Below are positions 1-64,000 of a DNA stretch of 64,000 nt, one piece after another. The notes below the pieces were generated by a model that had not been told where the DNA came from, did not search any database, and was given only the letters and a program-made list of their open reading frames with translations. How positions within the stretch are numbered: the stretch's first letter is position 1; each line of letters begins with the position of its first letter. Source of the DNA: Mesonia hippocampi (GTDB taxonomy: Bacteria > Bacteroidota > Bacteroidia > Flavobacteriales > Flavobacteriaceae); the NCBI RefSeq assembly GCF_014197445.1, contig NZ_JACIFO010000001.1, positions 248,001-312,000 on the forward strand. Direction: 5' to 3'. The translations under genes were made by a program, and so were the position numbers.

Positions 1-208
1 AGAAATCCTTAAGAACAATAAGCTAAAAGAACTTTCGGAAGAAATGACGCAAATAGGAGATATGTGGAGAGATTTTGCAGTCCAAATAGCGCGGGTATAT
101 AAAAAACGAAGTAATCAAGAAGATGTATACCAATACCTGTCTGATAAAATGCTTGAAATTGCAGATAGAGAAGAGGCTTTTTTTAAACAACTTAAAAAAG
201 CAGTTTGA
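1..208 (+). CDS. C-terminal fragment of a BtrH-like (DUF4872) acyltransferase
   Basis: This is the last 68 codons of a gene that begins before the window; the frame opens at base 2 and stops with TGA at 206-208. The readable part is charged and helical and contains the segment IGDMWRDFAVQIARVYKK, which resembles the C-terminal DUF4872 region of BtrH-like proteins. Such proteins are encoded in flavobacterial flexirubin loci directly upstream of the ABC exporter genes, as here. The family transfers acyl groups from carrier proteins to amines in the butirosin pathway; a similar transfer in pigment assembly is inference. Only the tail is visible, so catalytic residues cannot be checked. The next gene starts 13 bases later, indicating one operon. 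Confidence 0.45.
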   Translation, partial: EILKNNKLKELSEEMTQIGDMWRDFAVQIARVYKKRSNQEDVYQYLSDKMLEIADREEAFFKQLKKAV

Positions 209-221
209 TACATAAGTAATA

Positions 222-980
222 ATGATGAGCAAATCGGTAATAGAGATTAGTAACCTATATAAGCAATATCAGCATACAAATAATTTTGTAGTTAAAGATG
301 TGAGCTTAGTTATTCCTGAAAAAGAAATTTTTGGACTTTTAGGGCCTAATGGAGCAGGAAAAACAACCTTAATTTCTATTCTTTGTGGCTTATTAAAACC
401 TACTTCTGGCAATGTTGTTATTTTTGATAAACAATACAATAAACAGCAAAAAGAAATTCACCAACAAATAGGCGTAGTACCACAAGAGTATGCCTTATAT
501 CCAACGCTTACTGCACGCGAAAACATTATATATTTTGCGAGTATGTACGGACTAAAAGGAAAAGAATTACATCAAAAAGTAGATAAAGCACTAAAAAGAT
601 TAGGGCTATTAAATTTTGCCGATAAAAAAATAGTTACTTTTTCGGGAGGAATGAAACGTAGAATTAACCTTATAGTAGGAATGTTGCATACTCCTAAAAT
701 TTTATTTTTAGACGAACCCACCGTTGGGGTAGATGTGCATTCTAAAAATGTAATTATCGAATTTTTGAAGGAGCTTAATGAAAAAGGAACAACCATTGTT
801 TATACCTCGCATCACCTTACCGAGGCAGAAAATTTTTGTACAGATATTGCCATCATTGATCATGGAGAAATCTTTGCTCACGACACTCCTAAAAATCTAA
901 TTAACGCTACAAAAAACGCCTCAAACCTTGAGGATGTTTTTATAGAATTAACAGGAAAACAGCTTCGAGATGATGTATAA
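222..980 (+). CDS. ABC exporter ATP-binding protein
   Basis: This 252-residue ATPase would power the permease encoded immediately downstream. All ABC motifs are visible: Walker A GPNGAGKTT (residues 41-49), a Q-loop at VVPQE (85-89), the signature FSGGMKRR (140-147), Walker B LFLDEP (161-166) and a switch histidine at 197. The organisation matches single-domain ATPases of ABC-2 type exporters. The gene can start at ATG 222 or ATG 225. It overlaps the permease gene by 11 bases, so the two are co-translated. Its place at the head of the visible pigment genes suggests export of a lipid or pigment intermediate, but the substrate cannot be read from the sequence. Confidence 0.9.
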   Translation: MMSKSVIEISNLYKQYQHTNNFVVKDVSLVIPEKEIFGLLGPNGAGKTTLISILCGLLKPTSGNVVIFDKQYNKQQKEIHQQIGVVPQEYALYPTLTARENIIYFASMYGLKGKELHQKVDKALKRLGLLNFADKKIVTFSGGMKRRINLIVGMLHTPKILFLDEPTVGVDVHSKNVIIEFLKELNEKGTTIVYTSHHLTEAENFCTDIAIIDHGEIFAHDTPKNLINATKNASNLEDVFIELTGKQLRDDV

Positions 981-2247
981 AATAGGGCAATCGGTAAAAA
1001 AAGAAGTATTGCTTTTAGCAAGAGATTGGGGTGGCTTAGTTATTCTTTTTTTAATGCCCATTATATTGGTTATTACCGTAACGCTTATTCAAGATAGTTC
1101 TTTTAAATCTATTTCTACTAAGATAGAAATAGCTTTTGTAGATCATGATAAAGGAAAAATTTCAGAAACTATTGTTTCTAATTTAGCAAAAAGCGATGCC
1201 TTTGTTTTGATTTCAGAACGAGAAGGCAATTTAATTTCAGAGGAAGAATTGCAAAACTTAGTTTTTAAAGGAAAATATCAAATGGGAATTGTACTTCCTG
1301 AAAATTTGAGTACAGAACTAGAAAGCAAAGTAAACCAAAATGTAGAAAAGGCAATAAGCGCTTTTGGCTTTGGAGCAGAAGAAACCACGCCAAATGCAGT
1401 TACAACAACTAAAGAGATTAAGTTGTATTTTGACCCCGCGACGCATTTATCTTTTAAATCGGGGGTAAAAAACGCCATCGATAAAATTGTTACCCAAATA
1501 GAAAATCAATCTATTTATAATGCTTTTCAAGCACAATTCACAGAAGAAGATAATGCTTCGTTTTTCGATCAAGAGAGTCTAATTGTTTTTAAAGAAATTC
1601 TTCCTAATTTACCAGAAAATCAGGTAAAACCTACTTCAGTACAGCACAATGTTCCTGCCTGGACGCTTTTTGCTATGTTTTTTATTGTTGTTCCGCTTTC
1701 TATCAATATGGTAAAAGAAAAAAACCAAGGTACACACATACGCTTATTAACAAGTCCAGTATCGCCAATTGTATTTCTTACCGGCAAAATAATAACTTAT
1801 TTGCTAATATGTTGGTTGCAGTTTTTGGTAATGTTAGCCATCGGGAAGTTTGTTTTTCCTTATTTCGGACTGCTTCCGTTAGTATTAACTAACTTTGGGT
1901 GGCTTAGCCTTATCGCTTTATTCTCGGGCTTAGCGGCCATTGGTTTTGGAATTTTATTAGGAACTTTTGCCAAAACGCAAGAGCAATCTGCTCCTTTTGG
2001 AGCTGTATCGGTAATTATTCTTGCGGCACTTGGCGGAATTTGGGTGCCTGTATTTGCAATGCCAGACGTTATGCAATGGTTTGCTAAAATTTCTCCTATG
2101 AATTGGGGCTTAGAAGCTTTTTATGACATACTTTTAAGACAAGGAAATTTTTGGGATATATTGCCGAATATAATTTTATTACTTTTGTTTTTTATAGCCA
2201 CATTAAGCATTTCCGTTATTTATGATAAAAAGAAAAGAACCGTCTAA
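970..2247 (+). CDS. ABC-2 type exporter permease
   Basis: This 425-residue membrane protein has the ABC-2 permease layout: one N-terminal membrane segment (about residues 18-40), a large extracytoplasmic domain (about 45-230), then five or six hydrophobic segments from about 235 to 418. It pairs with the ATPase encoded just upstream (11-base overlap) to form an exporter. The extracytoplasmic domain is acidic and soluble-looking, as in the YhgE/ABC2_membrane_3 type. The gene overlaps the thioesterase gene by 26 bases. The substrate is unknown; the neighbourhood suggests a polyene or resorcinol lipid. ATG codons at 970 and 973 are both possible starts. Confidence 0.87.
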   Translation: MMYKIGQSVKKEVLLLARDWGGLVILFLMPIILVITVTLIQDSSFKSISTKIEIAFVDHDKGKISETIVSNLAKSDAFVLISEREGNLISEEELQNLVFKGKYQMGIVLPENLSTELESKVNQNVEKAISAFGFGAEETTPNAVTTTKEIKLYFDPATHLSFKSGVKNAIDKIVTQIENQSIYNAFQAQFTEEDNASFFDQESLIVFKEILPNLPENQVKPTSVQHNVPAWTLFAMFFIVVPLSINMVKEKNQGTHIRLLTSPVSPIVFLTGKIITYLLICWLQFLVMLAIGKFVFPYFGLLPLVLTNFGWLSLIALFSGLAAIGFGILLGTFAKTQEQSAPFGAVSVIILAALGGIWVPVFAMPDVMQWFAKISPMNWGLEAFYDILLRQGNFWDILPNIILLLLFFIATLSISVIYDKKKRTV

Positions 2248-2671
2248 GCACTTAAAAACACTAACTTCTGTTTATCATTTCAGGGTACGCTTTAATGAAA
2301 CTGATCCGCTTGGAATTGTTTGGCATGGCAATTACCTGATTTATTTTGAAGAAGGAAGAGAAGCATTTGGAAGAGAACATCAATTAACTTATTTAGATAT
2401 CGAAAAAGAAGGTTATGTAGTACCAATTGTTAAATCGGAATGCGAGCATAAAGTATCATTAAAATATGGGGAATCTGCAAGTATAGAAACTAAACTTATC
2501 CCAACTCCTGCAGCTAAAATGATTTTTGAATATAAAATTTTTAACAGCAATAATAAGGAAGTATGTAAAGGAAAAACAACCCAAGTATTTTTAGATAAAG
2601 CAGGAAACCTTTCATTAAATAATCCTGAGTTTTATGAAAACTGGAAACAAAAAATGGGAATAAATGAGTAA
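2222..2671 (+). CDS. Hotdog-fold acyl-CoA/ACP thioesterase (YbgC/4HBT type)
   Basis: The 149-residue protein has the single hotdog domain of YbgC/4-hydroxybenzoyl-CoA thioesterases. The segment FNETDPLGIVWHGNYLIYFE near residues 24-43 carries the family's catalytic Asp (in TDPLGIVWH) at the start of the central helix. It would release or proof-read acyl chains from coenzyme A or from the carrier protein. Aryl-polyene clusters regularly encode a thioesterase of this kind. The start at 2222 lies inside the end of the permease gene, and the stop overlaps the next ketosynthase start by 8 bases, so translation is coupled. The exact acyl substrate is not visible. Confidence 0.82.
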   Translation: MIKRKEPSKHLKTLTSVYHFRVRFNETDPLGIVWHGNYLIYFEEGREAFGREHQLTYLDIEKEGYVVPIVKSECEHKVSLKYGESASIETKLIPTPAAKMIFEYKIFNSNNKEVCKGKTTQVFLDKAGNLSLNNPEFYENWKQKMGINE

Positions 2672-3791
2672 GGAAGTATACATTACCAAAACCAACTGTA
2701 TTACGCCTTTAGGGTTTGATGTGCAATCAAATTTTAAAGCAGTTTTAGAAAAAAAAACAGGGGTTTCATCAACCAATACGTATGCCCAATTTCCAGAAAT
2801 ATATTTAGCCGAAATTTTAGATGCAGAAATAGATAAACACTTTTCAAAACTCACCTCAGAGGGCACTTATACACGTTTAGAAAAATTAGCTATATTGGCT
2901 TTACAACCTGTATTAGAAGGAAAGCAAATTACCAATAAATCGGTATTAATTTTATCGAGCACCAAAGGAAACATTAAGCTACTACAAGAGAATACAGCCA
3001 TTGCTGAAGCTAATTTGGGGAAATTAGCACAAAAAATAGCCAATTTTTTTGGATTTTCAACCCAACCAATTGTAGTGTCAAATGCATGTGTTTCGGGAGT
3101 TATGGCATTATCGGTAGCTAAGCGAATGTTGCAATTTTCAGAATATGAAGAAGCTTTTGTTGTGGCAGCAGACGAAGTTTCTGAGTTTGTGATTTCTGGA
3201 TTTAATTCGTTTCAAGCTTTAAGCAATCAACTGTGCAAACCTTATGATAAAGATAGGAAAGGGATTAATCTAGGGGAGGCTGTAGCAGCAGCACATTTAA
3301 CCTTAAAAAAAGAAACAGCATTAGTGAGAATAGCAGGCGATGCTTCTGTTAACGATGCAAATCATATTTCGGGACCATCTCGAACAGGAGAGGGGCTTTT
3401 TAGAAGTATAAAAGCCGCTTTAAACGAGGCTGAAATCCCATCAGAAGATATCGATTTTATTTCTTCTCACGGAACAGCCACTTTGTATAATGACGAAATG
3501 GAAGCCATCGCTTTTGGGCGTTCAAACCTTCTAGATAAACCACTTTTTAGCTTAAAAGCTAATTATGGGCACACTTTAGGAGCATCGGGATTGTTAGAAA
3601 CGGTAATTAGTATCGAAGCACTGCAACAAAACACTATTCTACCTTCATTAGGCTATAAAGAAATGGGGGTTTCGCAACCTGTTACTATTTATACTTTACC
3701 TAAAGAAGTTAAAACTACGTATTTTCTAAAAACAGCTTCTGGTTTTGGCGGGTGCAATACCGCTATGGTATTTGAAAAGCTAATGAATTAA
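2664..3791 (+). CDS. Beta-ketoacyl-ACP synthase with intact active site
   Basis: This 375-residue ketosynthase has the full thiolase-fold triad: Cys142 in SNACVSG, His269 in SSHGTATLYND and His303 in NYGHTLGASG. It should condense malonyl-ACP with an acyl starter or a growing chain. It is slightly shorter than FabF (about 410 residues) and its N-terminus is divergent. It is the first of three ketosynthase-related genes in the operon plus one half-length relative. Multiple ketosynthases are typical of aryl-polyene and flexirubin loci, where one may start the chain and another, with its chain-length factor, extends it. The division of labour here is inference. The start overlaps the thioesterase gene by 8 bases. 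Confidence 0.85.
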   Translation: MSKEVYITKTNCITPLGFDVQSNFKAVLEKKTGVSSTNTYAQFPEIYLAEILDAEIDKHFSKLTSEGTYTRLEKLAILALQPVLEGKQITNKSVLILSSTKGNIKLLQENTAIAEANLGKLAQKIANFFGFSTQPIVVSNACVSGVMALSVAKRMLQFSEYEEAFVVAADEVSEFVISGFNSFQALSNQLCKPYDKDRKGINLGEAVAAAHLTLKKETALVRIAGDASVNDANHISGPSRTGEGLFRSIKAALNEAEIPSEDIDFISSHGTATLYNDEMEAIAFGRSNLLDKPLFSLKANYGHTLGASGLLETVISIEALQQNTILPSLGYKEMGVSQPVTIYTLPKEVKTTYFLKTASGFGGCNTAMVFEKLMN

Positions 3792-3837
3792 ATCTTATAA
3801 CAGGAAAAATAAACACACTAATAATAAATATTAGGCA

Positions 3838-4452
3838 TTGAACAATAATTTTTACATAAAGTCGAGTGTTAGTATTAAAAAGCATAAAATTGTTTTGGAT
3901 GAAACAGAAGTTTTTTCTTCTGCAACAGATGGTTTTACAGCCTTTTCTAAAGAAGCTTATAAAAATTTCGAGATAAATTACCCTAAATTTTTCAAGATGG
4001 ATAACTTAAGCAAACTTGCTTTTTTGGGAGCAGATTTATTGCTAAAAAAGCAAGGATTAAATGCCACAGATAATGATATTGCTTTGATTTTAGCCAATAA
4101 ATCATCCTCGTTAGACACAGATGCTACATACCAAGAAACCATTGCAGATAAGGAAAATTACTTTCCAAGTCCAGCGGTTTTTGTGTATACCTTACCCAAT
4201 ATATGTATAGGAGAAATAAGCATAAAACATAAATTGTATGCAGAAAATTCTTTCTTTATATTTGAAGATTTTAATCCGAAATTTTTAAAAGAATATTCAG
4301 AATTTTTAATACAATCAAAAAAAACAACACAGGTACTTTGGGGATGGGTAGAATATTTTAAGAAAGATTACCAAGCCACCATGTACTTAATCTCTAAAGA
4401 AGGGAAACAAGTACATAGTTTAGAAAATATAACAAAAATATACACACAATAA
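3838..4452 (+). CDS. Half-length ketosynthase-like protein (no catalytic residues seen)
   Basis: This 204-residue protein resembles only the N-terminal half of beta-ketoacyl synthases (the Ketoacyl-synt_2 type). The segment NYPKFFKMDNLSKLAF and the later SPAVFVYTLPNICIGEISIK match the dimer and core strands of that fold. No nucleophilic Cys in an ACSSG-like context and no HGT or GHT motif is present, and it stops before the second half of the fold. A structural or carrier-protein-binding role is inferred. The most upstream in-frame start is TTG at 3838 and no early ATG fits better, so this start is less certain. The ACP gene begins one base after its stop region. Confidence 0.6.
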   Translation: MNNNFYIKSSVSIKKHKIVLDETEVFSSATDGFTAFSKEAYKNFEINYPKFFKMDNLSKLAFLGADLLLKKQGLNATDNDIALILANKSSSLDTDATYQETIADKENYFPSPAVFVYTLPNICIGEISIKHKLYAENSFFIFEDFNPKFLKEYSEFLIQSKKTTQVLWGWVEYFKKDYQATMYLISKEGKQVHSLENITKIYTQ

Positions 4453-4453
4453 T

Positions 4454-4711
4454 ATGGATAACTTAAAGCTAGAACTTAAAACAAAAATTATAGAAACCTT
4501 AAACCTTGAAGACCTATCGGTAGAAGAAATTGCCGATAACGACCCGCTTTTTGGTGACGGTTTAGGGCTAGATTCTATAGATGCACTAGAGCTTATCGTG
4601 CTTATGGATAAAGATTATGGAATAAAGCTAACAGACCCTAAGGAAGGAAAAAGCATTTTTCAATCTATCCAAACCATGGCTACTTACATTGAACAAAACA
4701 GAACAAAATAA
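4454..4711 (+). CDS. Acyl carrier protein
   Basis: The 85-residue acidic protein is a carrier protein: GLGLDSIDALELIVLM contains Ser41, the residue expected to receive 4'-phosphopantetheine, in a DSI rather than the usual DSL setting. It would carry the growing polyene chain between the ketosynthases, the dehydratase and the absent ketoreductase. The gene lies between the half-ketosynthase and the main ketosynthase with very short gaps, which supports a dedicated role in this locus rather than general fatty-acid synthesis. Length and motif are typical. A second carrier protein, usual in such loci, is not in the window. Confidence 0.88.
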   Translation: MDNLKLELKTKIIETLNLEDLSVEEIADNDPLFGDGLGLDSIDALELIVLMDKDYGIKLTDPKEGKSIFQSIQTMATYIEQNRTK

Positions 4712-4744
4712 ATTATTTTTAGATTCTGAAACGCCTATATACTT

Positions 4745-5938
4745 ATGAAAATAGCGATTACAGGAATGGGAATTATTTCGGCTATTGGGAACACAGTAGC
4801 CGAAAATTTTGCTGCTTTAAAAAGTGGTAAAGCAGGAATTTCTAATTTAGAAAATATTTCCAATAGCGTTCATAAAGGCGTTTTAAAAGTAGGAGAAATA
4901 AAACTATCGGATAGCGCATTGGCAGCAATGCTAAAATTACCTGAAACCCATAACTTTTCAAGAACAAGCCTTTTAGGAGCTTATGCGGCAAAAAAAGCGG
5001 TAGAAAATGCCAATATTTCCGATATTAACGCGTACGCTACGGGATTAGTTTCTGCTACCAGTGTAGGCGGCATGGATAAAACCGAACAGTATTTCTATCA
5101 ATACTTTGAAGACCCTAGCGTTAGAAAATTTATTACATCGCATGATGCTGGCGATGTTTCTCATAAAATAGCCGATGCACTAGGATTAAAAGGCATGGTA
5201 ACCACCATAAGTACAGCTTGCTCATCGGCTGCTAATGCTATAATGATGGGCGCAAGATTAATAGCTTCTGGGCAATTAGATAGGGTTATTGTAGGCGGAA
5301 CCGATGCGTTGAGTAAATTTACCATTAATGGGTTTAATACCTTGATGATTTTATCTGATACGTACAATACTCCTTTTGATGAAAACAGAAAAGGCCTAAA
5401 CTTAGGGGAAGCAGCTGCTTACCTTGTTTTAGAATCAGATAAAGTTATAAAAGAAACAAATAAGGAAGTTTTGGCTTATCTTTCTGGCTACGGAAATGCT
5501 AATGATGCTTACCATCAAACAGCCTCATCAGCCAATGGAGAAGGTGCTTTTCTTGCAATGAAAAAAGCTTTACAAATGGCAAATATTTCTTCCTTTACAA
5601 TAGATTATATCAATGTACATGGTACAGCAACCCCAAACAACGATTTATCTGAAGGTCATGCTTTGCAACGCGTTTTTGGGACAGCAGTACCGCATTTTAG
5701 CTCAACCAAGCCATATACAGGACACACATTAGCGGCAGCAGCGGCTATCGAAGCCGTTTATAGTATTTTAGCATTGCAACATAACCTTGTTTTTCCGAAT
5801 TTAAATTTTAAAAATAAGATGGAAGAACTATACATACAGCCAACCACAGTACTTTTAGAAAAAGAACTAAATACGGTATTATCAAATTCGTTTGGTTTTG
5901 GCGGGAACTGTTCGGCTTTAATTTTTTCTAAACCTTAA
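4745..5938 (+). CDS. Beta-ketoacyl-ACP synthase (elongating KS of the KS/CLF pair)
   Basis: This 397-residue FabF-like enzyme has Cys159 in STACSSA, His292 in NVHGTATPNND and His327 in YTGHTLAAAA, a complete condensing triad. It lies directly before a degenerate homologue, the order used by ketosynthase/chain-length-factor pairs of type II polyketide and aryl-polyene pathways. It would extend the polyene by decarboxylative condensation of malonyl-ACP. An ATG at 4745 gives the usual MKIAITGMGIIS start of the family. The gap to the next gene is ten bases. The pairing is an inference from gene order and from the loss of the active site in the partner. Confidence 0.88.
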   Translation: MKIAITGMGIISAIGNTVAENFAALKSGKAGISNLENISNSVHKGVLKVGEIKLSDSALAAMLKLPETHNFSRTSLLGAYAAKKAVENANISDINAYATGLVSATSVGGMDKTEQYFYQYFEDPSVRKFITSHDAGDVSHKIADALGLKGMVTTISTACSSAANAIMMGARLIASGQLDRVIVGGTDALSKFTINGFNTLMILSDTYNTPFDENRKGLNLGEAAAYLVLESDKVIKETNKEVLAYLSGYGNANDAYHQTASSANGEGAFLAMKKALQMANISSFTIDYINVHGTATPNNDLSEGHALQRVFGTAVPHFSSTKPYTGHTLAAAAAIEAVYSILALQHNLVFPNLNFKNKMEELYIQPTTVLLEKELNTVLSNSFGFGGNCSALIFSKP

Positions 5939-5948
5939 AGGATTATAA

Positions 5949-7016
5949 ATGAAAAATTGCTTTATCAATGGCCTGTCGGCAATAAGTACACAAGATACTT
6001 TTGAGTCAGATTTTGTAAATTCATTAAAGACTGTTAATCCAAACGAGAACATTTTACGGGCTACAGAGCCTAATTATAAAGCATTTATTCCGCCTGCAGC
6101 GATTAGGCGTATGGCAAAAGGTATAAAAATGGGGGTGGCAACTTCGGCAAAAGCTTTAGAAGAAGCAGGTTTAACCCAGGTAGAAGCAATTATTACAGGA
6201 ACGGGAATGGGATGCTCGCAAGATTCTGAAAAATTCCTGAAAAACATACTCGATAATCATGAGCAGTTTTTAACGCCTACATCTTTTATTCAATCTACAC
6301 ATAATACCGTTGCGGCTCAAATAGCTTTACGATTGGCATGTAAAGGCTATAATTTTACTTATGTAAACGGGGCGGTTTCTTTTGAGTCGGCACTATTAGA
6401 CGCTTGTATGCAAATAACCGCAGCCGATATAGCAAGTGTTTTAGTAGGAGGAATAGACGAGTATGCAGCGCATACTTTTTCGTTATATGAATTAGTAGGT
6501 TTTATTAAAGATAAAAAAAATGTGCCTTTTTCGGTATTAAACCCAACAACAAAAGGAACTGTTTTTTCGGAAGGAGCTACGTTTTTTGCATTAGAAAATA
6601 CAAAAAATGCATCAACGTATGCAGAAGTTGTTGATATTCAGTTGAGAAATAAATTAACTTCAGCCGAGTTACCAACGTTTATCGCTTCTTTTCTAGAAAA
6701 AAACAACTTAGAAACTTCTGCTATAGATGTATTGATTGTAGGAAATAATGGCGATGTAGAATTTGATGGCTTTTATAAAGAAGCGATGCATGGTTTTAAA
6801 GATTCTATACATTTGTATTATAAACATTTAAGCGGAGAATATAATACAGCTTCTGCATTTGGATTGTGGGTGGCGGCAAACATACTTCGGCAACAAGAAA
6901 TTCCTGAAATTTTAAGGATTAATGCAATAGAGAAAAAAGGGTACAGAAACATTGTATTGTATAATCAATATAGAGGTTTAGACCATAGTTTAGTGTTGTT
7001 AAAATCGGTGAATTAG
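5949..7016 (+). CDS. Degenerate ketosynthase, probable chain-length factor
   Basis: This 355-residue protein aligns by eye with ketosynthases but lacks the catalytic residues. The nucleophile region reads VNGAVSFESA, with Val143 where Cys is expected. The HGT histidine region reads VGNNGDVEFDG, and the GHT region reads KHLSGEYNTASA. Loss of the triad with the fold retained is the mark of a chain-length factor, which forms a heterodimer with an active ketosynthase; in E. coli aryl-polyene synthesis ApeO/ApeC form such a pair. Its position ten bases after the active ketosynthase supports this. The alternative is a structural pseudo-enzyme with another partner. Confidence 0.75.
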   Translation: MKNCFINGLSAISTQDTFESDFVNSLKTVNPNENILRATEPNYKAFIPPAAIRRMAKGIKMGVATSAKALEEAGLTQVEAIITGTGMGCSQDSEKFLKNILDNHEQFLTPTSFIQSTHNTVAAQIALRLACKGYNFTYVNGAVSFESALLDACMQITAADIASVLVGGIDEYAAHTFSLYELVGFIKDKKNVPFSVLNPTTKGTVFSEGATFFALENTKNASTYAEVVDIQLRNKLTSAELPTFIASFLEKNNLETSAIDVLIVGNNGDVEFDGFYKEAMHGFKDSIHLYYKHLSGEYNTASAFGLWVAANILRQQEIPEILRINAIEKKGYRNIVLYNQYRGLDHSLVLLKSVN

Positions 7017-7021
7017 TTTTT

Positions 7022-7510
7022 ATGAATGCCAATTTAACTGAAATAAAACAAAAAATTTACGACCAATATTCTTATGATTTTTCTAATTATAAAGAGGAAG
7101 AAGAAAGTAAAGAATACGATGCTTGTACGTTTATACTAAACCATAAAATAGTTATTAGCAGAACGGCTAAAATTACTCCGAAAAAAATAGGACAATTTGT
7201 TACGTTTTGGAAACGTAACTTAGCAGGAGTAACTCTACCTTTTTGCACAAAGGATAATTTTGATTATTATGTTGTAAATACTCGTAAAGATAATAAATTG
7301 GGGCAGTTTGTTTTTCCAAAATCTGTTTTGGTAGCAAAAGGAATTATTACTACCGAAAATAAAGAAGGTAAACGAGGCTTTAGAGTATATCCAAGTTGGG
7401 ATATTCCTAATAATAAACAGGCGCAACGCACGCAAAAATGGCAATTAGATTTTTTTTATGCACTAAATGATCCTAATACCCAAGAGAAGGTAAAAAAACT
7501 ATACCGCTAA
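7022..7510 (+). CDS. MepB-family protein
   Basis: The 162-residue protein matches the MepB family (Pfam MepB): ISRTAKITPKKIGQFVTFW, GQFVFPKSVLVAKGII and EGKRGFRVYPSWD are its conserved blocks, ending in QRTQKWQLDFF. MepB was first seen beside the MepR/MepA efflux genes of Staphylococcus aureus; its biochemical role is unknown. No signal peptide or membrane segment is seen, so it is probably cytoplasmic. The gene sits 5 bases after the chain-length factor and 3 before the deacetylase, so it is transcribed with the pigment genes. I do not know it as a regular member of flexirubin loci, so it may be an inserted accessory gene. Confidence 0.75.
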   Translation: MNANLTEIKQKIYDQYSYDFSNYKEEEESKEYDACTFILNHKIVISRTAKITPKKIGQFVTFWKRNLAGVTLPFCTKDNFDYYVVNTRKDNKLGQFVFPKSVLVAKGIITTENKEGKRGFRVYPSWDIPNNKQAQRTQKWQLDFFYALNDPNTQEKVKKLYR

Positions 7511-7513
7511 GAT

Positions 7514-8260
7514 TTGAGACCACATAAAATCATAACTGTAATTTCTTTATTGTTCTTCGTAATACTTTTGTTACTATCGCAATATAAGTATGTTATATGG
7601 GTGGGTTTACTGTGGTTAGGTTTTACAGCTTGGGGAGCTTTTGATATTCGTTTAGGTTATTTTATTTCGGTTATTTATAAAAAGAAGACTAAATGTAAAA
7701 AAATAGCCATTACTTTTGACGATGGTCCTACAGAATATACCCCAGAAGTATTAGCATTATTAAAGCAATACAATGCTAAAGCTACTTTTTTTTGTATAGG
7801 AAAACAATTAGAAAAACACCCTGTATATGCAAAACAAATTATTGCACAAGGACATCAATTAGGAAATCATTCCTATTCACATACTTCTAAATTTGGTTTT
7901 TTTTCAGCAAAACAAATAGAAGAAGAGCTTAAAAAAACCACTGCTATTATAGAAAAAATTTCAGGAAATAAAAATTATTATTTTAGACCTCCATTTGGAG
8001 TTACCAATCCGCATATAGCACAGGCCGTAAAAAAAACAGGACTTAAAGTAATCGGTTGGAATATTCGCTCACTTGACACTGTAATTGAAGATGAAACAAA
8101 AATTTTAAATCGTATTGTAAAAAAAATTAAACCAGGAGGAATAATCTTGTTACACGATACATCGGAAAAAACAGTTAGGGTATTGGAACAATTATTGCCT
8201 ATCTTACAAGAACAAAAATATCAACTACAAGATCTCGATAAATTTTTAGCAGATGATTAA
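7514..8260 (+). CDS. Membrane-anchored polysaccharide deacetylase (NodB domain)
   Basis: The 248-residue protein has two N-terminal hydrophobic segments (about residues 7-24 and 26-42) followed by a NodB deacetylase domain. Motif 1 is ITFDDGP (about residue 68-74), motif 2 is HSYSHTSKF and motif 3 is FRPPFG, with a final LLHDT motif; the Asp and His metal ligands are present. It would act outside the inner membrane, removing an acetyl or similar acyl group from a glycan or an ester. Related genes accompany flexirubin loci, but the substrate is unknown. The only suitable start is TTG at 7514. Its 3' end overlaps the LolA gene by 8 bases. Confidence 0.85.
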   Translation: MRPHKIITVISLLFFVILLLLSQYKYVIWVGLLWLGFTAWGAFDIRLGYFISVIYKKKTKCKKIAITFDDGPTEYTPEVLALLKQYNAKATFFCIGKQLEKHPVYAKQIIAQGHQLGNHSYSHTSKFGFFSAKQIEEELKKTTAIIEKISGNKNYYFRPPFGVTNPHIAQAVKKTGLKVIGWNIRSLDTVIEDETKILNRIVKKIKPGGIILLHDTSEKTVRVLEQLLPILQEQKYQLQDLDKFLADD

Positions 8261-8894
8261 AATACAACAAGTACTTTTTTGTGTGACATTGTTTTTTACA
8301 ATGCAACTAAGTACACTAGCGCAAGAAGAAAAACTATCTTCTACCGAAATGGAAGATTTTAAAAGAAAGGTGATTAAACATTCAAGCGGTATTAAAAGCT
8401 TAAAAACCAACTTTGTACAATACAAGCATCTTGGTTTTCTTTCTAAAGATATAGAAACGTCTGGAAATATGGTTTTTAAAGCTCCTTATTTGTTGCATTG
8501 GCAATATACCAACCCATATCAATACAGTATAATTTTTAAGGATGGAAAAATTCATATTAACGATCAAGGAGATAAATCAAGTTTTGATGCCTCGAGTAAT
8601 AAAATGTTTGAAAAAATAAATAAACTTATTGTGGGAAGCGTAAGTGGTAATATGTTTGATGAAAATGAATTTTCCATAAGCTATTATAAAAATAAAACGC
8701 ATTACATTGCTAAATTTGTTCCAAAATCTGAAGACTTAAAACAAGTTATTAATGAGATTGAAATGTATTTTCCGTTAACAAAGTTATTGGTAGCTCAGGT
8801 AAAATTAAATGAATCTTCGGGCGATTACACTAAAATTGTTTTTAAAAATCAGCAGCTTAATGCAAAAATTAGCACATCAGATTTTACTAATTAG
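8253..8894 (+). CDS. LolA-like outer-membrane lipoprotein carrier
   Basis: The 213-residue protein has a signal peptide (MIKIQQVLFCVTLFFTMQLS then LAQ at the cleavage site) and a LolA-type incomplete-barrel domain with FVQYKHLGFLSKDIETSGNM and LHWQYTNPYQYSIIFKDG blocks. It should bind a hydrophobic molecule in the periplasm and carry it to the outer membrane. Aryl-polyene and flexirubin loci encode a dedicated LolA homologue that probably moves the pigment lipid. The gene overlaps the deacetylase gene by 8 bases and the downstream lipoprotein gene by 35 bases, which suggests coupled translation. Sequence similarity to general LolA is moderate, so the cargo is inferred. Confidence 0.85.
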   Translation: MIKIQQVLFCVTLFFTMQLSTLAQEEKLSSTEMEDFKRKVIKHSSGIKSLKTNFVQYKHLGFLSKDIETSGNMVFKAPYLLHWQYTNPYQYSIIFKDGKIHINDQGDKSSFDASSNKMFEKINKLIVGSVSGNMFDENEFSISYYKNKTHYIAKFVPKSEDLKQVINEIEMYFPLTKLLVAQVKLNESSGDYTKIVFKNQQLNAKISTSDFTN

Positions 8895-9483
8895 TATTCT
8901 ATTTGTTTTTACGGCTTGTGGCACTTATCAGCCCAAAAATGTTGTGTTAACAACAACTAAAAGTAAAAATTATATAAATCCATATTTTTCTGACATAACC
9001 CAAGACTATGTGTATAAAACATCTATTGAGGTTTTTGGGAATAAGTTAGGAGGGGTTTTTGTTATAAAAAAAATAGACAATCAAAAGCATCGTGTTGTTT
9101 TAACAACCAATTTTGGGAATAAACTGATTGATTTTGAGGTGAGTCCTACAGCTTTTACAGTAAATTTTATTATAGAAGCTTTAGAAAATAAACGATTATT
9201 AAAAATTTTAGAGACCGATTTTAGGTTGCTATTATATCCTTCATATTTGGTAGATAAAACCTTTACAGGGGAAAATCAAGTGGTTTATGCTGGGAAACAA
9301 AATAAAGGAACTGTATTTTTGCACATAAATAAAACGAAGAATTTTTTATATAAACTTAGTTTTACAAAAAAATCAAAAGAAAAGATTACATTTGAATTTG
9401 AGGAAGAAAAAGATACGTTTGTAGGTAAATTGATAATTTCACATCATAACCTTCCTATTCTTATAAAAATGATAAAAATATAA
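8860..9483 (+). CDS. Outer-membrane lipoprotein of the pigment locus, function unknown
   Basis: The product is a 207-residue lipoprotein with signal sequence MQKLAHQILLISILFVFTAC; the lipobox FTAC is followed by Gly. A longer frame opens at 8809, but starting at ATG 8860 places a normal signal peptide at the N-terminus, so that start is preferred. The mature part is beta-rich and basic with no motif I recognise. It follows the LolA gene and overlaps it by 35 bases, which suggests that it receives cargo from LolA at the outer membrane, as LolB does for lipoproteins. Aryl-polyene loci of Proteobacteria also encode a lipoprotein near LolA; homology to it was not established. Confidence 0.6.
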   Translation: MQKLAHQILLISILFVFTACGTYQPKNVVLTTTKSKNYINPYFSDITQDYVYKTSIEVFGNKLGGVFVIKKIDNQKHRVVLTTNFGNKLIDFEVSPTAFTVNFIIEALENKRLLKILETDFRLLLYPSYLVDKTFTGENQVVYAGKQNKGTVFLHINKTKNFLYKLSFTKKSKEKITFEFEEEKDTFVGKLIISHHNLPILIKMIKI

Positions 9484-9490
9484 CCTTCTA

Positions 9491-10102
9491 ATGAAAAAAA
9501 TAATTCTATTAATTGCTTTACTAGCCATGGGAATATCGGCAACACAAGCACAAGTTTCCTTTAAACCAGGTATTAGAGCGGGAGCTAACTTTTCTAAAAT
9601 CACACAAACAAATTCAGATTTTAAAACCGATTTTTATGTAGGCGTTTTGGGAGAATTAAACTTAGGTCGTTTTTACACCATGCAACCCGAGATTAATTAT
9701 ACTAGGCAAGGCGCTTCCAATATCTCTATGCAATATTATGATTATAAAGCACAAGTAAATGTATATGAAAAAAGAAACCTAACAATTTCATACGTTTCAC
9801 TAAGTTTGATAAATAAACTAAACCTACCTAGCGGATTTAATTTTCATATAGGACCAACTATAGATATTGAAACAGATGCCAATAGATATTCTAACTCAGA
9901 AGTAGATTTAGCTTTTGTTTTTGGTTTAGGGTATAGCGTTACTAATAATTTAACTTTCGAAGCGCGGATTAAAAAAGGCATTATAGATGTATTTGAGTCC
10001 GATTATTTCTATCATAATCACTATGATGATTATAGCGATTATAATACCAACCTTTTGTTCCAAATAGGCTTATCTTACACCTTCGATCTAAATAAACAGT
10101 AG
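9491..10102 (+). CDS. Outer-membrane beta-barrel protein (PorT-like)
   Basis: The 203-residue protein starts with signal peptide MKKIILLIALLAMGISATQA and continues with alternating strands typical of small eight-stranded Bacteroidota barrels: GIRAGANFSKI, FYTMQPEINYTRQGAS, GFNFHIGPTIDIE, FVFGLGYSVTNNLTFEARI and LLFQIGLSYTFDL. It belongs to the broad PorT/outer-membrane beta-barrel group. It lies 7 bases after the lipoprotein gene and 3 bases before the dehydratase gene, so it is inside the pigment operon. It could be an outer-membrane partner for pigment insertion, or an unrelated gene caught in the operon. No plug or TonB-dependent features are present. Confidence 0.75.
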   Translation: MKKIILLIALLAMGISATQAQVSFKPGIRAGANFSKITQTNSDFKTDFYVGVLGELNLGRFYTMQPEINYTRQGASNISMQYYDYKAQVNVYEKRNLTISYVSLSLINKLNLPSGFNFHIGPTIDIETDANRYSNSEVDLAFVFGLGYSVTNNLTFEARIKKGIIDVFESDYFYHNHYDDYSDYNTNLLFQIGLSYTFDLNKQ

Positions 10103-10105
10103 TAC

Positions 10106-10474
10106 ATGTTGTTGCAAAATTTCTATAAAATAAACACATTAGACAAAATAACCGATGCATCTTATTCGGTTAGTATAAACCTTAATGCAAAGCACGAAAT
10201 TTTTAAAGGACACTTTCCTGGAAACCCTGTTACACCAGGAGTAGGAATGATGCAAATAATAAAAGAGCTAACAGAACAAATAGTAGGGGAGGAACTGTTT
10301 CTTACAAAAGCAGTTAATGTAAAGTTTATGGCGCTGATTAATCCAGAGGAAACACCAGAACTTAAATTAATTTTAGATTTAGTACAAACTAAAGATGAAG
10401 TAAAGGTTAAAAACACTACATTTTTTGGCGATACTATCGCATTAAAACTTACCAATACGTATAAAGTTTTATAA
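10106..10474 (+). CDS. Hotdog 3-hydroxyacyl-ACP dehydratase
   Basis: The 122-residue hotdog protein contains GHFPGNPVTPGVGMMQIIKE near residues 35-54, matching the FabZ active-site helix entry; the His of GHFPGNP is catalytic in the family. A typical Glu is replaced in the VGMMQ segment, so activity details may differ from FabZ. It would dehydrate the 3-hydroxyacyl-ACP formed after each ketoreduction, producing the conjugated polyene. The gene is only 3 bases from the barrel gene. The matching ketoreductase is not in the window. The start at ATG 10106 agrees with the usual length of about 120-150 residues. Confidence 0.8.
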   Translation: MLLQNFYKINTLDKITDASYSVSINLNAKHEIFKGHFPGNPVTPGVGMMQIIKELTEQIVGEELFLTKAVNVKFMALINPEETPELKLILDLVQTKDEVKVKNTTFFGDTIALKLTNTYKVL

Positions 10475-10528
10475 CATATTTACCCTTTATTAGTTTATTT
10501 GAAAATTAAATATTTTTAAAAAGTAATC

Positions 10529-10993
10529 ATGTTACAGCTGAAAACTCTTAGTCTATTATTTATTGTTTTTTTATCAAGTACTAACCTCTCCGAGATACGT
10601 AGCTTATATGTAGAATTAACAACATCTAAAGCAAAACAAAAGGCTTTTGTAGCTTATATGCAAAAAACCGATACTGCCACACCTATATTACAAGCGTATA
10701 AAGGCGCTTCATATATCTTACAATCCAAAACTACTTCTGAAAGAAAACTTAGAAAACAGTTTTTTATGAAAGGTGCTAAACTTATAGATAATGCAGCTGT
10801 AAAAGAACCAGGTAATATAGAAATACGTTTAATACGTTTAAGTATTCAAGAAAATATCCCTAAAGCATTAGGATATAATGCCAATATTTTAGATGATGTA
10901 GCACAAATACGCGAAGGGCTAAAAAACATAACCGATGCCGAGCTAAAACAATATATAGCCCGATATATAAAACAATCAAAATCTTTTAAATAA
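10529..10993 (+). CDS. Small secreted protein, unknown function
   Basis: I do not recognise a named family. The 154-residue product has an N-terminal hydrophobic stretch (LLFIVFLSSTNL, about residues 9-20), consistent with a signal peptide, followed by a soluble helical body rich in Lys and Ala, with AYKGASYILQSKTTSERKL and NIEIRLIRLSIQENIP. The gene lies between the dehydratase and the glycosyltransferase with short gaps (54 and 7 bases) and the same orientation, so it is probably part of the operon. A periplasmic accessory role in pigment export is inference from position only. Confidence 0.6.
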   Translation: MLQLKTLSLLFIVFLSSTNLSEIRSLYVELTTSKAKQKAFVAYMQKTDTATPILQAYKGASYILQSKTTSERKLRKQFFMKGAKLIDNAAVKEPGNIEIRLIRLSIQENIPKALGYNANILDDVAQIREGLKNITDAELKQYIARYIKQSKSFK

Positions 10994-11000
10994 CTAATCT

Positions 11001-12185
11001 TTGATTGATTCTCAATTACAACAAGATATAAAAAGCCTCAACGTAGTTGTTATTGTACCAACATACAATAACGCAAAAACATTAAAAAGAGTGCTAGATG
11101 GTGTATTACAATACACAAACGCTGTAATTGTTGTTAATGATGGCTCTACCGATGCAACTTCAGAAATTTTAGAAGAATACAAAACAATACAAAAAATACA
11201 TTTTCCTAAAAATTACGGAAAAGGAAAAGCACTGATTGAAGGCTTTAAAAAAGCAAGAGTACAAGGTTATGACTATGCCATTAGCATAGATTCTGATGGG
11301 CAACATTACCCAGAAGATATTTTGAACTTTATTAATGCCTTAAAACAAGAAAAAGAACCTGTTCTACTTATCGGAAACAGAAACATGAACCAAGAAGGAA
11401 TTCCGAAAAAAAGTAGTTTTGGAAATAGGTTTTCTAATTTTTGGTTTTGGTTTGAAACAGGAATAAAACTCGCAGATACCCAATCAGGATACCGATTATA
11501 CCCGTTAAAGCAGTTGCCTAAAACCTTTTATACAAGAAAATTTGAATTTGAAATAGAGGTTATTGTAAGAGCATCTTGGCGAGGTGTAAAGGTGAAAAAC
11601 ATACCGGTAAAAGTACTCTATGATATGGATGAGCGTGTTTCTCATTTTCGTCCGTTTAAAGATTTTGTACGCATCAGCATATTAAATACCGTATTGGTGT
11701 GTGTAACGTTTCTATATATTATCCCTAGAAATTTTTTAAGAAATTTCAAAAAAAAAAGTTTTAAGCAATTTATAGCTGAAGATTTTTTAGGAAGTAAGGA
11801 TTCTAAACATGTTAAAGCACTTTCTATAGCTTTAGGTGTTTTTATGGGAATTTTGCCTGTATGGGGTTTTCAAACCTTTTTAACCATGTTTTTTGCGGTT
11901 TTGTTTAAGTGGAATAAAGTACTGGCCTTTACGTTTTCTAACATTAGTATCCCTCCTATGATTCCTTTTATTATTTGGCTATCCCTTAAGGTAGGAGCGT
12001 GGGTGGCTCCAGGCTTATCTACCTTTAGTTTTCAAGAAGATATTAATTTTGAAATGGTTCAGGACCACTTTCTCCAATACCTTATTGGCGGAGTAATTTT
12101 AGCCACTTGCATGGCGCTTATTTTTGGAGTAACAAGTTTTTTTATTTTAACGTTAACTGAAAAAAAGACAGTTGCCAAAATATAA
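11001..12185 (+). CDS. Family 2 glycosyltransferase fused to a DUF2062 membrane domain
   Basis: The 394-residue protein has an N-terminal GT2 domain (VVIVPTYNNAKTL at about 14-26, VVNDGSTD at about 45-52, SIDSDGQHYPEDI at about 95-107) and a C-terminal membrane part. That part contains a DUF2062 segment (IALGVFMGILPVWGFQTF, about 276-293) plus further membrane spans. It would attach a sugar or a lipid-linked glycan at the inner membrane. GT2-DUF2062 proteins occur in flavobacterial flexirubin loci. The start is TTG at 11001, seven bases after the preceding stop; the next in-frame Met lies too far inside. It is the last gene before the 0.5 kb break in the locus. Confidence 0.8.
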   Translation: MIDSQLQQDIKSLNVVVIVPTYNNAKTLKRVLDGVLQYTNAVIVVNDGSTDATSEILEEYKTIQKIHFPKNYGKGKALIEGFKKARVQGYDYAISIDSDGQHYPEDILNFINALKQEKEPVLLIGNRNMNQEGIPKKSSFGNRFSNFWFWFETGIKLADTQSGYRLYPLKQLPKTFYTRKFEFEIEVIVRASWRGVKVKNIPVKVLYDMDERVSHFRPFKDFVRISILNTVLVCVTFLYIIPRNFLRNFKKKSFKQFIAEDFLGSKDSKHVKALSIALGVFMGILPVWGFQTFLTMFFAVLFKWNKVLAFTFSNISIPPMIPFIIWLSLKVGAWVAPGLSTFSFQEDINFEMVQDHFLQYLIGGVILATCMALIFGVTSFFILTLTEKKTVAKI

Positions 12186-12226
12186 AAAACACGCTAATAC
12201 GAATAAAAAATGTAAAAGCGTGTTTT
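12186..12226 (-). terminator. Hairpin between convergent genes, best as minus-strand terminator
   Basis: A ten-base stem AAAACACGCT / AGCGTGTTTT with a 21-base loop lies between the glycosyltransferase stop and the convergent microprotein gene. Read on the minus strand it is followed by a T run, so it fits termination of the microprotein transcript; on the plus strand the U tract is weak. Confidence 0.5.
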
Positions 12227-12274
12227 GCTAAGATAATTTGGTTGGTTACAAAAACTATCTCAAAAGAAATTTTC

Positions 12275-12472
12275 TTATTCTTTTTCGTTTTCTGTATTGT
12301 TGCTATCAGAGTTAACAAAGTTATCTTGCTGATTTTCGTCTTCGTCTACTTTCTTTCCTGAGTTGATCATAGATAATAGAGCAACTACCAAAGCAACACA
12401 AACTAAAGCGAAAATAATAATCATAAAAGTACCATTATTATAATCGAAAAGAGGGAGGTTTTGCAGTATCAT
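12275..12472 (-). CDS. Small single-span membrane protein
   Basis: The 65-residue protein has one strong membrane segment (FMIIIFALVCVALVVALLSM, about residues 16-35) followed by a short basic turn (SGKK) and an acidic, Asn/Asp-rich tail. Similar microproteins of 55-70 residues with an N-terminal LPLF-like motif are widespread in flavobacteria; no function is known to me. It is transcribed against the pigment genes and divides the locus into two operons. It ends near a hairpin at 12186-12226. Coding status is supported by the clean membrane/charge pattern and the good terminator, but the ORF is short. Confidence 0.65.
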   Translation of the reverse strand: MILQNLPLFDYNNGTFMIIIFALVCVALVVALLSMINSGKKVDEDENQQDNFVNSDSNNTENEKE

Positions 12473-12653
12473 ATCGGTATGATTTTATTATTTAAAATAC
12501 GAAATAAGTGAAGTTTTTTGTTTATAAAAATGATAATTATCATTAAATACTATTTTTTTATAGTTCAATTAAAAGAAAATAAATAAGTAGAATTATAACT
12601 ACTAAAAATTTATTTCATTTTCGTTTAATTTAAAGAAACCTACAGGTTTTTCA

Positions 12654-12661
12654 TACATTTG
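12654..12661 (+). promoter_or_regulatory. Promoter -7 box (TACATTTG) of the second pigment operon
   Basis: TACATTTG matches the Bacteroidota -7 consensus TAnnTTTG exactly. It lies 45 bases before the MMPL fusion gene, in an intergenic region that otherwise lacks genes. No perfect TTTG -33 box is at the usual spacing; a GTTTAA sequence occurs farther upstream. Confidence 0.55.
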
Positions 12662-12706
12662 TAGGTTGATATAAAAAACAAATAAAGACATAACCTCTTA
12701 TTATTA

Positions 12707-15700
12707 ATGGCTTCTTTTTTTATAAAAATTTATCATTCAATAAAGGCACACTATAGGTTTTCGGTCTTATTTTTCCTGTGTTTATTTGTTGTGGTTGCTT
12801 TTTTTGCTTCTAAAATTACTTTTGAAGAAGATATTACTAAAATAATTCCTAAAAGTGAACAGGGAAATATTACTACCAAAGTTGTACAACAGCTTAAATT
12901 CTCTGATAAAATTACGGTATTAATTTCTAGAGAGGATAAAGGAAGCCTTGATGATTTAACCCAAACAGCTCGCTTATTTCTCGATAAATTAGCTTGTTGT
13001 AACCAATATATTAAAAATGTTCAAGGAAGAGTAGATGAAAAAAATATAAAACAAACCTTCGATTTTGTTTATACACATTTGCCTCTTTTTTTAGATGATT
13101 CCGATTACCTTAAAATCGAACAAAAATTAGCAAGAGATAGTATTAATGTTCAGGTAGAACAAAATTTTAAAACACTATTATCCCCAACGGGCATTATTGC
13201 TAAAGATTTTATTGTAGCCGATCCGTTAGGAGTCTCGTTTGTAGCACTAAAAAAGCTTCAGGAATTAAGTATTTCAGATAATTTTAAACTAATAGATGGG
13301 TATATTGTAACTAAAGATGAGCAATCTCTTTTGTTGTTTATAGATCCTGTTTTATCGGGGAGTGAAACAGAAAAAAACACCAATTTTATTGAAGAGCTTA
13401 ATAAACTTAAGCACGAAATTAATACGCAACTTTTAGGAAAATCAACAATAGATTATTTTGGAGCTTCATTCATCGCAGTGGCTAATGCTAAACAAATAAA
13501 AACAGATATTTTAACTACAGTAATTATCTCTATAAGCGTATTAATACTTTTATTAATGCTGTATTACAGAAAAGTGTATGTTCCCGTTATTATTTTTATA
13601 CCATCTGTTTTTGGAGGGCTTTTTGCATTAATGTGCTTGTATTTTTTTAAAGATAGTATATCGGCTATCTCTATAAGTATAGGAGCGGTTTTGTTAGGAA
13701 TTACGGTAGACTATTCGTTGCACATTCTTACACATTATAAAAACAACGCCGATATAAGCTTGTTGTATAAAGATATTACACGCCCGTTGATAATGAGTAG
13801 TATAACAACGGCAGTGGCATTTTTGTGTTTGTTTTTTGTAAAGTCTGAAGCTTTACAAGATTTAGGGCTTTTTGCTTCAATTGCGGTTGTAATGTCAGCA
13901 TTATTCTCGATAGTTATAATCCCTCATCTCTATAAAGTAAGCAATACAACGGGGCAACCTAGAAAAACAATGTTAGATAAAATTGCTTCCTTTTCATTTG
14001 AAAAAAATAAAGTATTACTAATTGGCAGTTTACTCCTTATTATAGGAAGTTTTTTTACCTACAAAAATGTTAGTTTTGATAATGATTTATCTAAACTAAA
14101 TTACATCCCAGCAGAAATTAAGCAAGTAGAAAAAAAGCTCGAAAACTCAACCAATCTTACCTCAAAATCTTTATATGTAGTTGCTTATGGCGAAGATAAA
14201 GAGCAAGTTTTACAGAGAAACGAGGAGTTAAAGGAAAATCTAGAAGAATTTAAATTAGCAGAAAAAATAATAGATTTTAATTCGTTATCAAATATCGTTT
14301 TATCTAATAAAGAGCAATTGAAACGAATAAAAAAGTGGAATGAATTTTGGGATGAAAACAAGGTAAATAAATTTAAACAAAACATTATAAACGCAGGTAA
14401 ACCGCTTGGTTTTAAAGCAGAAACTCACCAAAAATTCTTTACGCTTTTAACAACACAACAGCAACCTGTTAAGTTGAAAGAGTATGCTGAAATTCCAGCT
14501 TTTTTTACCGAAGAGTTTATAAGCGAAAAAAACGGCTTTTATACCATAACCTCGGTAGTTAAGGTAGATGATGCTAAAAGAGCTGCGGCTATCAAGCAGA
14601 TAGAAGCAAAACAGAATAATTTACTTGTAATAGATAGAAAGCAACTTAACGAAACCTATTTAGGACATTTAAAAGACGATTTTAACCGGTTGATAAATTA
14701 TTCTTTCATTGCCATTGTATTAATTCTATGGTATTTTTTCCGCCGTATAGAATTGGTGTTAATTAGCCTTATTCCTATTTTACTAACAGGTTTTATCATT
14801 ATGGGAGTAATGGGGCTTTTAAATATTCAGTTAAATATTTTTAGCAGCATTGTTGCTACACTCATATTTGGGCATGGAATAGATTTTACTATTTTTATGA
14901 CCAATGCCTTACAAAAAGAACACACCTACGGTAAAAATGAGTTGCCCACTTACAGAACCTCTATTTTGCTGGCTGTTATTACTACAATTTTGGCTATTGG
15001 TGCGCTTGTTTTTGCAGCGCATCCTGCATTAAAATCAATTTCTGTTTTATCATTAATAGGTGTTTTTTCGGCATTAGTTATTACGTTTGTTTTTTATCCC
15101 ATCGTATTTAAATTATGCATCACAAACCGAACAAAACACCATAAGTCTCCCATAACTTTAAGGTTATTTCTGCACTCGTTTTTTTCTTTTTTATACTACG
15201 GAGGCGGGAGTATAATTTTATCGGTAATAGGTCGATTTTTTGTTAAAATACTTCCTGGGAATGAAGAAAGAAAGATGCGTTTTTTAAGAAAATTAATGTC
15301 TAAGTTTTTGACTTCAGTTTTATATTTTAACCCATTTGTTAAAAAAGAAATTTTAAATCCCAACCGAGAAGATTTTTCTAACCCCGCCGTTATTATATCA
15401 AACCATACTTCATTTTTAGATTCGCTTACGTTAAGTATGGTAAGCGCTAATATTATTTTCTTGGTTAACGATTGGGTTTATAATTCTCCCGTATTTGGAA
15501 AAATTGTAAAAATGGCTGGTTTTTATCCCGTTTCTCAAGGAGTTGATGGCAGTGTAGAACATTTACGAGAAAAGGTAAAGCAAGGGTATTCTCTTATGGT
15601 TTTCCCCGAAGGAACTCGCTCGGAAGATAATACCATAAAACGTTTTCATAAAGGCGCATTTTACTTGGCAGAACAATTTGAGCTTGATATTTTGCCTATT

Positions 15701-16378
15701 TATGTTCACGGGAATTCGGAAGTTTTACCACGAAATGATTATATTATTTACGATGGGAGTATGACGGTTAAGACAGGTGATAGAATATCGCCGTCCAATA
15801 CCAATTTTGGAAACACTTATTCGGAACGAACAAAAAAAATAAATCGCTATTTTAGAGCAGAATTTGATGAATTAAGAAAACAAATAGAAGATGAGAACTA
15901 TTTCAAAAAGAAACTCTTTTTAGCTTATTTATATAAGGAATCTGCCGTTATAAAGGCAGTAAAAACAAGCGTTAAAAAATATAAGTTAACTTATTTAGCC
16001 TTAGCGACTTTAATAGAGAGTAAAGCTACGATTTATCATATTGCAGATAATTATGGCGAAATAGATTTATTGTTGACTTGGCAATATCCAACACGGAAAA
16101 TTTCAACATATATAAAAGATGCTGAAAAAAGAGCTGTGGCAAAAAATAATTATCCCGTAGGTCGGAGTAATATTAGTTATAAAGAAACATTTGGTATAGA
16201 CGAAAATATACATACTTTATTAATCTCGGCAGAATTAGCAGTTAAAATTGTAATTCCGTCTGCTGTAAAAGAAGTAATTTTAATAGAAAAAGCAAACTCG
16301 GCTGCTATAGAGAATTTAAATGAATTTACGGCATTTATAAACCAAAACGGCATAAGAGGTTTTAGAAGAAATGAATAA
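12707..16378 (+). CDS. MMPL/RND exporter fused to lysophospholipid acyltransferase and methyltransferase-like tail
   Basis: This 1223-residue protein combines three modules. Residues 1-820 are an MMPL-type RND transporter with two six-helix blocks, each preceded by a periplasmic domain; the first span is near residue 18-36. Residues about 860-1070 form a PlsC acyltransferase with the HX4D motif NHTSFLD (His900, Asp905) and FPEGTRS (966-972). Residues about 1100-1215 resemble a class I methyltransferase, but the glycine-rich SAM loop reads HIADNYGEIDLLL, without the usual GxGxG. Flavobacterial flexirubin loci encode such trifunctional proteins. It would esterify and export a lipid or pigment across the inner membrane. 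It overlaps the oxidoreductase gene by 8 bases. Confidence 0.87.
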   Translation: MASFFIKIYHSIKAHYRFSVLFFLCLFVVVAFFASKITFEEDITKIIPKSEQGNITTKVVQQLKFSDKITVLISREDKGSLDDLTQTARLFLDKLACCNQYIKNVQGRVDEKNIKQTFDFVYTHLPLFLDDSDYLKIEQKLARDSINVQVEQNFKTLLSPTGIIAKDFIVADPLGVSFVALKKLQELSISDNFKLIDGYIVTKDEQSLLLFIDPVLSGSETEKNTNFIEELNKLKHEINTQLLGKSTIDYFGASFIAVANAKQIKTDILTTVIISISVLILLLMLYYRKVYVPVIIFIPSVFGGLFALMCLYFFKDSISAISISIGAVLLGITVDYSLHILTHYKNNADISLLYKDITRPLIMSSITTAVAFLCLFFVKSEALQDLGLFASIAVVMSALFSIVIIPHLYKVSNTTGQPRKTMLDKIASFSFEKNKVLLIGSLLLIIGSFFTYKNVSFDNDLSKLNYIPAEIKQVEKKLENSTNLTSKSLYVVAYGEDKEQVLQRNEELKENLEEFKLAEKIIDFNSLSNIVLSNKEQLKRIKKWNEFWDENKVNKFKQNIINAGKPLGFKAETHQKFFTLLTTQQQPVKLKEYAEIPAFFTEEFISEKNGFYTITSVVKVDDAKRAAAIKQIEAKQNNLLVIDRKQLNETYLGHLKDDFNRLINYSFIAIVLILWYFFRRIELVLISLIPILLTGFIIMGVMGLLNIQLNIFSSIVATLIFGHGIDFTIFMTNALQKEHTYGKNELPTYRTSILLAVITTILAIGALVFAAHPALKSISVLSLIGVFSALVITFVFYPIVFKLCITNRTKHHKSPITLRLFLHSFFSFLYYGGGSIILSVIGRFFVKILPGNEERKMRFLRKLMSKFLTSVLYFNPFVKKEILNPNREDFSNPAVIISNHTSFLDSLTLSMVSANIIFLVNDWVYNSPVFGKIVKMAGFYPVSQGVDGSVEHLREKVKQGYSLMVFPEGTRSEDNTIKRFHKGAFYLAEQFELDILPIYVHGNSEVLPRNDYIIYDGSMTVKTGDRISPSNTNFGNTYSERTKKINRYFRAEFDELRKQIEDENYFKKKLFLAYLYKESAVIKAVKTSVKKYKLTYLALATLIESKATIYHIADNYGEIDLLLTWQYPTRKISTYIKDAEKRAVAKNNYPVGRSNISYKETFGIDENIHTLLISAELAVKIVIPSAVKEVILIEKANSAAIENLNEFTAFINQNGIRGFRRNE

Positions 16379-17921
16379 AACAGAAAAAAAATATGACGTT
16401 GTTATTGTAGGAAGCGGTTTGGGCGGACTTACTTCTGCTATAATTTTAGCCAAAGAAGGAAAAAAAGTTTGTGTACTTGAAAAAAACCAACAATTTGGAG
16501 GGAATTTACAAACTTTTGCTCGCGATAAAAAGCTTTTTGATACAGGGATTCACTATATAGGTGCGTTGGGAGAAGGGCAAAACCTAAATAAATACTTTAG
16601 TTATATAGGGATAATGGATGCCTTAAAACTTTCTAAGATGGATGAAGATGCTTACGATGTTATTTCCTTCGGAGATGCTGATGTAGAATATCCACATGCA
16701 CAAGGCTATGAAAATTTCACTAAACAATTATTAAAATATTTCCCAGAAGAAGAAGTTGCCATAAAAGAATATTGTAAAAAAATACAAGAAATTTGCGATG
16801 CTTTCCCATTGTATAATTTAGATTATGGCAATGGTCATCCTATAGAAATACTTTCCATCAACGCTCAAAAATATTTTGAAGAACTTACCGATAATAAAAA
16901 ACTTAGAGCAGTATTGGCGGGTTCTAATTTTTTATATGCAGGAATTCCAGATAAAACTCCGCTTTATGTACATGCGCTTTCGGTAAATTCCTACATTCAA
17001 AGTGCTTGGCGATGCATAAACGGCGGAAGCCAAATAACAAAACAGCTTATAAAACAACTTAAAAAATACGGAGGAGAGGTCTATAAACGCAAAGAGGTTG
17101 TCAATTTTTCTTCTGAAGGAAAACGTATAATTTCTGCCAATACAAAAGATGGAAGTGCTTATTACGGAGATATTTTTATCTCTAATATAGAGCCAAAAAC
17201 CACCTTAGATATGGTAGGAAAAGAAAAATTTAGAAAACCTTATTACCGCCGTATAAAAGAGTTAGAGGTTTTGCCTGCCGCTTTTAGTGTTTATGTAGTT
17301 TTGAAGCCTAATACGGTGAAATATGTAAACCATAATAACTACCATTTTAAAGATAGTACGCGCGTATGGAATGCTAACGAGTATACCGCAGAATCTTGGC
17401 CAGAAGCTTTTATGCTTTCAATGAATATCTCGGAAGAAAACCAACTATGGGCAGAAAGCCTTACCGGGATTACCTACCTGCATTTCTCTGAATTTAAGGC
17501 ATGGCAAAATACGCAGAATACCATTGTAAATCCTTCTAATAGAGGAGAAGCTTACGAAGCATTTAAGCAAGAAAAAACACAGGTTTTTATGAGAGAAATA
17601 GAAAAAAGACTCCCTCATATAAAAGGAAATATCAAGGCAGTTTATGCTTCTACACCACTGTCGTACAGAGATTATATAGGTGGTTTTGAAGGAAATTTAT
17701 ATGGCTATGTAAAAGATTCAGAAAATCCGTTAAAAACCTTTATCTCCCCACGAACAAAGCTCGAAAATTTATTTATGACAGGGCAAAGTATCAATATGCA
17801 TGGTGTTTTAGGAGTAACTATTGGAGCGGTATTAACTTGTACCGAAATTATAGGAAAACAATATTTGGTAGATAAAATAAATAAAGAGGTGTTAGAAATA
17901 GAAAAACAAAGAAGAAAATGA
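16371..17921 (+). CDS. FAD-dependent oxidoreductase of the phytoene desaturase/retinol reductase type
   Basis: The 516-residue protein starts with a dinucleotide-binding fold, VVIVGSGLGGLTSA (residues 10-23), then VLEKNQQFGGNLQTF, which is typical of CrtI-like and all-trans-retinol 13,14-reductase-like flavoproteins. A C-terminal FAD segment includes LFMTGQSINMHGVLG. It probably acts on a conjugated polyene, by saturating or desaturating a double bond, or hydroxylates indirectly; the reaction is not determined. The gene overlaps the transporter fusion upstream by 8 bases and the C45-type gene downstream by 4 bases (ATGA). Members of this family are regular partners in flexirubin loci. Confidence 0.83.
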   Translation: MNKTEKKYDVVIVGSGLGGLTSAIILAKEGKKVCVLEKNQQFGGNLQTFARDKKLFDTGIHYIGALGEGQNLNKYFSYIGIMDALKLSKMDEDAYDVISFGDADVEYPHAQGYENFTKQLLKYFPEEEVAIKEYCKKIQEICDAFPLYNLDYGNGHPIEILSINAQKYFEELTDNKKLRAVLAGSNFLYAGIPDKTPLYVHALSVNSYIQSAWRCINGGSQITKQLIKQLKKYGGEVYKRKEVVNFSSEGKRIISANTKDGSAYYGDIFISNIEPKTTLDMVGKEKFRKPYYRRIKELEVLPAAFSVYVVLKPNTVKYVNHNNYHFKDSTRVWNANEYTAESWPEAFMLSMNISEENQLWAESLTGITYLHFSEFKAWQNTQNTIVNPSNRGEAYEAFKQEKTQVFMREIEKRLPHIKGNIKAVYASTPLSYRDYIGGFEGNLYGYVKDSENPLKTFISPRTKLENLFMTGQSINMHGVLGVTIGAVLTCTEIIGKQYLVDKINKEVLEIEKQRRK

Positions 17922-19570
17922 TGTTTCGTAACTTGTTTTATTACCTATTTGCATTGCTTCTGTGTTCTTGTGGAATTTCAAAATCTATTAAACATAAACC
18001 TGAAATTTCTAAGTATGATTATAAAATACCAAAGGTAATTAAACATTCAGATTCTTTATTTACCACAAAAAACAATTCACTTCTACAAAATAAGTTTGGG
18101 CAATGGGAGTTGTATGTATCGGGAAACCCTATGGAAATAGGATTGAATACAGGAGCACTTTATGAGCCTTTATACCATTACCAAGAAGAAGTATTTTTTG
18201 AAAAAGTAGAAGAACTTGTTCCTTCAAAATTTAAACAAAACATGCTTCGGCAGTTTTTGAAATGGTATAATCGAAAAATGTATTTACATATTCCCGAAGA
18301 ATATAAAACCGAAATTTATGGGATTTCACAATACGCTTCTGATAAGTATAATTATATAGCGCCAAAATATTTACGAAATTTATATTTACATGGAGCACAT
18401 GATATTGGGCACGCCATGCAAGACTTAGCTTTAGTTGGTTGTTCATCTTTAGCGCTTTGGGGAAATTATACACAGGATGGAAAACTGCTTTTAGGAAGAA
18501 ACTTTGATTTTTATGCGGGGGATAAATTTGCTGAAAATAAAATTATTGCTTTTGTAAAACCAACTCAAGGTTATCCTTTTGCAAGCGTTACTTGGGCAGG
18601 AATGGCAGGAGTAGTTTCGGGGATGAATACAGCAGGATTAACAATAACTTTGAATGCGGGGAAATCGGATATTCCATTGGCGGCAAAAACACCAATATCT
18701 ATAGTAGCAAGAGAAATTTTACAATATGCAGAAACTATAGAGCAGGCTATAGCAATTGCTAAAAAACGTGCAGTATTTGTATCGGAAGCCCTTATGGTGA
18801 GCAGTGCAAAAGATAAAAAAGCAGTGCTTATTGAGGTATCTTCAGATAATTTCGGAGTTTTTGAAATGGCTAATAAATTAATTTGTACAAATCATTTTAG
18901 AAGCAAAGCTTATGCGGAGGATGAAAACAATAAGAAGCATATTATAGAGAGCCATTCACAATACCGTTTTGATAAAATTGAAGAAATTTTAAGGAAGAAC
19001 CCTGTAATGAATCCTCAGAAAATAGCAGATTTATTACGTAATAAAGAAGGTCTAGCTGACCAAAAAATTGGTTATGGAAATGAAAAAGCTTTAAATCAAT
19101 TGCTAGCACATCATGCTGTTATTTTTCAGCCAGAAGATTTATTGATATGGGTTTCTTCAAACCCATATCAATTGGGAGAATTTGTAGCTTACGATTTACA
19201 AGAAATTTTTTCAAACAAGAAAAAAATACTTACTTCTCAACATATCAAAAAATTAAACATTGCTAAAGATGACTTTTTAGATTCAGTACAATACCTAGAT
19301 TATGAATTGTTTAGAAAAAAAGATAGGAGAGTAACCAAAGCAATTTTGGGAGAAATAAACTTAAGCCCAGCCGCTATTCAACATTACCAAAATTTAAATC
19401 CAGAATATTGGAAAGTTTATAGTAATATTGGGAGATATTATTTTGAGAAAGGCTATTATAAAGCGGCTCAGATAGAATTTAATAAAGCACTCACTAAAGA
19501 AATAACTACCTTGCCCGATAGAGAAACTATTGAAAGGTATTTGCATAAAATAGATAGAAAATTAAGATGA
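17918..19570 (+). CDS. C45-type autoproteolytic acyltransferase/hydrolase, lipoprotein
   Basis: The 550-residue protein begins with a lipobox (LLLCSC, Cys18), so it is probably an anchored lipoprotein. The main domain resembles peptidase C45 (acyl-CoA:6-aminopenicillanate acyltransferase type), an N-terminal nucleophile hydrolase. LVGCSSLALWGNY places candidate nucleophile Cys175 before LLLGRNFDFY. Autocleavage before Cys175 is expected from the family. The C-terminal 40-70 residues look like a TPR repeat (YSNIGRYYFEKGYYKAAQIE). Acting outside the cytoplasm, it could form or hydrolyse an ester or amide of the pigment. It overlaps the gene before it (ATGA) and the ligase gene after it by 4 bases. 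Confidence 0.8.
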   Translation: MMFRNLFYYLFALLLCSCGISKSIKHKPEISKYDYKIPKVIKHSDSLFTTKNNSLLQNKFGQWELYVSGNPMEIGLNTGALYEPLYHYQEEVFFEKVEELVPSKFKQNMLRQFLKWYNRKMYLHIPEEYKTEIYGISQYASDKYNYIAPKYLRNLYLHGAHDIGHAMQDLALVGCSSLALWGNYTQDGKLLLGRNFDFYAGDKFAENKIIAFVKPTQGYPFASVTWAGMAGVVSGMNTAGLTITLNAGKSDIPLAAKTPISIVAREILQYAETIEQAIAIAKKRAVFVSEALMVSSAKDKKAVLIEVSSDNFGVFEMANKLICTNHFRSKAYAEDENNKKHIIESHSQYRFDKIEEILRKNPVMNPQKIADLLRNKEGLADQKIGYGNEKALNQLLAHHAVIFQPEDLLIWVSSNPYQLGEFVAYDLQEIFSNKKKILTSQHIKKLNIAKDDFLDSVQYLDYELFRKKDRRVTKAILGEINLSPAAIQHYQNLNPEYWKVYSNIGRYYFEKGYYKAAQIEFNKALTKEITTLPDRETIERYLHKIDRKLR

Positions 19571-20856
19571 TTCCACCCATAGAATTAGCATCTGCCGAAG
19601 AAATAAAAGTTTTTCAAGAAGAAAAATTAAAAGAATTATTAACATATCTAGCAGAAAAATCGAGGTTTTACAAAAAAATGTTTTCTGATAATGCGATTGA
19701 TATTTCGCAGATTAAAACGCTAGAAGATTTACAACAAATTCCTGTAACTACAAAAACAGATTTACAGCAGCATAATTATGATTTTCTTTGCGTTCCAAAA
19801 CATGAAATTATAGATTATGCTACTACTTCAGGAACATTAGGAAAACCAGTGGTTGTAGGACTTACCAATAATGATTTGGATAGACTTGCCTATAATGAAG
19901 CTATATCCTTAGCTTGCGCAGGAATAAAAAAAGGCGATGTGGTACAATTAATGACAACTATAGATAGAGGCTTTGTAGCAGGACTTGCCTATTTTTTAGG
20001 GTTGCGAAAAATTGGTGCCGGAGTAATACGTATAGGGCCAAGAAATCCGCAATTACAATGGGATTCTATAGTAGAACATAAGTCAAAATACCTTATAGCA
20101 GTTCCTTCTTTTTTATTGAAAATGATAGCCTATGCAGAGGCAAACCAAATTGATTATAATCAATTAGGAGTAGAAGGAATAATATGTATAGGTGAAGCCC
20201 TACGTACAGCAGATTTAGAGAATAATGTACTAGCAAATAGAATTTTAGAAAAATGGGATGTAAACCTGTATTCTACCTATGCATCTACCGAGATGAGCAC
20301 TGCTTTTACCGAGTGTGCATATCAAAATGCAGGTCACCTTCATCCTGAATTAATTATTATAGAGGTTTTAGACAATCAAAATAACCCTGTTAAAGATGGG
20401 GAAGAAGGAGAACTAACAATCACAACACTTGGAGTAGAGGCAATGCCATTACTGCGTTTTAAAACAGGCGATATAGTAACCGTGTTTTCTGAAAAGTGTA
20501 AATGTGGAAGAAACACTAAAAGGGTAGGACCTGTTTTAGGAAGAAAAAAACAATTGGTAAAATATAAAGGAACAAGCATTTACCCGCCAGCAATATTTGA
20601 TATTTTAAACTTTTTTGATTCGATTAAATTATACCTTGTAGAATTGCATACCAACGATATTGGTAACGATGAAATATGCGTAAAAATAGCTTCAGATGAT
20701 GTTTCTGAAGAGTTTTTAAATAAAGTAAAATCTTATTTGCAATCTAAATTGAGGGTTATTCCTACAATCGAATTTTGTGAATTAGAAACACTAGCTAAAC
20801 TTGTTTTTAATCCTAATAAAAGAAAACCAACTTATTTGATTGATTATCGTATATAG
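19567..20856 (+). CDS. Adenylate-forming ligase, phenylacetate-CoA ligase-like
   Basis: The 429-residue enzyme is of the phenylacetate-CoA ligase type. The P-loop TTSGTLGKPVVVGLT lies near residues 95-109, YSTYASTEMS (about 237-246) is the adenylate-binding motif, and LLRFKTGD near 295-302 supplies the conserved Arg/Asp. It would activate an aromatic acid with ATP for transfer to CoA or a carrier protein. In flexirubin biosynthesis an aryl acid made from tyrosine starts the polyene, so this ligase is the probable starter-activating enzyme; the substrate is inferred. It is the final gene of the operon and ends before a strong terminator. Confidence 0.83.
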   Translation: MIPPIELASAEEIKVFQEEKLKELLTYLAEKSRFYKKMFSDNAIDISQIKTLEDLQQIPVTTKTDLQQHNYDFLCVPKHEIIDYATTSGTLGKPVVVGLTNNDLDRLAYNEAISLACAGIKKGDVVQLMTTIDRGFVAGLAYFLGLRKIGAGVIRIGPRNPQLQWDSIVEHKSKYLIAVPSFLLKMIAYAEANQIDYNQLGVEGIICIGEALRTADLENNVLANRILEKWDVNLYSTYASTEMSTAFTECAYQNAGHLHPELIIIEVLDNQNNPVKDGEEGELTITTLGVEAMPLLRFKTGDIVTVFSEKCKCGRNTKRVGPVLGRKKQLVKYKGTSIYPPAIFDILNFFDSIKLYLVELHTNDIGNDEICVKIASDDVSEEFLNKVKSYLQSKLRVIPTIEFCELETLAKLVFNPNKRKPTYLIDYRI

Positions 20857-20882
20857 CTTTTTAGCTAAATTGTATAAAAAGT

Positions 20883-20913
20883 AAAAGGCAATCTTATTTT
20901 AAGATTGCCTTTT
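20883..20913. terminator. Bidirectional terminator
   Basis: A perfect 13-base stem, AAAAGGCAATCTT / AAGATTGCCTTTT, with a five-base loop and A/T runs on both sides lies between the ligase (+) and purL (-) stops. It closes the pigment operon and the purL transcript. Confidence 0.9.
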
Positions 20914-20922
20914 TTATAATGG

Positions 20923-23900
20923 TTATAATTTATTTTCTAGCCATTCTCTAGCATTAACAAAAGCTGTTAACCAAGGCGTAACTTCATCTTTTCTATCTTT
21001 TGGGTAATAAGCCCAGTTCCAAGGAAAAGTAGAACGCTCCAAGTGAGGCATCATTACCAAATGTCGCCCAGAATCATCGCAAAGCATTGCGGTGTTATAA
21101 TCAGAGCCATTAGGATTTGCTGGGTAAGTATTATATGCGTATTTACCTACAATGTTATAATGTTTCTCTGCTTTTGGGAAACTAAATTTACCTTCACCAT
21201 GAGCTGCCCAAATGCCTAGTTTTGTTCCTGCAAGGCTATGTAACATCACCGAATTGTTTTCGGGTATTTCTACCGAGGTAAAAGTACATTCAAACTTATG
21301 CGAATCGTTGTGCAGCATTTTAGGTTTCTCTAAGTCGTTTGGTGTAAGTAAACCAAGCTCGATAAATAATTGGCAACCATTACACACTCCTAACGATAAA
21401 GTATTTTCTCTGTTAAAGAAATTATCTAAGGCTTTTTTAGCTTTCTCGTTATACAAAAAGGCACCAGCCCAACCTTTGGCACTTCCTAAAACATCACTGT
21501 TAGAGAACCCTCCAACAGCAGCAATAAACTGGATGTCCTCTAAGGTTTCTCTTCCCGAAATTAAATCGGTCATGTGAACATCTTTTACATCAAAACCAGC
21601 CAGATACATCGCACGGGCCATTTCTCTTTCAGAGTTAGAACCTTTCTCTCTAATAATGGCTGCTTTAATTTTAGGTTTGTTTGTAAGTACAGGGAGTTTT
21701 CCTGTAAAGCTTGTAGGGAAAGTGTAGGCTAACGCGTGTTTTTTATAATTTTCATAACGTTCTTTAGCTTTAGCTTCACCACTTTGTTCTTTGTCTAATA
21801 GATAAGAGGTCTCAAACCATAAGTCGCGAAGTTCATTTACTGTAAATGTAAAAGAATCAGCATGGTTTTTTATGTAGATTTCTCCTGAAGTATTAGGTTT
21901 TCCTAAAGTGAAAAATTCTATGTTTTCTGTAGTTAAGAAATTTTCTACAGCCTTGTTATCTTTTGCTTGGAAAACGATTCCGTTATTTTCATTAAAAAAT
22001 ACTTTAACGCTATCTTTTTCTTTAAGAGTGCTAAGGTCTAAATCTGCTCCTAAATTGTTTTCTGCAAAACACATTTCTAAAAGAGTGGTAATAAGTCCGC
22101 CCGATGCTACATCATGTCCTGCTGTAATAAGGTCTTGTTTTATAAGCTGCTGAATGCTGTTAAATGCTTTTTTAAAGAATGCAGCATTGGTAATTGTTGG
22201 AGCTTCTTTTCCTATTTTATTTAGGGTTTGCGCAAAAGAAGAACCTCCTAATTTAAATGCATCTTGAGAAAGGTTAATGTAGTAAATGTTTCCTGCGTTA
22301 GCTTGTAAAACAGGCTCTACCACTTGCTGTATATTGTCGCATTGTCCTGCTGCAGAAATTATTACAGTACCTGGAGAAAGTACTTCTTTATCTTTATATT
22401 TCTGTTTCATAGATAGTGAATCTTTTCCTGTTGGAATGTTGATTCCTAATTCTATAGCAAAATCAGAAACAGCTTTTACAGCTTGATATAAACGGGCATC
22501 TTCGCCTTTGTTTTTTGCTGGCCACATCCAGTTGGCAGATAATGATACTGATTTAAGTTCTTTATCTAAAGGAGCCCAAATAAGGTTGGTAAGAGATTCT
22601 GCTATGGCATTTCTAGAGCCTGCAGTAGGATCTATTAAGGCAGCAATAGGAGCGTGCCCTACCGATGTAGCAACACCGTGTTTACCATTATAATCTAAAG
22701 CCATAACCCCTACATTATTTAGCGGCAATTGAAGGCTTCCTGTAGTTTGTTGTTTTGCTACGCGACCAGTTACACAACGGTCAACTTTGTTGGTTAACCA
22801 ATCTTTACAAGCTACGGCTTCTAGTTGTAAAACGTTTTTTAAGTATGTGGGTATTGCCGAAGTAGTGTAAGTAACCTCTTCATAAGATTCATTTATAGAA
22901 GTATCTTCCATGATGGTTTTAGGAGAACTTCCAAACATATCTTTAAGCGCTAAATCCATAGGTTTTGCACCTGTAAGTTTATCGGTAAACGAGAAGTGCA
23001 TGTCTTCAGTTACGTGTCCAACAGCGTATATAGGAGAGCGTTCTCTATCGGCTACTTTTTTTAGCGTATCATAATCTTTATTAGCGATGAGTAACCCCAT
23101 ACGTTCCTGAGATTCATTTCCCATAATTTCTTTTGCAGAAAGAGTTGGGTCGCCTACAGGGAGTTTGTCTAAGGCAATATTTCCTCCGGTATCTTCTACC
23201 AGTTCGCTTAAACAATTCAGGTGTCCTCCAGCTCCGTGATCGTGTATAGAGATAATTGGGTTGTTATCACTTTCTACCATACCGCGTATGGCATTAGCGG
23301 CACGTTTTTGCATTTCTGGATTAGAACGTTGTACGGCATTAAGTTCTATCCCTGTACTAAACTCACCTGTATCTGCCGATGAAACTGCTGCGCCTCCCAT
23401 CCCAATACGGTAATTTTCTCCTCCTAGAACAACAATATCATCTCCTTTTTTAGGTTTTGCTTTAATGGCTTGTTCTGCTTTACCATAACCAATACCTCCA
23501 GCAAGCATAATGGCTTTGTCGTAACCTAATTCTCTGTTGTTTTCTTTGTGTTCAAATGTTAATACAGATCCTGTAATTAGGGGCTGACCAAATTTGTTTC
23601 CAAAATCTGAAGCTCCATTAGAGGCTTTTATTAAAATGTCTAGTGGAGTTTGGTATAGCCACGGGCGTTCTTCCATAGCATTTTCCCAGTTTCTGTTTTC
23701 ATTTAGACGGCTGTAAGCGGTCATATAAACCGCTGTTCCTGCCAATGGCAATGAGCCTTTTCCGCCTGCTAAACGATCTCTAATTTCACCTCCACTTCCG
23801 GTAGCAGCACCATTAAAAGGTTCTACCGTAGTAGGGAAGTTGTGGGTTTCGGCTTTTAAGGTGATTACCGAGTTGTAGTTCTTGGTATAATAGTATTCAG

Positions 23901-24588
23901 GTACATCGGCACGTTTGGGTGCAAATTGTTCTACTACGGGACCTTTTAAGAAAGCTACGTTGTCTTTGTAGGCAGAAACAATTTCGTTAGGATTTTCTTT
24001 TGCTGTTTTTTTGATAAGCTGAAAAAGCGTTTGCTCCATTTCGTCTCCATCAATTACAAATGTGCCGTTGAAAATTTTGTGTCGGCAATGTTCTGAATTT
24101 ACTTGAGAGAAACCAAATACTTCTGCATCGGTGAGTTTTCTACCTAAACGTTTTGCTAAATCTTCTAAATACTTTATTTCTTCTGCATTTAGCGCTAAAC
24201 CTTCTTGTTGGTTATAGGCATCAATGTCATTAATTTCTTCAATAGCCTTAGGTTGTATATTTACATCAAAGCTTTGTTGGGTTAACTCGTTGTACTTTTC
24301 AGAAATCATCGGGTCGAATTTTTCTGTATAAGAATTGGCATTGAAAAATTCTTCTATTCTAACAATGCCTTCTATCCCCATGTTTTGAGTAATTTCGACA
24401 GCATTGGTGCTCCAAGGGGTTATCATACTAGCACGAGGACCAATAAAAAGTGCTTTTATAGTGCTTTCGGGTAGGTGAGGTGCGTTCCCAAAAAGCCATT
24501 CAAGTTTTTTTAAATCGTTATTTTCTAGATTTTTATTTACTTGAACACTGTAAATTTTTTCCTGCGGATTTCCAAAAAAAAGAATCAT
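20923..24588 (-). CDS. purL: Phosphoribosylformylglycinamidine synthase (large, fused form)
   Basis: This 1221-residue enzyme converts FGAR, glutamine and ATP to FGAM in de novo purine synthesis. It is the single-chain form. An N-terminal PurS-like region and linker come first, then two AIR-synthase-like halves (SQVNSEHCRHKIF and AETHNFPTTVEPFNGAATG in the first). The C-terminal glutaminase domain carries nucleophile Cys1069 in GVCNGCQLF and the later AAHGEGKF motif with its His. Length matches the fused forms of Bacteroidota and gamma-proteobacteria. It is monocistronic, with a promoter box at 24626-24633 and a shared terminator downstream. Confidence 0.96.
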   Translation of the reverse strand: MILFFGNPQEKIYSVQVNKNLENNDLKKLEWLFGNAPHLPESTIKALFIGPRASMITPWSTNAVEITQNMGIEGIVRIEEFFNANSYTEKFDPMISEKYNELTQQSFDVNIQPKAIEEINDIDAYNQQEGLALNAEEIKYLEDLAKRLGRKLTDAEVFGFSQVNSEHCRHKIFNGTFVIDGDEMEQTLFQLIKKTAKENPNEIVSAYKDNVAFLKGPVVEQFAPKRADVPEYYYTKNYNSVITLKAETHNFPTTVEPFNGAATGSGGEIRDRLAGGKGSLPLAGTAVYMTAYSRLNENRNWENAMEERPWLYQTPLDILIKASNGASDFGNKFGQPLITGSVLTFEHKENNRELGYDKAIMLAGGIGYGKAEQAIKAKPKKGDDIVVLGGENYRIGMGGAAVSSADTGEFSTGIELNAVQRSNPEMQKRAANAIRGMVESDNNPIISIHDHGAGGHLNCLSELVEDTGGNIALDKLPVGDPTLSAKEIMGNESQERMGLLIANKDYDTLKKVADRERSPIYAVGHVTEDMHFSFTDKLTGAKPMDLALKDMFGSSPKTIMEDTSINESYEEVTYTTSAIPTYLKNVLQLEAVACKDWLTNKVDRCVTGRVAKQQTTGSLQLPLNNVGVMALDYNGKHGVATSVGHAPIAALIDPTAGSRNAIAESLTNLIWAPLDKELKSVSLSANWMWPAKNKGEDARLYQAVKAVSDFAIELGINIPTGKDSLSMKQKYKDKEVLSPGTVIISAAGQCDNIQQVVEPVLQANAGNIYYINLSQDAFKLGGSSFAQTLNKIGKEAPTITNAAFFKKAFNSIQQLIKQDLITAGHDVASGGLITTLLEMCFAENNLGADLDLSTLKEKDSVKVFFNENNGIVFQAKDNKAVENFLTTENIEFFTLGKPNTSGEIYIKNHADSFTFTVNELRDLWFETSYLLDKEQSGEAKAKERYENYKKHALAYTFPTSFTGKLPVLTNKPKIKAAIIREKGSNSEREMARAMYLAGFDVKDVHMTDLISGRETLEDIQFIAAVGGFSNSDVLGSAKGWAGAFLYNEKAKKALDNFFNRENTLSLGVCNGCQLFIELGLLTPNDLEKPKMLHNDSHKFECTFTSVEIPENNSVMLHSLAGTKLGIWAAHGEGKFSFPKAEKHYNIVGKYAYNTYPANPNGSDYNTAMLCDDSGRHLVMMPHLERSTFPWNWAYYPKDRKDEVTPWLTAFVNAREWLENKL

Positions 24589-24625
24589 GTGTGGTGTTGT
24601 GTTTTGAGTTGATATCTACTGGCTG

Positions 24626-24660
24626 CAAATTTAGCTTTTTTGTACTTAATTTTATCAAAA
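24626..24660 (-). promoter_or_regulatory. purL promoter
   Basis: On the minus strand the -7 box is TAAATTTG (24633-24626), an exact match to TAnnTTTG, and a TTTG -33 box lies at 24660-24657 with 23 bases between them. The box is 38 bases upstream of the purL start codon. Confidence 0.6.
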
Positions 24661-24692
24661 AGTTAAGCTTTATGTTCTTCCTAGTTTGTATA

Positions 24693-24730
24693 AAAAAATA
24701 AAGCTGCCTTTTCAGACAGCTTTATTTTTT
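24693..24730. terminator. Terminator after the endonuclease gene
   Basis: A 14-base stem, AAAAAATAAAGCTG / CAGCTTTATTTTTT, with a ten-base loop lies just after the minus-strand endonuclease stop and upstream of purL. T runs are present in both directions. Confidence 0.85.
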
Positions 24731-24745
24731 TATTCTCGGTTTTGA

Positions 24746-26554
24746 TTATCGAGATATTTGTACTTTTTTAATATAGGTGTTTCCGTTTTGTTCTAAGTGT
24801 AAGAAATATAATCCGTTTGTTAGGTTAGCGGTATTAATCCTGTTTTGTAACACTTGTTTTTTCTGTTTTACAAGACGGCCATTTATATCGTACATTTTAT
24901 AAGAGAATTTTTCTGGCTGACTTAATTCTAGGTATAAATTTTCGTTTTTAACAGGATTAGGATAAATACTAAGGCTATTTGTTGTTGTATTTGGGGTATT
25001 CATTACCGTGTAGCAAGTCCATGATAAATCGTCAATAGCAACACGATCGCTACCATTGCCTTGGCGAATACTTATTTCTACATTTCCTTCTACGTTGATA
25101 TTGTTAAGCGTAGTGGTTTCTTCTTCATTGGTGTAAGGTACATTTCCTACTAGCTGATTATTTACATAGACATCTAATGTTCCGTTACCTCCAGAAAATA
25201 TTCTTTTCGTGCTAAGGGTTAAGCTCCCGATACCATCTGGTACAGATGCCGATGTTAAACTTCCTTGCGATCCAAATTTTATGGTAATGGCTTTACTACC
25301 GTTTATATCTTGGTCTGAACGTGCTTCTGTAGCTGTCCAGCTAAAACCATTATCGCCAACCCAAGTAATATCGGTGTACGAACTTGTGTTAACATCTATC
25401 CCTTCAAAACTTTCAGCAACACATTCGCTTCCTGAAGCATTTCCTGCAAGAGTTGTTCCCGAAACAGTATTGCTTGCACCTGAAATGTTTCCTGTTGCAT
25501 CTATTGCATAAACCGTAAATTGGTATGTGGTGCTAGGGGTTAAGTTTTGTACGGTTGCAGTATTGGTACTACTTGTAGTGTAAAGTGAATTGTTTACATG
25601 TATATTATAATGTACAGCACTAGAATTATCGGTAGACGCTGTCCAGTTTAGGTTTATACTTGTAGAAGTTTCTCCAGATGCTACTAGGTTTGTAGGGGTT
25701 GTTGGAGCTTCGGTGTCGTTAGGGTCCCCACCGCCAGTCCATCTGTTTTCAGCAGGAGTTCCTCCCCAAATTATGGTGGCTAGGTAAGGATTATCTATAA
25801 ACGGATTACGGTTTCCTTGTGCGTAGGTGTTAGATGTGTTTCCGTGGTAGTTATTTCTTGCAATTTCTATGGCAGAAACAGGGTCTTCCGCATTCCATTT
25901 TAAAAATAAATCAATCATATCATCAGGTGTATTGGCATTACTGCCCACACCAACATTACTTGGTAAACAACGCGTACCGTAACGTATGTACGTATACATC
26001 ATCATACGGGCACAATCGCCTTTCCACTCGTCTCCTGGATACCAAGAGTTATTGATTCTTCTTGAATTTCCACTAGCATCTGCAAAAGGATAGTTTCCGC
26101 GATTGCTATTACGTCTTACATCTGCGGGTCTTAAATGATGAGCATCTGCACCAGGTCCTGAAGTTCCTAGGCTTGGAGTTCCTTTAGACTTTGGATATGT
26201 ATGTTCACGATTCCAATCTGTAGTGCCGCCCCCGTTGCGTGATTTTGAGCGGGTACGGTGTTCTCTAATATCGCTACTGTTATCGTTAAAGCCGTAAATT
26301 AAAATAACATTGTTGGTGTTGTTAGGGTCTTCATCTGTGATTTTTAAAGCATCCCAAACCTCATCATAGCTTAAAATATTGGAGTGCTTCTGTAGAGTTA
26401 CCGAAATAAGCTCAGCTTTTAGGGCAGTACCTGTTTTTGTAAAATCTACCGAGCTATAATAATTTTGTAAATTTGCTGGCGGTGTAACTTGAGAAAATCC
26501 TATTAGACTTATAAATAGGAATAGATTTAATAAAAAAGTTTTCATAGTATTCAT
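24746..26554 (-). CDS. Secreted endonuclease I with fibronectin III and T9SS sorting domain
   Basis: The 602-residue protein has a signal peptide (MNTMKTFLLNLFLFISLIGF) and an endonuclease I (EndoI/NucM) domain over about residues 30-265. That domain contains NREHTYPKS and GDCARMMMYTYIRYG, the family's metal and His region. A fibronectin type III domain follows (about 283-370), then a beta-sandwich region. The C-terminal 75 residues form a type A T9SS sorting domain (SIYPNPVKNENLYLEL ... GLYFLHLEQNGNTYIKKVQI). It should be exported by type IX secretion and degrade extracellular DNA or RNA. ATG codons at 26554 and 26545 are both usable. A promoter box and terminator flank it, so it is monocistronic. 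Confidence 0.92.
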   Translation of the reverse strand: MNTMKTFLLNLFLFISLIGFSQVTPPANLQNYYSSVDFTKTGTALKAELISVTLQKHSNILSYDEVWDALKITDEDPNNTNNVILIYGFNDNSSDIREHRTRSKSRNGGGTTDWNREHTYPKSKGTPSLGTSGPGADAHHLRPADVRRNSNRGNYPFADASGNSRRINNSWYPGDEWKGDCARMMMYTYIRYGTRCLPSNVGVGSNANTPDDMIDLFLKWNAEDPVSAIEIARNNYHGNTSNTYAQGNRNPFIDNPYLATIIWGGTPAENRWTGGGDPNDTEAPTTPTNLVASGETSTSINLNWTASTDNSSAVHYNIHVNNSLYTTSSTNTATVQNLTPSTTYQFTVYAIDATGNISGASNTVSGTTLAGNASGSECVAESFEGIDVNTSSYTDITWVGDNGFSWTATEARSDQDINGSKAITIKFGSQGSLTSASVPDGIGSLTLSTKRIFSGGNGTLDVYVNNQLVGNVPYTNEEETTTLNNINVEGNVEISIRQGNGSDRVAIDDLSWTCYTVMNTPNTTTNSLSIYPNPVKNENLYLELSQPEKFSYKMYDINGRLVKQKKQVLQNRINTANLTNGLYFLHLEQNGNTYIKKVQISR

Positions 26555-26571
26555 GAATTTAAAAAGGGCTG

Positions 26572-26579
26572 CAAATTTA
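26572..26579 (-). promoter_or_regulatory. Endonuclease promoter -7 box
   Basis: TAAATTTG on the minus strand matches TAnnTTTG exactly, 18-26 bases upstream of the endonuclease start. No clear TTTG -33 box was seen at the standard spacing. Confidence 0.5.
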
Positions 26580-26621
26580 CAACATTATTATTGGCTAATG
26601 TTAACCTAAGTTTAAATAAAT

Positions 26622-27836
26622 TTATTCAACCCTTTTTAATAATGCCATATAAAAGCCATCAAAACCTGTTTCTGAGGCTAGAATAGATTGATCTTTTATA
26701 AATTTAAATTTTTTTCCTTGTTCTGTTGTTAAAAATTTTTCGATTTGTAAAAAGTTTTCTGAAGGTAAAACCGAACAAGTAGCATATACTAACAAGCCGT
26801 CTTTTCTTAATATTTTAGAGTATAGCTCTAAAATTTCTGCTTGTGTTTTTTTTATGTTTTCAACAAATTCTTCGGTAAGTTTCCATTTAGAATCGGGGTT
26901 TCTTTTTAAAACGCCAAGACCACTACAAGGGGCATCAATAAGTACTCTATCTGCCGAGTTGTGTAGTTTTTTTATAACTTTGGTAGAGTCTATGTGGCGG
27001 GTTTCAACATTATGGGCACCAGCTCGTTTAGCTCTACGCTTAAGTTCTCTTAATTTACCAGCATAAATGTCTAACGCGATTATTTGTCCTTTGTTTTCAG
27101 AAAGAGCTGCCAGGTGTAAAGTTTTTCCGCCTGCACCTGCGCAAGTATCTACAATACGCATTCCTGGTTCTATTTCTAAAAACGGAGCTACTAATTGAGA
27201 CGAAGCATCTTGTACCTCAAAATAGCCTTTTTTAAAAGCTTGGGTTTGAAATACATTGGCTCTTTTTTCTAGGATTAAAGCAGATGGGTATTTTTTTGAT
27301 GTTTTTGTATAAATAGCTTCTTGTTCTAAAGCTTTTTTAAGCTGAGGAACAGTAATTTTTAAAGTATTAACCCTTAAAATTACGTCAGCTTGTTGGTTTT
27401 GGGCTTCAATTTCTTTTTCCCATTTTTTCTCTCCTAACTCTTTTACTCCTAACTCGTCTAGCCAATTTGGGATAGATTCTCGGTAAACACGTTCTTTACT
27501 TAACGTATCAAATTTTCCTTTAATGCGTCGTGTAGGTGTATTTTCGAATTGAGGCCATTCTGGAAGTTTTATACCTTTTAATGTAGCCCAAACCGCAAAG
27601 ACTTTAAATAACTCTTCTCTAGAAAAAGGAGCTTTAACTTCGGCAATACTAGTGTAAAGTCTTTTCCAGCGTACAATTTCATAAGTGGTTTCGGCTATAA
27701 AATTACGATCGCGTGCGCCCCAACGCTTATCGCGTTTTAGGGTTAACGAAATTTCTTTATCGGCATAACGCTCTTCATTAAAAATAAGATGTAGGGTGTC
27801 TACAACGGCAAAAACTAAATTTCTATGTAAAATCAT
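26622..27836 (-). CDS. rsmB: 16S rRNA m5C967-type methyltransferase
   Basis: This 404-residue RsmB/NOP-family enzyme has an N-terminal NusB-like RNA-binding region (to about residue 130) and a C-terminal SAM-dependent domain. The SAM loop is DTCAGAGGKTLHLAAL. The two catalytic cysteines are present, Cys304 in DAPCSGLG and Cys354 in ATCSVLPSEN, so methylation of a cytosine at C5 in rRNA is expected. The family assignment is strong; the exact target base is not visible, and the related RsmF/YebU type is the main alternative. The gene is divergent from the propeller lipoprotein gene. Confidence 0.85.
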   Translation of the reverse strand: MILHRNLVFAVVDTLHLIFNEERYADKEISLTLKRDKRWGARDRNFIAETTYEIVRWKRLYTSIAEVKAPFSREELFKVFAVWATLKGIKLPEWPQFENTPTRRIKGKFDTLSKERVYRESIPNWLDELGVKELGEKKWEKEIEAQNQQADVILRVNTLKITVPQLKKALEQEAIYTKTSKKYPSALILEKRANVFQTQAFKKGYFEVQDASSQLVAPFLEIEPGMRIVDTCAGAGGKTLHLAALSENKGQIIALDIYAGKLRELKRRAKRAGAHNVETRHIDSTKVIKKLHNSADRVLIDAPCSGLGVLKRNPDSKWKLTEEFVENIKKTQAEILELYSKILRKDGLLVYATCSVLPSENFLQIEKFLTTEQGKKFKFIKDQSILASETGFDGFYMALLKRVE

Positions 27837-27856
27837 ATAAATAAATCCTAAACTAG

Positions 27857-27864
27857 CAAAGCTA
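27857..27864 (-). promoter_or_regulatory. rsmB promoter -7 box
   Basis: TAGCTTTG on the minus strand matches TAnnTTTG and lies 21 bases upstream of the rsmB start. It is back to back with the box of the divergent gene at 27890. Confidence 0.45.
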
Positions 27865-27889
27865 CATATTTTAATTACAGAAATGGTCT

Positions 27890-27897
27890 TATATTTG
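27890..27897 (+). promoter_or_regulatory. Promoter -7 box of the propeller lipoprotein gene
   Basis: TATATTTG matches TAnnTTTG. It lies 21 bases before the ATG at 27918, which would give a leader of only about 14 bases. No -33 TTTG was found at the expected distance. Confidence 0.5.
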
Positions 27898-27917
27898 AGC
27901 TAAATTCTAAATTGCTT

Positions 27918-28994
27918 ATGAAAAAAATTACTTTTGTTATTTTTTTATCGGTTATTATTATTGGCTGTGTAAATATTACTTCTAAAGAAATTAAATCGCC
28001 AGCCTATAAGGCCGTAAAGGTAGAAACTGTTTTTGAAAGCCCTATAAGCATTAGAGCGCTAGATGTTACGCCAGACTATTTGTTGTTTAGCGGAAGCCAA
28101 GGGAGGTTTGGGTATATTCACACCACCGACCATTCTTTAGCTTATATAGGAACGGTTTCTGAAGATGGTAGCCTTCCAGATTTTAGAGCTTTAGCCAAAA
28201 ACAATCAGGCAGATTTTATATTATCTGCAGGAAATCCAAGTTTTTTATATAAAGTAAATTATTTAGGGAAACGCAAAATGGTATACAAGGAAACAGGAGA
28301 CAACGTATTTTATAACGCCATGGCTTTTTGGAATACAAACGAAGGAATAGCTGTGGGAGACCCTACTAATGGCTGTATGTCTGTAATTATTACGAAAGAT
28401 GGGGGAGACTCTTGGGTAAAAGTACCTTGCCATAAATTGCCCGATGCCTTACCAGGAGAAGTAGGTTTTGCAGCCAGTAATACCAATATCGTAATACAAG
28501 GAAATAAAGCTTGGTTTATTTCTGGAGGAAAAACAAAATCTAGAGTTTATTATACAGAAGATAAAGGAGATAGTTGGGAAGCTTATAACACACCAATTCT
28601 AAGAGGAAATGAGTCTAGTGGCGCTTACTCTATAGATTTTTATGATGAAAATCGTGGCTTTATTGTAGGGGGCGATTTTAGTAAACCTGAAGAAAATAGA
28701 GCAAATAAAGCCATTACAATAGATGGTGGTAAAACATGGAATTTGATTGCGAGTGGTACAAACCCTGGTTATAAAAGTTGTGTAAAATATGTGCCCAATA
28801 GTGAAGGGAGAGAGTTAGTTGCTGTGGGAAAAACAGGAATTTCTTATAGTAGTAATTATGGGAACAGTTGGAAAAAGTTAAGCGAAGAAGGTTTTTATAC
28901 ATTTACATTTGTAAATGAATATACTGGATATGCCGCGGGAAATGGAAAAATAGCTAAAATTACTTTTTTAGAAGAAGAAAAAGCAGTGGAGTAG
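27918..28994 (+). CDS. Beta-propeller lipoprotein (Ycf48-like)
   Basis: The 358-residue product begins MKKITFVIFLSVIIIGCVN, with lipobox IIGC, so it is probably lipid-anchored in the envelope. The mature part has repeating propeller blades with ITKDGGDSWVKV, YTEDKGDSWEAY and ITIDGGKTWNLI, the BNR/Ycf48 (photosystem II stability factor-like) pattern. Homologues in flavobacteria are often labelled oxidoreductase, but no cofactor-binding motif is visible. A longer reading frame opens with TTG at 27912, but the ATG at 27918 gives a standard signal peptide. The function is unknown, and it is a single-gene unit facing rsmB. Confidence 0.78.
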   Translation: MKKITFVIFLSVIIIGCVNITSKEIKSPAYKAVKVETVFESPISIRALDVTPDYLLFSGSQGRFGYIHTTDHSLAYIGTVSEDGSLPDFRALAKNNQADFILSAGNPSFLYKVNYLGKRKMVYKETGDNVFYNAMAFWNTNEGIAVGDPTNGCMSVIITKDGGDSWVKVPCHKLPDALPGEVGFAASNTNIVIQGNKAWFISGGKTKSRVYYTEDKGDSWEAYNTPILRGNESSGAYSIDFYDENRGFIVGGDFSKPEENRANKAITIDGGKTWNLIASGTNPGYKSCVKYVPNSEGRELVAVGKTGISYSSNYGNSWKKLSEEGFYTFTFVNEYTGYAAGNGKIAKITFLEEEKAVE

Positions 28995-29015
28995 TCTAGT
29001 GATAAGGTTTAGCGT

Positions 29016-29438
29016 TTACTTTTTATTTTTGTATTCTTCAAATAGCATGATATGAAAATCTCTTTGTGCTTTTTTTAGTTGCAGTATTTTTTTTGCTGAC
29101 AATATATCTTTTAATTCTGTTATAAATTGTTTTTTTAAGTGCGCTTTTTCATCTTTATAAGCTACATAAGCAGTTAAAATTTCATCGGTTTCTGTAGGGC
29201 TAAGCTCGGATAGGGTTTCTAACCCGTTTTTTACATAACACCATTGGTTTTCATACAAACTATCATGTAATTTCTCGTATTTATTATGCAAGGGCCAAAA
29301 TTTTTCAGCCTCTGATGGGGAAAGTGATAAAGCCTCTGTATAAAAAGCGGTACGTAAACTTTTAATTTGATCGTCGCTTACTTGTGCTTGCGTATTTATG
29401 CAAGTAAAAAATATTAAGAGAAAAAATAAAGTTTTCAT
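29016..29438 (-). CDS. Periplasmic sensor-like partner of the ECF sigma factor
   Basis: The 140-residue protein has a signal peptide (MKTLFFLLIFFTCINTQAQ) and a helical body rich in Glu and Lys, with a WPLHNKYEKLHDSLYE block. Proteins of this type in flavobacteria are annotated as sensors of ECF-type sigma factors and resemble Spy/CpxP-like stress proteins. It is the third gene after the sigma factor and the membrane protein, 12 bases downstream of the latter. A role in sensing envelope stress is inferred from gene order and localisation; no ligand site is visible. Confidence 0.68.
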   Translation of the reverse strand: MKTLFFLLIFFTCINTQAQVSDDQIKSLRTAFYTEALSLSPSEAEKFWPLHNKYEKLHDSLYENQWCYVKNGLETLSELSPTETDEILTAYVAYKDEKAHLKKQFITELKDILSAKKILQLKKAQRDFHIMLFEEYKNKK

Positions 29439-29450
29439 AGCGTTGTAAGG

Positions 29451-29945
29451 TTAGTTCTCTAAAAGCATAGAAATTTCAGTGTTTTCCGAAAGGTATTGCT
29501 CTATGCTTTCTGGATTTATTTGGTTTAATTTTTCTGATATTCTCTCAGGAATATCGGTAGTATAATCTATAGGTAGGTATTCCAAATCAATACCGTTTTG
29601 TTCAAAATAAAGGTCTATTTCTGTTTTCGATAACTCCTCTTGATAAGCGTAATTTTGTTGTGTTTGTTTTATAATCCAAAGACTAAAAACCAGTAAAGCC
29701 GCAATACCTACCATTTGGTAGGCTATGTTTTTTACAATAGTGTATTGCTTAGGTTGTTTTTGTTTAGGAATTTTAATGGTAAATTCTTCAAAATAATTAT
29801 CGGGAGTTTTAAAACCTGCTGCTTCTTGTGTTTTATTGTTTCGCTTAGCAACACTAGAAGATTCTACCTTAAATTCTTTAAAGTAATTTTCAGGAACTTT
29901 ATATCCGAAGCTCTTAGGCGAATATGTTGTTTGTTTCTTAGGCAT
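29451..29945 (-). CDS. Single-span membrane protein, candidate anti-sigma factor
   Basis: The 164-residue protein has a cytoplasmic N-terminus with two copies of a short motif (FGYKVPENYFKEF near residues 13-25 and FKTPDNYFEEF near 45-55), one membrane span (about residues 75-92) and an acidic periplasmic tail. It lies between an ECF sigma gene (33 bases upstream) and a periplasmic partner gene. This layout suggests an anti-sigma factor whose N-terminal repeats bind the sigma factor. It lacks a zinc-binding HxxxCxxC motif, so it is not a classical zinc anti-sigma protein. The function is inference. Confidence 0.62.
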   Translation of the reverse strand: MPKKQTTYSPKSFGYKVPENYFKEFKVESSSVAKRNNKTQEAAGFKTPDNYFEEFTIKIPKQKQPKQYTIVKNIAYQMVGIAALLVFSLWIIKQTQQNYAYQEELSKTEIDLYFEQNGIDLEYLPIDYTTDIPERISEKLNQINPESIEQYLSENTEISMLLEN

Positions 29946-29978
29946 CTTATACTTTAGACTATATTTTTTTATAAAGGT

Positions 29979-30521
29979 TTAATGGGTGATGGCTAAATAT
30001 TTTTCGATTTTTTTTGTTGCATGGTGATAATTGGCTTTTACTGTACCTTCGTTAATTTCTAGAATTTCAGCAATGTTTTTATACGTAAGGTTTTCAAAGT
30101 ATTTCATTTGGAATACTTGTTGTTGGCGTTCAGGTAAACTTGCCAGAGCTTTATGTAATTGTAGCAAGGCTTCATTGCCATCAAAATACGGGTCTGTAGC
30201 CAATTTATTGACTAAAGATACTTGTAAATGCTCATAACTTAGGTGTAAAGTTTTCGCTTTTTTTGTTAAAAAAGTCAAGCTCTCGTTGGTTGCAATGCGG
30301 TACATCCAACTGTATAACTTACTTTGTTTTTTAAATGACGAAATGTTCTTATAAACCTTTATAAAAGTATTTTGAAGAAGATCGTTTGCATCTTCATGGT
30401 TTTTAACAAGATGCCGAATATGCCAATACAAGCGTTCTTTATATAAATCTACCAAAAGGGCAAAAGCTTTTTCTTTGTGCTTAGCTTCTTGGAGTTGTTG
30501 TATAAGCGCTTCTTCGGTCAT
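29979..30521 (-). CDS. ECF-type RNA polymerase sigma factor
   Basis: The 180-residue protein has sigma region 2 (DLLQNTFIKVYKN, about residues 47-59, then KLYSWMYRIATNE) and region 4 with a helix-turn-helix (LPERQQQVFQMKY, then YKNIAEILEINEGTVKANYHH). It would direct transcription of a regulon, probably for an envelope signal, in balance with the two genes downstream. It starts ten bases after the ABC exporter gene stop, and there is no promoter box between them, so it may be transcribed from the mutase promoter at 34118 as well as its own. Confidence 0.9.
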   Translation of the reverse strand: MTEEALIQQLQEAKHKEKAFALLVDLYKERLYWHIRHLVKNHEDANDLLQNTFIKVYKNISSFKKQSKLYSWMYRIATNESLTFLTKKAKTLHLSYEHLQVSLVNKLATDPYFDGNEALLQLHKALASLPERQQQVFQMKYFENLTYKNIAEILEINEGTVKANYHHATKKIEKYLAITH

Positions 30522-30531
30522 GTTGATAGAA

Positions 30532-32358
30532 CTATTCGATAGTTTGCATTTCTACAAGATTTTTGTACGTTCCGTTTCTAGCAATTAATTCCTGGTGTTT
30601 TCCTTGCTCGATAATTCTACCATTTTTCATTACGATAATTGTATCGGCATTTTGTATGGTAGATAAACGGTGAGCAATTACAATAGAAGTACGATTTTTC
30701 ATCATGTTTTCTAAAGCATCTTGAACATATTTTTCACTCTCTGTATCAAGGGCCGATGTGGCTTCGTCTAAAATCATGATAGGAGGGTTTTTAAGTACCG
30801 CTCTTGCAATGGATAACCGCTGTTTTTGTCCGCCAGAAAGTTTGCCTCCAGCATCGCCAATATTGGTGTGAATGCCTTTAGGTAAATCTTTTACAAACTC
30901 CCAAGCGTTGGCCACTTTTAGGGCGTTAATAAGTTCTTCATCGCTAGCATTAGGTTCTCCAAGGAGCAAGTTGTTTTTGATGGTATCGTTAAACAAAATG
31001 GAGTCTTGTGTTACTAATCCCATTAAGTTACGTAACGAGTGTTTGGTAATGTTTTTTATATTTTCGCCATCAATATAGATTTCGCCTTCTGTTACGTCGT
31101 AAAATCGGGTAACTAGGTTGGCGATAGTACTTTTCCCGCTTCCAGATTGTCCTACTAATGCAACGGTTTTTCCTTTAGGAATATTTATTGTGAAATTTTT
31201 TAAAACATATTCATCCTCATATTTAAAAGAGATGTTTTTAATGCTTATTTCTTTTTCGAAATTTGATTTAACAATAGCATCGGGCTTGTCTTTTAATGGA
31301 GAATCTGTGTGTAGAATTTCTAGTACACGATCTGCCGCTGCATTTCCTGCTTTTACTTTGTAACTAGCTTTACTAATGGCTTTTGCTGGGGTTAAAATCT
31401 GATAGGCTAATGCCATATAAGAAATAAAAGCACCGCCTGTTAATGTTTTATCGATAAGTACCATACTACCACCATACCAAAGTAAAATAGCAATGGTAAC
31501 AATACCCAGAAATTCGCTTGTAGGAGAGGCTAAATTTTGACGATTTAATAAGGTGTTAGAAAAATTAAAAAATCGCTTGGTAGAAGATTCAAATTTATCA
31601 CTAAAGCTTTTTTCGGCGTTAAATCCTTTTATTACTTTTAAACCACCTAGTGTTTCTTCTAAAGTGGAAAGAAATACGCCTTGCTCGTTTTGTACTTTTG
31701 CTGAATTCTTTTTTAGACTTTTTCCTATAATTGAAATAATTAAGCCAGATACCGGAATAAAAAGAAATACAAAAATGGTAAGTTTTACCGATAGGCTAAA
31801 CATTACTATAATAGCAAACAAAATGGTTAGCGGCTCTTTAACAATAAGTTCTAGAATGGCTAACATAGAGTTTTTAACCTCGTTAACATCGCCAGAAATA
31901 CGTGCAATAATGTCTCCTTTCTTTTTTTCTGAATAATAGGATATAGGGAGTTCTAATACTTTATTGTAAATGGCATCGCGTAAATCTCGTAATACACCGT
32001 TGCGTAAAAAAGTAATATAGTAAAGTGCTAAATAGTTAAATATGTTTTTAAGTAAGAACATGCTTATAATTAGACCAATAAGGTATAATAGGGTGGTTTG
32101 TTCTCCATATTGCTGGGAGGTGTTGGTAATAAAATAGTTTAGCGAATTTTCTATGTAACTTTTAAGCCCAGAAACGCCCTCGTATATTGGTTTTTGGTAC
32201 ACTTTCTCTGCTTTGCCAAATAAAACATTTATCATGGGCATTAACGAGACCATGGCTAAGGTGCCAAATAAAGCATAGAGAATGTTGAAAAATATATTTA
32301 AATATCCATAGCGTTTATAAGGGGTAATAAATCGCCATAATTTTTTGATGTATTCCAT
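30532..32358 (-). CDS. MsbA-type ABC transporter, fused membrane and ATPase domains
   Basis: The 608-residue half-transporter has six membrane segments in the first 330 residues (first spans near 18-40 and 90-115) and a C-terminal ATPase. Walker A is GQSGSGKST (about residue 402-410), the signature LSGGQKQR (about 507), Walker B MILDEATSALD (about 527) and a switch His follows (IAHRLS). It forms a homodimer exporter; lipid A core or another lipid is the usual cargo of this group. It abuts the mutase gene with no spacer and precedes the sigma gene by ten bases. The cargo is not visible from the sequence. Confidence 0.9.
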   Translation of the reverse strand: MEYIKKLWRFITPYKRYGYLNIFFNILYALFGTLAMVSLMPMINVLFGKAEKVYQKPIYEGVSGLKSYIENSLNYFITNTSQQYGEQTTLLYLIGLIISMFLLKNIFNYLALYYITFLRNGVLRDLRDAIYNKVLELPISYYSEKKKGDIIARISGDVNEVKNSMLAILELIVKEPLTILFAIIVMFSLSVKLTIFVFLFIPVSGLIISIIGKSLKKNSAKVQNEQGVFLSTLEETLGGLKVIKGFNAEKSFSDKFESSTKRFFNFSNTLLNRQNLASPTSEFLGIVTIAILLWYGGSMVLIDKTLTGGAFISYMALAYQILTPAKAISKASYKVKAGNAAADRVLEILHTDSPLKDKPDAIVKSNFEKEISIKNISFKYEDEYVLKNFTINIPKGKTVALVGQSGSGKSTIANLVTRFYDVTEGEIYIDGENIKNITKHSLRNLMGLVTQDSILFNDTIKNNLLLGEPNASDEELINALKVANAWEFVKDLPKGIHTNIGDAGGKLSGGQKQRLSIARAVLKNPPIMILDEATSALDTESEKYVQDALENMMKNRTSIVIAHRLSTIQNADTIIVMKNGRIIEQGKHQELIARNGTYKNLVEMQTIE

Positions 32359-34077
32359 TTAGTAAGCGTTAAAAAAAGCACTTATGGCTTGTATTTTTTT
32401 AGTTAACTCATTTTGTTTTATAGCAAGCTGTTCTGTAGTGTTTACGGTGGTGTTTACACTGATGTAAAACTTTATTTTTGGTTCAGTTCCACTTGGTCTA
32501 GCAGCTATTTTTGTTCCGTCTTCTAGATAAAATATTAACACATTAGAGGAAGGAATACTTAATGCAGAGTTGGTGTTATTAGTAAGATCTTTGCGTTGAG
32601 AGGTTTGATAATCTTCTATTAGCGTGGTTTTTATTCCGTTAAAATCTAAAGGAGGATTTTCTCTTAGCTTATGCATGATGTTTTTAATTTCTTGAGCTCC
32701 CGAAATTCCTTTTTTTACTAAAGATATTAAGTGCTCTTGGTATAAGCCATGTTTTAGGTACAGTTGGTTTAGTTTATCGAGTAATGTTTTTCCTTCGGCT
32801 TTAGCTTGTGCGGCAATTTCGCAGGCTAGTAAACTGGCTGTGATGGCATCTTTATCTCGAACAAAATCGCCTACCATAAACCCGAAACTCTCTTCGCCAC
32901 CACCAATAAAGTGTTGGTTAGGGAAGTCTTTAATCATTTTTGCAATCCATTTAAAACCGGTTAAACCTAATTTACATTCTATTCCGTAATATTCGGCAAG
33001 TTTTGGCATCATAGGTGTAGATACAATGGTGCTTGCAATAAATTCATTGCCCTTAAATCCTTGTTTTTCTTGGTAGTTTTTTAAGAGGAAATCTGTCATG
33101 AGAATCATGGTTTGGTTTCCGTTAAGCAGTACTATTTCACCTTCTTTATTTCTTACGGCAATTCCTAGACGATCGCTATCGGGGTCGGTACCAATTACGA
33201 TGTCTGCATTTTTTTTATTTGCTAAGTCAATCGCCATTTCTAATGCTGCTGGTTCTTCAGGGTTTGGCGATTTTACGGTAGGAAAATTTCCGTTGGGTGT
33301 AGCTTGTTCTTCAACAATATGCAGTTGAGTATAACCTGCTTTTTCTAAAACTTTGGGTAATAAAGTAATCGATGTTCCGTGTAATGCGGTAAAAACAATA
33401 GATAAGTTTTCTTTTGTGGCTTTGTTGGTATTGAAACTGGCATTTTTTACAGATTCGGTTACAAAGGCACTATCTGTTTCTATGCCTATTTTTTGAATGT
33501 AGCTAGGTTTTGCTTCAAATTTAATTTGTGCATAGGTTAAGCTATTTATTTTTTCTATAATTTCACCATCTTGCGGTGGGACTAATTGTCCGCCATCTTT
33601 CCAATAAACTTTATAGCCATTATATTCTGGCGGGTTATGGCTTGCGGTTAATACAATTCCGCACTGGCAATTGTACTTTTTAACAGCAAAGGATAGTTCT
33701 GGCGTAGGACGTAGGTCTTCAAAAATATAGACGTTAATATTATTAGCAGAAAATACGTTGGCTACGGTATAGGCTAGTTCTTTACTATTATTTCTACAAT
33801 CGTAAGCAATAGCTATTTTTAATTCTTCGTCAGGAAATTTTTCTTTTAAATAAAGAGCAATTCCTTGTGTGTTTTTTCCTAGCGTATATTTGTTAATTCG
33901 GTTGGTGCCTACGCCCATTATTCCTCGCATACCTCCTGTACCAAAAGCAAGATTTTTATAAAAGCTATCCTCTAGTTCTTTAGGGTTAGAGGTAATTAAT
34001 TGTTTTACTTGTTCTTGCGTATGTGTATCGAATATATCGGTAAGCCATAACTTGGCTTTTTCTAAAATTTCAGTCAT
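32359..34077 (-). CDS. Phospho-sugar mutase (phosphoglucomutase/phosphomannomutase family)
   Basis: The 572-residue enzyme interconverts hexose 1- and 6-phosphates. The active-site loop TASHNPPEYNGYK contains the phosphoserine, the metal loop is DPDSDRLGI, the sugar loop GGEESFGF and the phosphate-binding loop RPSGTEPKIKF. Length and motifs fit the YhxB/PgcA-like group, which often prefers glucose 1-phosphate. It is the first gene of a minus-strand operon with the ABC exporter and the sigma factor. A promoter box lies at 34118-34125. Specificity for glucose or mannose is not determined. Confidence 0.88.
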   Translation of the reverse strand: MTEILEKAKLWLTDIFDTHTQEQVKQLITSNPKELEDSFYKNLAFGTGGMRGIMGVGTNRINKYTLGKNTQGIALYLKEKFPDEELKIAIAYDCRNNSKELAYTVANVFSANNINVYIFEDLRPTPELSFAVKKYNCQCGIVLTASHNPPEYNGYKVYWKDGGQLVPPQDGEIIEKINSLTYAQIKFEAKPSYIQKIGIETDSAFVTESVKNASFNTNKATKENLSIVFTALHGTSITLLPKVLEKAGYTQLHIVEEQATPNGNFPTVKSPNPEEPAALEMAIDLANKKNADIVIGTDPDSDRLGIAVRNKEGEIVLLNGNQTMILMTDFLLKNYQEKQGFKGNEFIASTIVSTPMMPKLAEYYGIECKLGLTGFKWIAKMIKDFPNQHFIGGGEESFGFMVGDFVRDKDAITASLLACEIAAQAKAEGKTLLDKLNQLYLKHGLYQEHLISLVKKGISGAQEIKNIMHKLRENPPLDFNGIKTTLIEDYQTSQRKDLTNNTNSALSIPSSNVLIFYLEDGTKIAARPSGTEPKIKFYISVNTTVNTTEQLAIKQNELTKKIQAISAFFNAY

Positions 34078-34117
34078 AATGTTAATATTAGTTATCTAAA
34101 TGATAAAAATAATAGTA

Positions 34118-34125
34118 CAAATTTA
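34118..34125 (-). promoter_or_regulatory. Promoter -7 box of the mutase-exporter-sigma operon
   Basis: TAAATTTG on the minus strand matches TAnnTTTG exactly and lies 41 bases upstream of the mutase start. A -33 TTTG was not found. Confidence 0.5.
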
Positions 34126-34143
34126 AGCGGAAAGGCTTATAAG

Positions 34144-35103
34144 TTAATTAAGGTTTAGCGTTTTATTAATATAATATCGCTTTTCGTTTTGTTGGTTTCG
34201 TAAGATAAGCTCTCCCAGAAAACCAGTAAGAAAAAACATGGTTCCCATCACCATAATAGTTAAGGCAATGTAAAACCAAGGGTTTTGCGTTACTAAAATA
34301 TCAGGGATGTTTTTCCATAATTTATAGAGTTTACTGCTTCCTACTCCTAAAGCGATAAAGAAACCGAGTACAAACATAAGTACACCCCACGCGCCAAATA
34401 GGTGCATTGGACGTTTCCCAAAGCGAGATAGAAACCAAATGGTAATTAAGTCTAGAAACCCATTTATAAAGCGTTCTGCACCAAACTTTGTTGTACCGTA
34501 TTTTCGGGCTTGATGTTGTACTACTTTTTCTCCAATTTTTCTAAAGCCTGCATTTTTTGCTAAAACGGGAATGTAACGATGCATTTCTCCGTAGACTTCA
34601 ATGTTTTTTACCACTTCTTTTTTATAAGCTTTGAGTCCGCAATTAAAATCGTGTAAATGCAAACCCGAAGTTTTTCTAGCAGCAGCATTAAAAACTTTAG
34701 AGGGGATGTTTTTGGTAAGTACATCGTCATACCTTTTTTTCTTCCAACCAGAAACTAAATCGTATCCTTCCGCTGTAATTAAGGAATATAAGGCAGGGAT
34801 TTCTTCAGGATTGTCTTGTAAATCGGCATCCATGGTAATAACTACGTCGCCTTTAGTTTTTTTAAAACCTGCGTGTAAGGCTTGGCTTTTGCCGTAATTT
34901 TGTATAAAACGAATGGCTTTTATGCGGGAATCGGTTTCTGAAAGCTCTTCTATAATTTCCCAAGAATCGTCTGTGCTGCCATCATCGATAAAAATAATTT
35001 CATAGGTAAAATTATTGACCTCCATTACCTTGGTAATCCAAGAATAAAGTTCTGGTATAGATTTTTCTTCGTTTAATAAAGGTATAACAACAGAAAGCTG
35101 CAT
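34144..35103 (-). CDS. Polyprenyl-phosphate glycosyltransferase-like GT2 protein
   Basis: The 319-residue protein has a GT2 domain: VVIPLLNEEKSIPEL at the N-terminus, IIFIDDGSTDDSWEI, then MDADLQDNPEEIP. Two C-terminal membrane helices follow (about residues 228-255 and 268-295). This is the GtrB/ArnC/DPM1 layout, which moves a sugar from a nucleotide donor to polyprenyl phosphate on the cytoplasmic face. A longer frame opens with TTG at 35109; ATG 35103 is preferred. It is 16 bases from the upstream DUF4199 gene, so the two are probably co-transcribed. The sugar is unknown. Confidence 0.85.
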   Translation of the reverse strand: MQLSVVIPLLNEEKSIPELYSWITKVMEVNNFTYEIIFIDDGSTDDSWEIIEELSETDSRIKAIRFIQNYGKSQALHAGFKKTKGDVVITMDADLQDNPEEIPALYSLITAEGYDLVSGWKKKRYDDVLTKNIPSKVFNAAARKTSGLHLHDFNCGLKAYKKEVVKNIEVYGEMHRYIPVLAKNAGFRKIGEKVVQHQARKYGTTKFGAERFINGFLDLITIWFLSRFGKRPMHLFGAWGVLMFVLGFFIALGVGSSKLYKLWKNIPDILVTQNPWFYIALTIMVMGTMFFLTGFLGELILRNQQNEKRYYINKTLNLN

Positions 35104-35119
35104 TGGCAATGGTTTAAAA

Positions 35120-35641
35120 CTAATTGTTGGGCTTTTCTTTTTTTAAGGCTAATCCTACAACTAACGATATTATAAATCCAAAAAATAAATTTTGTAACAA
35201 AGTTATGGTGCCCATAAAAAACGGCGAAGTTAGTAATTTTGTAAATTCTAAGGCATTTTCTTTATCTACTTCTGATAAATTTTGCTTTTCCATTTGTGCC
35301 AAACTGTCTTCAAGAATTGCGGTTTGATATCCTGCATCTACAAAACTATAATGAAAAAAAGCATAAATAGCCGATAATAACCCGCCTATTACCGCTACAG
35401 CAAGACCTACTTTTAAGGTTTCTTGCATAGATAAATAACCTTTGTTTTTTTGTTTGAAAAGCTGGATAGCATAGCCGAAAATTAAAACATAACTAAGTAT
35501 ATTTACCAAACTAATAGACCAATGTTGTTGTTTTATCTCAAAAGAGTAAATAAACACAAGCAACGCCATACTGTAAATAGCTAAAATACCACCAAAAGAA
35601 TAAGCAATACTTTTTAGTGGAGTGGGTTTTTGGGGTTCCAT
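35120..35641 (-). CDS. DUF4199 membrane protein
   Basis: This 173-residue protein has four membrane segments (about residues 12-33, 40-58, 72-95 and 142-165) and the acidic loop between the third and fourth that is typical of DUF4199 proteins of Bacteroidota. The function of the family is unknown. A frame extending to 35668 adds nine residues before the normal start; ATG 35641 gives the usual family length. The gene neighbours a polyprenyl-phosphate glycosyltransferase, which is the common context for this family in flavobacteria, and may affect envelope synthesis. Confidence 0.75.
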   Translation of the reverse strand: MEPQKPTPLKSIAYSFGGILAIYSMALLVFIYSFEIKQQHWSISLVNILSYVLIFGYAIQLFKQKNKGYLSMQETLKVGLAVAVIGGLLSAIYAFFHYSFVDAGYQTAILEDSLAQMEKQNLSEVDKENALEFTKLLTSPFFMGTITLLQNLFFGFIISLVVGLALKKEKPNN

Positions 35642-35722
35642 AATAACAATCTTTATAAACGAACACAATATCGCTAAAAAATACGTTTTAGCAGTATAAA
35701 AAGTAAAAATATTTAATAATAG

Positions 35723-35753
35723 TTTGCTCGTTAAATAAAAAAGAGTAAATTTG
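35723..35753 (+). promoter_or_regulatory. rpmE promoter with both boxes
   Basis: A -33 box TTTG (35723-35726) and a -7 box TAAATTTG (35746-35753), separated by 19 bases, match the Bacteroidota sigma-A consensus fully. It is the best plus-strand promoter in the window, upstream of rpmE. Confidence 0.75.
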
Positions 35754-35793
35754 CAGCCTGTAAAAGTTAACGCAGAATTAAAGACTTAAGAAG

Positions 35794-36045
35794 ATGAAAC
35801 AAGGAATTCACCCTGAAAACTATAGACTTGTAGCTTTTAAAGATATGTCTAACGAAGATGTTTTTTTAACAAAATCTACAATTAATACAAAAGAAACTAT
35901 CGAAATCGATGGGACAGAGTATCCATTGGTGAAATTAGAAATTTCTAGAACTTCGCATCCTTTTTATACAGGGAAAAAGAAGCTTATCGATTCTGCTGGA
36001 CGTATCGACAAGTTTAAAAACAAATACGCTAAATTTAAAAAATAA
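35794..36045 (+). CDS. rpmE: 50S ribosomal protein L31 type B
   Basis: The 83-residue protein begins [19 protein letters not shown] and contains [19 protein letters not shown], the hallmark of bacterial L31 type B. No CxxC zinc motif is present, so this is the zinc-independent form. L31 bridges the ribosomal subunits. The gene is alone, with a complete promoter upstream and a hairpin terminator downstream. Confidence 0.95.
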
Positions 36046-36069
36046 TTTAGTTGCTTACTATATAAGCTA

Positions 36070-36094
36070 AAGCCTCTACATTTCGTAGAGGCTT
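36070..36094 (+). terminator. rpmE terminator
   Basis: A ten-base stem AAGCCTCTAC / GTAGAGGCTT with a five-base loop, followed by TTTT, lies 25 bases after the rpmE stop. Confidence 0.85.
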
Positions 36095-36182
36095 TTCCTG
36101 TTGTAAAAAAGTAAAGCTTTTTTGGAGGTGTTGCGAAAATAATTTATTTTAGGAGCTCTTTTAAACCTAAAATTTAAATCTG

Positions 36183-37025
36183 ATGAAAAAAATATTTTTA
36201 TTTCTATTTTTAACCACCTCTGTTACTTACGCACAATTAGAAACACCAGCATCTAGCCCTAAAAGTGCTATTAAACAAATAATAGGACTTACGGAAGTGA
36301 ATATAGAGTATTCTCGTCCATCTACACAAGGAAGAGAAGTTTGGGACGGATTGGTTCCCTACGGAAAACATTGGCGTACTGGAGCAAATGAAAATACTGT
36401 AATTACCTTTAAAGATGATGTGCTTATTGGCGGAGAAAAATTAGCCGCAGGAGAATATGCAATTTATACAATTCCAAACAAAGCTAATTGGGAGGTTATT
36501 TTTTATAAAAAAGCAAACAATTGGGGGCTTCCGCAGCCTTGGGATGAAAATTTGGTAGCTTTAAGTACAGGAGTACGTGCAGAGAAATTACCTTTTCCTA
36601 CAGAAACATTTACCATTACAATTAATAACCTAACACATAATACCGCTGACATTGCGTTTATGTGGAGTGATGTTATGGCGGTTTTACCTATAGAAGTACC
36701 TACCGAAGAAAAAACAATGCACAACATAAAGGAGGTAATGAGCAAAAATCCTACTGCAGGAGATTATTATAAAGCAGCAAGCTATTTCTTAGAAGAAGGA
36801 AAAGATATGGAACAGGCTTATGATTGGCTGCTTAAAGCAACCAAAAATGAAAAAAAGACACCTTTTTACTTTTTACGAAAAAGAGCACTTGTAGAAGCAG
36901 AGCTAGGATTAAAGGAAAAAGCTATAAAAACGGCAAAACTATCTTTAGAGAAAGCTAAAAAAGCAGGTAGCGACGATTATGTGCGTTTAAATGAAGCTTC
37001 CTTAAAAGAATGGGGAGCATTATAA
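36183..37025 (+). CDS. Secreted DUF2911 protein
   Basis: The 280-residue protein has a signal peptide (MKKIFLFLFLTTSVTYAQ), then a DUF2911 domain: SPKSAIKQIIGLTEVNIEYS, REVWDGLVPYGKHWRTGANE and LAAGEYAIYTIPNK, which are conserved blocks of this Bacteroidota family. The C-terminal 80 residues are helical with TPR-like spacing (AASYFLEEGKDMEQAYDWL). The function is unknown; it is probably periplasmic. It is monocistronic, with a strong terminator downstream. Confidence 0.85.
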   Translation: MKKIFLFLFLTTSVTYAQLETPASSPKSAIKQIIGLTEVNIEYSRPSTQGREVWDGLVPYGKHWRTGANENTVITFKDDVLIGGEKLAAGEYAIYTIPNKANWEVIFYKKANNWGLPQPWDENLVALSTGVRAEKLPFPTETFTITINNLTHNTADIAFMWSDVMAVLPIEVPTEEKTMHNIKEVMSKNPTAGDYYKAASYFLEEGKDMEQAYDWLLKATKNEKKTPFYFLRKRALVEAELGLKEKAIKTAKLSLEKAKKAGSDDYVRLNEASLKEWGAL

Positions 37026-37047
37026 AGTAATATAAGTACTTTAAATA

Positions 37048-37086
37048 AAAAAAGGTTTTCTTACAGATGTTAAGAAAACCTTTTTT
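37048..37086. terminator. Bidirectional terminator
   Basis: A 16-base stem formed by A6-GGTTTTCTTA and TAAGAAAACC-T6 with a seven-base loop lies between convergent genes for the DUF2911 protein (+) and the sodium symporter (-). It should end both transcripts. Confidence 0.88.
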
Positions 37087-37123
37087 ATACTTCAGTAAGT
37101 ATAAATAAAACATAATAATCGAA

Positions 37124-38803
37124 TTATTTTTGTTTACCAATTTCTGTAACTTGTAATAAAACAGCTAATGCCATTACAAGTAGGCAACCTACCAAATTAA
37201 GCCATAAATAAGGCATCCAGTCATGCCACCAAATAAAAATAACAAGTATTTGTGTAATAATAGCCGCGATAAACGTGGCTTTGCTTTTTACATATTTTAT
37301 AAAAAACGCAAGCAGGAAAATACCCAACACGTTTCCGTAAAAAATAGATCCAATAATGTTTACTAATTGGATAAGGTTATCAAATAAATTAGCTGTACAT
37401 GCAATGCTAATGGCTAAAACTCCCCAAAGAAGTGTAAAAAGTTTAGAAGCCTTTACATAATGCTTTTCCGATTTATTAGGTGCGTTACGTTTATATAAAT
37501 CTATAACCGTAGTTGATGCCAGTGCATTTAATTCTGAAGCGGTAGAGGACATGGCTGCCGATAAAATAACTGCAAGGAGCAATCCTATTAAGCCTTTAGG
37601 CAAGTTGTTTAAAATAAAATGTATAAAAACATAATCTTTATCGTTGGTTTCTATATCAGGGTTAACCGTTGTAATTAAACGATTAGCTTCTGCTCTTAAG
37701 TTATTTTCTTTATGGGTTAATTGCTCAATTTTTTCTTTAAGTATTTTTTTATCGGCTGTTGTTTTTGCTTGGGTATAGGCTATGTTTATGCTGGATTTTT
37801 CTTTATTGTTTTGATTTAACGAATGTTGCAGGCTTTTATATTCTTCCGCGTAAGCAGAATTTTCAACCGCATTTAGTGCTGCAGGGTTAAAATTGATAGG
37901 AGAGGAGTTGAACTGATAAAAAACAAAAACCATTACACCAACCAGGAGAATAAAAAATTGCATTGGCACCTTTAAGAGTCCGTTAAAAAGCAAGCCCAAC
38001 TGACTCTCTTTAAGGGATTTTCCAGACAAATACCGTTGTACCTGACTTTGGTCGGTGCCAAAATAAGAGAGGGCCAAAAAAGTACCGCCAATAAGACCGC
38101 TCCAAACCGTATAACGGTTTTCAAAATCAAAAGAAAAATCAAGTATTTGCATTTTATCGTTAGCTCCAGCTATGCTAAGTGCGTTGCTGAAATTAATTTC
38201 TTCTGGCAAATAGCTAAGAATGATAAAAAATGCTGTAAACATTCCTATAAAAATTATTGCCATTTGTTGTTTCTGGGTAATGCTTACCGCTTTTGTTCCG
38301 CCAGAAACAGTATAAATAATTACCAAAACGCCAATAATTAAATTTAAGGTTACCAAATCCCAACCTAAGACTGCCGAAAGAACAATAGCGGGAGCAAAAA
38401 TGGTAATACCCGCCGCTAGTCCTCGTTGAATTAAAAAGAGAATAGCGGTAAGTGTACGTGTTTTTAAATCGAAACGAGTTTCTAAATACTCGTAAGCGGT
38501 ATATACATTGAGTTTATGGTAAATAGGCAAAAAAACTAAGCAAATTATTACCATGGCAATAGGGAGCCCTAAGTAAAACTGCACAAACCCCATTCCGCTA
38601 TGAAAAGCTTGCCCAGGTGTAGATAAAAAGGTAATGGCGCTGGCTTGTGTAGCCATAACAGACAACCCAATTGTCCACCATTTTGCAGAGCTTCCTCCTT
38701 TAAGGTAATCGTTTACATTTTGTTGGTTTCGGGTTTTTAAATATCCGTAAATAACAATAAAACTAAGCGTAGCAATAAGGATAATAAAATCTAACGTATG
38801 CAT
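37124..38803 (-). CDS. Sodium:solute symporter (SSS family)
   Basis: The 559-residue membrane protein has about 13 membrane segments and SSS-family blocks such as WWTIGLSVMATQASAITFLS near the N-terminus, AYEYLETRFDLKTR and SSTASELNALASTTVIDLY near residues 420-440. It imports a sugar, amino acid or other solute with sodium. A charged, helical stretch of about 60 residues (around 315-380, EKIEQLTHKENNLRAEA) sits between spans and looks like a coiled coil; this is longer than in classical members. It shares an operon with the microprotein and PIG-L deacetylase genes upstream, so a deacetylated sugar is a plausible substrate. Confidence 0.87.
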   Translation of the reverse strand: MHTLDFIILIATLSFIVIYGYLKTRNQQNVNDYLKGGSSAKWWTIGLSVMATQASAITFLSTPGQAFHSGMGFVQFYLGLPIAMVIICLVFLPIYHKLNVYTAYEYLETRFDLKTRTLTAILFLIQRGLAAGITIFAPAIVLSAVLGWDLVTLNLIIGVLVIIYTVSGGTKAVSITQKQQMAIIFIGMFTAFFIILSYLPEEINFSNALSIAGANDKMQILDFSFDFENRYTVWSGLIGGTFLALSYFGTDQSQVQRYLSGKSLKESQLGLLFNGLLKVPMQFFILLVGVMVFVFYQFNSSPINFNPAALNAVENSAYAEEYKSLQHSLNQNNKEKSSINIAYTQAKTTADKKILKEKIEQLTHKENNLRAEANRLITTVNPDIETNDKDYVFIHFILNNLPKGLIGLLLAVILSAAMSSTASELNALASTTVIDLYKRNAPNKSEKHYVKASKLFTLLWGVLAISIACTANLFDNLIQLVNIIGSIFYGNVLGIFLLAFFIKYVKSKATFIAAIITQILVIFIWWHDWMPYLWLNLVGCLLVMALAVLLQVTEIGKQK

Positions 38804-38809
38804 ATTATT

Positions 38810-38917
38810 TTATTGATAATAGTTAGTAATAAGGTAGAATGCCAAAAAATAAAAAGCATTTGCTAGAAGTACTAGGCTGTATATTTTTTTCCACTTATAT
38901 TTAGTAGGTTTACTCAT
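38810..38917 (-). CDS. 35-residue membrane microprotein between PIG-L and symporter genes
   Basis: This short gene encodes MSKPTKYKWKKIYSLVLLAN followed by a hydrophobic segment ending in YYQ: a basic N-terminus and one membrane helix of about 20 residues. Its ATG (38917-38915) overlaps the end of the PIG-L gene in an ATGAGTAA arrangement, which implies translational coupling, and it ends six bases before the symporter start. Similar tiny proteins occur at this position in other flavobacteria as far as I recall. It may be a small subunit of the symporter. Function is unproven. Confidence 0.65.
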   Translation of the reverse strand: MSKPTKYKWKKIYSLVLLANAFYFLAFYLITNYYQ

Positions 38918-41414
38918 GTTTTGGTAATGATATAAGGTTAACAAACAAACGATAAGCCCCAGAAACTCCTGCGGGAAGCTCTCTAAAAAAACTAAGCCCG
39001 GTGTAGATGTAGTTTCCTTTTCCGTAAGGAGCAATAAGTAAGCTTCCTTTTTTTGCAGATTCTCCAGCATCACTCATGGATAAAATAGGTGTAAAAGCTT
39101 TTTTATCCCAGTGTTTAGGAAAATACAATCCGCGTTCTTGTACCCAACCCGAAAAATCTTGCGGTGTTATTTTGTTAGGGGAATTAAGTACAGGATGTTT
39201 GGGAGCTAGAAACTTTACTTTTGCATTTTCATCGGTAACCCTATCTCTAGATAATTCTAAACGAAAAGGAGCGAGTTGCTCGGTTATTAAATCTTTATTA
39301 GTGTTGTATTGTACAATAAGATTTCCACCGTTTTTCACGTAGTCAAATAGTGTTTCTTGTGTGTATTTTAAAGCTTTTCGCGTATTGTAAGCCCTAATAC
39401 CAAGTATAATGGCTTGGTATTGTTTTAGTTTTTTGGAGCTTAGATTTTCTGACGATAAGATATCAACATGATAACCTATCTGTGTTAAGCTTTCAGGAAT
39501 AAGATCTCCTGCTCCCATAATATAGCCTATGTCTGTGCCTTTTTTTTCTAAAGGCAGGTTAATTACTTTAGCTTGGTTTGGAATGCTTATAATTTGGTTA
39601 GGAATGTGTTTGTAGGGAAGTTTATAGAGTTTTTTAGTATACTTACTTTCTTTGGTAATAAATTCGGCTATAAGAGGTGCTTCTGTGCTGTTATCTGTTG
39701 GTTTTATGCTAAAGCTAAATGTTTTTTCTTCTCCATTTTTAGTTAATTCTACAGGAAGTTCTGGTGGACTTACTATCCAAGATGCAGGTAGGCTAAGTTT
39801 TAGTTTGCCTTTAATGCTATCGGTATAGGTTTTTACTTTTACAGTTAGTGTTTTTGGGGTTTTATTCTCGAATAATAAAAAGTTGCTTAAAATTTCTACC
39901 GAAGCTTTAGGGACAATTGCTAGCGGTTGGTAAATTTCTCCTTCTACGGGAGAAGTGTATTTGTATTCTATCGCTTTGTTGAGTTGTATTGTTTCATCTA
40001 AAATACCAATGCTAAATGTACTTGTTAATGGAGTAGGGGTACGTGGCTTTCCAATTAATTTTTTATTGCTTACACGATACATACCTGTTGTATTTTCTTC
40101 TGTTAGCCAATATGGAGAGGTGTAATTTATGCTTGCAGGTACTTTAAAACGCTCGGTATAAACTTTGGGTTGGTTGTGAGCTAGTTTTTGGTGAGCAGTG
40201 TTTTTTACAATTTTATTTTGGTTTATTGTAATGTTTTTTAGGGTTACAGGAATGTTATTTCGGCTTATAATTTTATGTTGGATACTAATTTCTTGATTTG
40301 GATTGGCGTAAGGAATAGTGGTGGTGCTTTCGGCAAATACTCCAGCACAAGCCAATATTATTACATCGATTTCTTTTTGTTTTATAGTTCTCCAATGGGC
40401 GTTTTCTACCTTAGCAATAAGCTTTCGGATTTTAATGAGCTCGGGAATACTTTTTTCGGGTTGGGTGAAGTTGAACTTTTCGATGACTTGGGTGATAAGC
40501 TCACCTATTTTTTTACCTCCTTTTACTCGTGTCCAACTGGTGTTAATTCCTTCAAAAATATCGTTATTCTTAGGTTTTTCTCCTTTTATAATTTCTAAAT
40601 ATTCTAAACTTTCTCCTCGATTTGGACTATTTCCGAAGCCTTGCGATTTGTGTTGACTTCTGCTTAACGAAGCTATTTCTGTGTTTGATTTTCCTAAAAT
40701 AGCAGAATAAATACCAGCATCTACCGCAAGCATATCCGATTTATTTGCGGCGTCAAATTTTTCTTGACTCCCGTAAAACCACCATGAGGTATTAAAAAAC
40801 AAACGTTGGGATTGCCATGTATCATATTCTTCAACTTGTTCAGGAAATATGTTTTTATCAGCCGCTGCCGAGAATCCTTTTACACTTAATTGGGCAGAAG
40901 CAGTATGATGCCCATGAGTAATGCCTTCTTTGCGATGGTCAAACCGATTAATAATCACGTCGGGTTTAAACTGTCTGATTGTTTTTACAACATCTTCAAA
41001 AACTTTATTTTCCTCCCAGATATTAAAAGTTTCCTTTGGGTGTTTTGAGTAACCAAAATCATTAGCTCTGCTAAAGTATTGCTGGCCGCCATCAATGGTT
41101 CTTGCTGCCATTAGCTCTTCGGTTCTAATTACCCCTAGAAGCTCTCTGAGCTCTGGGCCAATTAAATTTTGCCCACCGTCACCTCGGGTAAGCGAAAGGT
41201 ATGCTGTTTGCGCATGTTTATAATTAGCATAATAGGAGATGAGTTTTGTGTTTTCGTCATCTGGGTGCGCAGCGATGTATAATACAGAGCCTAAAAAGTT
41301 TAATTTTTTTAACTTCTGATAGATTTCGGCACTTGTTAAGCTTGTGGTGTTTTGTGCTTGTAGAATGAAACAAAAACATAAGGAAAATAGGAGAAGAATA
41401 CTATTTTTCTTCAT
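38910..41414 (-). CDS. Secreted PIG-L family deacetylase, large form
   Basis: The 834-residue protein has a signal peptide (SILLLFSLCFCFILQAQ) and an N-terminal PIG-L/LmbE domain (about residues 35-290). Metal-binding AAHPDDEN (His50, Asp52, Asp53) and a later HGHHTAS motif are in place, so zinc-dependent deacetylation of an N-acetyl sugar is expected. The remaining 500 residues are beta-rich, with a NPCBM/NEW3-like segment and a C-terminal glutamine-amidotransferase-like region without obvious catalytic residues. Linkage to a sodium symporter suggests use of an amino sugar or glycan. A promoter box lies at 41448-41455. Confidence 0.87.
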   Translation of the reverse strand: MKKNSILLLFSLCFCFILQAQNTTSLTSAEIYQKLKKLNFLGSVLYIAAHPDDENTKLISYYANYKHAQTAYLSLTRGDGGQNLIGPELRELLGVIRTEELMAARTIDGGQQYFSRANDFGYSKHPKETFNIWEENKVFEDVVKTIRQFKPDVIINRFDHRKEGITHGHHTASAQLSVKGFSAAADKNIFPEQVEEYDTWQSQRLFFNTSWWFYGSQEKFDAANKSDMLAVDAGIYSAILGKSNTEIASLSRSQHKSQGFGNSPNRGESLEYLEIIKGEKPKNNDIFEGINTSWTRVKGGKKIGELITQVIEKFNFTQPEKSIPELIKIRKLIAKVENAHWRTIKQKEIDVIILACAGVFAESTTTIPYANPNQEISIQHKIISRNNIPVTLKNITINQNKIVKNTAHQKLAHNQPKVYTERFKVPASINYTSPYWLTEENTTGMYRVSNKKLIGKPRTPTPLTSTFSIGILDETIQLNKAIEYKYTSPVEGEIYQPLAIVPKASVEILSNFLLFENKTPKTLTVKVKTYTDSIKGKLKLSLPASWIVSPPELPVELTKNGEEKTFSFSIKPTDNSTEAPLIAEFITKESKYTKKLYKLPYKHIPNQIISIPNQAKVINLPLEKKGTDIGYIMGAGDLIPESLTQIGYHVDILSSENLSSKKLKQYQAIILGIRAYNTRKALKYTQETLFDYVKNGGNLIVQYNTNKDLITEQLAPFRLELSRDRVTDENAKVKFLAPKHPVLNSPNKITPQDFSGWVQERGLYFPKHWDKKAFTPILSMSDAGESAKKGSLLIAPYGKGNYIYTGLSFFRELPAGVSGAYRLFVNLISLPKHE

Positions 41415-41447
41415 ATATCAATATAATTTAAGCAGTTGTGGTTTGCT

Positions 41448-41455
41448 CAAATATA
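41448..41455 (-). promoter_or_regulatory. PIG-L operon promoter -7 box
   Basis: TATATTTG on the minus strand matches TAnnTTTG and lies 34 bases upstream of the PIG-L start codon. Confidence 0.5.
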
Positions 41456-41504
41456 CTAAAATAATGTAGAGTCTAATTTTTTTAACAGTTTAGCATTAGT
41501 TTTG

Positions 41505-42044
41505 TTATAAATTGCTGACTCCATCATCCATAACGGCATCTTTTTCTACAAGCGAAACGGGTTTTTGTAGTATTAAGTTATTAGGGTAGGTAATTAGTTC
41601 ACCTTCTGTGGTTCTTAGGTGTAATTGAAAAGCTTTTATATCTTCTATAATAGCTTCTATGGGGAAATCTTTATCATGAATTTTTATTTTATCGCCTATT
41701 TTATAAGGAAAAGAAAAAAACATAATTACTCCAGAAGTTACATTGCTAAGAATAGACCAAATTGCAAATAAGCCTATTCCTATAACAGTAAAAACCGAAG
41801 AGAAAATTAAAACAATTTGATTTACATTGGCTCCCCAAACCATAGCAATAATAAAAACAGCCACCATAATAAATAAAGCATTAATATAACGCATAACTAA
41901 ATGTATTCTAGCTATGTTTATCGAGGCTTTATTTCCTGCTTTTGTAGTAAAACTTTTTAAAAGGCTTTGGAAGATAAACAAGAGTACTAAAGCTATAAAT
42001 GTAATTAGTAACTCTTGTTGGTATGTTTTTAAAAAATTAAGCAT
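41505..42044 (-). CDS. Small mechanosensitive channel-like protein (MscS type)
   Basis: The 179-residue protein has three membrane segments (about residues 9-26, 50-70 and 77-97) and the start of an MscS beta domain (GVIMFFSFPYKIGDKIKIHD, then IEDIKAFQLHLRTTEGELIT and NNLILQKPV). It lacks the large C-terminal vestibule of E. coli MscS. It probably opens on membrane tension to release solutes. The gene ends the DUF2520-kdsC-maf operon, four bases after maf. A second MscS-type gene is at 49052. Confidence 0.8.
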   Translation of the reverse strand: MLNFLKTYQQELLITFIALVLLFIFQSLLKSFTTKAGNKASINIARIHLVMRYINALFIMVAVFIIAMVWGANVNQIVLIFSSVFTVIGIGLFAIWSILSNVTSGVIMFFSFPYKIGDKIKIHDKDFPIEAIIEDIKAFQLHLRTTEGELITYPNNLILQKPVSLVEKDAVMDDGVSNL

Positions 42045-42048
42045 GTTG

Positions 42049-42624
42049 TTAAAATGTTTTAAGTGCTTGATATAATAGGTGTATTGGCATGCCCATCACG
42101 GTATAAAAAGAACCTTCTATTTTATGGATTCCTATTTGCCCAATCCATTCTTGAATCCCGTAAGCACCTGCTTTATCAAAAGGTTGATAGTTAGAAATGT
42201 AATATGCTATTTCGGTTGCTGTTAAAGGGTTGAAATATACTTGAGTACAATCGCTTAATACGATGGTTTTCTGATTAGATTTTAAGCAAATAGCCGAAAT
42301 AACCTCATGTTTATTGCCAGATAAAGCGGCTAACATCTGTTTAGCTTCATTATCAGACTTGGGTTTACCTAAAACATTTCCTTGCTGAACAACAATGGTG
42401 TCGCCCGTAATTACTATTTGATTGTTGTTGAGCGTATATGCATCTGCCTTAAGTTTTGCTAAGTATTCGGCAATAGCTTTCCCCGATAAATCATTAGGGA
42501 AAACTTCTTCTACCTCTTGTTGTTTTACTTTAAAAGTTAAACCTAAATCGGTAAGTATCTGTTTTCTTCTAGGGGAAGTAGAACCTAAAATAAACTCGTA
42601 TTTTTTAGAAATTTCTGTTAACAT
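42049..42624 (-). CDS. maf: Maf-type nucleoside triphosphate pyrophosphatase
   Basis: The 191-residue protein has the Maf signature GSTSPRRKQIL at the N-terminus, EYLAKLKADAY, and VITGDTIVVQQGNVLGKP with the catalytic Asp. Maf proteins hydrolyse non-canonical or modified NTPs to NMP and pyrophosphate and may slow septum formation. A frame opening with GTG at 42630 adds two residues; ATG 42624 is preferred. It lies between kdsC and an MscS gene in a compact operon, an order common in flavobacteria. Confidence 0.92.
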   Translation of the reverse strand: MLTEISKKYEFILGSTSPRRKQILTDLGLTFKVKQQEVEEVFPNDLSGKAIAEYLAKLKADAYTLNNNQIVITGDTIVVQQGNVLGKPKSDNEAKQMLAALSGNKHEVISAICLKSNQKTIVLSDCTQVYFNPLTATEIAYYISNYQPFDKAGAYGIQEWIGQIGIHKIEGSFYTVMGMPIHLLYQALKTF

Positions 42625-42637
42625 AAACACTTAGGGA

Positions 42638-43138
42638 TTACCATTTTCCTTGCACTTTAAGTACTTGCTCGATAAGGTCTCTTACGCAGCCTTCTCCGCC
42701 ATTTTTATGAGAAATATAAGCCGATATGGCTTTTACCTCTGGGGCTGCATCTTGTGGGCATGTTGGCAAGGCTACCATTTTCATAGGGTGAATATCTGGC
42801 ATATCGTCGCCCATATAAGCTGTATGTGCTTTATCGATATTATAAACGTCTAAAAATTCATCTAAACAAGCTACCTTGTCGCTTATTCCTAGATAAATAT
42901 CGGTAACGCCTAAATTGCGAAGTCTTACCCTAACGCCTTCATTTTTTCCGCCAGAAATAATACAAACCGTATAGCCTTCGTTAAGGGCTTTTTTTAGTGC
43001 ATAACCATCTTTAATATTCATGCTTCTTAATAATTCTCCTTCTGAGGTTATCAAGATGTTTCCGTTTGTAAAAACACCGTCCACATCAAAAATAAAGGTG
43101 TTAATGTCGTTTAATATTTCTTTATAATTTCTACTCAT
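42638..43138 (-). CDS. kdsC: 3-deoxy-D-manno-octulosonate 8-phosphate phosphatase
   Basis: The 166-residue HAD-type phosphatase has FDVDGVFTNG (nucleophile Asp18, Asp20), the KdsC-specific short form without a cap domain, CIISGGKNEGVRVRLRNLGV with motif II Ser, and GDDMPDIHPM with motif III acids. It converts Kdo 8-phosphate to Kdo for lipopolysaccharide core synthesis; as in other KdsC enzymes the active form is a tetramer. It overlaps the DUF2520 gene upstream by 8 bases and is 13 bases from maf. Confidence 0.9.
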   Translation of the reverse strand: MSRNYKEILNDINTFIFDVDGVFTNGNILITSEGELLRSMNIKDGYALKKALNEGYTVCIISGGKNEGVRVRLRNLGVTDIYLGISDKVACLDEFLDVYNIDKAHTAYMGDDMPDIHPMKMVALPTCPQDAAPEVKAISAYISHKNGGEGCVRDLIEQVLKVQGKW

Positions 43139-43880
43139 TTGTTGCTTGTATTGATTGGGTGAGCAAGGTATAAATTTCTTTATAGATAGGCTTATTTAAT
43201 TGTGATAAATGCTGCCGAATTGTTTCTTCATCATGGCGTATTGCAGGGCCTGTTTGTACTTTTTTAGGCGCGTTAAGGCTTGCTTTCTTTGTGGTCTCTT
43301 CCATTAAGGCGTATAATACCTCGAAAGGGACGTTGTTTTCTGCGCATAGTTCGTTGCCTATGGCATATAAATGGTTAACAAAATTACATACAAAAACAGC
43401 CGAGAGGTGTAACGATTTTCGTTGTGAACTAGATATCGGAAATACTTTATCGCTAATGGCATGAGCCAATTCTTCAAGAATTTTATAATCCGCTTGCGTA
43501 TCGGCTTCAAGGCACATAGGAATCGATGTAAAATCTACTTCGGTATGTTTAGAAAATGTTTGAAGCGGATAAAAAACACCATTTCTGTTAGCTATAGTCT
43601 GTAAAGGTAAGCTTCCTGAAGTGTGTACAATAAACTGGTTTGGGATGTTAATTTTTTCTATCAAATTGGTTATCGCATCATCTTTTACCGCAATGATAAA
43701 AACATCAGCAGGAGTAAGCGCATCTATGTTTGTAGTGGTATTGTACTCTTTTTTATAAGGAAGCAAGTTTGCTTCTCTACGGGTGTAAATCTGATTTATC
43801 TTTATATTCTCAGCATTTCGAAATACTTTTATTAAGTGGCTGGCTACGTTTCCTGTACCTAAGATGCTTAAATTTATCAT
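43131..43880 (-). CDS. Rossmann-fold/DUF2520 NAD(P)-binding protein
   Basis: The 249-residue protein starts with a dinucleotide-binding motif ILGTGNVASHLIKVF (residues 5-19) and continues with a 6-phosphogluconate-dehydrogenase-like DUF2520 domain, including FYPLQTFSK and SAVFVCNFVNHLY. The family is an F420/NADP-oxidoreductase-like dehydrogenase of unknown substrate; it resembles pyrroline-5-carboxylate reductase. It begins a four-gene operon with kdsC, maf and an MscS gene. No exact TAnnTTTG box was seen in the divergent upstream region. Confidence 0.85.
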   Translation of the reverse strand: MINLSILGTGNVASHLIKVFRNAENIKINQIYTRREANLLPYKKEYNTTTNIDALTPADVFIIAVKDDAITNLIEKINIPNQFIVHTSGSLPLQTIANRNGVFYPLQTFSKHTEVDFTSIPMCLEADTQADYKILEELAHAISDKVFPISSSQRKSLHLSAVFVCNFVNHLYAIGNELCAENNVPFEVLYALMEETTKKASLNAPKKVQTGPAIRHDEETIRQHLSQLNKPIYKEIYTLLTQSIQATNE

Positions 43881-44015
43881 GAATAAAATTTCTGTAAAAA
43901 TAAGGATTAATTATTACTTATAAATTTAACAAAAAAGAGAAATCCAGCGTTTAAAACTTTAAATATTTAACTTTTTTTAGTTCTTAAATAGGCTATAATC
44001 TTCATTCTAAATCCT

Positions 44016-44023
44016 TAAATTTG
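44016..44023 (+). promoter_or_regulatory. ccsBA promoter -7 box
   Basis: TAAATTTG matches TAnnTTTG exactly, 22 bases before the ccsBA start codon. A matching -33 TTTG is not obvious. Confidence 0.5.
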
Positions 44024-44045
44024 CGACAATTTAAATTCTTCGGAA

Positions 44046-47000
44046 ATGATTCAAAAAAAAATTGCTAATTTTCTTTTCTCTACTCGTTTAATGGCTGTTT
44101 TATATGTGGTTTTTGCTTTATCTATGGCAATTGCTACGTTTGTAGAGAACTCTTACACTACAGCAACAGCTAAAGCGTGGATTTATAACTCATGGTGGTT
44201 TGAGCTTATTTTAGTGCTTTTTGTTATTAATTTTATAGGAAATATTCAACGCTACCGTTTATGGAGAAGAGAAAAATGGTCTGTGCTTATATTTCACCTA
44301 TCCTTCATACTTATTATTTTGGGCGCAGGGGTAACCAGATACATTAGCTACGAAGGCATTATGCCTATTCGAGAAGGCGAAGTAGCCAATACAATGATGT
44401 CTGAAAAAACTTATCTTACCACTTATATTGATGGAGAAATGAACGGGCAACCTACGCGTAGAGCGCAAGAGCATCCTTTAGGCTTAGCTCCGTTACTGGA
44501 TAACCATAAAACCATAAAAACCGATTTTGATGGAAACCCAATTACTTTTGAAGTTATAGAATATATAAATGGAGCAAAAGAAGGATTGGTAGCAGATGAA
44601 AATGGTAAAAATTACCTAAAACTAGTAGAAGCTAGTGGTGGCGATAGGCACGAACATTTTTTAGAAGAAGGGAAAGTGAGCAGTATCCATAACGTACTCT
44701 TTGCTTTAAATGAACCTACCGATGGCGCTATAAATATATTGGTTGATGAAGAAGGAAACTACCAGCTAAAAACTCCTTTTGCAGGAGATTATATGCGTAT
44801 GGCAGACCAACATAAAGGTAATGTAAGTAAAGATAGTATACAGCCTCTTATGTTACGCTCATTGTATAATATGGCAGGAATGCAATTTGTGTTTCCAGAC
44901 CCTATTATAAAAGGAAAATACGCACTGGTAGAAGCTCCAGAAAATAAGAAAACAGGACCAGACGGAGTTCGTCTTCAGGTTAGGGCAGGAGGAGAGCAAG
45001 AAGAAGTACAACTTTTAGGAGCGAAAGGAATGATAGAAGACTTTAAACAAATAAACCTAGGCGGATACGAAATATATATACGCTATGGTAGTAAAGAATT
45101 TAAATTACCTTTTGCCTTAAAACTTAACGATTTTATTGCAGAGAAACACCCAGGAACAGAATATAACCCAACCCCAAGTTATGCTTCTTTTAAAAGTAAA
45201 GTAGAACTGATTGATGAAGGAAAATCTGTACCTAAAGAAATTTACATGAATCACGTTTTAGACCATAAAGGTTATCGTTTTTTTCAAGCATCTTTTCATC
45301 CAGATGAAAAAGGTACTATCCTTTCGGTAAATCACGACTGGTGGGGAACATGGATAACTTATACTGGTTATAGTTTATTATATTTAGGAATGATTTGGAT
45401 GTTTTTTGGAAAAGGAACACGCTTTGGAACCTTACGAAAACAACTGAAAAAAATTACCGATAAAAAAACAAGCTTAGGGATAATACTCGCTTTAATTGGT
45501 TTAAGTGTAAACGCACAGGAAGAAGCCACTTCTGGAACAATAAATAACCAACAACACACCGAGGAACATTACTCGCACACTCCAATAGATAAAAAAGTTT
45601 TCCAGAAAACCTATGTCGATTCTGTAATTAAAGCAAATGCAATAACGCAAGCACATGCCGATAAATTTGGAGAATTAGTTATCCAAGATATTGGAGGACG
45701 TATGAAGCCTGCAAACACATATTCATCACAATTATTACGTAAATTAAGTAAAAGTGATAATTATGAAGGATTAGATGGTGACCAAGTACTTTTCTCGATG
45801 CTAGAAAACCCTATGCTTTGGTATAATGTACCTATTATTCATCTAGAAGCACAAAATGATAGTATTCACCATGTACTAGGAATAAAAGAAGGAGAAAAAC
45901 ATGTGGCATTAACTCATTTTTTTAACGAAAGAGGAGAGTATAAACTTGCCCCTTTTCTAGAAGAAGCTTACCGCGCAGAGGTACCCGATAAATTTCAGAA
46001 AGATTATAAACGAGCAGATCAATTAGTTAACTTGCTTTACAATACCTTAGAAGGTAAAATATTTAAAGTTTTCCCTGTTCCTCACAATGAGCATAATAAG
46101 TGGATATCTTATCCTGAAATTTCTGAATTTAAAGATGCTTTTACAGGACAGGATTCCTTGTATATCTATAAAGCATTGCCTTTGTATATGCAATCGGTAC
46201 GTATTGCAAAATCAACAGGAAATTACCAACAAGCAGAAGATTTACTGCAAAGTATAAAAGGTTTTCAGAAAAAATATGGAGCTGATATTTTACCATCAGA
46301 TCAAAAAATTCAGGCAGAAATCCTGTACAATAAATATGATATTTTTAAAAAACTATATCAGTATTATTTATTGTTTGGAGCCTTAATGTTAACTTTTGTA
46401 ATTATAAGAATTTTCAAAAATAATAAAGCAATAAGGCTAGGTGTGAGCACTTTTAAGGGGCTTATCGGAATATCGTTTATATTACATACCTTAGGGCTTA
46501 TTGCACGCTGGTATATTTCTGGACACGCACCCTGGAGTGATGCTTACGAGAGTATGATTTACGTAGCTTGGGCAACGGTATTGTTTGGAATTATTTTTGG
46601 GAGGAAAAGTAACTTAACATACGCCTCTACTGCTTTTGTAGCTGCTATTGTTTTGTTTTTTGCACATCAAAACTGGTTAGACCCAGCAATTGCAAATTTG
46701 GCTCCTGTACTGGATTCATATTGGTTAATAATACACGTGGCTATTATTGTGGCAAGTTATGGTCCTTTTATACTAAGTTTTATTTTAGGAATTTTAGCCC
46801 TTTTATTAATGATTTTTACAACTGCTAAAAACAAAAAGAAACTAGAAGTTAATATAAAAGAAATAACTGTGATTACAGAAATGGCAATAGCAGTAGGCTT
46901 GGTAATGCTTACCATTGGTAACTTTTTAGGTGGGCAATGGGCAAACGAGAGTTGGGGGCGTTATTGGAGTTGGGATCCAAAAGAAACCTGGGCATTAATT

Positions 47001-47264
47001 AGCATCATGGTATATGCTTTTGTTTTACACATGCGCTTAGTGCCAGGATTAAGAGGGTTATTTGCTTTTAACTGGGCAACGGTGTTTGCTTTATCATCTA
47101 TTATGATGACGTATTTTGGAGTAAACTTTTACCTAACAGGACTGCATTCTTACGCAAGTGGAGATCAGATAATAAGTTATCAATTTATCGTAATAGCACT
47201 TGGTTTGTGGATTACGTTAGGAATTCTTGCCTATATGAAATTCAAAAAATACTATAAAAAATAA
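44046..47264 (+). CDS. ccsA: Fused cytochrome c biogenesis protein (ResB/CcsB-CcsA)
   Basis: The 1072-residue membrane protein has an N-terminal ResB/CcsB-like part, with spans near residues 15-35, 50-68 and 78-98 and a large periplasmic domain. A second periplasmic domain follows a span near residues 480-490, and the C-terminal CcsA module has about eight spans. The haem-handling motif WSWDPKE starts at Trp974. CcsBA exports haem and attaches it to the CxxCH motifs of apocytochrome c in system II. The fusion of both parts is typical of Bacteroidota and epsilonproteobacteria. It is monocistronic, with a terminator after it. Confidence 0.9.
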   Translation: MIQKKIANFLFSTRLMAVLYVVFALSMAIATFVENSYTTATAKAWIYNSWWFELILVLFVINFIGNIQRYRLWRREKWSVLIFHLSFILIILGAGVTRYISYEGIMPIREGEVANTMMSEKTYLTTYIDGEMNGQPTRRAQEHPLGLAPLLDNHKTIKTDFDGNPITFEVIEYINGAKEGLVADENGKNYLKLVEASGGDRHEHFLEEGKVSSIHNVLFALNEPTDGAINILVDEEGNYQLKTPFAGDYMRMADQHKGNVSKDSIQPLMLRSLYNMAGMQFVFPDPIIKGKYALVEAPENKKTGPDGVRLQVRAGGEQEEVQLLGAKGMIEDFKQINLGGYEIYIRYGSKEFKLPFALKLNDFIAEKHPGTEYNPTPSYASFKSKVELIDEGKSVPKEIYMNHVLDHKGYRFFQASFHPDEKGTILSVNHDWWGTWITYTGYSLLYLGMIWMFFGKGTRFGTLRKQLKKITDKKTSLGIILALIGLSVNAQEEATSGTINNQQHTEEHYSHTPIDKKVFQKTYVDSVIKANAITQAHADKFGELVIQDIGGRMKPANTYSSQLLRKLSKSDNYEGLDGDQVLFSMLENPMLWYNVPIIHLEAQNDSIHHVLGIKEGEKHVALTHFFNERGEYKLAPFLEEAYRAEVPDKFQKDYKRADQLVNLLYNTLEGKIFKVFPVPHNEHNKWISYPEISEFKDAFTGQDSLYIYKALPLYMQSVRIAKSTGNYQQAEDLLQSIKGFQKKYGADILPSDQKIQAEILYNKYDIFKKLYQYYLLFGALMLTFVIIRIFKNNKAIRLGVSTFKGLIGISFILHTLGLIARWYISGHAPWSDAYESMIYVAWATVLFGIIFGRKSNLTYASTAFVAAIVLFFAHQNWLDPAIANLAPVLDSYWLIIHVAIIVASYGPFILSFILGILALLLMIFTTAKNKKKLEVNIKEITVITEMAIAVGLVMLTIGNFLGGQWANESWGRYWSWDPKETWALISIMVYAFVLHMRLVPGLRGLFAFNWATVFALSSIMMTYFGVNFYLTGLHSYASGDQIISYQFIVIALGLWITLGILAYMKFKKYYKK

Positions 47265-47279
47265 TTTTAAAAAAAGAAG

Positions 47280-47306
47280 CCGTCTCAATAGTCAAAATTG
47301 GGACGG
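47280..47306. terminator. Bidirectional terminator
   Basis: A ten-base stem CCGTCTCAAT / ATTGGGACGG (one G.U pair) flanked by A and T runs lies between ccsBA (+) and the family 9 glycosyltransferase (-). It probably ends both. Confidence 0.85.
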
Positions 47307-47310
47307 TTTT

Positions 47311-48345
47311 TTATAGCCACTGCTTATCTGCTATATGTTTTATAAGTTTATTGTTAGAAAATTTATTAATATCAATTGCAAACTTATTCTCGCCGTAGGG
47401 AGCATAGATTTTTGGATTAGTAGCACCGTTAAAAAGACCCACAGTAGGTGTATTTGTAGCGGAGGCAAGATGCATAATTCCGCAGTCGGCACTTAGATAA
47501 AGGTTGCAGTTTTCAATTACAGCAGTTATTTCTCTTAAATCTTTACTGTAAAAATGTGAATATTTAAAATTTACTTGCGAGGTGTTTTCTTTAGGAAGAA
47601 TTTCTAGGATATTGGTATTAGGAAAGGTTTTTTCCAGTAGTGCTGTAAAATTATTCCACCAAACTTCCGGTAATTTTTTATCTCCTGTAGCATTAGTGAA
47701 AATAGCAATAACTGGGAGGTTGTTTTTAAAATAAGAAAGGATAATTTGTCTGCCTTTATTAATTTCTTTATCGGTTAGTTTTAAATCTATTTTAGGGTAA
47801 GCCTTAGAGATGTTTAATTGATTTTTGTGTAGAAAAAAACGAAGGTTATCAATAGGCTTATGAGCCATGTGTATAGACTGTATAGGATACTCTCCATTAT
47901 TAAATATTTTAAACTTACTTCTAGATAATTTCAGGAAAATTTTTCCAGAATTAGATTTTGCTTCGCCTGCTATGGCAAGTGTATATTTGGTAGAAATAAT
48001 TTTATAGGAAACACCGATATAATTCCCAAAATTTTTAAAAGGCTTTTTAGGTAGATTGTAGATGTAATTTACGTTAGGGTAATTAGCGTATAAAATATCA
48101 GAGATACCGCCATTTACTACTAAATCTACCTTTGCATGAGGGAACTCAAGATTTAATATTTGAATTAAAGGAGATAACAATAACTGATTGCCAAGCCTGT
48201 GATTAGGTCTAACTATCAATATACGTGTTACTTTATTTGGGCTGATGGAAGAAAGCTCTTTTAAGTTCTTGGAGTTTTTAAAAGATGCAGTAAGCGATTT
48301 AAATAATTTTCGCTTTAAAGGATTAAGCTTTTTAAAAAGTTGCAT
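47311..48345 (-). CDS. Family 9 glycosyltransferase (heptosyltransferase-like)
   Basis: The 344-residue GT-B protein has RPNHRLGNQLLLSPLIQIL near residues 45-63 and SADCGIMHLASATNTPTVGLF near the C-terminus, which match ADP-heptose:LPS heptosyltransferases. It would add a sugar to the lipopolysaccharide core on the cytoplasmic face. The substrate is not determined. Upstream of it is the 0.7 kb gene-free region, so its promoter is probably there, but no exact TAnnTTTG box was found. Confidence 0.85.
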   Translation of the reverse strand: MQLFKKLNPLKRKLFKSLTASFKNSKNLKELSSISPNKVTRILIVRPNHRLGNQLLLSPLIQILNLEFPHAKVDLVVNGGISDILYANYPNVNYIYNLPKKPFKNFGNYIGVSYKIISTKYTLAIAGEAKSNSGKIFLKLSRSKFKIFNNGEYPIQSIHMAHKPIDNLRFFLHKNQLNISKAYPKIDLKLTDKEINKGRQIILSYFKNNLPVIAIFTNATGDKKLPEVWWNNFTALLEKTFPNTNILEILPKENTSQVNFKYSHFYSKDLREITAVIENCNLYLSADCGIMHLASATNTPTVGLFNGATNPKIYAPYGENKFAIDINKFSNNKLIKHIADKQWL

Positions 48346-49051
48346 TAAGTGTAATTTGGTTAGCTTTTCTTACTAAAATGGTATTTTAGGCAGTAAAACT
48401 AGACAATAATTGTTTTAAAACCTTAAATAGTTATGTTTTATTATAGTTACCATTATTTAATCGATTATAGACTGAGAAAATATCTGCAAAACATTTTTAT
48501 TGACGATCAAGCCTGTAGAAAGGAACGGATTATAAATACAAGAACAAAGTAACAAAATAACATAAGAAGAATAAAGCCCTATTTTTAGGGCTACAATCAC
48601 AGTTTAACTATTCAAAAGTTGGGTTGTATTGGTTTGGCTGAATAGCATATAGTTGAATATAAACAAAAGTAGAGCATAGATTTACAAACGGTTTTTTACA
48701 AAGCCTAAAGTTTTTCACGATACTCTATAATTAACCATTAAAACTTATACTGCCTTCTTGTTTTTGCACCAAAAGTTATATATATGAAGTTAACACTTCA
48801 ACACAAATCGTCACATCTGTTAGGGCGTTGGCTATAATTTAGAAATGATTTGTATTTGATGTAAGACAGCTCAGCACCCAAATAGGTACGGAGTTTGTCT
48901 CTCAACTATTTATATTCACGAAGTCCTATAGTAAAATAACAACGTACTGGTCTAGCATATAGTGGTTTAATAATGATACATTATTGTTTGAGCTATTCGA
49001 CCAAACTAATGTAACTGAATTTATAATAATAAAATCTTGTTAAAATTTTAT
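48346..49051. other. 706-base region without a recognisable gene
   Basis: No open frame of useful length with coding character was found on either strand. The stretch is less purely AT-rich than normal flavobacterial spacers and contains a short hairpin (48575-48592), a near-repeat TAGCATATAGT at 48643 and 48953, and a weakly inverted TTTATATTCA pair. Translating its minus strand gives only short frames interrupted by stops. It may be a decayed gene or mobile element, or it may hold an unrecognised RNA. Confidence 0.6.
48575..48592 (-). terminator. Hairpin in the gene-free region
   Basis: A seven-base stem AGCCCTA / TAGGGCT with a four-base loop is followed on the minus strand by a T-rich stretch. 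It may be a terminator for transcripts coming from the MscS gene or for an unrecognised RNA in this gap. Confidence 0.4.
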
Positions 49052-49957
49052 TTAATTATTTTTATGTTCTACCTGAATAGTTTCTGCCCTAAATTTATTT
49101 TTATCAAAGTCTAATGTACGTATAGGGAAAGGTATGTTTATATCATGCTCATTATAGGCTTTTCTAATGGCTTTTATTGCTTGGTGTTTAGCCATAAGCT
49201 CGTCTGATTTGTTTACTGCATTGACCCAAAACCTAACCACATAGTTAATAGCGCTGTCTCCAAATTCGGTATAGGCAAAGTCGATATATTCACCACGCCT
49301 TGTTTTAAAATTATTCCGGATGGTGGTAAGGGTTAATTCTTCCACAAAATCTAAATTAGATTCATAGCCTACACCACAATTAAGCATGATACGAGTTCTT
49401 TTTGTTCTAGAATAATTTTTAAATGTACCTTCTGCTATTTTAGAATTAGGGATAACAACAAAATTATTATCAGCTTCTTTAATAACAATATTACGTAGGT
49501 TTACTTCTAAAACTTCTCCAGAATAACCATTGGTTTCTATCCAATCACGTAGTTGCACTTCAGGTATAAAGCTCAATACAATGCCAGAAAAGGTGTTGTT
49601 TAAAGTTCCTTGTAAAGCTAGACCTATTGCTAAACTTCCTACACCAGCGGTGGCTAATAGTGTGGTTAAGAATTTATCTAAATGAAGTACAGATAAAGCA
49701 ATAAAAATACCTATGGTAATTACAATAAATTTTATAATACGCGAGATTATGTTTCTTACTGATTGTTGTAAATCCCGCTTTAGGAGTATTCTTAATGTTA
49801 ATTTAGCGATATATTTGGCTAGGAAAATAAAAGCGGTTAAGATGATAATGGCAACAATTAAACTGGGTAGAAAACCAGCAAAGTCTTCTACCCAGTCTGA
49901 GGTTGTAGCCCAAAGTTTTTCTATATACCTTTCTAAACTTAATTTAGCTTCTTGCAT
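49052..49957 (-). CDS. Mechanosensitive channel MscS family protein
   Basis: The 301-residue protein has three membrane helices near residues 25-45, 65-85 and 95-115. The pore helix and beta domain follow: GVGSLAIGLALQGTLNNTFSGIVL, FIPEVQLRDWIETNGYSGEVLEV and NFVVIPNSKIAEGTFKNYSR are family blocks. It is a small-conductance tension-gated channel that protects against hypo-osmotic shock. It follows dps by five bases and is probably transcribed from the dps promoter, so expression may link to stress or stationary phase. Confidence 0.92.
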   Translation of the reverse strand: MQEAKLSLERYIEKLWATTSDWVEDFAGFLPSLIVAIIILTAFIFLAKYIAKLTLRILLKRDLQQSVRNIISRIIKFIVITIGIFIALSVLHLDKFLTTLLATAGVGSLAIGLALQGTLNNTFSGIVLSFIPEVQLRDWIETNGYSGEVLEVNLRNIVIKEADNNFVVIPNSKIAEGTFKNYSRTKRTRIMLNCGVGYESNLDFVEELTLTTIRNNFKTRRGEYIDFAYTEFGDSAINYVVRFWVNAVNKSDELMAKHQAIKAIRKAYNEHDINIPFPIRTLDFDKNKFRAETIQVEHKNN

Positions 49958-49962
49958 ATAGG

Positions 49963-50433
49963 TTATTTCTTAGTTGCCCACGCGTTTAACATCCAGCTTG
50001 TTTTCTCTAATTCTCTTATGTAAGCACCTACCAAATCTATTGTTCCTTCATCATCACTATCATCAGCAGCTTCTACAACTTCACGCATTTGTTGCAATAG
50101 GCTAGCGTGATCTTTAAGCAAATCTTCAATCATTTCAACATCGGTTAATTCGGAAGTAGATTCTTCTAGGTTAGACATTTTTAGGTAGTCTGATATGTTA
50201 CTAACTGGATGGTGACGGAGTGTAAGAATTCGTTCAGCTATTTCATCTATTTTGAGTTTAGCGTCGTTGTACATTTCTTCAAATTTTTCATGAAGGTAGA
50301 AGAAACTTTGCCCTTTAATATTCCAATGAAAATTTCTTAACTTTTGGTAGTATAAATGGTAATCGGCTAGTAATATGTTTAATTGGCCTACAGTTGTGTT
50401 TGTTTTTTCTTTGTCTAAATTTAAGTATCCCAT
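49963..50433 (-). CDS. dps: Dps-type ferritin-like DNA-binding protein
   Basis: The 156-residue protein has the Dps ferroxidase residues at the dimer interface: His36 in NFHWNIKG, and Asp63 and Glu67 in IDEIAERI, with His48 in YLHEKFEEMY nearby. Dps forms a 12-subunit shell that stores iron, detoxifies peroxide and can protect DNA. The N-terminus is short and weakly charged, so DNA binding is uncertain. The gene has a full promoter at 50469-50499 and is followed closely by an MscS gene. Confidence 0.93.
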   Translation of the reverse strand: MGYLNLDKEKTNTTVGQLNILLADYHLYYQKLRNFHWNIKGQSFFYLHEKFEEMYNDAKLKIDEIAERILTLRHHPVSNISDYLKMSNLEESTSELTDVEMIEDLLKDHASLLQQMREVVEAADDSDDEGTIDLVGAYIRELEKTSWMLNAWATKK

Positions 50434-50468
50434 GATAGTTTTTGTTTATTATTTTTTTAATTTCTATT

Positions 50469-50499
50469 CAAAAATACAATTATCAAGTTGCTTAACAAA
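50469..50499 (-). promoter_or_regulatory. dps promoter with both boxes
   Basis: On the minus strand a TTTG -33 box (50499-50496) and a TATTTTTG -7 box (50476-50469), matching TAnnTTTG, are separated by 19 bases. This is a full Bacteroidota consensus, 36 bases from the dps start. Confidence 0.72.
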
Positions 50500-50537
50500 G
50501 TGATTCCTTGTATTTGTTATAAGTTTAACAAATGGTT

Positions 50538-50843
50538 TTACTTTTTTCTATGTAATTTATCTATGAGCTGTTTTGAAATTTGTCCGCCCGAGATTCCATA
50601 ACCATCTACTAAAACTCCTTTTAGGTTGGTACTAGTGGTTACAGCAAAAAGTATAGCATTGTCATCAGGGTTACTCATGCCTTCAAACCTGTATATTTTA
50701 TCAATTTCAAATTCATCTGGCATAAATTTACAGGCTTCTAGATTGCTTTCTATACAGTCTTCTAGGAGATTAAAATCCTCGGTATAGCCTTCTTTTTTTA
50801 GGGCGTTGATGGCTTCTGATAAGGTGTCAAAATCACTATTCAT
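50538..50843 (-). CDS. Conserved 101-residue protein, commonly mislabelled PRPP synthetase
   Basis: The protein has FDTLSEAINALKKEGYTEDFN, then FEIDKIYRFEGMSNPDDNAILFA and LVDGYGISGGQISKQLIDKL. Homologues in flavobacteria often carry the label phosphoribosylpyrophosphate synthetase, but no PRPP-binding loop or ATP motif is present and the length is far too short. I do not recognise a real function. It is a stand-alone gene on the minus strand between dnaN and dps, with no exact promoter box found. Confidence 0.75.
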   Translation of the reverse strand: MNSDFDTLSEAINALKKEGYTEDFNLLEDCIESNLEACKFMPDEFEIDKIYRFEGMSNPDDNAILFAVTTSTNLKGVLVDGYGISGGQISKQLIDKLHRKK

Positions 50844-50944
50844 AACTCAAAATATTTTTCTATTAAATTAATTAAATATGTAAACAAATACAAGTATTAT
50901 TGTTTTTTTAATAGAAAATTAACCCTAAAATTGGTTTGAAACAA

Positions 50945-50975
50945 AAAAAGCAGCCTATCCAATAGGCTGCTTTTT
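50945..50975 (-). terminator. dnaN terminator region hairpin
   Basis: A 13-base stem AAAAAGCAGCCTA / TAGGCTGCTTTTT with a five-base loop lies 24 bases beyond the dnaN stop on the minus strand and upstream of the next gene. Confidence 0.88.
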
Positions 50976-50998
50976 ATATTATTTGGTATTATGCTGTA

Positions 50999-52117
50999 TT
51001 AGCTATTAAGCATTACGGGCATAACAAGCATGGTTATGCTTTCGCCTTCGTCTAGCCCGTCTTTAGGAGTTAAAATTCCTGCACGGTTAGGAAGGCTCAT
51101 TTCTAGCTGTATATCTTCTGTATTTAAATTGTTAAGCATTTCTACTAAAAAGCGCGAGTTAAATCCAATTTGCATATCATCTCCTTGGTAATCACAAGTT
51201 AAACGCTCTTCAGCTTTATTGCTGTAATCTACATCTTCTGCAGAGATGTTTAATTCTGCTCCTGCAATTTTAAGTTTTACCTGGTGTGTAGTTTTGTTAG
51301 AGAAGATAGAAACCCTTTTTACAGAGCTTAAGAATTGATTTCTTTCAATGCTTAATACATTAGGGTTTTCTTTTGGGATAACGGCTTCATAGTTAGGGTA
51401 TTTTCCGTCTATAAGTCTACAGATTAATTCTGTGTTATCAAAAGTAAACTTGGCATTGGTGTCGTTATATTCTATAGCTACTTCACTGTCGCTATTTGCT
51501 AGTATTCCTTTAAGTAAGTTTAAAGGTTTTTTAGGCATAATAAATTCTGCCGTTTGTGAAGCTTGGATATCTTCTCTTTTATACTTTACTAGTTTATGAG
51601 CATCGGTAGCTACAAAAGTTAGGCTATCTGTCGTGAATTGGAAAAATACACCGCTCATTACCGGGCGTAAATCATCGTTTCCTGAGGCAAAGATAGTTTT
51701 GCTAATTGCAGTTGCTAAAACTTCTGCCGGAACAATAGTTTTACTAGGGTCTTCAAGTTCTACAGGGTTAGGAAATTCATTTCCATCGGCATAGGCTAAA
51801 GCATATTTACCATGGCTAGAGCTTAACTCGATACTGTTATTGCCGTCTGCAATAAAGGTAAGGGGTTGCTCGGGAAAGGTTTTTAAGGTGTCTAGTAATA
51901 GTTTTGCAGGTATTGCAATGCTTCCTTCTGCTTCAGACTCTATTTCTAGTGTAGAAGTAATGGTGGTTTCCAAATCGGAAGCTGAAACTTTTAGCTCGTT
52001 TTGGTTGATTTCAAAAAGGAAGTTATCTAGTACTTGAAGTGTGTTATTATTGTTAATAACGCCACCTAAAATTTGTAATTGCTTTAGTAAGTATGAACTC
52101 GATACTATAAATTTCAT
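50999..52117 (-). CDS. dnaN: DNA polymerase III beta clamp
   Basis: The 372-residue sliding clamp has the three-domain beta-clamp layout, starting MKFIVSSSYLLKQLQILGG and including SDLETTI, LRPVMSGVFFQFT, and the C-terminal MPVMLNS (M-P-M-R-like pocket region). It encircles DNA and tethers polymerase III. It is not beside dnaA in this window, which is common in Bacteroidota. A promoter box lies at 52148-52155 and a terminator after it, so it is monocistronic. Confidence 0.95.
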   Translation of the reverse strand: MKFIVSSSYLLKQLQILGGVINNNNTLQVLDNFLFEINQNELKVSASDLETTITSTLEIESEAEGSIAIPAKLLLDTLKTFPEQPLTFIADGNNSIELSSSHGKYALAYADGNEFPNPVELEDPSKTIVPAEVLATAISKTIFASGNDDLRPVMSGVFFQFTTDSLTFVATDAHKLVKYKREDIQASQTAEFIMPKKPLNLLKGILANSDSEVAIEYNDTNAKFTFDNTELICRLIDGKYPNYEAVIPKENPNVLSIERNQFLSSVKRVSIFSNKTTHQVKLKIAGAELNISAEDVDYSNKAEERLTCDYQGDDMQIGFNSRFLVEMLNNLNTEDIQLEMSLPNRAGILTPKDGLDEGESITMLVMPVMLNS

Positions 52118-52147
52118 AATGTCAGTGTTGTAGTTTTACTCGATTTA

Positions 52148-52155
52148 CAAATATA
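52148..52155 (-). promoter_or_regulatory. dnaN promoter -7 box
   Basis: TATATTTG on the minus strand matches TAnnTTTG, 31 bases upstream of the dnaN start. No -33 TTTG at the normal spacing was found. Confidence 0.5.
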
Positions 52156-52279
52156 TCTTTTTACAGTTTTATTTAATGCTTAAAGGTACAAATTTTATTA
52201 ACATAAAAGCTTTTCAAGGTATTGAAAATGAGTAGTGTGTTTTTTTATGTGAATAAAAATGTAAAATAATGGCTGTCCA

Positions 52280-53962
52280 TTACTTTTTTATAAATTGATT
52301 TTTTCTTATCAACACAAAAATAAAACCGAATATTCCTAAGCAAATTAGAGGAATCCCTATGTTTAGCCATTGCCATAAGCTTTTGTTGTTTTCTACTTTT
52401 TGTGTGTCGAGAAATGCTAATTGAACATTTTTAGATCTTAAGGTTAAAAGCCCATCATCATCTAGCATGTAATTTACAGCATTAATCAAAAAGTTTTTAT
52501 TACCATAGGTAGTCGCTGTATAAGGATCGTAACCTAGGCTCATGGGTTTCCCATTTTTCATTTCATTTTTAATAATATCTCCATCACTAACTACCAAAAC
52601 TTTTGTAGGTGTGCTAGTATCTTTATGAGAAGTTAGGGTGGTAGGTTTTATTCTGTTTTGGTAAACAGATTTAAATGTTCCTTCTAATAAAACAGCTAAG
52701 GGAACACTTGCTTGGTTATAAATTTCGGGGTTAGGAGGAGTATTAATTATAGCTAAAGAAACCTCGGCAGGCGTACCTATAAGCTTAGTGTTTTCTGAAC
52801 TCGTTAACAATATGGTTTTACTGATATTGTTTCTTAGTGTATCTATAGGCGAGGCAAAATCAAATTTTACGGCTTCTATATTTTTAACAATAGGATGCGA
52901 TGCGTTAGAAAAAGCTAATGGCGCATAAACCCATGGGTACGGATTAAATCTTGTTTGGTCTCCCTGCCCATTTGCCAATACAATAGGAGCCGAAATAACA
53001 TCGGTAACTAAGCTTGGGTTAATGCGAACACCGTATTGAAAGAAAAAATCGGTAAGGTTTAAATCTCTAGGAAAAGTGAGCATACGTTGATGCTCGCTCG
53101 TAAATAGGCTATCTTTTTCTGCCATTACATTGTCTAGTAACCAAATTGCTTTTCCACCATTCATCAGGTATTGGTCGAGTACGTATTTTTCTTTTTCGGT
53201 ATAACGATGTGTTGGTTTTGCTTCTAAAATTAAATCGTATTGACTTAATTGCTGAAGTGTTTTTTGAGGATTGTTAGCAACAGAATCTAGTGTAAAAGGA
53301 GCTATAAAATAGTGTTTTTTTAGCTCGGTAAGAAAATCGGCTAATTGTGCATCGGCTAATTCTCCATTCCCTCGCATAATGGCAATTTTTTTGGAGCGTT
53401 TGCTGGTTAAACGTTTAAAAGCATCAGAAAATACGTATTCTAATTGTTGTATAGAAGCATTTATAATATCTTCGTTTGTATCGCCTATTTTCCGATGTAA
53501 TAATTTAACAGGTATAGCTTGTTTGCTGTTGCTTGCCATTGCCCAAGGAAACATAATGCTTTCCGATATTTTTCCGTTTTCGTTAACGTTAATTGTTTCG
53601 GGTATCATGCCTGCCTTGTAAAATTGCTCTGCTACGCTTTGTGCATCTATATTTTCGGCTAAAGGGTTTATGAAACTAAATTTTATAAGCGGATTTTGAG
53701 CTGCGTATTCTTCTAGTAAGTAACGTGTTTCGTTTTGTAAGCGTTTATATTCAGAAGGGAAGTCTCCTTTTAGAAAAACTTCAATTAAAATAGGTTCTTC
53801 TACACTAGTGAGTATATGTTGTGAAGTTTCTGCTAAACTAAAGCGTTGATTACTGGTAACATCAACTCGTTTAAAGAAGAAAGTTGCTAGTATATTGATG
53901 CAAACAACAATAATTATAGGAAGGAGAAGTTTAGAAAATCGATTATCTTTCATACTGCTCAT
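52280..53962 (-). CDS. gldG: Gliding motility ABC transporter auxiliary protein GldG
   Basis: The 560-residue protein has one N-terminal span (LLLPIIIVVCINILATFF, about residues 13-30), a large extracytoplasmic region and a C-terminal span (WLNIGIPLICLGIFGFIFVL). The middle has the ABC-type uncharacterised transport domain, with AEQFYKAGMIPETINV and GGKAIWLLDNVMAEKDSLF. GldG works with GldF and the ATPase GldA in Flavobacterium gliding motility; gldA is not next to them here, as in F. johnsoniae. The gene starts three bases after gldF. A nearby ATG at 53953 is an alternative start. Confidence 0.9.
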   Translation of the reverse strand: MSSMKDNRFSKLLLPIIIVVCINILATFFFKRVDVTSNQRFSLAETSQHILTSVEEPILIEVFLKGDFPSEYKRLQNETRYLLEEYAAQNPLIKFSFINPLAENIDAQSVAEQFYKAGMIPETINVNENGKISESIMFPWAMASNSKQAIPVKLLHRKIGDTNEDIINASIQQLEYVFSDAFKRLTSKRSKKIAIMRGNGELADAQLADFLTELKKHYFIAPFTLDSVANNPQKTLQQLSQYDLILEAKPTHRYTEKEKYVLDQYLMNGGKAIWLLDNVMAEKDSLFTSEHQRMLTFPRDLNLTDFFFQYGVRINPSLVTDVISAPIVLANGQGDQTRFNPYPWVYAPLAFSNASHPIVKNIEAVKFDFASPIDTLRNNISKTILLTSSENTKLIGTPAEVSLAIINTPPNPEIYNQASVPLAVLLEGTFKSVYQNRIKPTTLTSHKDTSTPTKVLVVSDGDIIKNEMKNGKPMSLGYDPYTATTYGNKNFLINAVNYMLDDDGLLTLRSKNVQLAFLDTQKVENNKSLWQWLNIGIPLICLGIFGFIFVLIRKNQFIKK

Positions 53963-53964
53963 TA

Positions 53965-54690
53965 TTAATTTTTCTTATTTAAATTAAACTGCGTTAAGCT
54001 TAGAAATAATGCTGTTACGCTAATAAAATAAACAATATCTCGCGTATCGATTACGCCTCTGCTAATGCTTTTGTAATGAAACGCTATACCTAAATATTCT
54101 AGCGCATAAATATCGGAATTTAAAATAGCATCGGTTAGCCCACTAAAACCAAAATAACTAATAAAGCAAAGAAAAGCTCCTGTCATAAAAGCTATAATTT
54201 GACTATTGGTAAGGCTTGAAGCAAAAATACCCATAGCGGTATAAATACTTATTAAAAAAAATAAACCAATATAGGAACCTAATATTTCTCCTGTATCAAA
54301 ATTACCTGGAGTTTTGCCTAAGTAATAAATACAAACAACATAGATAAGCGTGGGCAATAAGGCTAAAACACTTAACAGTAAAGCTCCAAAAAACTTTCCA
54401 AGCACCAATTGCCATGTATTAATGGGTAATGTTTGGAGTAACTCTAAAGTACCTTGTTTTTTTTCTTCAGAAAAACTTTTCATGCAAATTGCAGGGATAA
54501 GGAATATAAATACCCATGGCGCTAAACTAAAAAAGGGTAGTAAGCTAGCATAACCTTGGTCAAAAATATTATATCCACTATCTAAAAACCATAGAAATAA
54601 GGCGTTTAAAATCAAGAAAATAGCAATGACTACATAACCTATTGCTGATGAGAAAAAGGCGTTAATTTCTTTATATAAAATAGCTCTCAT
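53965..54690 (-). CDS. gldF: Gliding motility ABC transporter permease GldF
   Basis: The 241-residue ABC-2 permease has six membrane spans and starts MRAILYKEINAFFSSAIGYV, with SFSEEKKQGTLELLQTLPI after the second span. It is the GldF subunit, with GldG encoded directly downstream. The two are needed for gliding in F. johnsoniae, though not in all gliding Bacteroidota. Two small genes for a monooxygenase-like protein and a SAM hydrolase lie just upstream with 2-base gaps, forming a four-gene operon. Confidence 0.92.
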   Translation of the reverse strand: MRAILYKEINAFFSSAIGYVVIAIFLILNALFLWFLDSGYNIFDQGYASLLPFFSLAPWVFIFLIPAICMKSFSEEKKQGTLELLQTLPINTWQLVLGKFFGALLLSVLALLPTLIYVVCIYYLGKTPGNFDTGEILGSYIGLFFLISIYTAMGIFASSLTNSQIIAFMTGAFLCFISYFGFSGLTDAILNSDIYALEYLGIAFHYKSISRGVIDTRDIVYFISVTALFLSLTQFNLNKKN

Positions 54691-54692
54691 AA

Positions 54693-54989
54693 TTATTTTA
54701 AACTGGCTAATTTGTTTACACTCCAGGCTTCTGGGCTAGCAGCAAATTTTGCTTTTGTTGCTGGCCATACTTCTTTAAATAGGGGAGATTTTCTATAGGT
54801 GTTTAAGGCAGTTTCGTCTTCCCAATAGCTGTAGGTAAAAAAAACATTTTCTTGATGCATGTCTTGGTATAATTCTAAAAAAAGGCAGCCCTCAAAGTTT
54901 CTTATCTTTTCTTTAGAGGCGTTAAAAAGTGCTTTAAAATTAGCTATTTCGGTAAACTCAAATGTTAGTTTTACAATTCGTACAAGCAT
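54693..54989 (-). CDS. Antibiotic biosynthesis monooxygenase (ABM) domain protein
   Basis: The 98-residue ferredoxin-like protein has the ABM pattern: MLVRIVKLTFEFTEIANF at the N-terminus, GCLFLELYQDMHQENVFFTY and SYWEDETALNTYRKSPLFKE. Family members are small quinol or haem-acting monooxygenases that work as dimers without cofactors. The substrate is unknown, and the name does not imply antibiotic synthesis here. The gene is 2 bases from gldF and from the SAM hydrolase gene. Confidence 0.85.
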   Translation of the reverse strand: MLVRIVKLTFEFTEIANFKALFNASKEKIRNFEGCLFLELYQDMHQENVFFTYSYWEDETALNTYRKSPLFKEVWPATKAKFAASPEAWSVNKLASLK

Positions 54990-54991
54990 GT

Positions 54992-55822
54992 TTAGTTAAA
55001 TTTTATAGTTACAGTGTCAGAAAGTCCTAAGCCAAAAAGGCTAGCTGCACCACCTACTGTTTTAGGGTTGCTTTTGTAAATAGCTAACTCTAAATAAGAA
55101 GCGGTGTTAAAGAGGGCAATTTTTTTTCCGCTTTCGTTTAGGTTGCTATTTTCGGTATCAAATTTAATAACTTCACTATAACTTGCTACTATTTTTGTAA
55201 ATTTATTAGAGCGAGCATCTATAATAAATGTTTGTCCTTTTCCTATCTGGTTAAATAGTTTTTTACTTACATTGGTAACAAGATTTCCATAATTATCAAT
55301 ATAAATAATGTGAGCAATTATTTTTTGTTCCTGCTCATATATAATAGGTTTATGGGCTTTTAGTTTTTCGAGAGAAATTACATTTTTACCAATTACATCT
55401 AAGCTTCCTCCTCTGGCAATATGGCAAGCTACTTTCACAAAAGTATCTAGGGTAGGGAAACTTGGATTTTTGTTTTCTTGAATATTAATTTCTACGATTT
55501 TATCGGGATTTATTTCAGATGCTACAAGTGATAAAACACCATTATTAGCACAAATAAAGTAATGCCCATCCATAAAAAGGGCAATTTGTTTTTTATTATA
55601 AGTTTGCTCGGTATCTACGCTAATGATATGAATACTTCCTTTTGGAAAGCTTTTATAAGCATTTTTAATAACATAAGCCGCCTCCATAATATGGAAAGGA
55701 GAAATGTCGTGAGAGATATCAACAATATTAGCGTTAGGGAGTTCACACAAGATAGTACCTTTAACCATTGCTGTTGAAGGATCTTTATAACCAAAATCTG
55801 AGGTTAGAGTGATAATTGCCAT
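54992..55822 (-). CDS. SAM hydroxide adenosyltransferase/hydrolase (DUF62)
   Basis: The 276-residue protein starts with TLTSDFGYKDPSTAMVKGTI and includes NIVDISHDISPFHI and FICANNGVLSLVA, the conserved parts of the DUF62 family related to fluorinase. These enzymes split S-adenosylmethionine with water to adenosine and methionine. The physiological role is unknown. It is the first gene of the operon that continues with the ABM protein, gldF and gldG. The promoter was not identified; no exact TAnnTTTG box precedes it. Confidence 0.88.
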   Translation of the reverse strand: MAIITLTSDFGYKDPSTAMVKGTILCELPNANIVDISHDISPFHIMEAAYVIKNAYKSFPKGSIHIISVDTEQTYNKKQIALFMDGHYFICANNGVLSLVASEINPDKIVEINIQENKNPSFPTLDTFVKVACHIARGGSLDVIGKNVISLEKLKAHKPIIYEQEQKIIAHIIYIDNYGNLVTNVSKKLFNQIGKGQTFIIDARSNKFTKIVASYSEVIKFDTENSNLNESGKKIALFNTASYLELAIYKSNPKTVGGAASLFGLGLSDTVTIKFN

Positions 55823-55870
55823 GTTTAAATAATGTTAATACTTTAAAGAGATAAGCTCGTAATTTTTAAT

Positions 55871-55878
55871 TAAATTTG
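55871..55878 (+). promoter_or_regulatory. phoH promoter -7 box
   Basis: TAAATTTG matches TAnnTTTG, 43 bases upstream of the phoH TTG start. A TTTA sequence 25 bases farther upstream may be a weak -33 element. Confidence 0.5.
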
Positions 55879-55921
55879 TTGTGCGAATTTAGTTAATATA
55901 CCTTAATAAACACACTAGCTT

Positions 55922-56878
55922 TTGAACGAACTTATCATAGAATTATCAGAAATTAGTCCTCGAGAGTTTTTTGGGCATCATAATGCTAATATCGAGTTGC
56001 TAAAAAAATACTTCCCGCAATTAAAACTGGTAGCACGAGGAAACCGTATAAAAGCCTTTGGCGATGAAGAGCATTTAGAGGAATTTGATAAGCGGTTAAA
56101 TATGCTTTTAGAGCATTTTAGTAAATATAATAAGCTAGACGAGAATATTATAGAACGTATTCTTACCAGTGAAAAAAAAGAAGATTATGAAACTTCTGCC
56201 AAGCATAACGATGTTTTGGTACACGGGGTGGGCGGTAGACTTATAAAACCACAAACAGCCAACCAGCGCAAATTGGTAGATTTTATTGCTAAAAACGATA
56301 TGGTTTTTGCCGTAGGTCCTGCAGGAACAGGAAAAACCTATACAGGAGTAGCTATGGCGGTTAAAGCCTTAAAAGAAAAAGAGGTAAAACGAATTATTTT
56401 AACCAGACCAGCAGTAGAAGCAGGAGAAAATTTAGGTTTCCTGCCTGGAGATTTAAAAGAAAAGTTAGACCCCTACATGCAACCTTTGTACGATGCTCTT
56501 CGTGATATGATACCTCACGAAAAATTAGAAGCTTATATCGAACGAGGAGTGATACAAATAGCCCCTATGGCTTTTATGCGCGGTCGTACTCTAGATAATG
56601 CTTTTGTGATACTCGATGAAGCACAAAATACCACCCACGCTCAGATGAAAATGTTTCTTACCCGTATGGGGAAAAACGCAAAATTTATGATAACCGGAGA
56701 TCCTGGACAAATAGATTTGCCCCCAAGAGCAATTTCAGGATTAAAAGAAGCCTTGTTGGTGCTTAAAAACGTAAAAGGAATCGGGATGATTTTCTTAGAC
56801 GATAAAGATGTAATTAGGCATAAATTAGTAAAAAAAGTAATAGCAGCTTATGCTGCCCTTGATAACCCAGAATCTTAA
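55922..56878 (+). CDS. phoH: PhoH family ATPase
   Basis: The 318-residue protein has an N-terminal KH-like region (NIELLKKYFPQLKLVARG) and a PhoH ATPase domain with Walker A GPAGTGKT (132-139), Walker B FVILDEAQN (about 231-239) and TGDPGQIDLP as sensor I. PhoH/YbeZ proteins interact with the rRNA-maturation factor YbeY and are thought to act on RNA. The start is TTG at 55922, because the N-terminal MNELIIEL sequence is conserved in family members and no ATG lies nearby. purC follows after six bases, so they may be co-transcribed. Confidence 0.92.
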   Translation: MNELIIELSEISPREFFGHHNANIELLKKYFPQLKLVARGNRIKAFGDEEHLEEFDKRLNMLLEHFSKYNKLDENIIERILTSEKKEDYETSAKHNDVLVHGVGGRLIKPQTANQRKLVDFIAKNDMVFAVGPAGTGKTYTGVAMAVKALKEKEVKRIILTRPAVEAGENLGFLPGDLKEKLDPYMQPLYDALRDMIPHEKLEAYIERGVIQIAPMAFMRGRTLDNAFVILDEAQNTTHAQMKMFLTRMGKNAKFMITGDPGQIDLPPRAISGLKEALLVLKNVKGIGMIFLDDKDVIRHKLVKKVIAAYAALDNPES

Positions 56879-56884
56879 TAATAC

Positions 56885-57835
56885 ATGAATACCCTTACCA
56901 AAACACAATTCAAATTCCCTAATCAAACCACAGTCTACAAAGGCAAAGTTAGAGATGTATATACATTAGAAAACAACAAAATTATAATGATAGCCACCGA
57001 TAGGCTTAGTGCTTTTGATGTGGTAATGCCTAAAGGAATTCCTTATAAAGGTCAAATTCTTAATCAGATTGCAACTAAAATGATGCAAGATACACAGGAC
57101 ATCGTGCCTAATTGGTTAGAGGCAACTCCAGACCCTAATGTAGCTTATGGAGAAAGCTGTGAACCTTTTAAAGTAGAAATGGTAATTAGAGGCTATCTAG
57201 CAGGGCATGCCGCAAGAGAATATAAAGCTGGAAAACGAGAGCTTTGTGGCGTAAAACTTCCTGAAGGACTTAAGGAGAATGATAAACTACCTTCACCTAT
57301 TATAACCCCAGCAACAAAAGCAGAACAAGGCGATCATGATGAAGATATCGCTAAAGAAGATATCTTAAAAAAAGGGATTGTAAGTAAAGAAGATTATGAG
57401 GTGTTGGAAAAATACACCTATTTATTGTTCGAACGAGGTACAAAATTAGCACAAGAAAGAGGCTTGATACTGGTAGATACAAAGTATGAATTTGGGAAAA
57501 CCGCCAACGGTAAAATAGTACTTATCGATGAGATTCACACCCCAGATTCTTCTCGTTATTTTTACGCAGATACCTACGAGGAATTACAGCAAAACAACGA
57601 GCCTCAAAAGCAACTTTCTAAAGAGTTTGTTCGTCAGTGGTTAATCGAGAATAATTTTCAAGGTAAAGAAGGGCAAACCTTACCAGAAATGACCGATGAA
57701 TATGTAAATACGGTTTCAGAGCGCTATATAGAATTATACGAGAAAATTACAGGCGAAAAATTTATAAAGGCTCCCTTAGAGAATATAGAAAAACGTATCA
57801 ACGATAATATAGCAGCGTTTTTAAAAACACAATAA
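56885..57835 (+). CDS. purC: SAICAR synthase
   Basis: This 316-residue enzyme condenses CAIR with aspartate and ATP to make SAICAR, the eighth step of de novo purine synthesis. Visible motifs are [11 protein letters not shown] at residues 19-29, [19 protein letters not shown] and [11 protein letters not shown] with [13 protein letters not shown]. The length is that of the longer, yeast-like form rather than the 240-residue form of E. coli. It follows phoH closely. Another purine gene, purL, is at 20923 on the other strand, so the pathway is dispersed. Confidence 0.95.
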
Positions 57836-57941
57836 AATTTATTCTCTTAAAAATGAAATAAGGCTAACATGATAACGGCGAGTGTACATTCTCGTATTAT
57901 TTTGTAAATTTACGCTTCAAAAATTCAACCTTAACTTAATT

Positions 57942-60900
57942 ATGCAACAAATAACTCCCTATAAACCTAAACACAAAGTACGAATTGTAACTGCAGCTTC
58001 TCTATTTGATGGGCACGATGCTGCTATTAATATTATGCGCCGAATTATTCAATCTACTGGGGTTGAAGTAATTCACTTAGGGCATGATAGAAGCGTTGAA
58101 GAAGTAGTAAACTGTGCTATTCAAGAGGACGCTAATGCAATTGCTATGACTTCGTACCAAGGTGGACACAACGAGTACTTTAAGTACATGTATGATTTAT
58201 TGCAAGAAAAAGGAGCTGGACATATTAAAATATTTGGTGGTGGTGGTGGAGTAATTCTACCTGAGGAAATCAAAGAATTGATGGACTACGGAATTACTCG
58301 TATTTACTCTCCTGATGATGGTCGTGAATTGGGATTACAAGGAATGATTAACGATTTAGTTCAACAATCGGACTTTGCCATAGGAGACAAATTGAATGGT
58401 GAAGTAAACAAGTTAGCCGACAAAGAAATAGGAAGCATTGCTCGTGTAATTTCTTCTGCCGAAAACTTTCCAGAGGTTGCTAAAGAAGCTTTAGACACCA
58501 TTCACAAAAAAAATAAAAACTCTAAAACTCCTGTATTAGGAATTACTGGTACTGGTGGTGCTGGTAAATCGAGTTTAGTTGACGAATTAGTTCGTCGTTT
58601 CTTAATTGATTTTCCAAACAAAACGATTGGATTAATTTCTGTTGATCCATCAAAAAGAAAAACGGGTGGTGCTTTATTAGGTGATCGTATTCGTATGAAT
58701 GCCATCAATAACGAACGTGTATATATGCGTTCATTAGCTACACGTCAGTCAAACTTAGCTTTATCTAAATATGTAAACGAAGCGGTAGAAGTATTAAAAG
58801 CTGCCGAATTTGATTTAATTATTTTAGAAACTTCAGGTATCGGACAATCAGATACAGAGATTATTGAACATTCTGATACTTCGTTGTATGTAATGACTCC
58901 TGAATTTGGTGCTGCAACTCAGTTAGAAAAAATCGACATGCTTGATTTTGCTGATTTAGTAGCTATTAACAAATTTGATAAAAGAGGAGCTTTAGATGCT
59001 TTACGCGATGTAAAAAAACAATACATGCGTAACAACAATTTATGGGATGTTCACATGGATGACATGCCTGTTTTTGGTACGATTGCATCTCAATTCAACG
59101 ATCCAGGAATGAATTCGCTATACAAAGCGATTATGGACAAGTTGGTTGAAAAGGCTGGAGCTGATTTACAGTCTACTTTTGAAATTACGAAAGAAATGTC
59201 TGAAAAGATATTCGTAATTCCACCAAGTAGAACACGCTATTTATCTGAAATTTCAGAAAACAACCGCGCCTATGATAAAACAGTTAATGAGCAAGAAAAA
59301 GTAGCTCAGAAACTTTACGGAGTTTATCAAACTATCTTATCTGTCATTCCGAACGAAGTGACGGAATCTTTCCTTACAAAAAACGGAATTGACCAAGATG
59401 AAATTCAGAAACAAGTTCAAAATGACGAGCAACCTTTTGCAAAATTGCTATTTGCTCAATTTGATAAAATAAAACTGAATCTTGACCCACATAACTGGGA
59501 AATCATTTTAAACTGGCAAGAGAAAGTAAGAAAATACAAAGATCCTATTTACTCGTTCAAAGTACGTGATAAGGAAATTAAAATAGAAACACATACAGAA
59601 TCACTTTCACACACGCAAATTCCGAAAGTTGCTTTACCAAAATACCAAGCTTGGGGTGATTTATTACGTTGGAATTTACAAGAGAATGTTCCAGGAGAAT
59701 TCCCATATGCTTCAGGATTATATCCTTTTAAACGTACAGGAGAAGATCCAACACGTATGTTTGCCGGTGAAGGTGGACCTGAACGTACTAACCGTCGTTT
59801 TCACTATGTGAGTTTAGGTATGCCTGCGAAACGTTTATCTACAGCATTTGACTCGGTTACTTTATACGGTAACGATCCAGGGCACAGACCAGATATTTAT
59901 GGTAAAATTGGTAATGCTGGGGTTTCTATTTGTTGTTTAGATGATGCTAAAAAATTATATTCTGGTTTCGATTTAAGTCATGCTATGACTTCGGTTTCTA
60001 TGACTATTAATGGTCCTGCTCCGATGTTATTAGGATTCTTTATGAATGCAGCTATCGACCAGAACTGTGAGAAATACATCAAAGAGCACAAATTAGAAAA
60101 AAAGGTTGAAGCAAAGCTTAAAGAATTATATGACGATAAAGGGATAGAACGTCCTAAATATAATGGTGATTTACCAGAAGGTAATGACGGATTAGGATTA
60201 TTACTTTTAGGTGTTACAGGTGATCAAATCTTACCTGCCGATGTATATGCTGAAATTAAAGCAAATACCTTAGCACAAGTACGTGGTACGGTTCAAGCAG
60301 ATATCTTAAAAGAAGACCAAGCACAAAATACGTGTATTTTCTCTACGGAATTTGCTTTACGTTTAATGGGAGATGTACAAGAGTATTTTATTGAGAAAAA
60401 TGTTCGTAATTTCTATTCAGTTTCAATCTCTGGATATCATATTGCAGAAGCTGGTGCAAACCCTATTACACAGTTAGCATTAACGTTGGCAAACGGGTTT
60501 ACCTACGTAGAATACTACTTATCAAGAGGAATGGATATCAATAAGTTTGGTCCAAATTTATCGTTCTTCTTCTCAAATGGTATTGATCCAGAATATGCGG
60601 TGATTGGTCGTGTAGCTCGTAAAATTTGGGCAAAAGCTCTAAAGTATAAGTACGCAGCAAACCCTAGAGCTCAAATGTTAAAATATCATATTCAAACTTC
60701 TGGACGTTCATTACACGCTCAAGAAATTGATTTTAATGATATTCGTACAACGCTACAGGCTTTATATGCGATTTACGACAACTGTAACTCGTTACATACG
60801 AATGCGTATGATGAAGCGATTACTACACCTACAGAAGAATCTGTACGTCGTGCAATGGCAATTCAGTTAATCATTAATAAAGAATTAGGATTGGCTAAAA

Positions 60901-61382
60901 ACGAAAATCCAATTCAAGGTTCATTTATTATTGAAGAATTAACTGATTTAGTTGAGGAAGCAGTATTAACTGAATTCGACAGAATTACAGAACGTGGTGG
61001 TGTTTTAGGAGCGATGGAAACGATGTACCAACGTTCTAAAATTCAAGAAGAAAGTTTATACTACGAAACCTTAAAACACACTGGTGAATTCCCTATTATT
61101 GGTGTAAATACATTCTTAAGTTCTAAAGGCTCTCCAACGGTTACTCCACAAGAGGTGATTCGTGCTACAGAGGAGGAAAAACAATTCCAAATCAAAACGA
61201 AAGAGAACTTAAACAAAGCACATGAAGATAAAATAGAACAACTTTTATCTGAAATGCAATCGGCTGCCATTAACAATCAAAACCTTTTTGAAAAATTAAT
61301 GGATGCTACTAAAGTTTGTTCGTTAGGACAAATTACTGCAGCCTTATTTGAAGTAGGTGGTCAATACAGACGAAACATGTAA
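57942..61382 (+). CDS. icmF: Fused isobutyryl-CoA mutase (B12-dependent, with G-protein chaperone domain)
   Basis: The 1146-residue protein has the IcmF order. A B12-binding domain comes first (DGHD, His25 is the lower cobalt ligand), then a MeaB-like GTPase (P-loop GTGGAGKS, 203-210), a linker and a mutase barrel. The first 20 residues of the longer frame (57882) look non-coding, so ATG 57942 is chosen. The substrate pocket has Phe607 in TRMFAGEG and Gln795 in DQAQNTC at the places of methylmalonyl-CoA mutase Tyr89 and Arg207. This is the isobutyryl-CoA mutase pair. Arg codons are mostly CGT, unlike neighbouring genes. An inverted-repeat sequence lies at residues 468-495. Confidence 0.92.
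59343..59426. repeat. 84-bp inverted-repeat element embedded in frame in icmF
   Basis: The ends are GTCATTCCGAAC (59343-59354) and, on the minus strand, GTCATTTTGAAC (59426-59415), which agree in 10 of 12 bases. Just inside, GACGGAATCT and GAAATTCAGAA continue the pattern. Sequences of this kind (TGTCATTCCGAACGAAGTGA) recur between genes in many flavobacterial genomes. Here 84 bases, exactly 28 codons, encode residues 468-495 of the linker. Confidence 0.65.
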
Positions 61383-61407
61383 GCACACAATGTTTGCAGA
61401 TAAGTAT

Positions 61408-61441
61408 AATAAACCTCTTAGAAATTTCTAAGAGGTTTATT
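61408..61441 (+). terminator. icmF terminator
   Basis: A 34-base perfect palindrome with an AAACCTCTTAG / CTAAGAGGTTT core followed by a T run lies 25 bases after the icmF stop. Confidence 0.9.
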
Positions 61442-61595
61442 TTTTTGTTCTAGTTCGTTTTCGGAGTTTAAAAATCCGATCATCATAATAGGCTTTCAAT
61501 TCATCAACAAACGACATACTGTAATCGCGCTGAGTGCGTTTTACATAATTGTTTTTAACGATTTCTTTTTGTATCGCTATTTCAGGACGTGACAT
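61437..61595 (-). pseudogene. Probable remnant of an IS3-type transposase OrfA
   Basis: A 52-codon frame begins MSRPEIAIQKEIV and contains VKRTQRDYSMSF, which resembles the N-terminus of IS3-family OrfA proteins, where RTQRDYS-SF is followed by the helix-turn-helix. That continuation is missing; after MSF the frame turns to a short basic tail (FKLRKRTRTKK) and stops within the icmF terminator. No terminal inverted repeats or OrfB were seen. It is therefore best read as a deletion remnant, though a genuine small protein cannot be excluded. Confidence 0.45.
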
Positions 61596-61605
61596 ATAGA
61601 GGAAT

Positions 61606-61644
61606 AAAAAAGTCTGCTTTAATTAACAAAAAACAGACCTTTTT
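61606..61644. terminator. Terminator after the GlsB-type gene
   Basis: A stem formed by AAAAAAGTCTG and CAGACCTTTTT (one mismatch) with a 17-base loop lies 7 bases beyond the minus-strand stop at 61652. A/T runs occur on both sides. Confidence 0.7.
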
Positions 61645-61651
61645 ATATTGT

Positions 61652-61909
61652 TTATTTGGCAAAGAAACGTTTCCATACCCATAGTACAATAAATCCACCT
61701 AGGATGGCAAATATCCAATCGGCAAAACTCCAAAAACTAGTAGTTTCATTTAATATTCCTAACGATCTTCCAATAAAACCACCTACAAAAGCTCCTGCAA
61801 TTCCAATTAAAATAGTAACAACCCATCCTCCTGGGTCTTTTCCTGGCATTACAGCTTTAGCTAATAATCCCGCAATAAATCCGAAAATAATCCACGATAA
61901 AAATCCCAT
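61652..61909 (-). CDS. GlsB/YeaQ/YmgE family membrane protein
   Basis: The 85-residue protein has three membrane segments: MGFLSWIIFGFIAGLLAKAV at the start, then VVTILIGIAGAFVGGFIG and a C-terminal helix. The motif AKAVMPGKDPGGW after the first span is typical. It is a transglycosylase-associated/stress-response family of unknown action. A frame opening at 61918 adds MYI; the conserved start is ATG 61909. It is a separate gene with its own terminator. Confidence 0.87.
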   Translation of the reverse strand: MGFLSWIIFGFIAGLLAKAVMPGKDPGGWVVTILIGIAGAFVGGFIGRSLGILNETTSFWSFADWIFAILGGFIVLWVWKRFFAK

Positions 61910-61980
61910 AATATACATTTTAGTGTTAGCATGCAGTAAGTTACAAAAAATATATATATAAATAAAGTAGCAAGACTTTA

Positions 61981-62352
61981 CTAAATTTGTTTAACAAGAT
62001 ACATTGCAGAGAAAACAGCAATAAAGCCTATGATAATACTAAGCGAGAGGTAAATAAAAAAATGTAAATAATCGCCTGCTTTTAGAAATACGTGATTTTC
62101 ATATACAAAAGTAGAAAAAGTAGTAAAACCACCACAAAATCCAGAAGCAAGTAATAGGGTACTGTGTGGCGATAAGCTTTGATTTTTTGCAGCCAAGCCT
62201 AAAATTATTCCTATAAAAAAACTTCCTGAAATATTGGCTAAAAAAGTACCATAAGGTATTCCTGTTTCTATGTTGTTGAGCCATTTTCCGAGTAAGTAGC
62301 GTAAAACACTACCGCTACCGCCACCAATAAAAACAAGTAAAAGTTGTTTCAT
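61981..62352 (-). CDS. crcB: Fluoride channel CrcB/Fluc
   Basis: The 123-residue protein has four membrane segments and the Fluc signatures GGGSGSVLRYLLGKWL, GTFLANISGSFFIGIIL with the conserved Asn, and GFCGGFTTFSTF with the Phe-box and sodium-site region. It exports fluoride as a dual-topology dimer. The gene is 5 bases after the SRPBCC/GyrI-like gene. No fluoride riboswitch is visible upstream of either gene. Confidence 0.93.
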   Translation of the reverse strand: MKQLLLVFIGGGSGSVLRYLLGKWLNNIETGIPYGTFLANISGSFFIGIILGLAAKNQSLSPHSTLLLASGFCGGFTTFSTFVYENHVFLKAGDYLHFFIYLSLSIIIGFIAVFSAMYLVKQI

Positions 62353-62357
62353 TATTT

Positions 62358-63431
62358 TTAATTTTCCGAGGGGTTATCAGGTTGTTCTTGTTGTATTGGA
62401 ATATAAATAGTAGTAACCCATTTTGCAGGATTAGGCTCTTTAGTAGAGTCGTTAACGTATACTTCAAGCGTATTTCCGTTTGATGCCTGCTTAAGATTAT
62501 TCTCATTAAGGTAATTTTGTGCAACCTCCCAAACTTTAGAAATATTGTTATAATTACCTTTTAGCGTCAGCTTTAATGTTTCTTGAGGTGGTAAATAGCC
62601 ACATAAAATATCGCTACTTGTTGTAATTACTCGATTGCTTGTGGGTATTCCTGCAGAGAAAATAATACTATTGTTAGCCTGATCTATCTTGTGGTAAAGG
62701 GTAAAAGGAGCGCCTGTTATTTCGATGTTATGAAGTGCCATGTATTGGGTTATTTTCGGAAACATGAGGCTCATTTTTTCACTCAAATTTTCGGGAGTGT
62801 TTTTTGTAGCAGTTGTATTATAGATGTAAAATCCACCGCTATGCTTAGTAACACCATCAATATGTATATCATAGGCTTGCATTTCTTTTTCTATTTTATC
62901 TATAAGATTTACAAGTCCTTTTTCCAGGTACGGTTTAAGTTGTTTTTCGGGATGATTTTCATTATTAATAATTAGGTAGATTTTCTCTAAAAAAGAAAGC
63001 TTACCTTTTATTCCCCAAGATATTTTTATAGCATTCTTCTCTTTCTTTTCTTCAAAAATCCAATACATATCCTGTGTAGGATTACTAGCCAACGCTTTAT
63101 AGGTTATTTCTTGTGTGATACTATTATAAGGAAGCGTTTCTAGGGTGGTGATGTTTCCCGTTCCAAATTTTTCTGAATTCCACGAGATGCTAGCGTTTTT
63201 ACCTATTGTTTTTTCTGGTAAAGAAAACTGAATTGTAGGATCTTCTGTTTGTAAAGGATTCCATTTTTTCCAATTTTCTAAATTATTTACTTCTGTAAAA
63301 GCAACTTCTTGTGGTATATTTGTTATAAGCGTTGCTTTAAAATCAAACTCATCATCAATTGTAGCAATGTATAAAGACCCTCCAATAATAATTATTATAA
63401 AGAGTAAGAAAATGTATTTGAAAACTTTCAT
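62358..63431 (-). CDS. SRPBCC domain plus GyrI-like domain, membrane-anchored
   Basis: The 357-residue protein has an N-terminal membrane anchor (YIFLLFIIIIIGGSLYIA, about residues 6-23), an SRPBCC (polyketide cyclase/START-like) domain over about residues 30-160 and a GyrI-like/AraC effector-binding domain over about 185-345 (MQAYDIHIDGVTKHSGG, then GAPFTLYHKI). Both domains bind hydrophobic ligands in other proteins. The function is unknown. It is the first gene of a two-gene operon with crcB, spaced 5 bases. Confidence 0.8.
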   Translation of the reverse strand: MKVFKYIFLLFIIIIIGGSLYIATIDDEFDFKATLITNIPQEVAFTEVNNLENWKKWNPLQTEDPTIQFSLPEKTIGKNASISWNSEKFGTGNITTLETLPYNSITQEITYKALASNPTQDMYWIFEEKKEKNAIKISWGIKGKLSFLEKIYLIINNENHPEKQLKPYLEKGLVNLIDKIEKEMQAYDIHIDGVTKHSGGFYIYNTTATKNTPENLSEKMSLMFPKITQYMALHNIEITGAPFTLYHKIDQANNSIIFSAGIPTSNRVITTSSDILCGYLPPQETLKLTLKGNYNNISKVWEVAQNYLNENNLKQASNGNTLEVYVNDSTKEPNPAKWVTTIYIPIQQEQPDNPSEN

Positions 63432-63477
63432 GAAGTAGAATTTTTACATTATGCTAAGATAAGTAAACTGTTAATAT

Positions 63478-63485
63478 TATATTTG
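63478..63485 (+). promoter_or_regulatory. Promoter -7 box of the peptidase gene
   Basis: TATATTTG matches TAnnTTTG, 25 bases before the ATG at 63511. No clear -33 TTTG was seen. Confidence 0.5.
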
Positions 63486-63510
63486 TTATTCATAATAATT
63501 TTAAGAACTA

Positions 63511-64000
63511 ATGAAGATTAAACCAATTTTCCCTGTGCTTTTAAGTGCATCTTTATTAACATTTTCATGTAAAGAAGAACCGAAAACTACGGAGGGAAAC
63601 AAAACAGAAATCCAAAAAACGCAAGCATCAACCCAGAAAGCGTTTGATTATACCGCAGGAGAATTTGCTGATATCAAAGTGCTAAGGTACCAAATTCCAG
63701 GTTGGGAAAACTTAAGTTTAAAAGAGCAAAAGTTAGTTTATTATCTTACGCAAGCAGGTTTAGCAGGGCGTGATATTATGTGGGATCAAAACTATCGCCA
63801 TAACTTAAAAATACGTAAAGCCCTAGAAAACGTGTACACACATTACCAAGGAGATAAAACTACCGATAGTTGGAAGAATTTTGAAACCTACTTAAAACGT
63901 ATATGGTTTTCTAATGGAATCCATCACCATTATTCTACCGATAAAATAATGCCTGAATTTGATAAAGCCTATTTAAATGAGTTGCTAACAGCAACAAATA
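63511..64000 (+). CDS. Dipeptidyl-peptidase III-like lipoprotein (5' part)
   Basis: The first 163 codons are in the window. A signal peptide with lipobox (LLTFSC, Cys then Lys-Glu-Glu) shows a lipoprotein, and the mature part starts like M49 (dipeptidyl peptidase 3) proteins of flavobacteria: DIKVLRYQIPGWENLSLKEQ and TQAGLAGRDIMWDQNYRHNL. The catalytic HELLGH motif is expected beyond the window end, so activity is not confirmed. It would cut dipeptides from oligopeptide N-termini in the envelope. The gene faces the SRPBCC gene and has its own promoter box. Confidence 0.8.
   Translation, partial: MKIKPIFPVLLSASLLTFSCKEEPKTTEGNKTEIQKTQASTQKAFDYTAGEFADIKVLRYQIPGWENLSLKEQKLVYYLTQAGLAGRDIMWDQNYRHNLKIRKALENVYTHYQGDKTTDSWKNFETYLKRIWFSNGIHHHYSTDKIMPEFDKAYLNELLTATN

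Follow-up and report, generated by a model that had tools for sequence, protein, structure and literature searches.

Introduction

The REPIN/RAYT system, reportedly described by Bertels and Rainey in 2011, pairs two REPs in inverted orientation across a short spacer and has the tag GTAG. CGTC-tagged REPs are repeated within a genome and carry an unpaired CGTC tag at one end (with TGTC and CCTC variants), a stem measuring 8-9 bp and a loop of 4-5 nt, according to sections of Di Nocera et al. (2013, PMC3733652). The same sections state that dimers and heterodimers of these REPs are frequent, that they have no dedicated transposase and that they are reported in Bacteroidetes. Some copies lie in frame within genes, often repair genes, and in two Xanthomonas species recB carries REPs at about the same site (sections of PMC3733652). 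The Rickettsia palindromic elements (RPE) of Ogata et al. (2000, 2002), as summarized in passages of PMC10969869, PMC2996958 and PMC3733652, are approximately 150 bp long and form several families. The RepRanger catalogue of REPs (2025, PMC12306157) includes Flavobacterium genomes in its table and, in one of its passages, defines REPs as seldom overlapping coding regions; the words "intragenic" and "in-frame" are absent from its main text. In the main text of PMC3733652, neither flavobacter, Tenacibaculum and Polaribacter nor mutase occurs. Among titles and the opening lines of abstracts, no report was found of REPs inside icmF or flavobacterial genes.

IcmF is a fused isobutyryl-CoA mutase/GTPase. 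In the Cupriavidus enzyme, a linker joins the G-protein and mutase domains, as described in a part of PMC10481361. The icmF gene studied here lies in a 64-kb stretch of DNA, hereafter the window, which was analysed as a whole. The genus of the window (Mesonia-like) includes Mesonia aquimarina, as G003 equals L108 over 6429 bases. We consider it highly probable that a short segment of this gene is a REPIN-like dimer, formed by two GTCA-tagged REPs of different subfamilies inside the linker that connects the GTPase domain of IcmF to its mutase domain, and that in-frame REP insertions are tolerated.

Results

The icmF product scored 1739.6 bits against the NCBIfam model NF045497 (cut-off 1500). 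It contained the Pfam domains B12-binding, MeaB and MM_CoA_mutase, that is, fused B12-binding, GTPase and mutase domains, and was matched by phmmer to the solved IcmF 4xc6. Codons 468-495 are occupied by a segment of exactly 84 nt (GTCATTCCGAAC...GTTCAAAATGAC, 59343-59426), in frame and without a stop codon. The earlier note had described the segment in these terms, and its observation was confirmed in coordinates and sequence; the interpretation that it gave was partly supported. The opening letters of the segment are GTCATTCCGAACGAAGTGACGGAATCT and the closing letters are the inverse of GTCATTTTGAACTTGTTTCTGAATT. The left REP is one base and the right REP three bases off REPs known from other genomes, and together they have the geometry of a REP dimer with the GTCA tags outward (Table 1). 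The base preceding GTC in the REP of the window is T.

Table 1. Positions, in window coordinates, of the icmF gene, its REPs and the surrounding tract.
Feature	Positions	Strand	Evidence
Tract of icmF and about 70 downstream bases, most likely from a Tenacibaculum-like donor	57942..61450	+	DNA identity, tree
icmF, fused isobutyryl-CoA mutase/GTPase, 1146 aa, intact ORF	57942..61382	+	NCBIfam, Pfam, phmmer
Left REP, forward, codons V468-S476 (VIPNEVTES)	59343..59369	+	1 mismatch to REPs of G010 and G026; library match; structural scans
Spacer between left and right REP, 32 nt	59370..59401	+	Alignments
Right REP, inverted (GTCATTTTGAACTTGTTTCTGAATT on the minus strand), read ..QKQVQND on the plus strand	59402..59426	-	3 mismatches to GTCATTCTGAACTTGTTTCAGAATC; exact in L126

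When one of the 12-nt ends of the segment was inverted, the two agreed at 10 of 12 positions. The window contained two perfect matches to GTCATTYYGAAC, which are both ends of the segment; at up to 2 mismatches there were 7 matches, fewer than the 15.4 expected by chance. Among the window repeats listed (20 of at least 60 direct families and 25 of at least 175 inverted pairs), none was related to the segment. The segment as one single hairpin was rejected, as its folding was no better than that of shuffles (z -0.38). The left 27 nt fold into a hairpin of 6 bp (z -1.17), whereas practically no hairpin forms in the right 27 nt (-0.3 kcal/mol), and the right arm of the window is eroded.

The icmF set comprised 223 genes (222 distinct; 255,042 codons), including the gene of the window. 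The first set had 125 genes. The second, from about one genome per genus, had 98 after 5 duplicates were removed from 103; some genera occur in both sets, which thus are not independent in descent. A library of 72 REPs from loci other than icmF was compared with these genes at up to 4 mismatches, with the reversed REPs as the control. The results showed 27 matches in 21 of the 125 genes of the first set and 17 matches in 14 of the 98 genes of the second, all at residues 455-505. In both sets, the rest of the icmF genes contained no library REP, and the reversed REPs matched nowhere. In total, 44 matches in 35 of 223 genes were confined to a linker of 51 codons; the linkers of the remaining 188 genes had no REP at this threshold. 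An earlier library test with 38 typed REPs and 96 genes gave 24 matches and the same outcome. A strict scan independent of the library (GTCA-N4-GARC...rc(N4)) found 28 matches in 25 of the 223 genes and none beyond the linker, while 10 synonymous codon shuffles gave 0-2 matches in all genes together and 0-1 in the linker. A looser structural scan placed 13 matches in the linkers of 11 of the 125 genes of the first set and a single match outside (L138), with 0-6 matches in each synonymous shuffle.

The REPs in the linker were of differing types. At the left position, they are read as VIPNEVTES (window), VTSSGVEKS (L022), VIASETKQS (L311) or VKLSLSKF (L095 and L342), and at the right position as QVQND (L053 and L126) or LDSARDD (L064 and L127); the inverted REP type of L064 and L127 differs from that of their relatives L052 and L053. 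The peptide NEVTES is common to Tenacibaculum discolor (L046) and another Tenacibaculum (L047), and NEVKES is found in L126, whose linker contains a near-pristine REP dimer. Gain counting on a FastTree tree gave 16 changes (15 gains and 1 loss when both cost the same), which is a poor count of insertions because of erosion; the total cost was 9.0 when a loss was set to 0.25. Six rows that are REP-like by eye (L056, L078, L116, L122, L123 and L130) were left out of this count and raised it to 21 changes when included; L122, L123 and L130 were later matched by the strict library-free scan.

Two further observations concern the form of the linkers. In L081, an older REP seemingly received another REP within its loop, as judged against L071. 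The extra-long linkers of L062 and L263 (92 and 88 residues between the anchors, respectively) have an added hydrophilic stretch past the right REP.

The strict REP pattern GTCAYYYYGARC-N(5-12)-RRRRTC was searched in 34 genomes and gave 310 matches versus 4 for the reversed control. It was present in 33 of the 34 genomes, with 0-48 matches per genome. The only match in the genome of the window is the icmF copy. In this genome, there was no second copy of the left 27-mer at up to 3 mismatches, and BLAST gave no further match to the segment with E < 0.1. Of the 33 other genomes searched, two contained the left 27-mer at 1-3 mismatches, in 12 places altogether, namely 4 places in G010, from the genus of the window, and 8 in G026 (Tenacibaculum sp. 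AHE14PA); the other 31 genomes had none. All 12 places are free of overlap with ORFs of at least 100 aa. At one of them (L161), a second-type inverted REP follows about 28 bases on, in the same arrangement as in icmF. An exact second copy of an icmF arm was found in 3 (G001, G039 and G289) of 8 genomes, a comparison of strict-pattern arms in G000, G001, G020, G037, G039, G132, G228 and G289. This result, the single copy in the genome of the window, the eroded right arm and the one match of the looser scan outside the linker weigh against the reading of the segment as a REP dimer.

The segment had been proposed to be an intergenic repeat captured inside a protein. Its membership in an intergenic family is borne out in the relatives but not in its own genome. 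The refuting condition that the note had set gave a mixed outcome: no other genome copies were found, yet the segment is not common to all homologues. A flavobacterial repeat does stand in frame here, but the case is not unique, given NEVTES in L046 and L047, NEVKES in L126 and other REP types in other genera.

The harvested REP set contained 127 distinct places at 92 loci (135 before overlaps were removed). The base before GTC was C or T in 120 places (64 and 56, respectively) and A or G in the other 7 (5 and 2). By a simple count without bulges, the stem was 8-9 bp in 71 of the 127 places and just 5 bp in 54. The GTCA tags pointed outward in 24 distinct dimers and inward in 9 (26 and 10 before overlap removal), and heterodimers were among them, outside icmF too. 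In the tag and in the frequency of dimers, these repeats agree with the CGTC-tagged REP superfamily. The transposase search covered the PF01797 (Y1_Tnp) profile, which was found in 19 of 34 genomes and was absent from 15, some of which carry 13-15 REP matches; G000, T. discolor (G016) and G026, the carrier of the left REP type, had no match to it. RAYT as the mover of these REPs was unsupported, as PF01797 was missing in those 15 genomes, G000, G016 and G026 among the genomes without a match.

REPs can be read through in some phases only. Of 72 forward REPs, 67, 18 and 67 were open in phases 0, 1 and 2 after the G of GTCA, respectively, and the corresponding numbers for the 72 inverted REPs were 67, 0 and 37. 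Among the library matches in icmF, forward REPs are read with a GTC codon and inverted REPs with a GAC codon, with L081 as the single exception; the phase of L081 is open in just 18 of 72 REPs. The reading phase in icmF agrees with the stop content of the REPs.

A sample of 80 REPs from eight genomes, with icmF excluded, was used to count in-frame copies, defined by an ORF of at least 150 aa with at least 25 residues on each side. Nine of the 80 were in frame, as were 6 of another 22 REPs, sampled in four genomes. The nine genes are methionyl-tRNA synthetase (two), 3-hydroxyacyl-CoA dehydrogenase (two), leucyl-tRNA synthetase, phosphoribosylanthranilate isomerase and three others, and Pfam was run on one of each identified gene; two of the nine copies (L231 and L232) may be chance. 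A mobile repeat in a protein had been called uncommon, a view that these counts do not support, as in-frame REPs are not very rare here.

In the genus of the window, in-frame REPs were seen at the centres of loci L178, L191, L193, L194, L207 and L211, in 3-hydroxyacyl-CoA dehydrogenase, MetG, LeuS and TrpF. By eye, those in 3-hydroxyacyl-CoA dehydrogenase and MetG each occupy one and the same place in two genomes. The centres of loci L361, L370 and L372 have in-frame REPs in genes that by eye resemble DNA polymerase I, topoisomerase I and Mfd; putative genes of these three kinds are among the hosts of the 6 in-frame copies from the sample of 22. In-frame REPs in such putative repair genes agree with the REPs in repair genes mentioned in sections of PMC3733652.

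The window's IcmF has 98% protein identity and 91% DNA identity with that of T. discolor. From 57942 to 61450, the window and T. discolor (L046) had 90.9% DNA identity, and outside this tract about 40-50% per 100 bases. The border of high identity is sharp at the 5' side, at the ATG of icmF, and the other border lies about 70 bases past the stop. The DNA identity with the icmF of the five congeners compared was 75-77%. In the tree, the icmF of the window was grouped with that of T. discolor at a support of 100; the pair lay among Polaribacter and Tenacibaculum, apart from the 15 other genes of the window's genus. Most likely, the REPs of the window arrived together with icmF by horizontal transfer, and its genome would be without other REP copies because icmF came from a Tenacibaculum-like donor. 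The icmF of T. discolor has kept the peptide VIPNEVTES and lost the REP through synonymous changes; its genome had 14 strict REP matches, none of them of the window's left type.

The linker was measured between fixed anchors. It had 65-92 residues in 106 Flavobacteriaceae genes (assigned by title, family code or place in the tree) and 65-88 in the 98 genes of the second set, giving 65-92 in 204 family genes overall. In other Bacteroidota families, it had 50-56 residues in 17 of 19 genes, and 64 and 72 in the remaining two. In the solved IcmF of Cupriavidus, the flanking aligned blocks are 25 residues closer than in the protein of the window. The long linker of IcmF is an extension specific to Flavobacteriaceae. 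The linker of the window has 73 residues, and those of other Flavobacteriaceae are equal or up to about 8 residues shorter (65-71), with a few longer, so the suggestion that the segment adds 28 residues does not hold against the relatives, and it is no clean insertion of that length when compared with Flavobacteriaceae that lack recognizable REPs. Of the 204 IcmF genes of the family, 171 had the K.G core of the spacer, whether or not they had recognizable REPs. In L091, L095 and L342, a REP lies over residues that are core elsewhere, and LSK.G is covered by the left REP in L091 and L095. Between L095 and L124, in the Flavobacterium clade, the DNA identity was 41% in the linker (codons about 468-505), 85-95% in the flanks and 89% overall; this contrast indicates that interspecies recombination may also move linkers.

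These data bear on a different history of the linker. One ancient REP dimer might have been inserted in the Flavobacteriaceae ancestor, with all linkers, the K.G core included, descending from it and with intact REPs as survivors or as copies returned by gene conversion or interspecies recombination. The linker lengths in the family and in other Bacteroidota, the closer blocks in Cupriavidus IcmF, the left REP overlying LSK.G and the swapped tract to which L095 and L124 point all speak for it. However, 188 of 223 linkers have no REP at up to 4 mismatches, the core and the REP are too diverged for homology to be judged, and later events would be required anyway to bring different REP types to one position. 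We regard this history as a serious possibility that is nevertheless somewhat improbable.

Of the 28 codons of the segment, 6 differ synonymously and 2 non-synonymously from those of T. discolor; in the rest of icmF, the numbers are 252 and 24 of 1118 codons. Against L126, the segment shows 4 differences of each kind, and against L047 it shows 6 synonymous and 10 non-synonymous ones. Since synonymous change is equal in the segment and elsewhere in the gene, there is no sign of selection on the DNA repeat as such, and the differences to T. discolor, L126 and L047 indicate that the segment is kept as protein, loosely. In a model of residues 430-545 (116 residues, moderate mean pLDDT of 78), the residues of the left REP form a loop after a long helix; the full-length AlphaFold model was discarded (mean pLDDT 52). 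The REP residues in IcmF are probably a loosely constrained, tolerated spacer.

It is very unlikely that the REPs are retained in icmF as DNA or RNA elements, for example as an interdomain mRNA hairpin, beyond mere tolerance. Some icmF copies of REPs are exact, and REPs elsewhere are plausibly transcribed according to sections of PMC3733652. But T. discolor lost its REP by synonymous changes with the left peptide kept, most relatives have no recognizable REP, and the dimer of the window folds no better than shuffles, unlike that of L126 (z -2.69). Coincidence or convergence at the protein level, with a charged, hydrophilic and variable linker that happens to have REP-like DNA, is practically negligible, since the library had no match in the rest of the gene, the reversed REPs had none, and nearly all matches vanish in synonymous shuffles.

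Discussion

In this study, we believed that the linker of IcmF is a place where REPs can land and be tolerated. The linker would tolerate extra residues, so that REP insertions that keep the frame could survive selection. The inserted REPs may then erode, persist as protein or be replaced by other REPs, and the replacement may also proceed by recombination with other icmF alleles. A bolder version, which we put forward tentatively and hold to be doubtful, is that the Flavobacteriaceae IcmF linker is a domesticated REP dimer that was acquired a single time, close to the family's root, and is still a landing site, with resident REPs and foreign alleles overwriting it in frame over and over. If this is true, part of a central enzyme is made of a mobile repeat and is constantly being renewed.

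In-frame REPs as such are already known; the recurrent occupation of one enzyme linker by REPs across a family is new. The icmF genes provide a natural series of mobile repeats in a conserved protein, in which some repeats are fresh and others eroded, exchanged for a different type or transferred horizontally. They show that REPs in Flavobacteriaceae are not strictly extragenic.

The segment in icmF resembles a REPIN in having two inverted REPs and a short spacer, and differs in its tag, which is GTC and not GTAG; unlike in the REPIN/RAYT system, the PF01797 transposase is absent from 15 of 34 genomes. As far as the sections of Di Nocera et al. (2013) go, the REPs of this study are similar to CGTC/TGTC-tagged REPs in that GTC is preceded by C or T, in their dimers and heterodimers and in some in-frame copies, and about half of them have the stem of 8-9 bp and a loop of 5 nt. 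Unlike the REPs in those sections, they occupy one enzyme linker in many genera with differing types. Similar to RPE, as these are summarized in the passages cited above, they are small palindromic elements in frame at tolerant places of conserved proteins. Unlike RPE (approximately 150 bp), they are GTCA REPs of about 25 bp that form dimers of about 63-84 bp in Flavobacteriaceae. With the natural series of icmF, the Rickettsia-based proposal that palindromic repeats feed protein evolution becomes testable in free-living marine bacteria.
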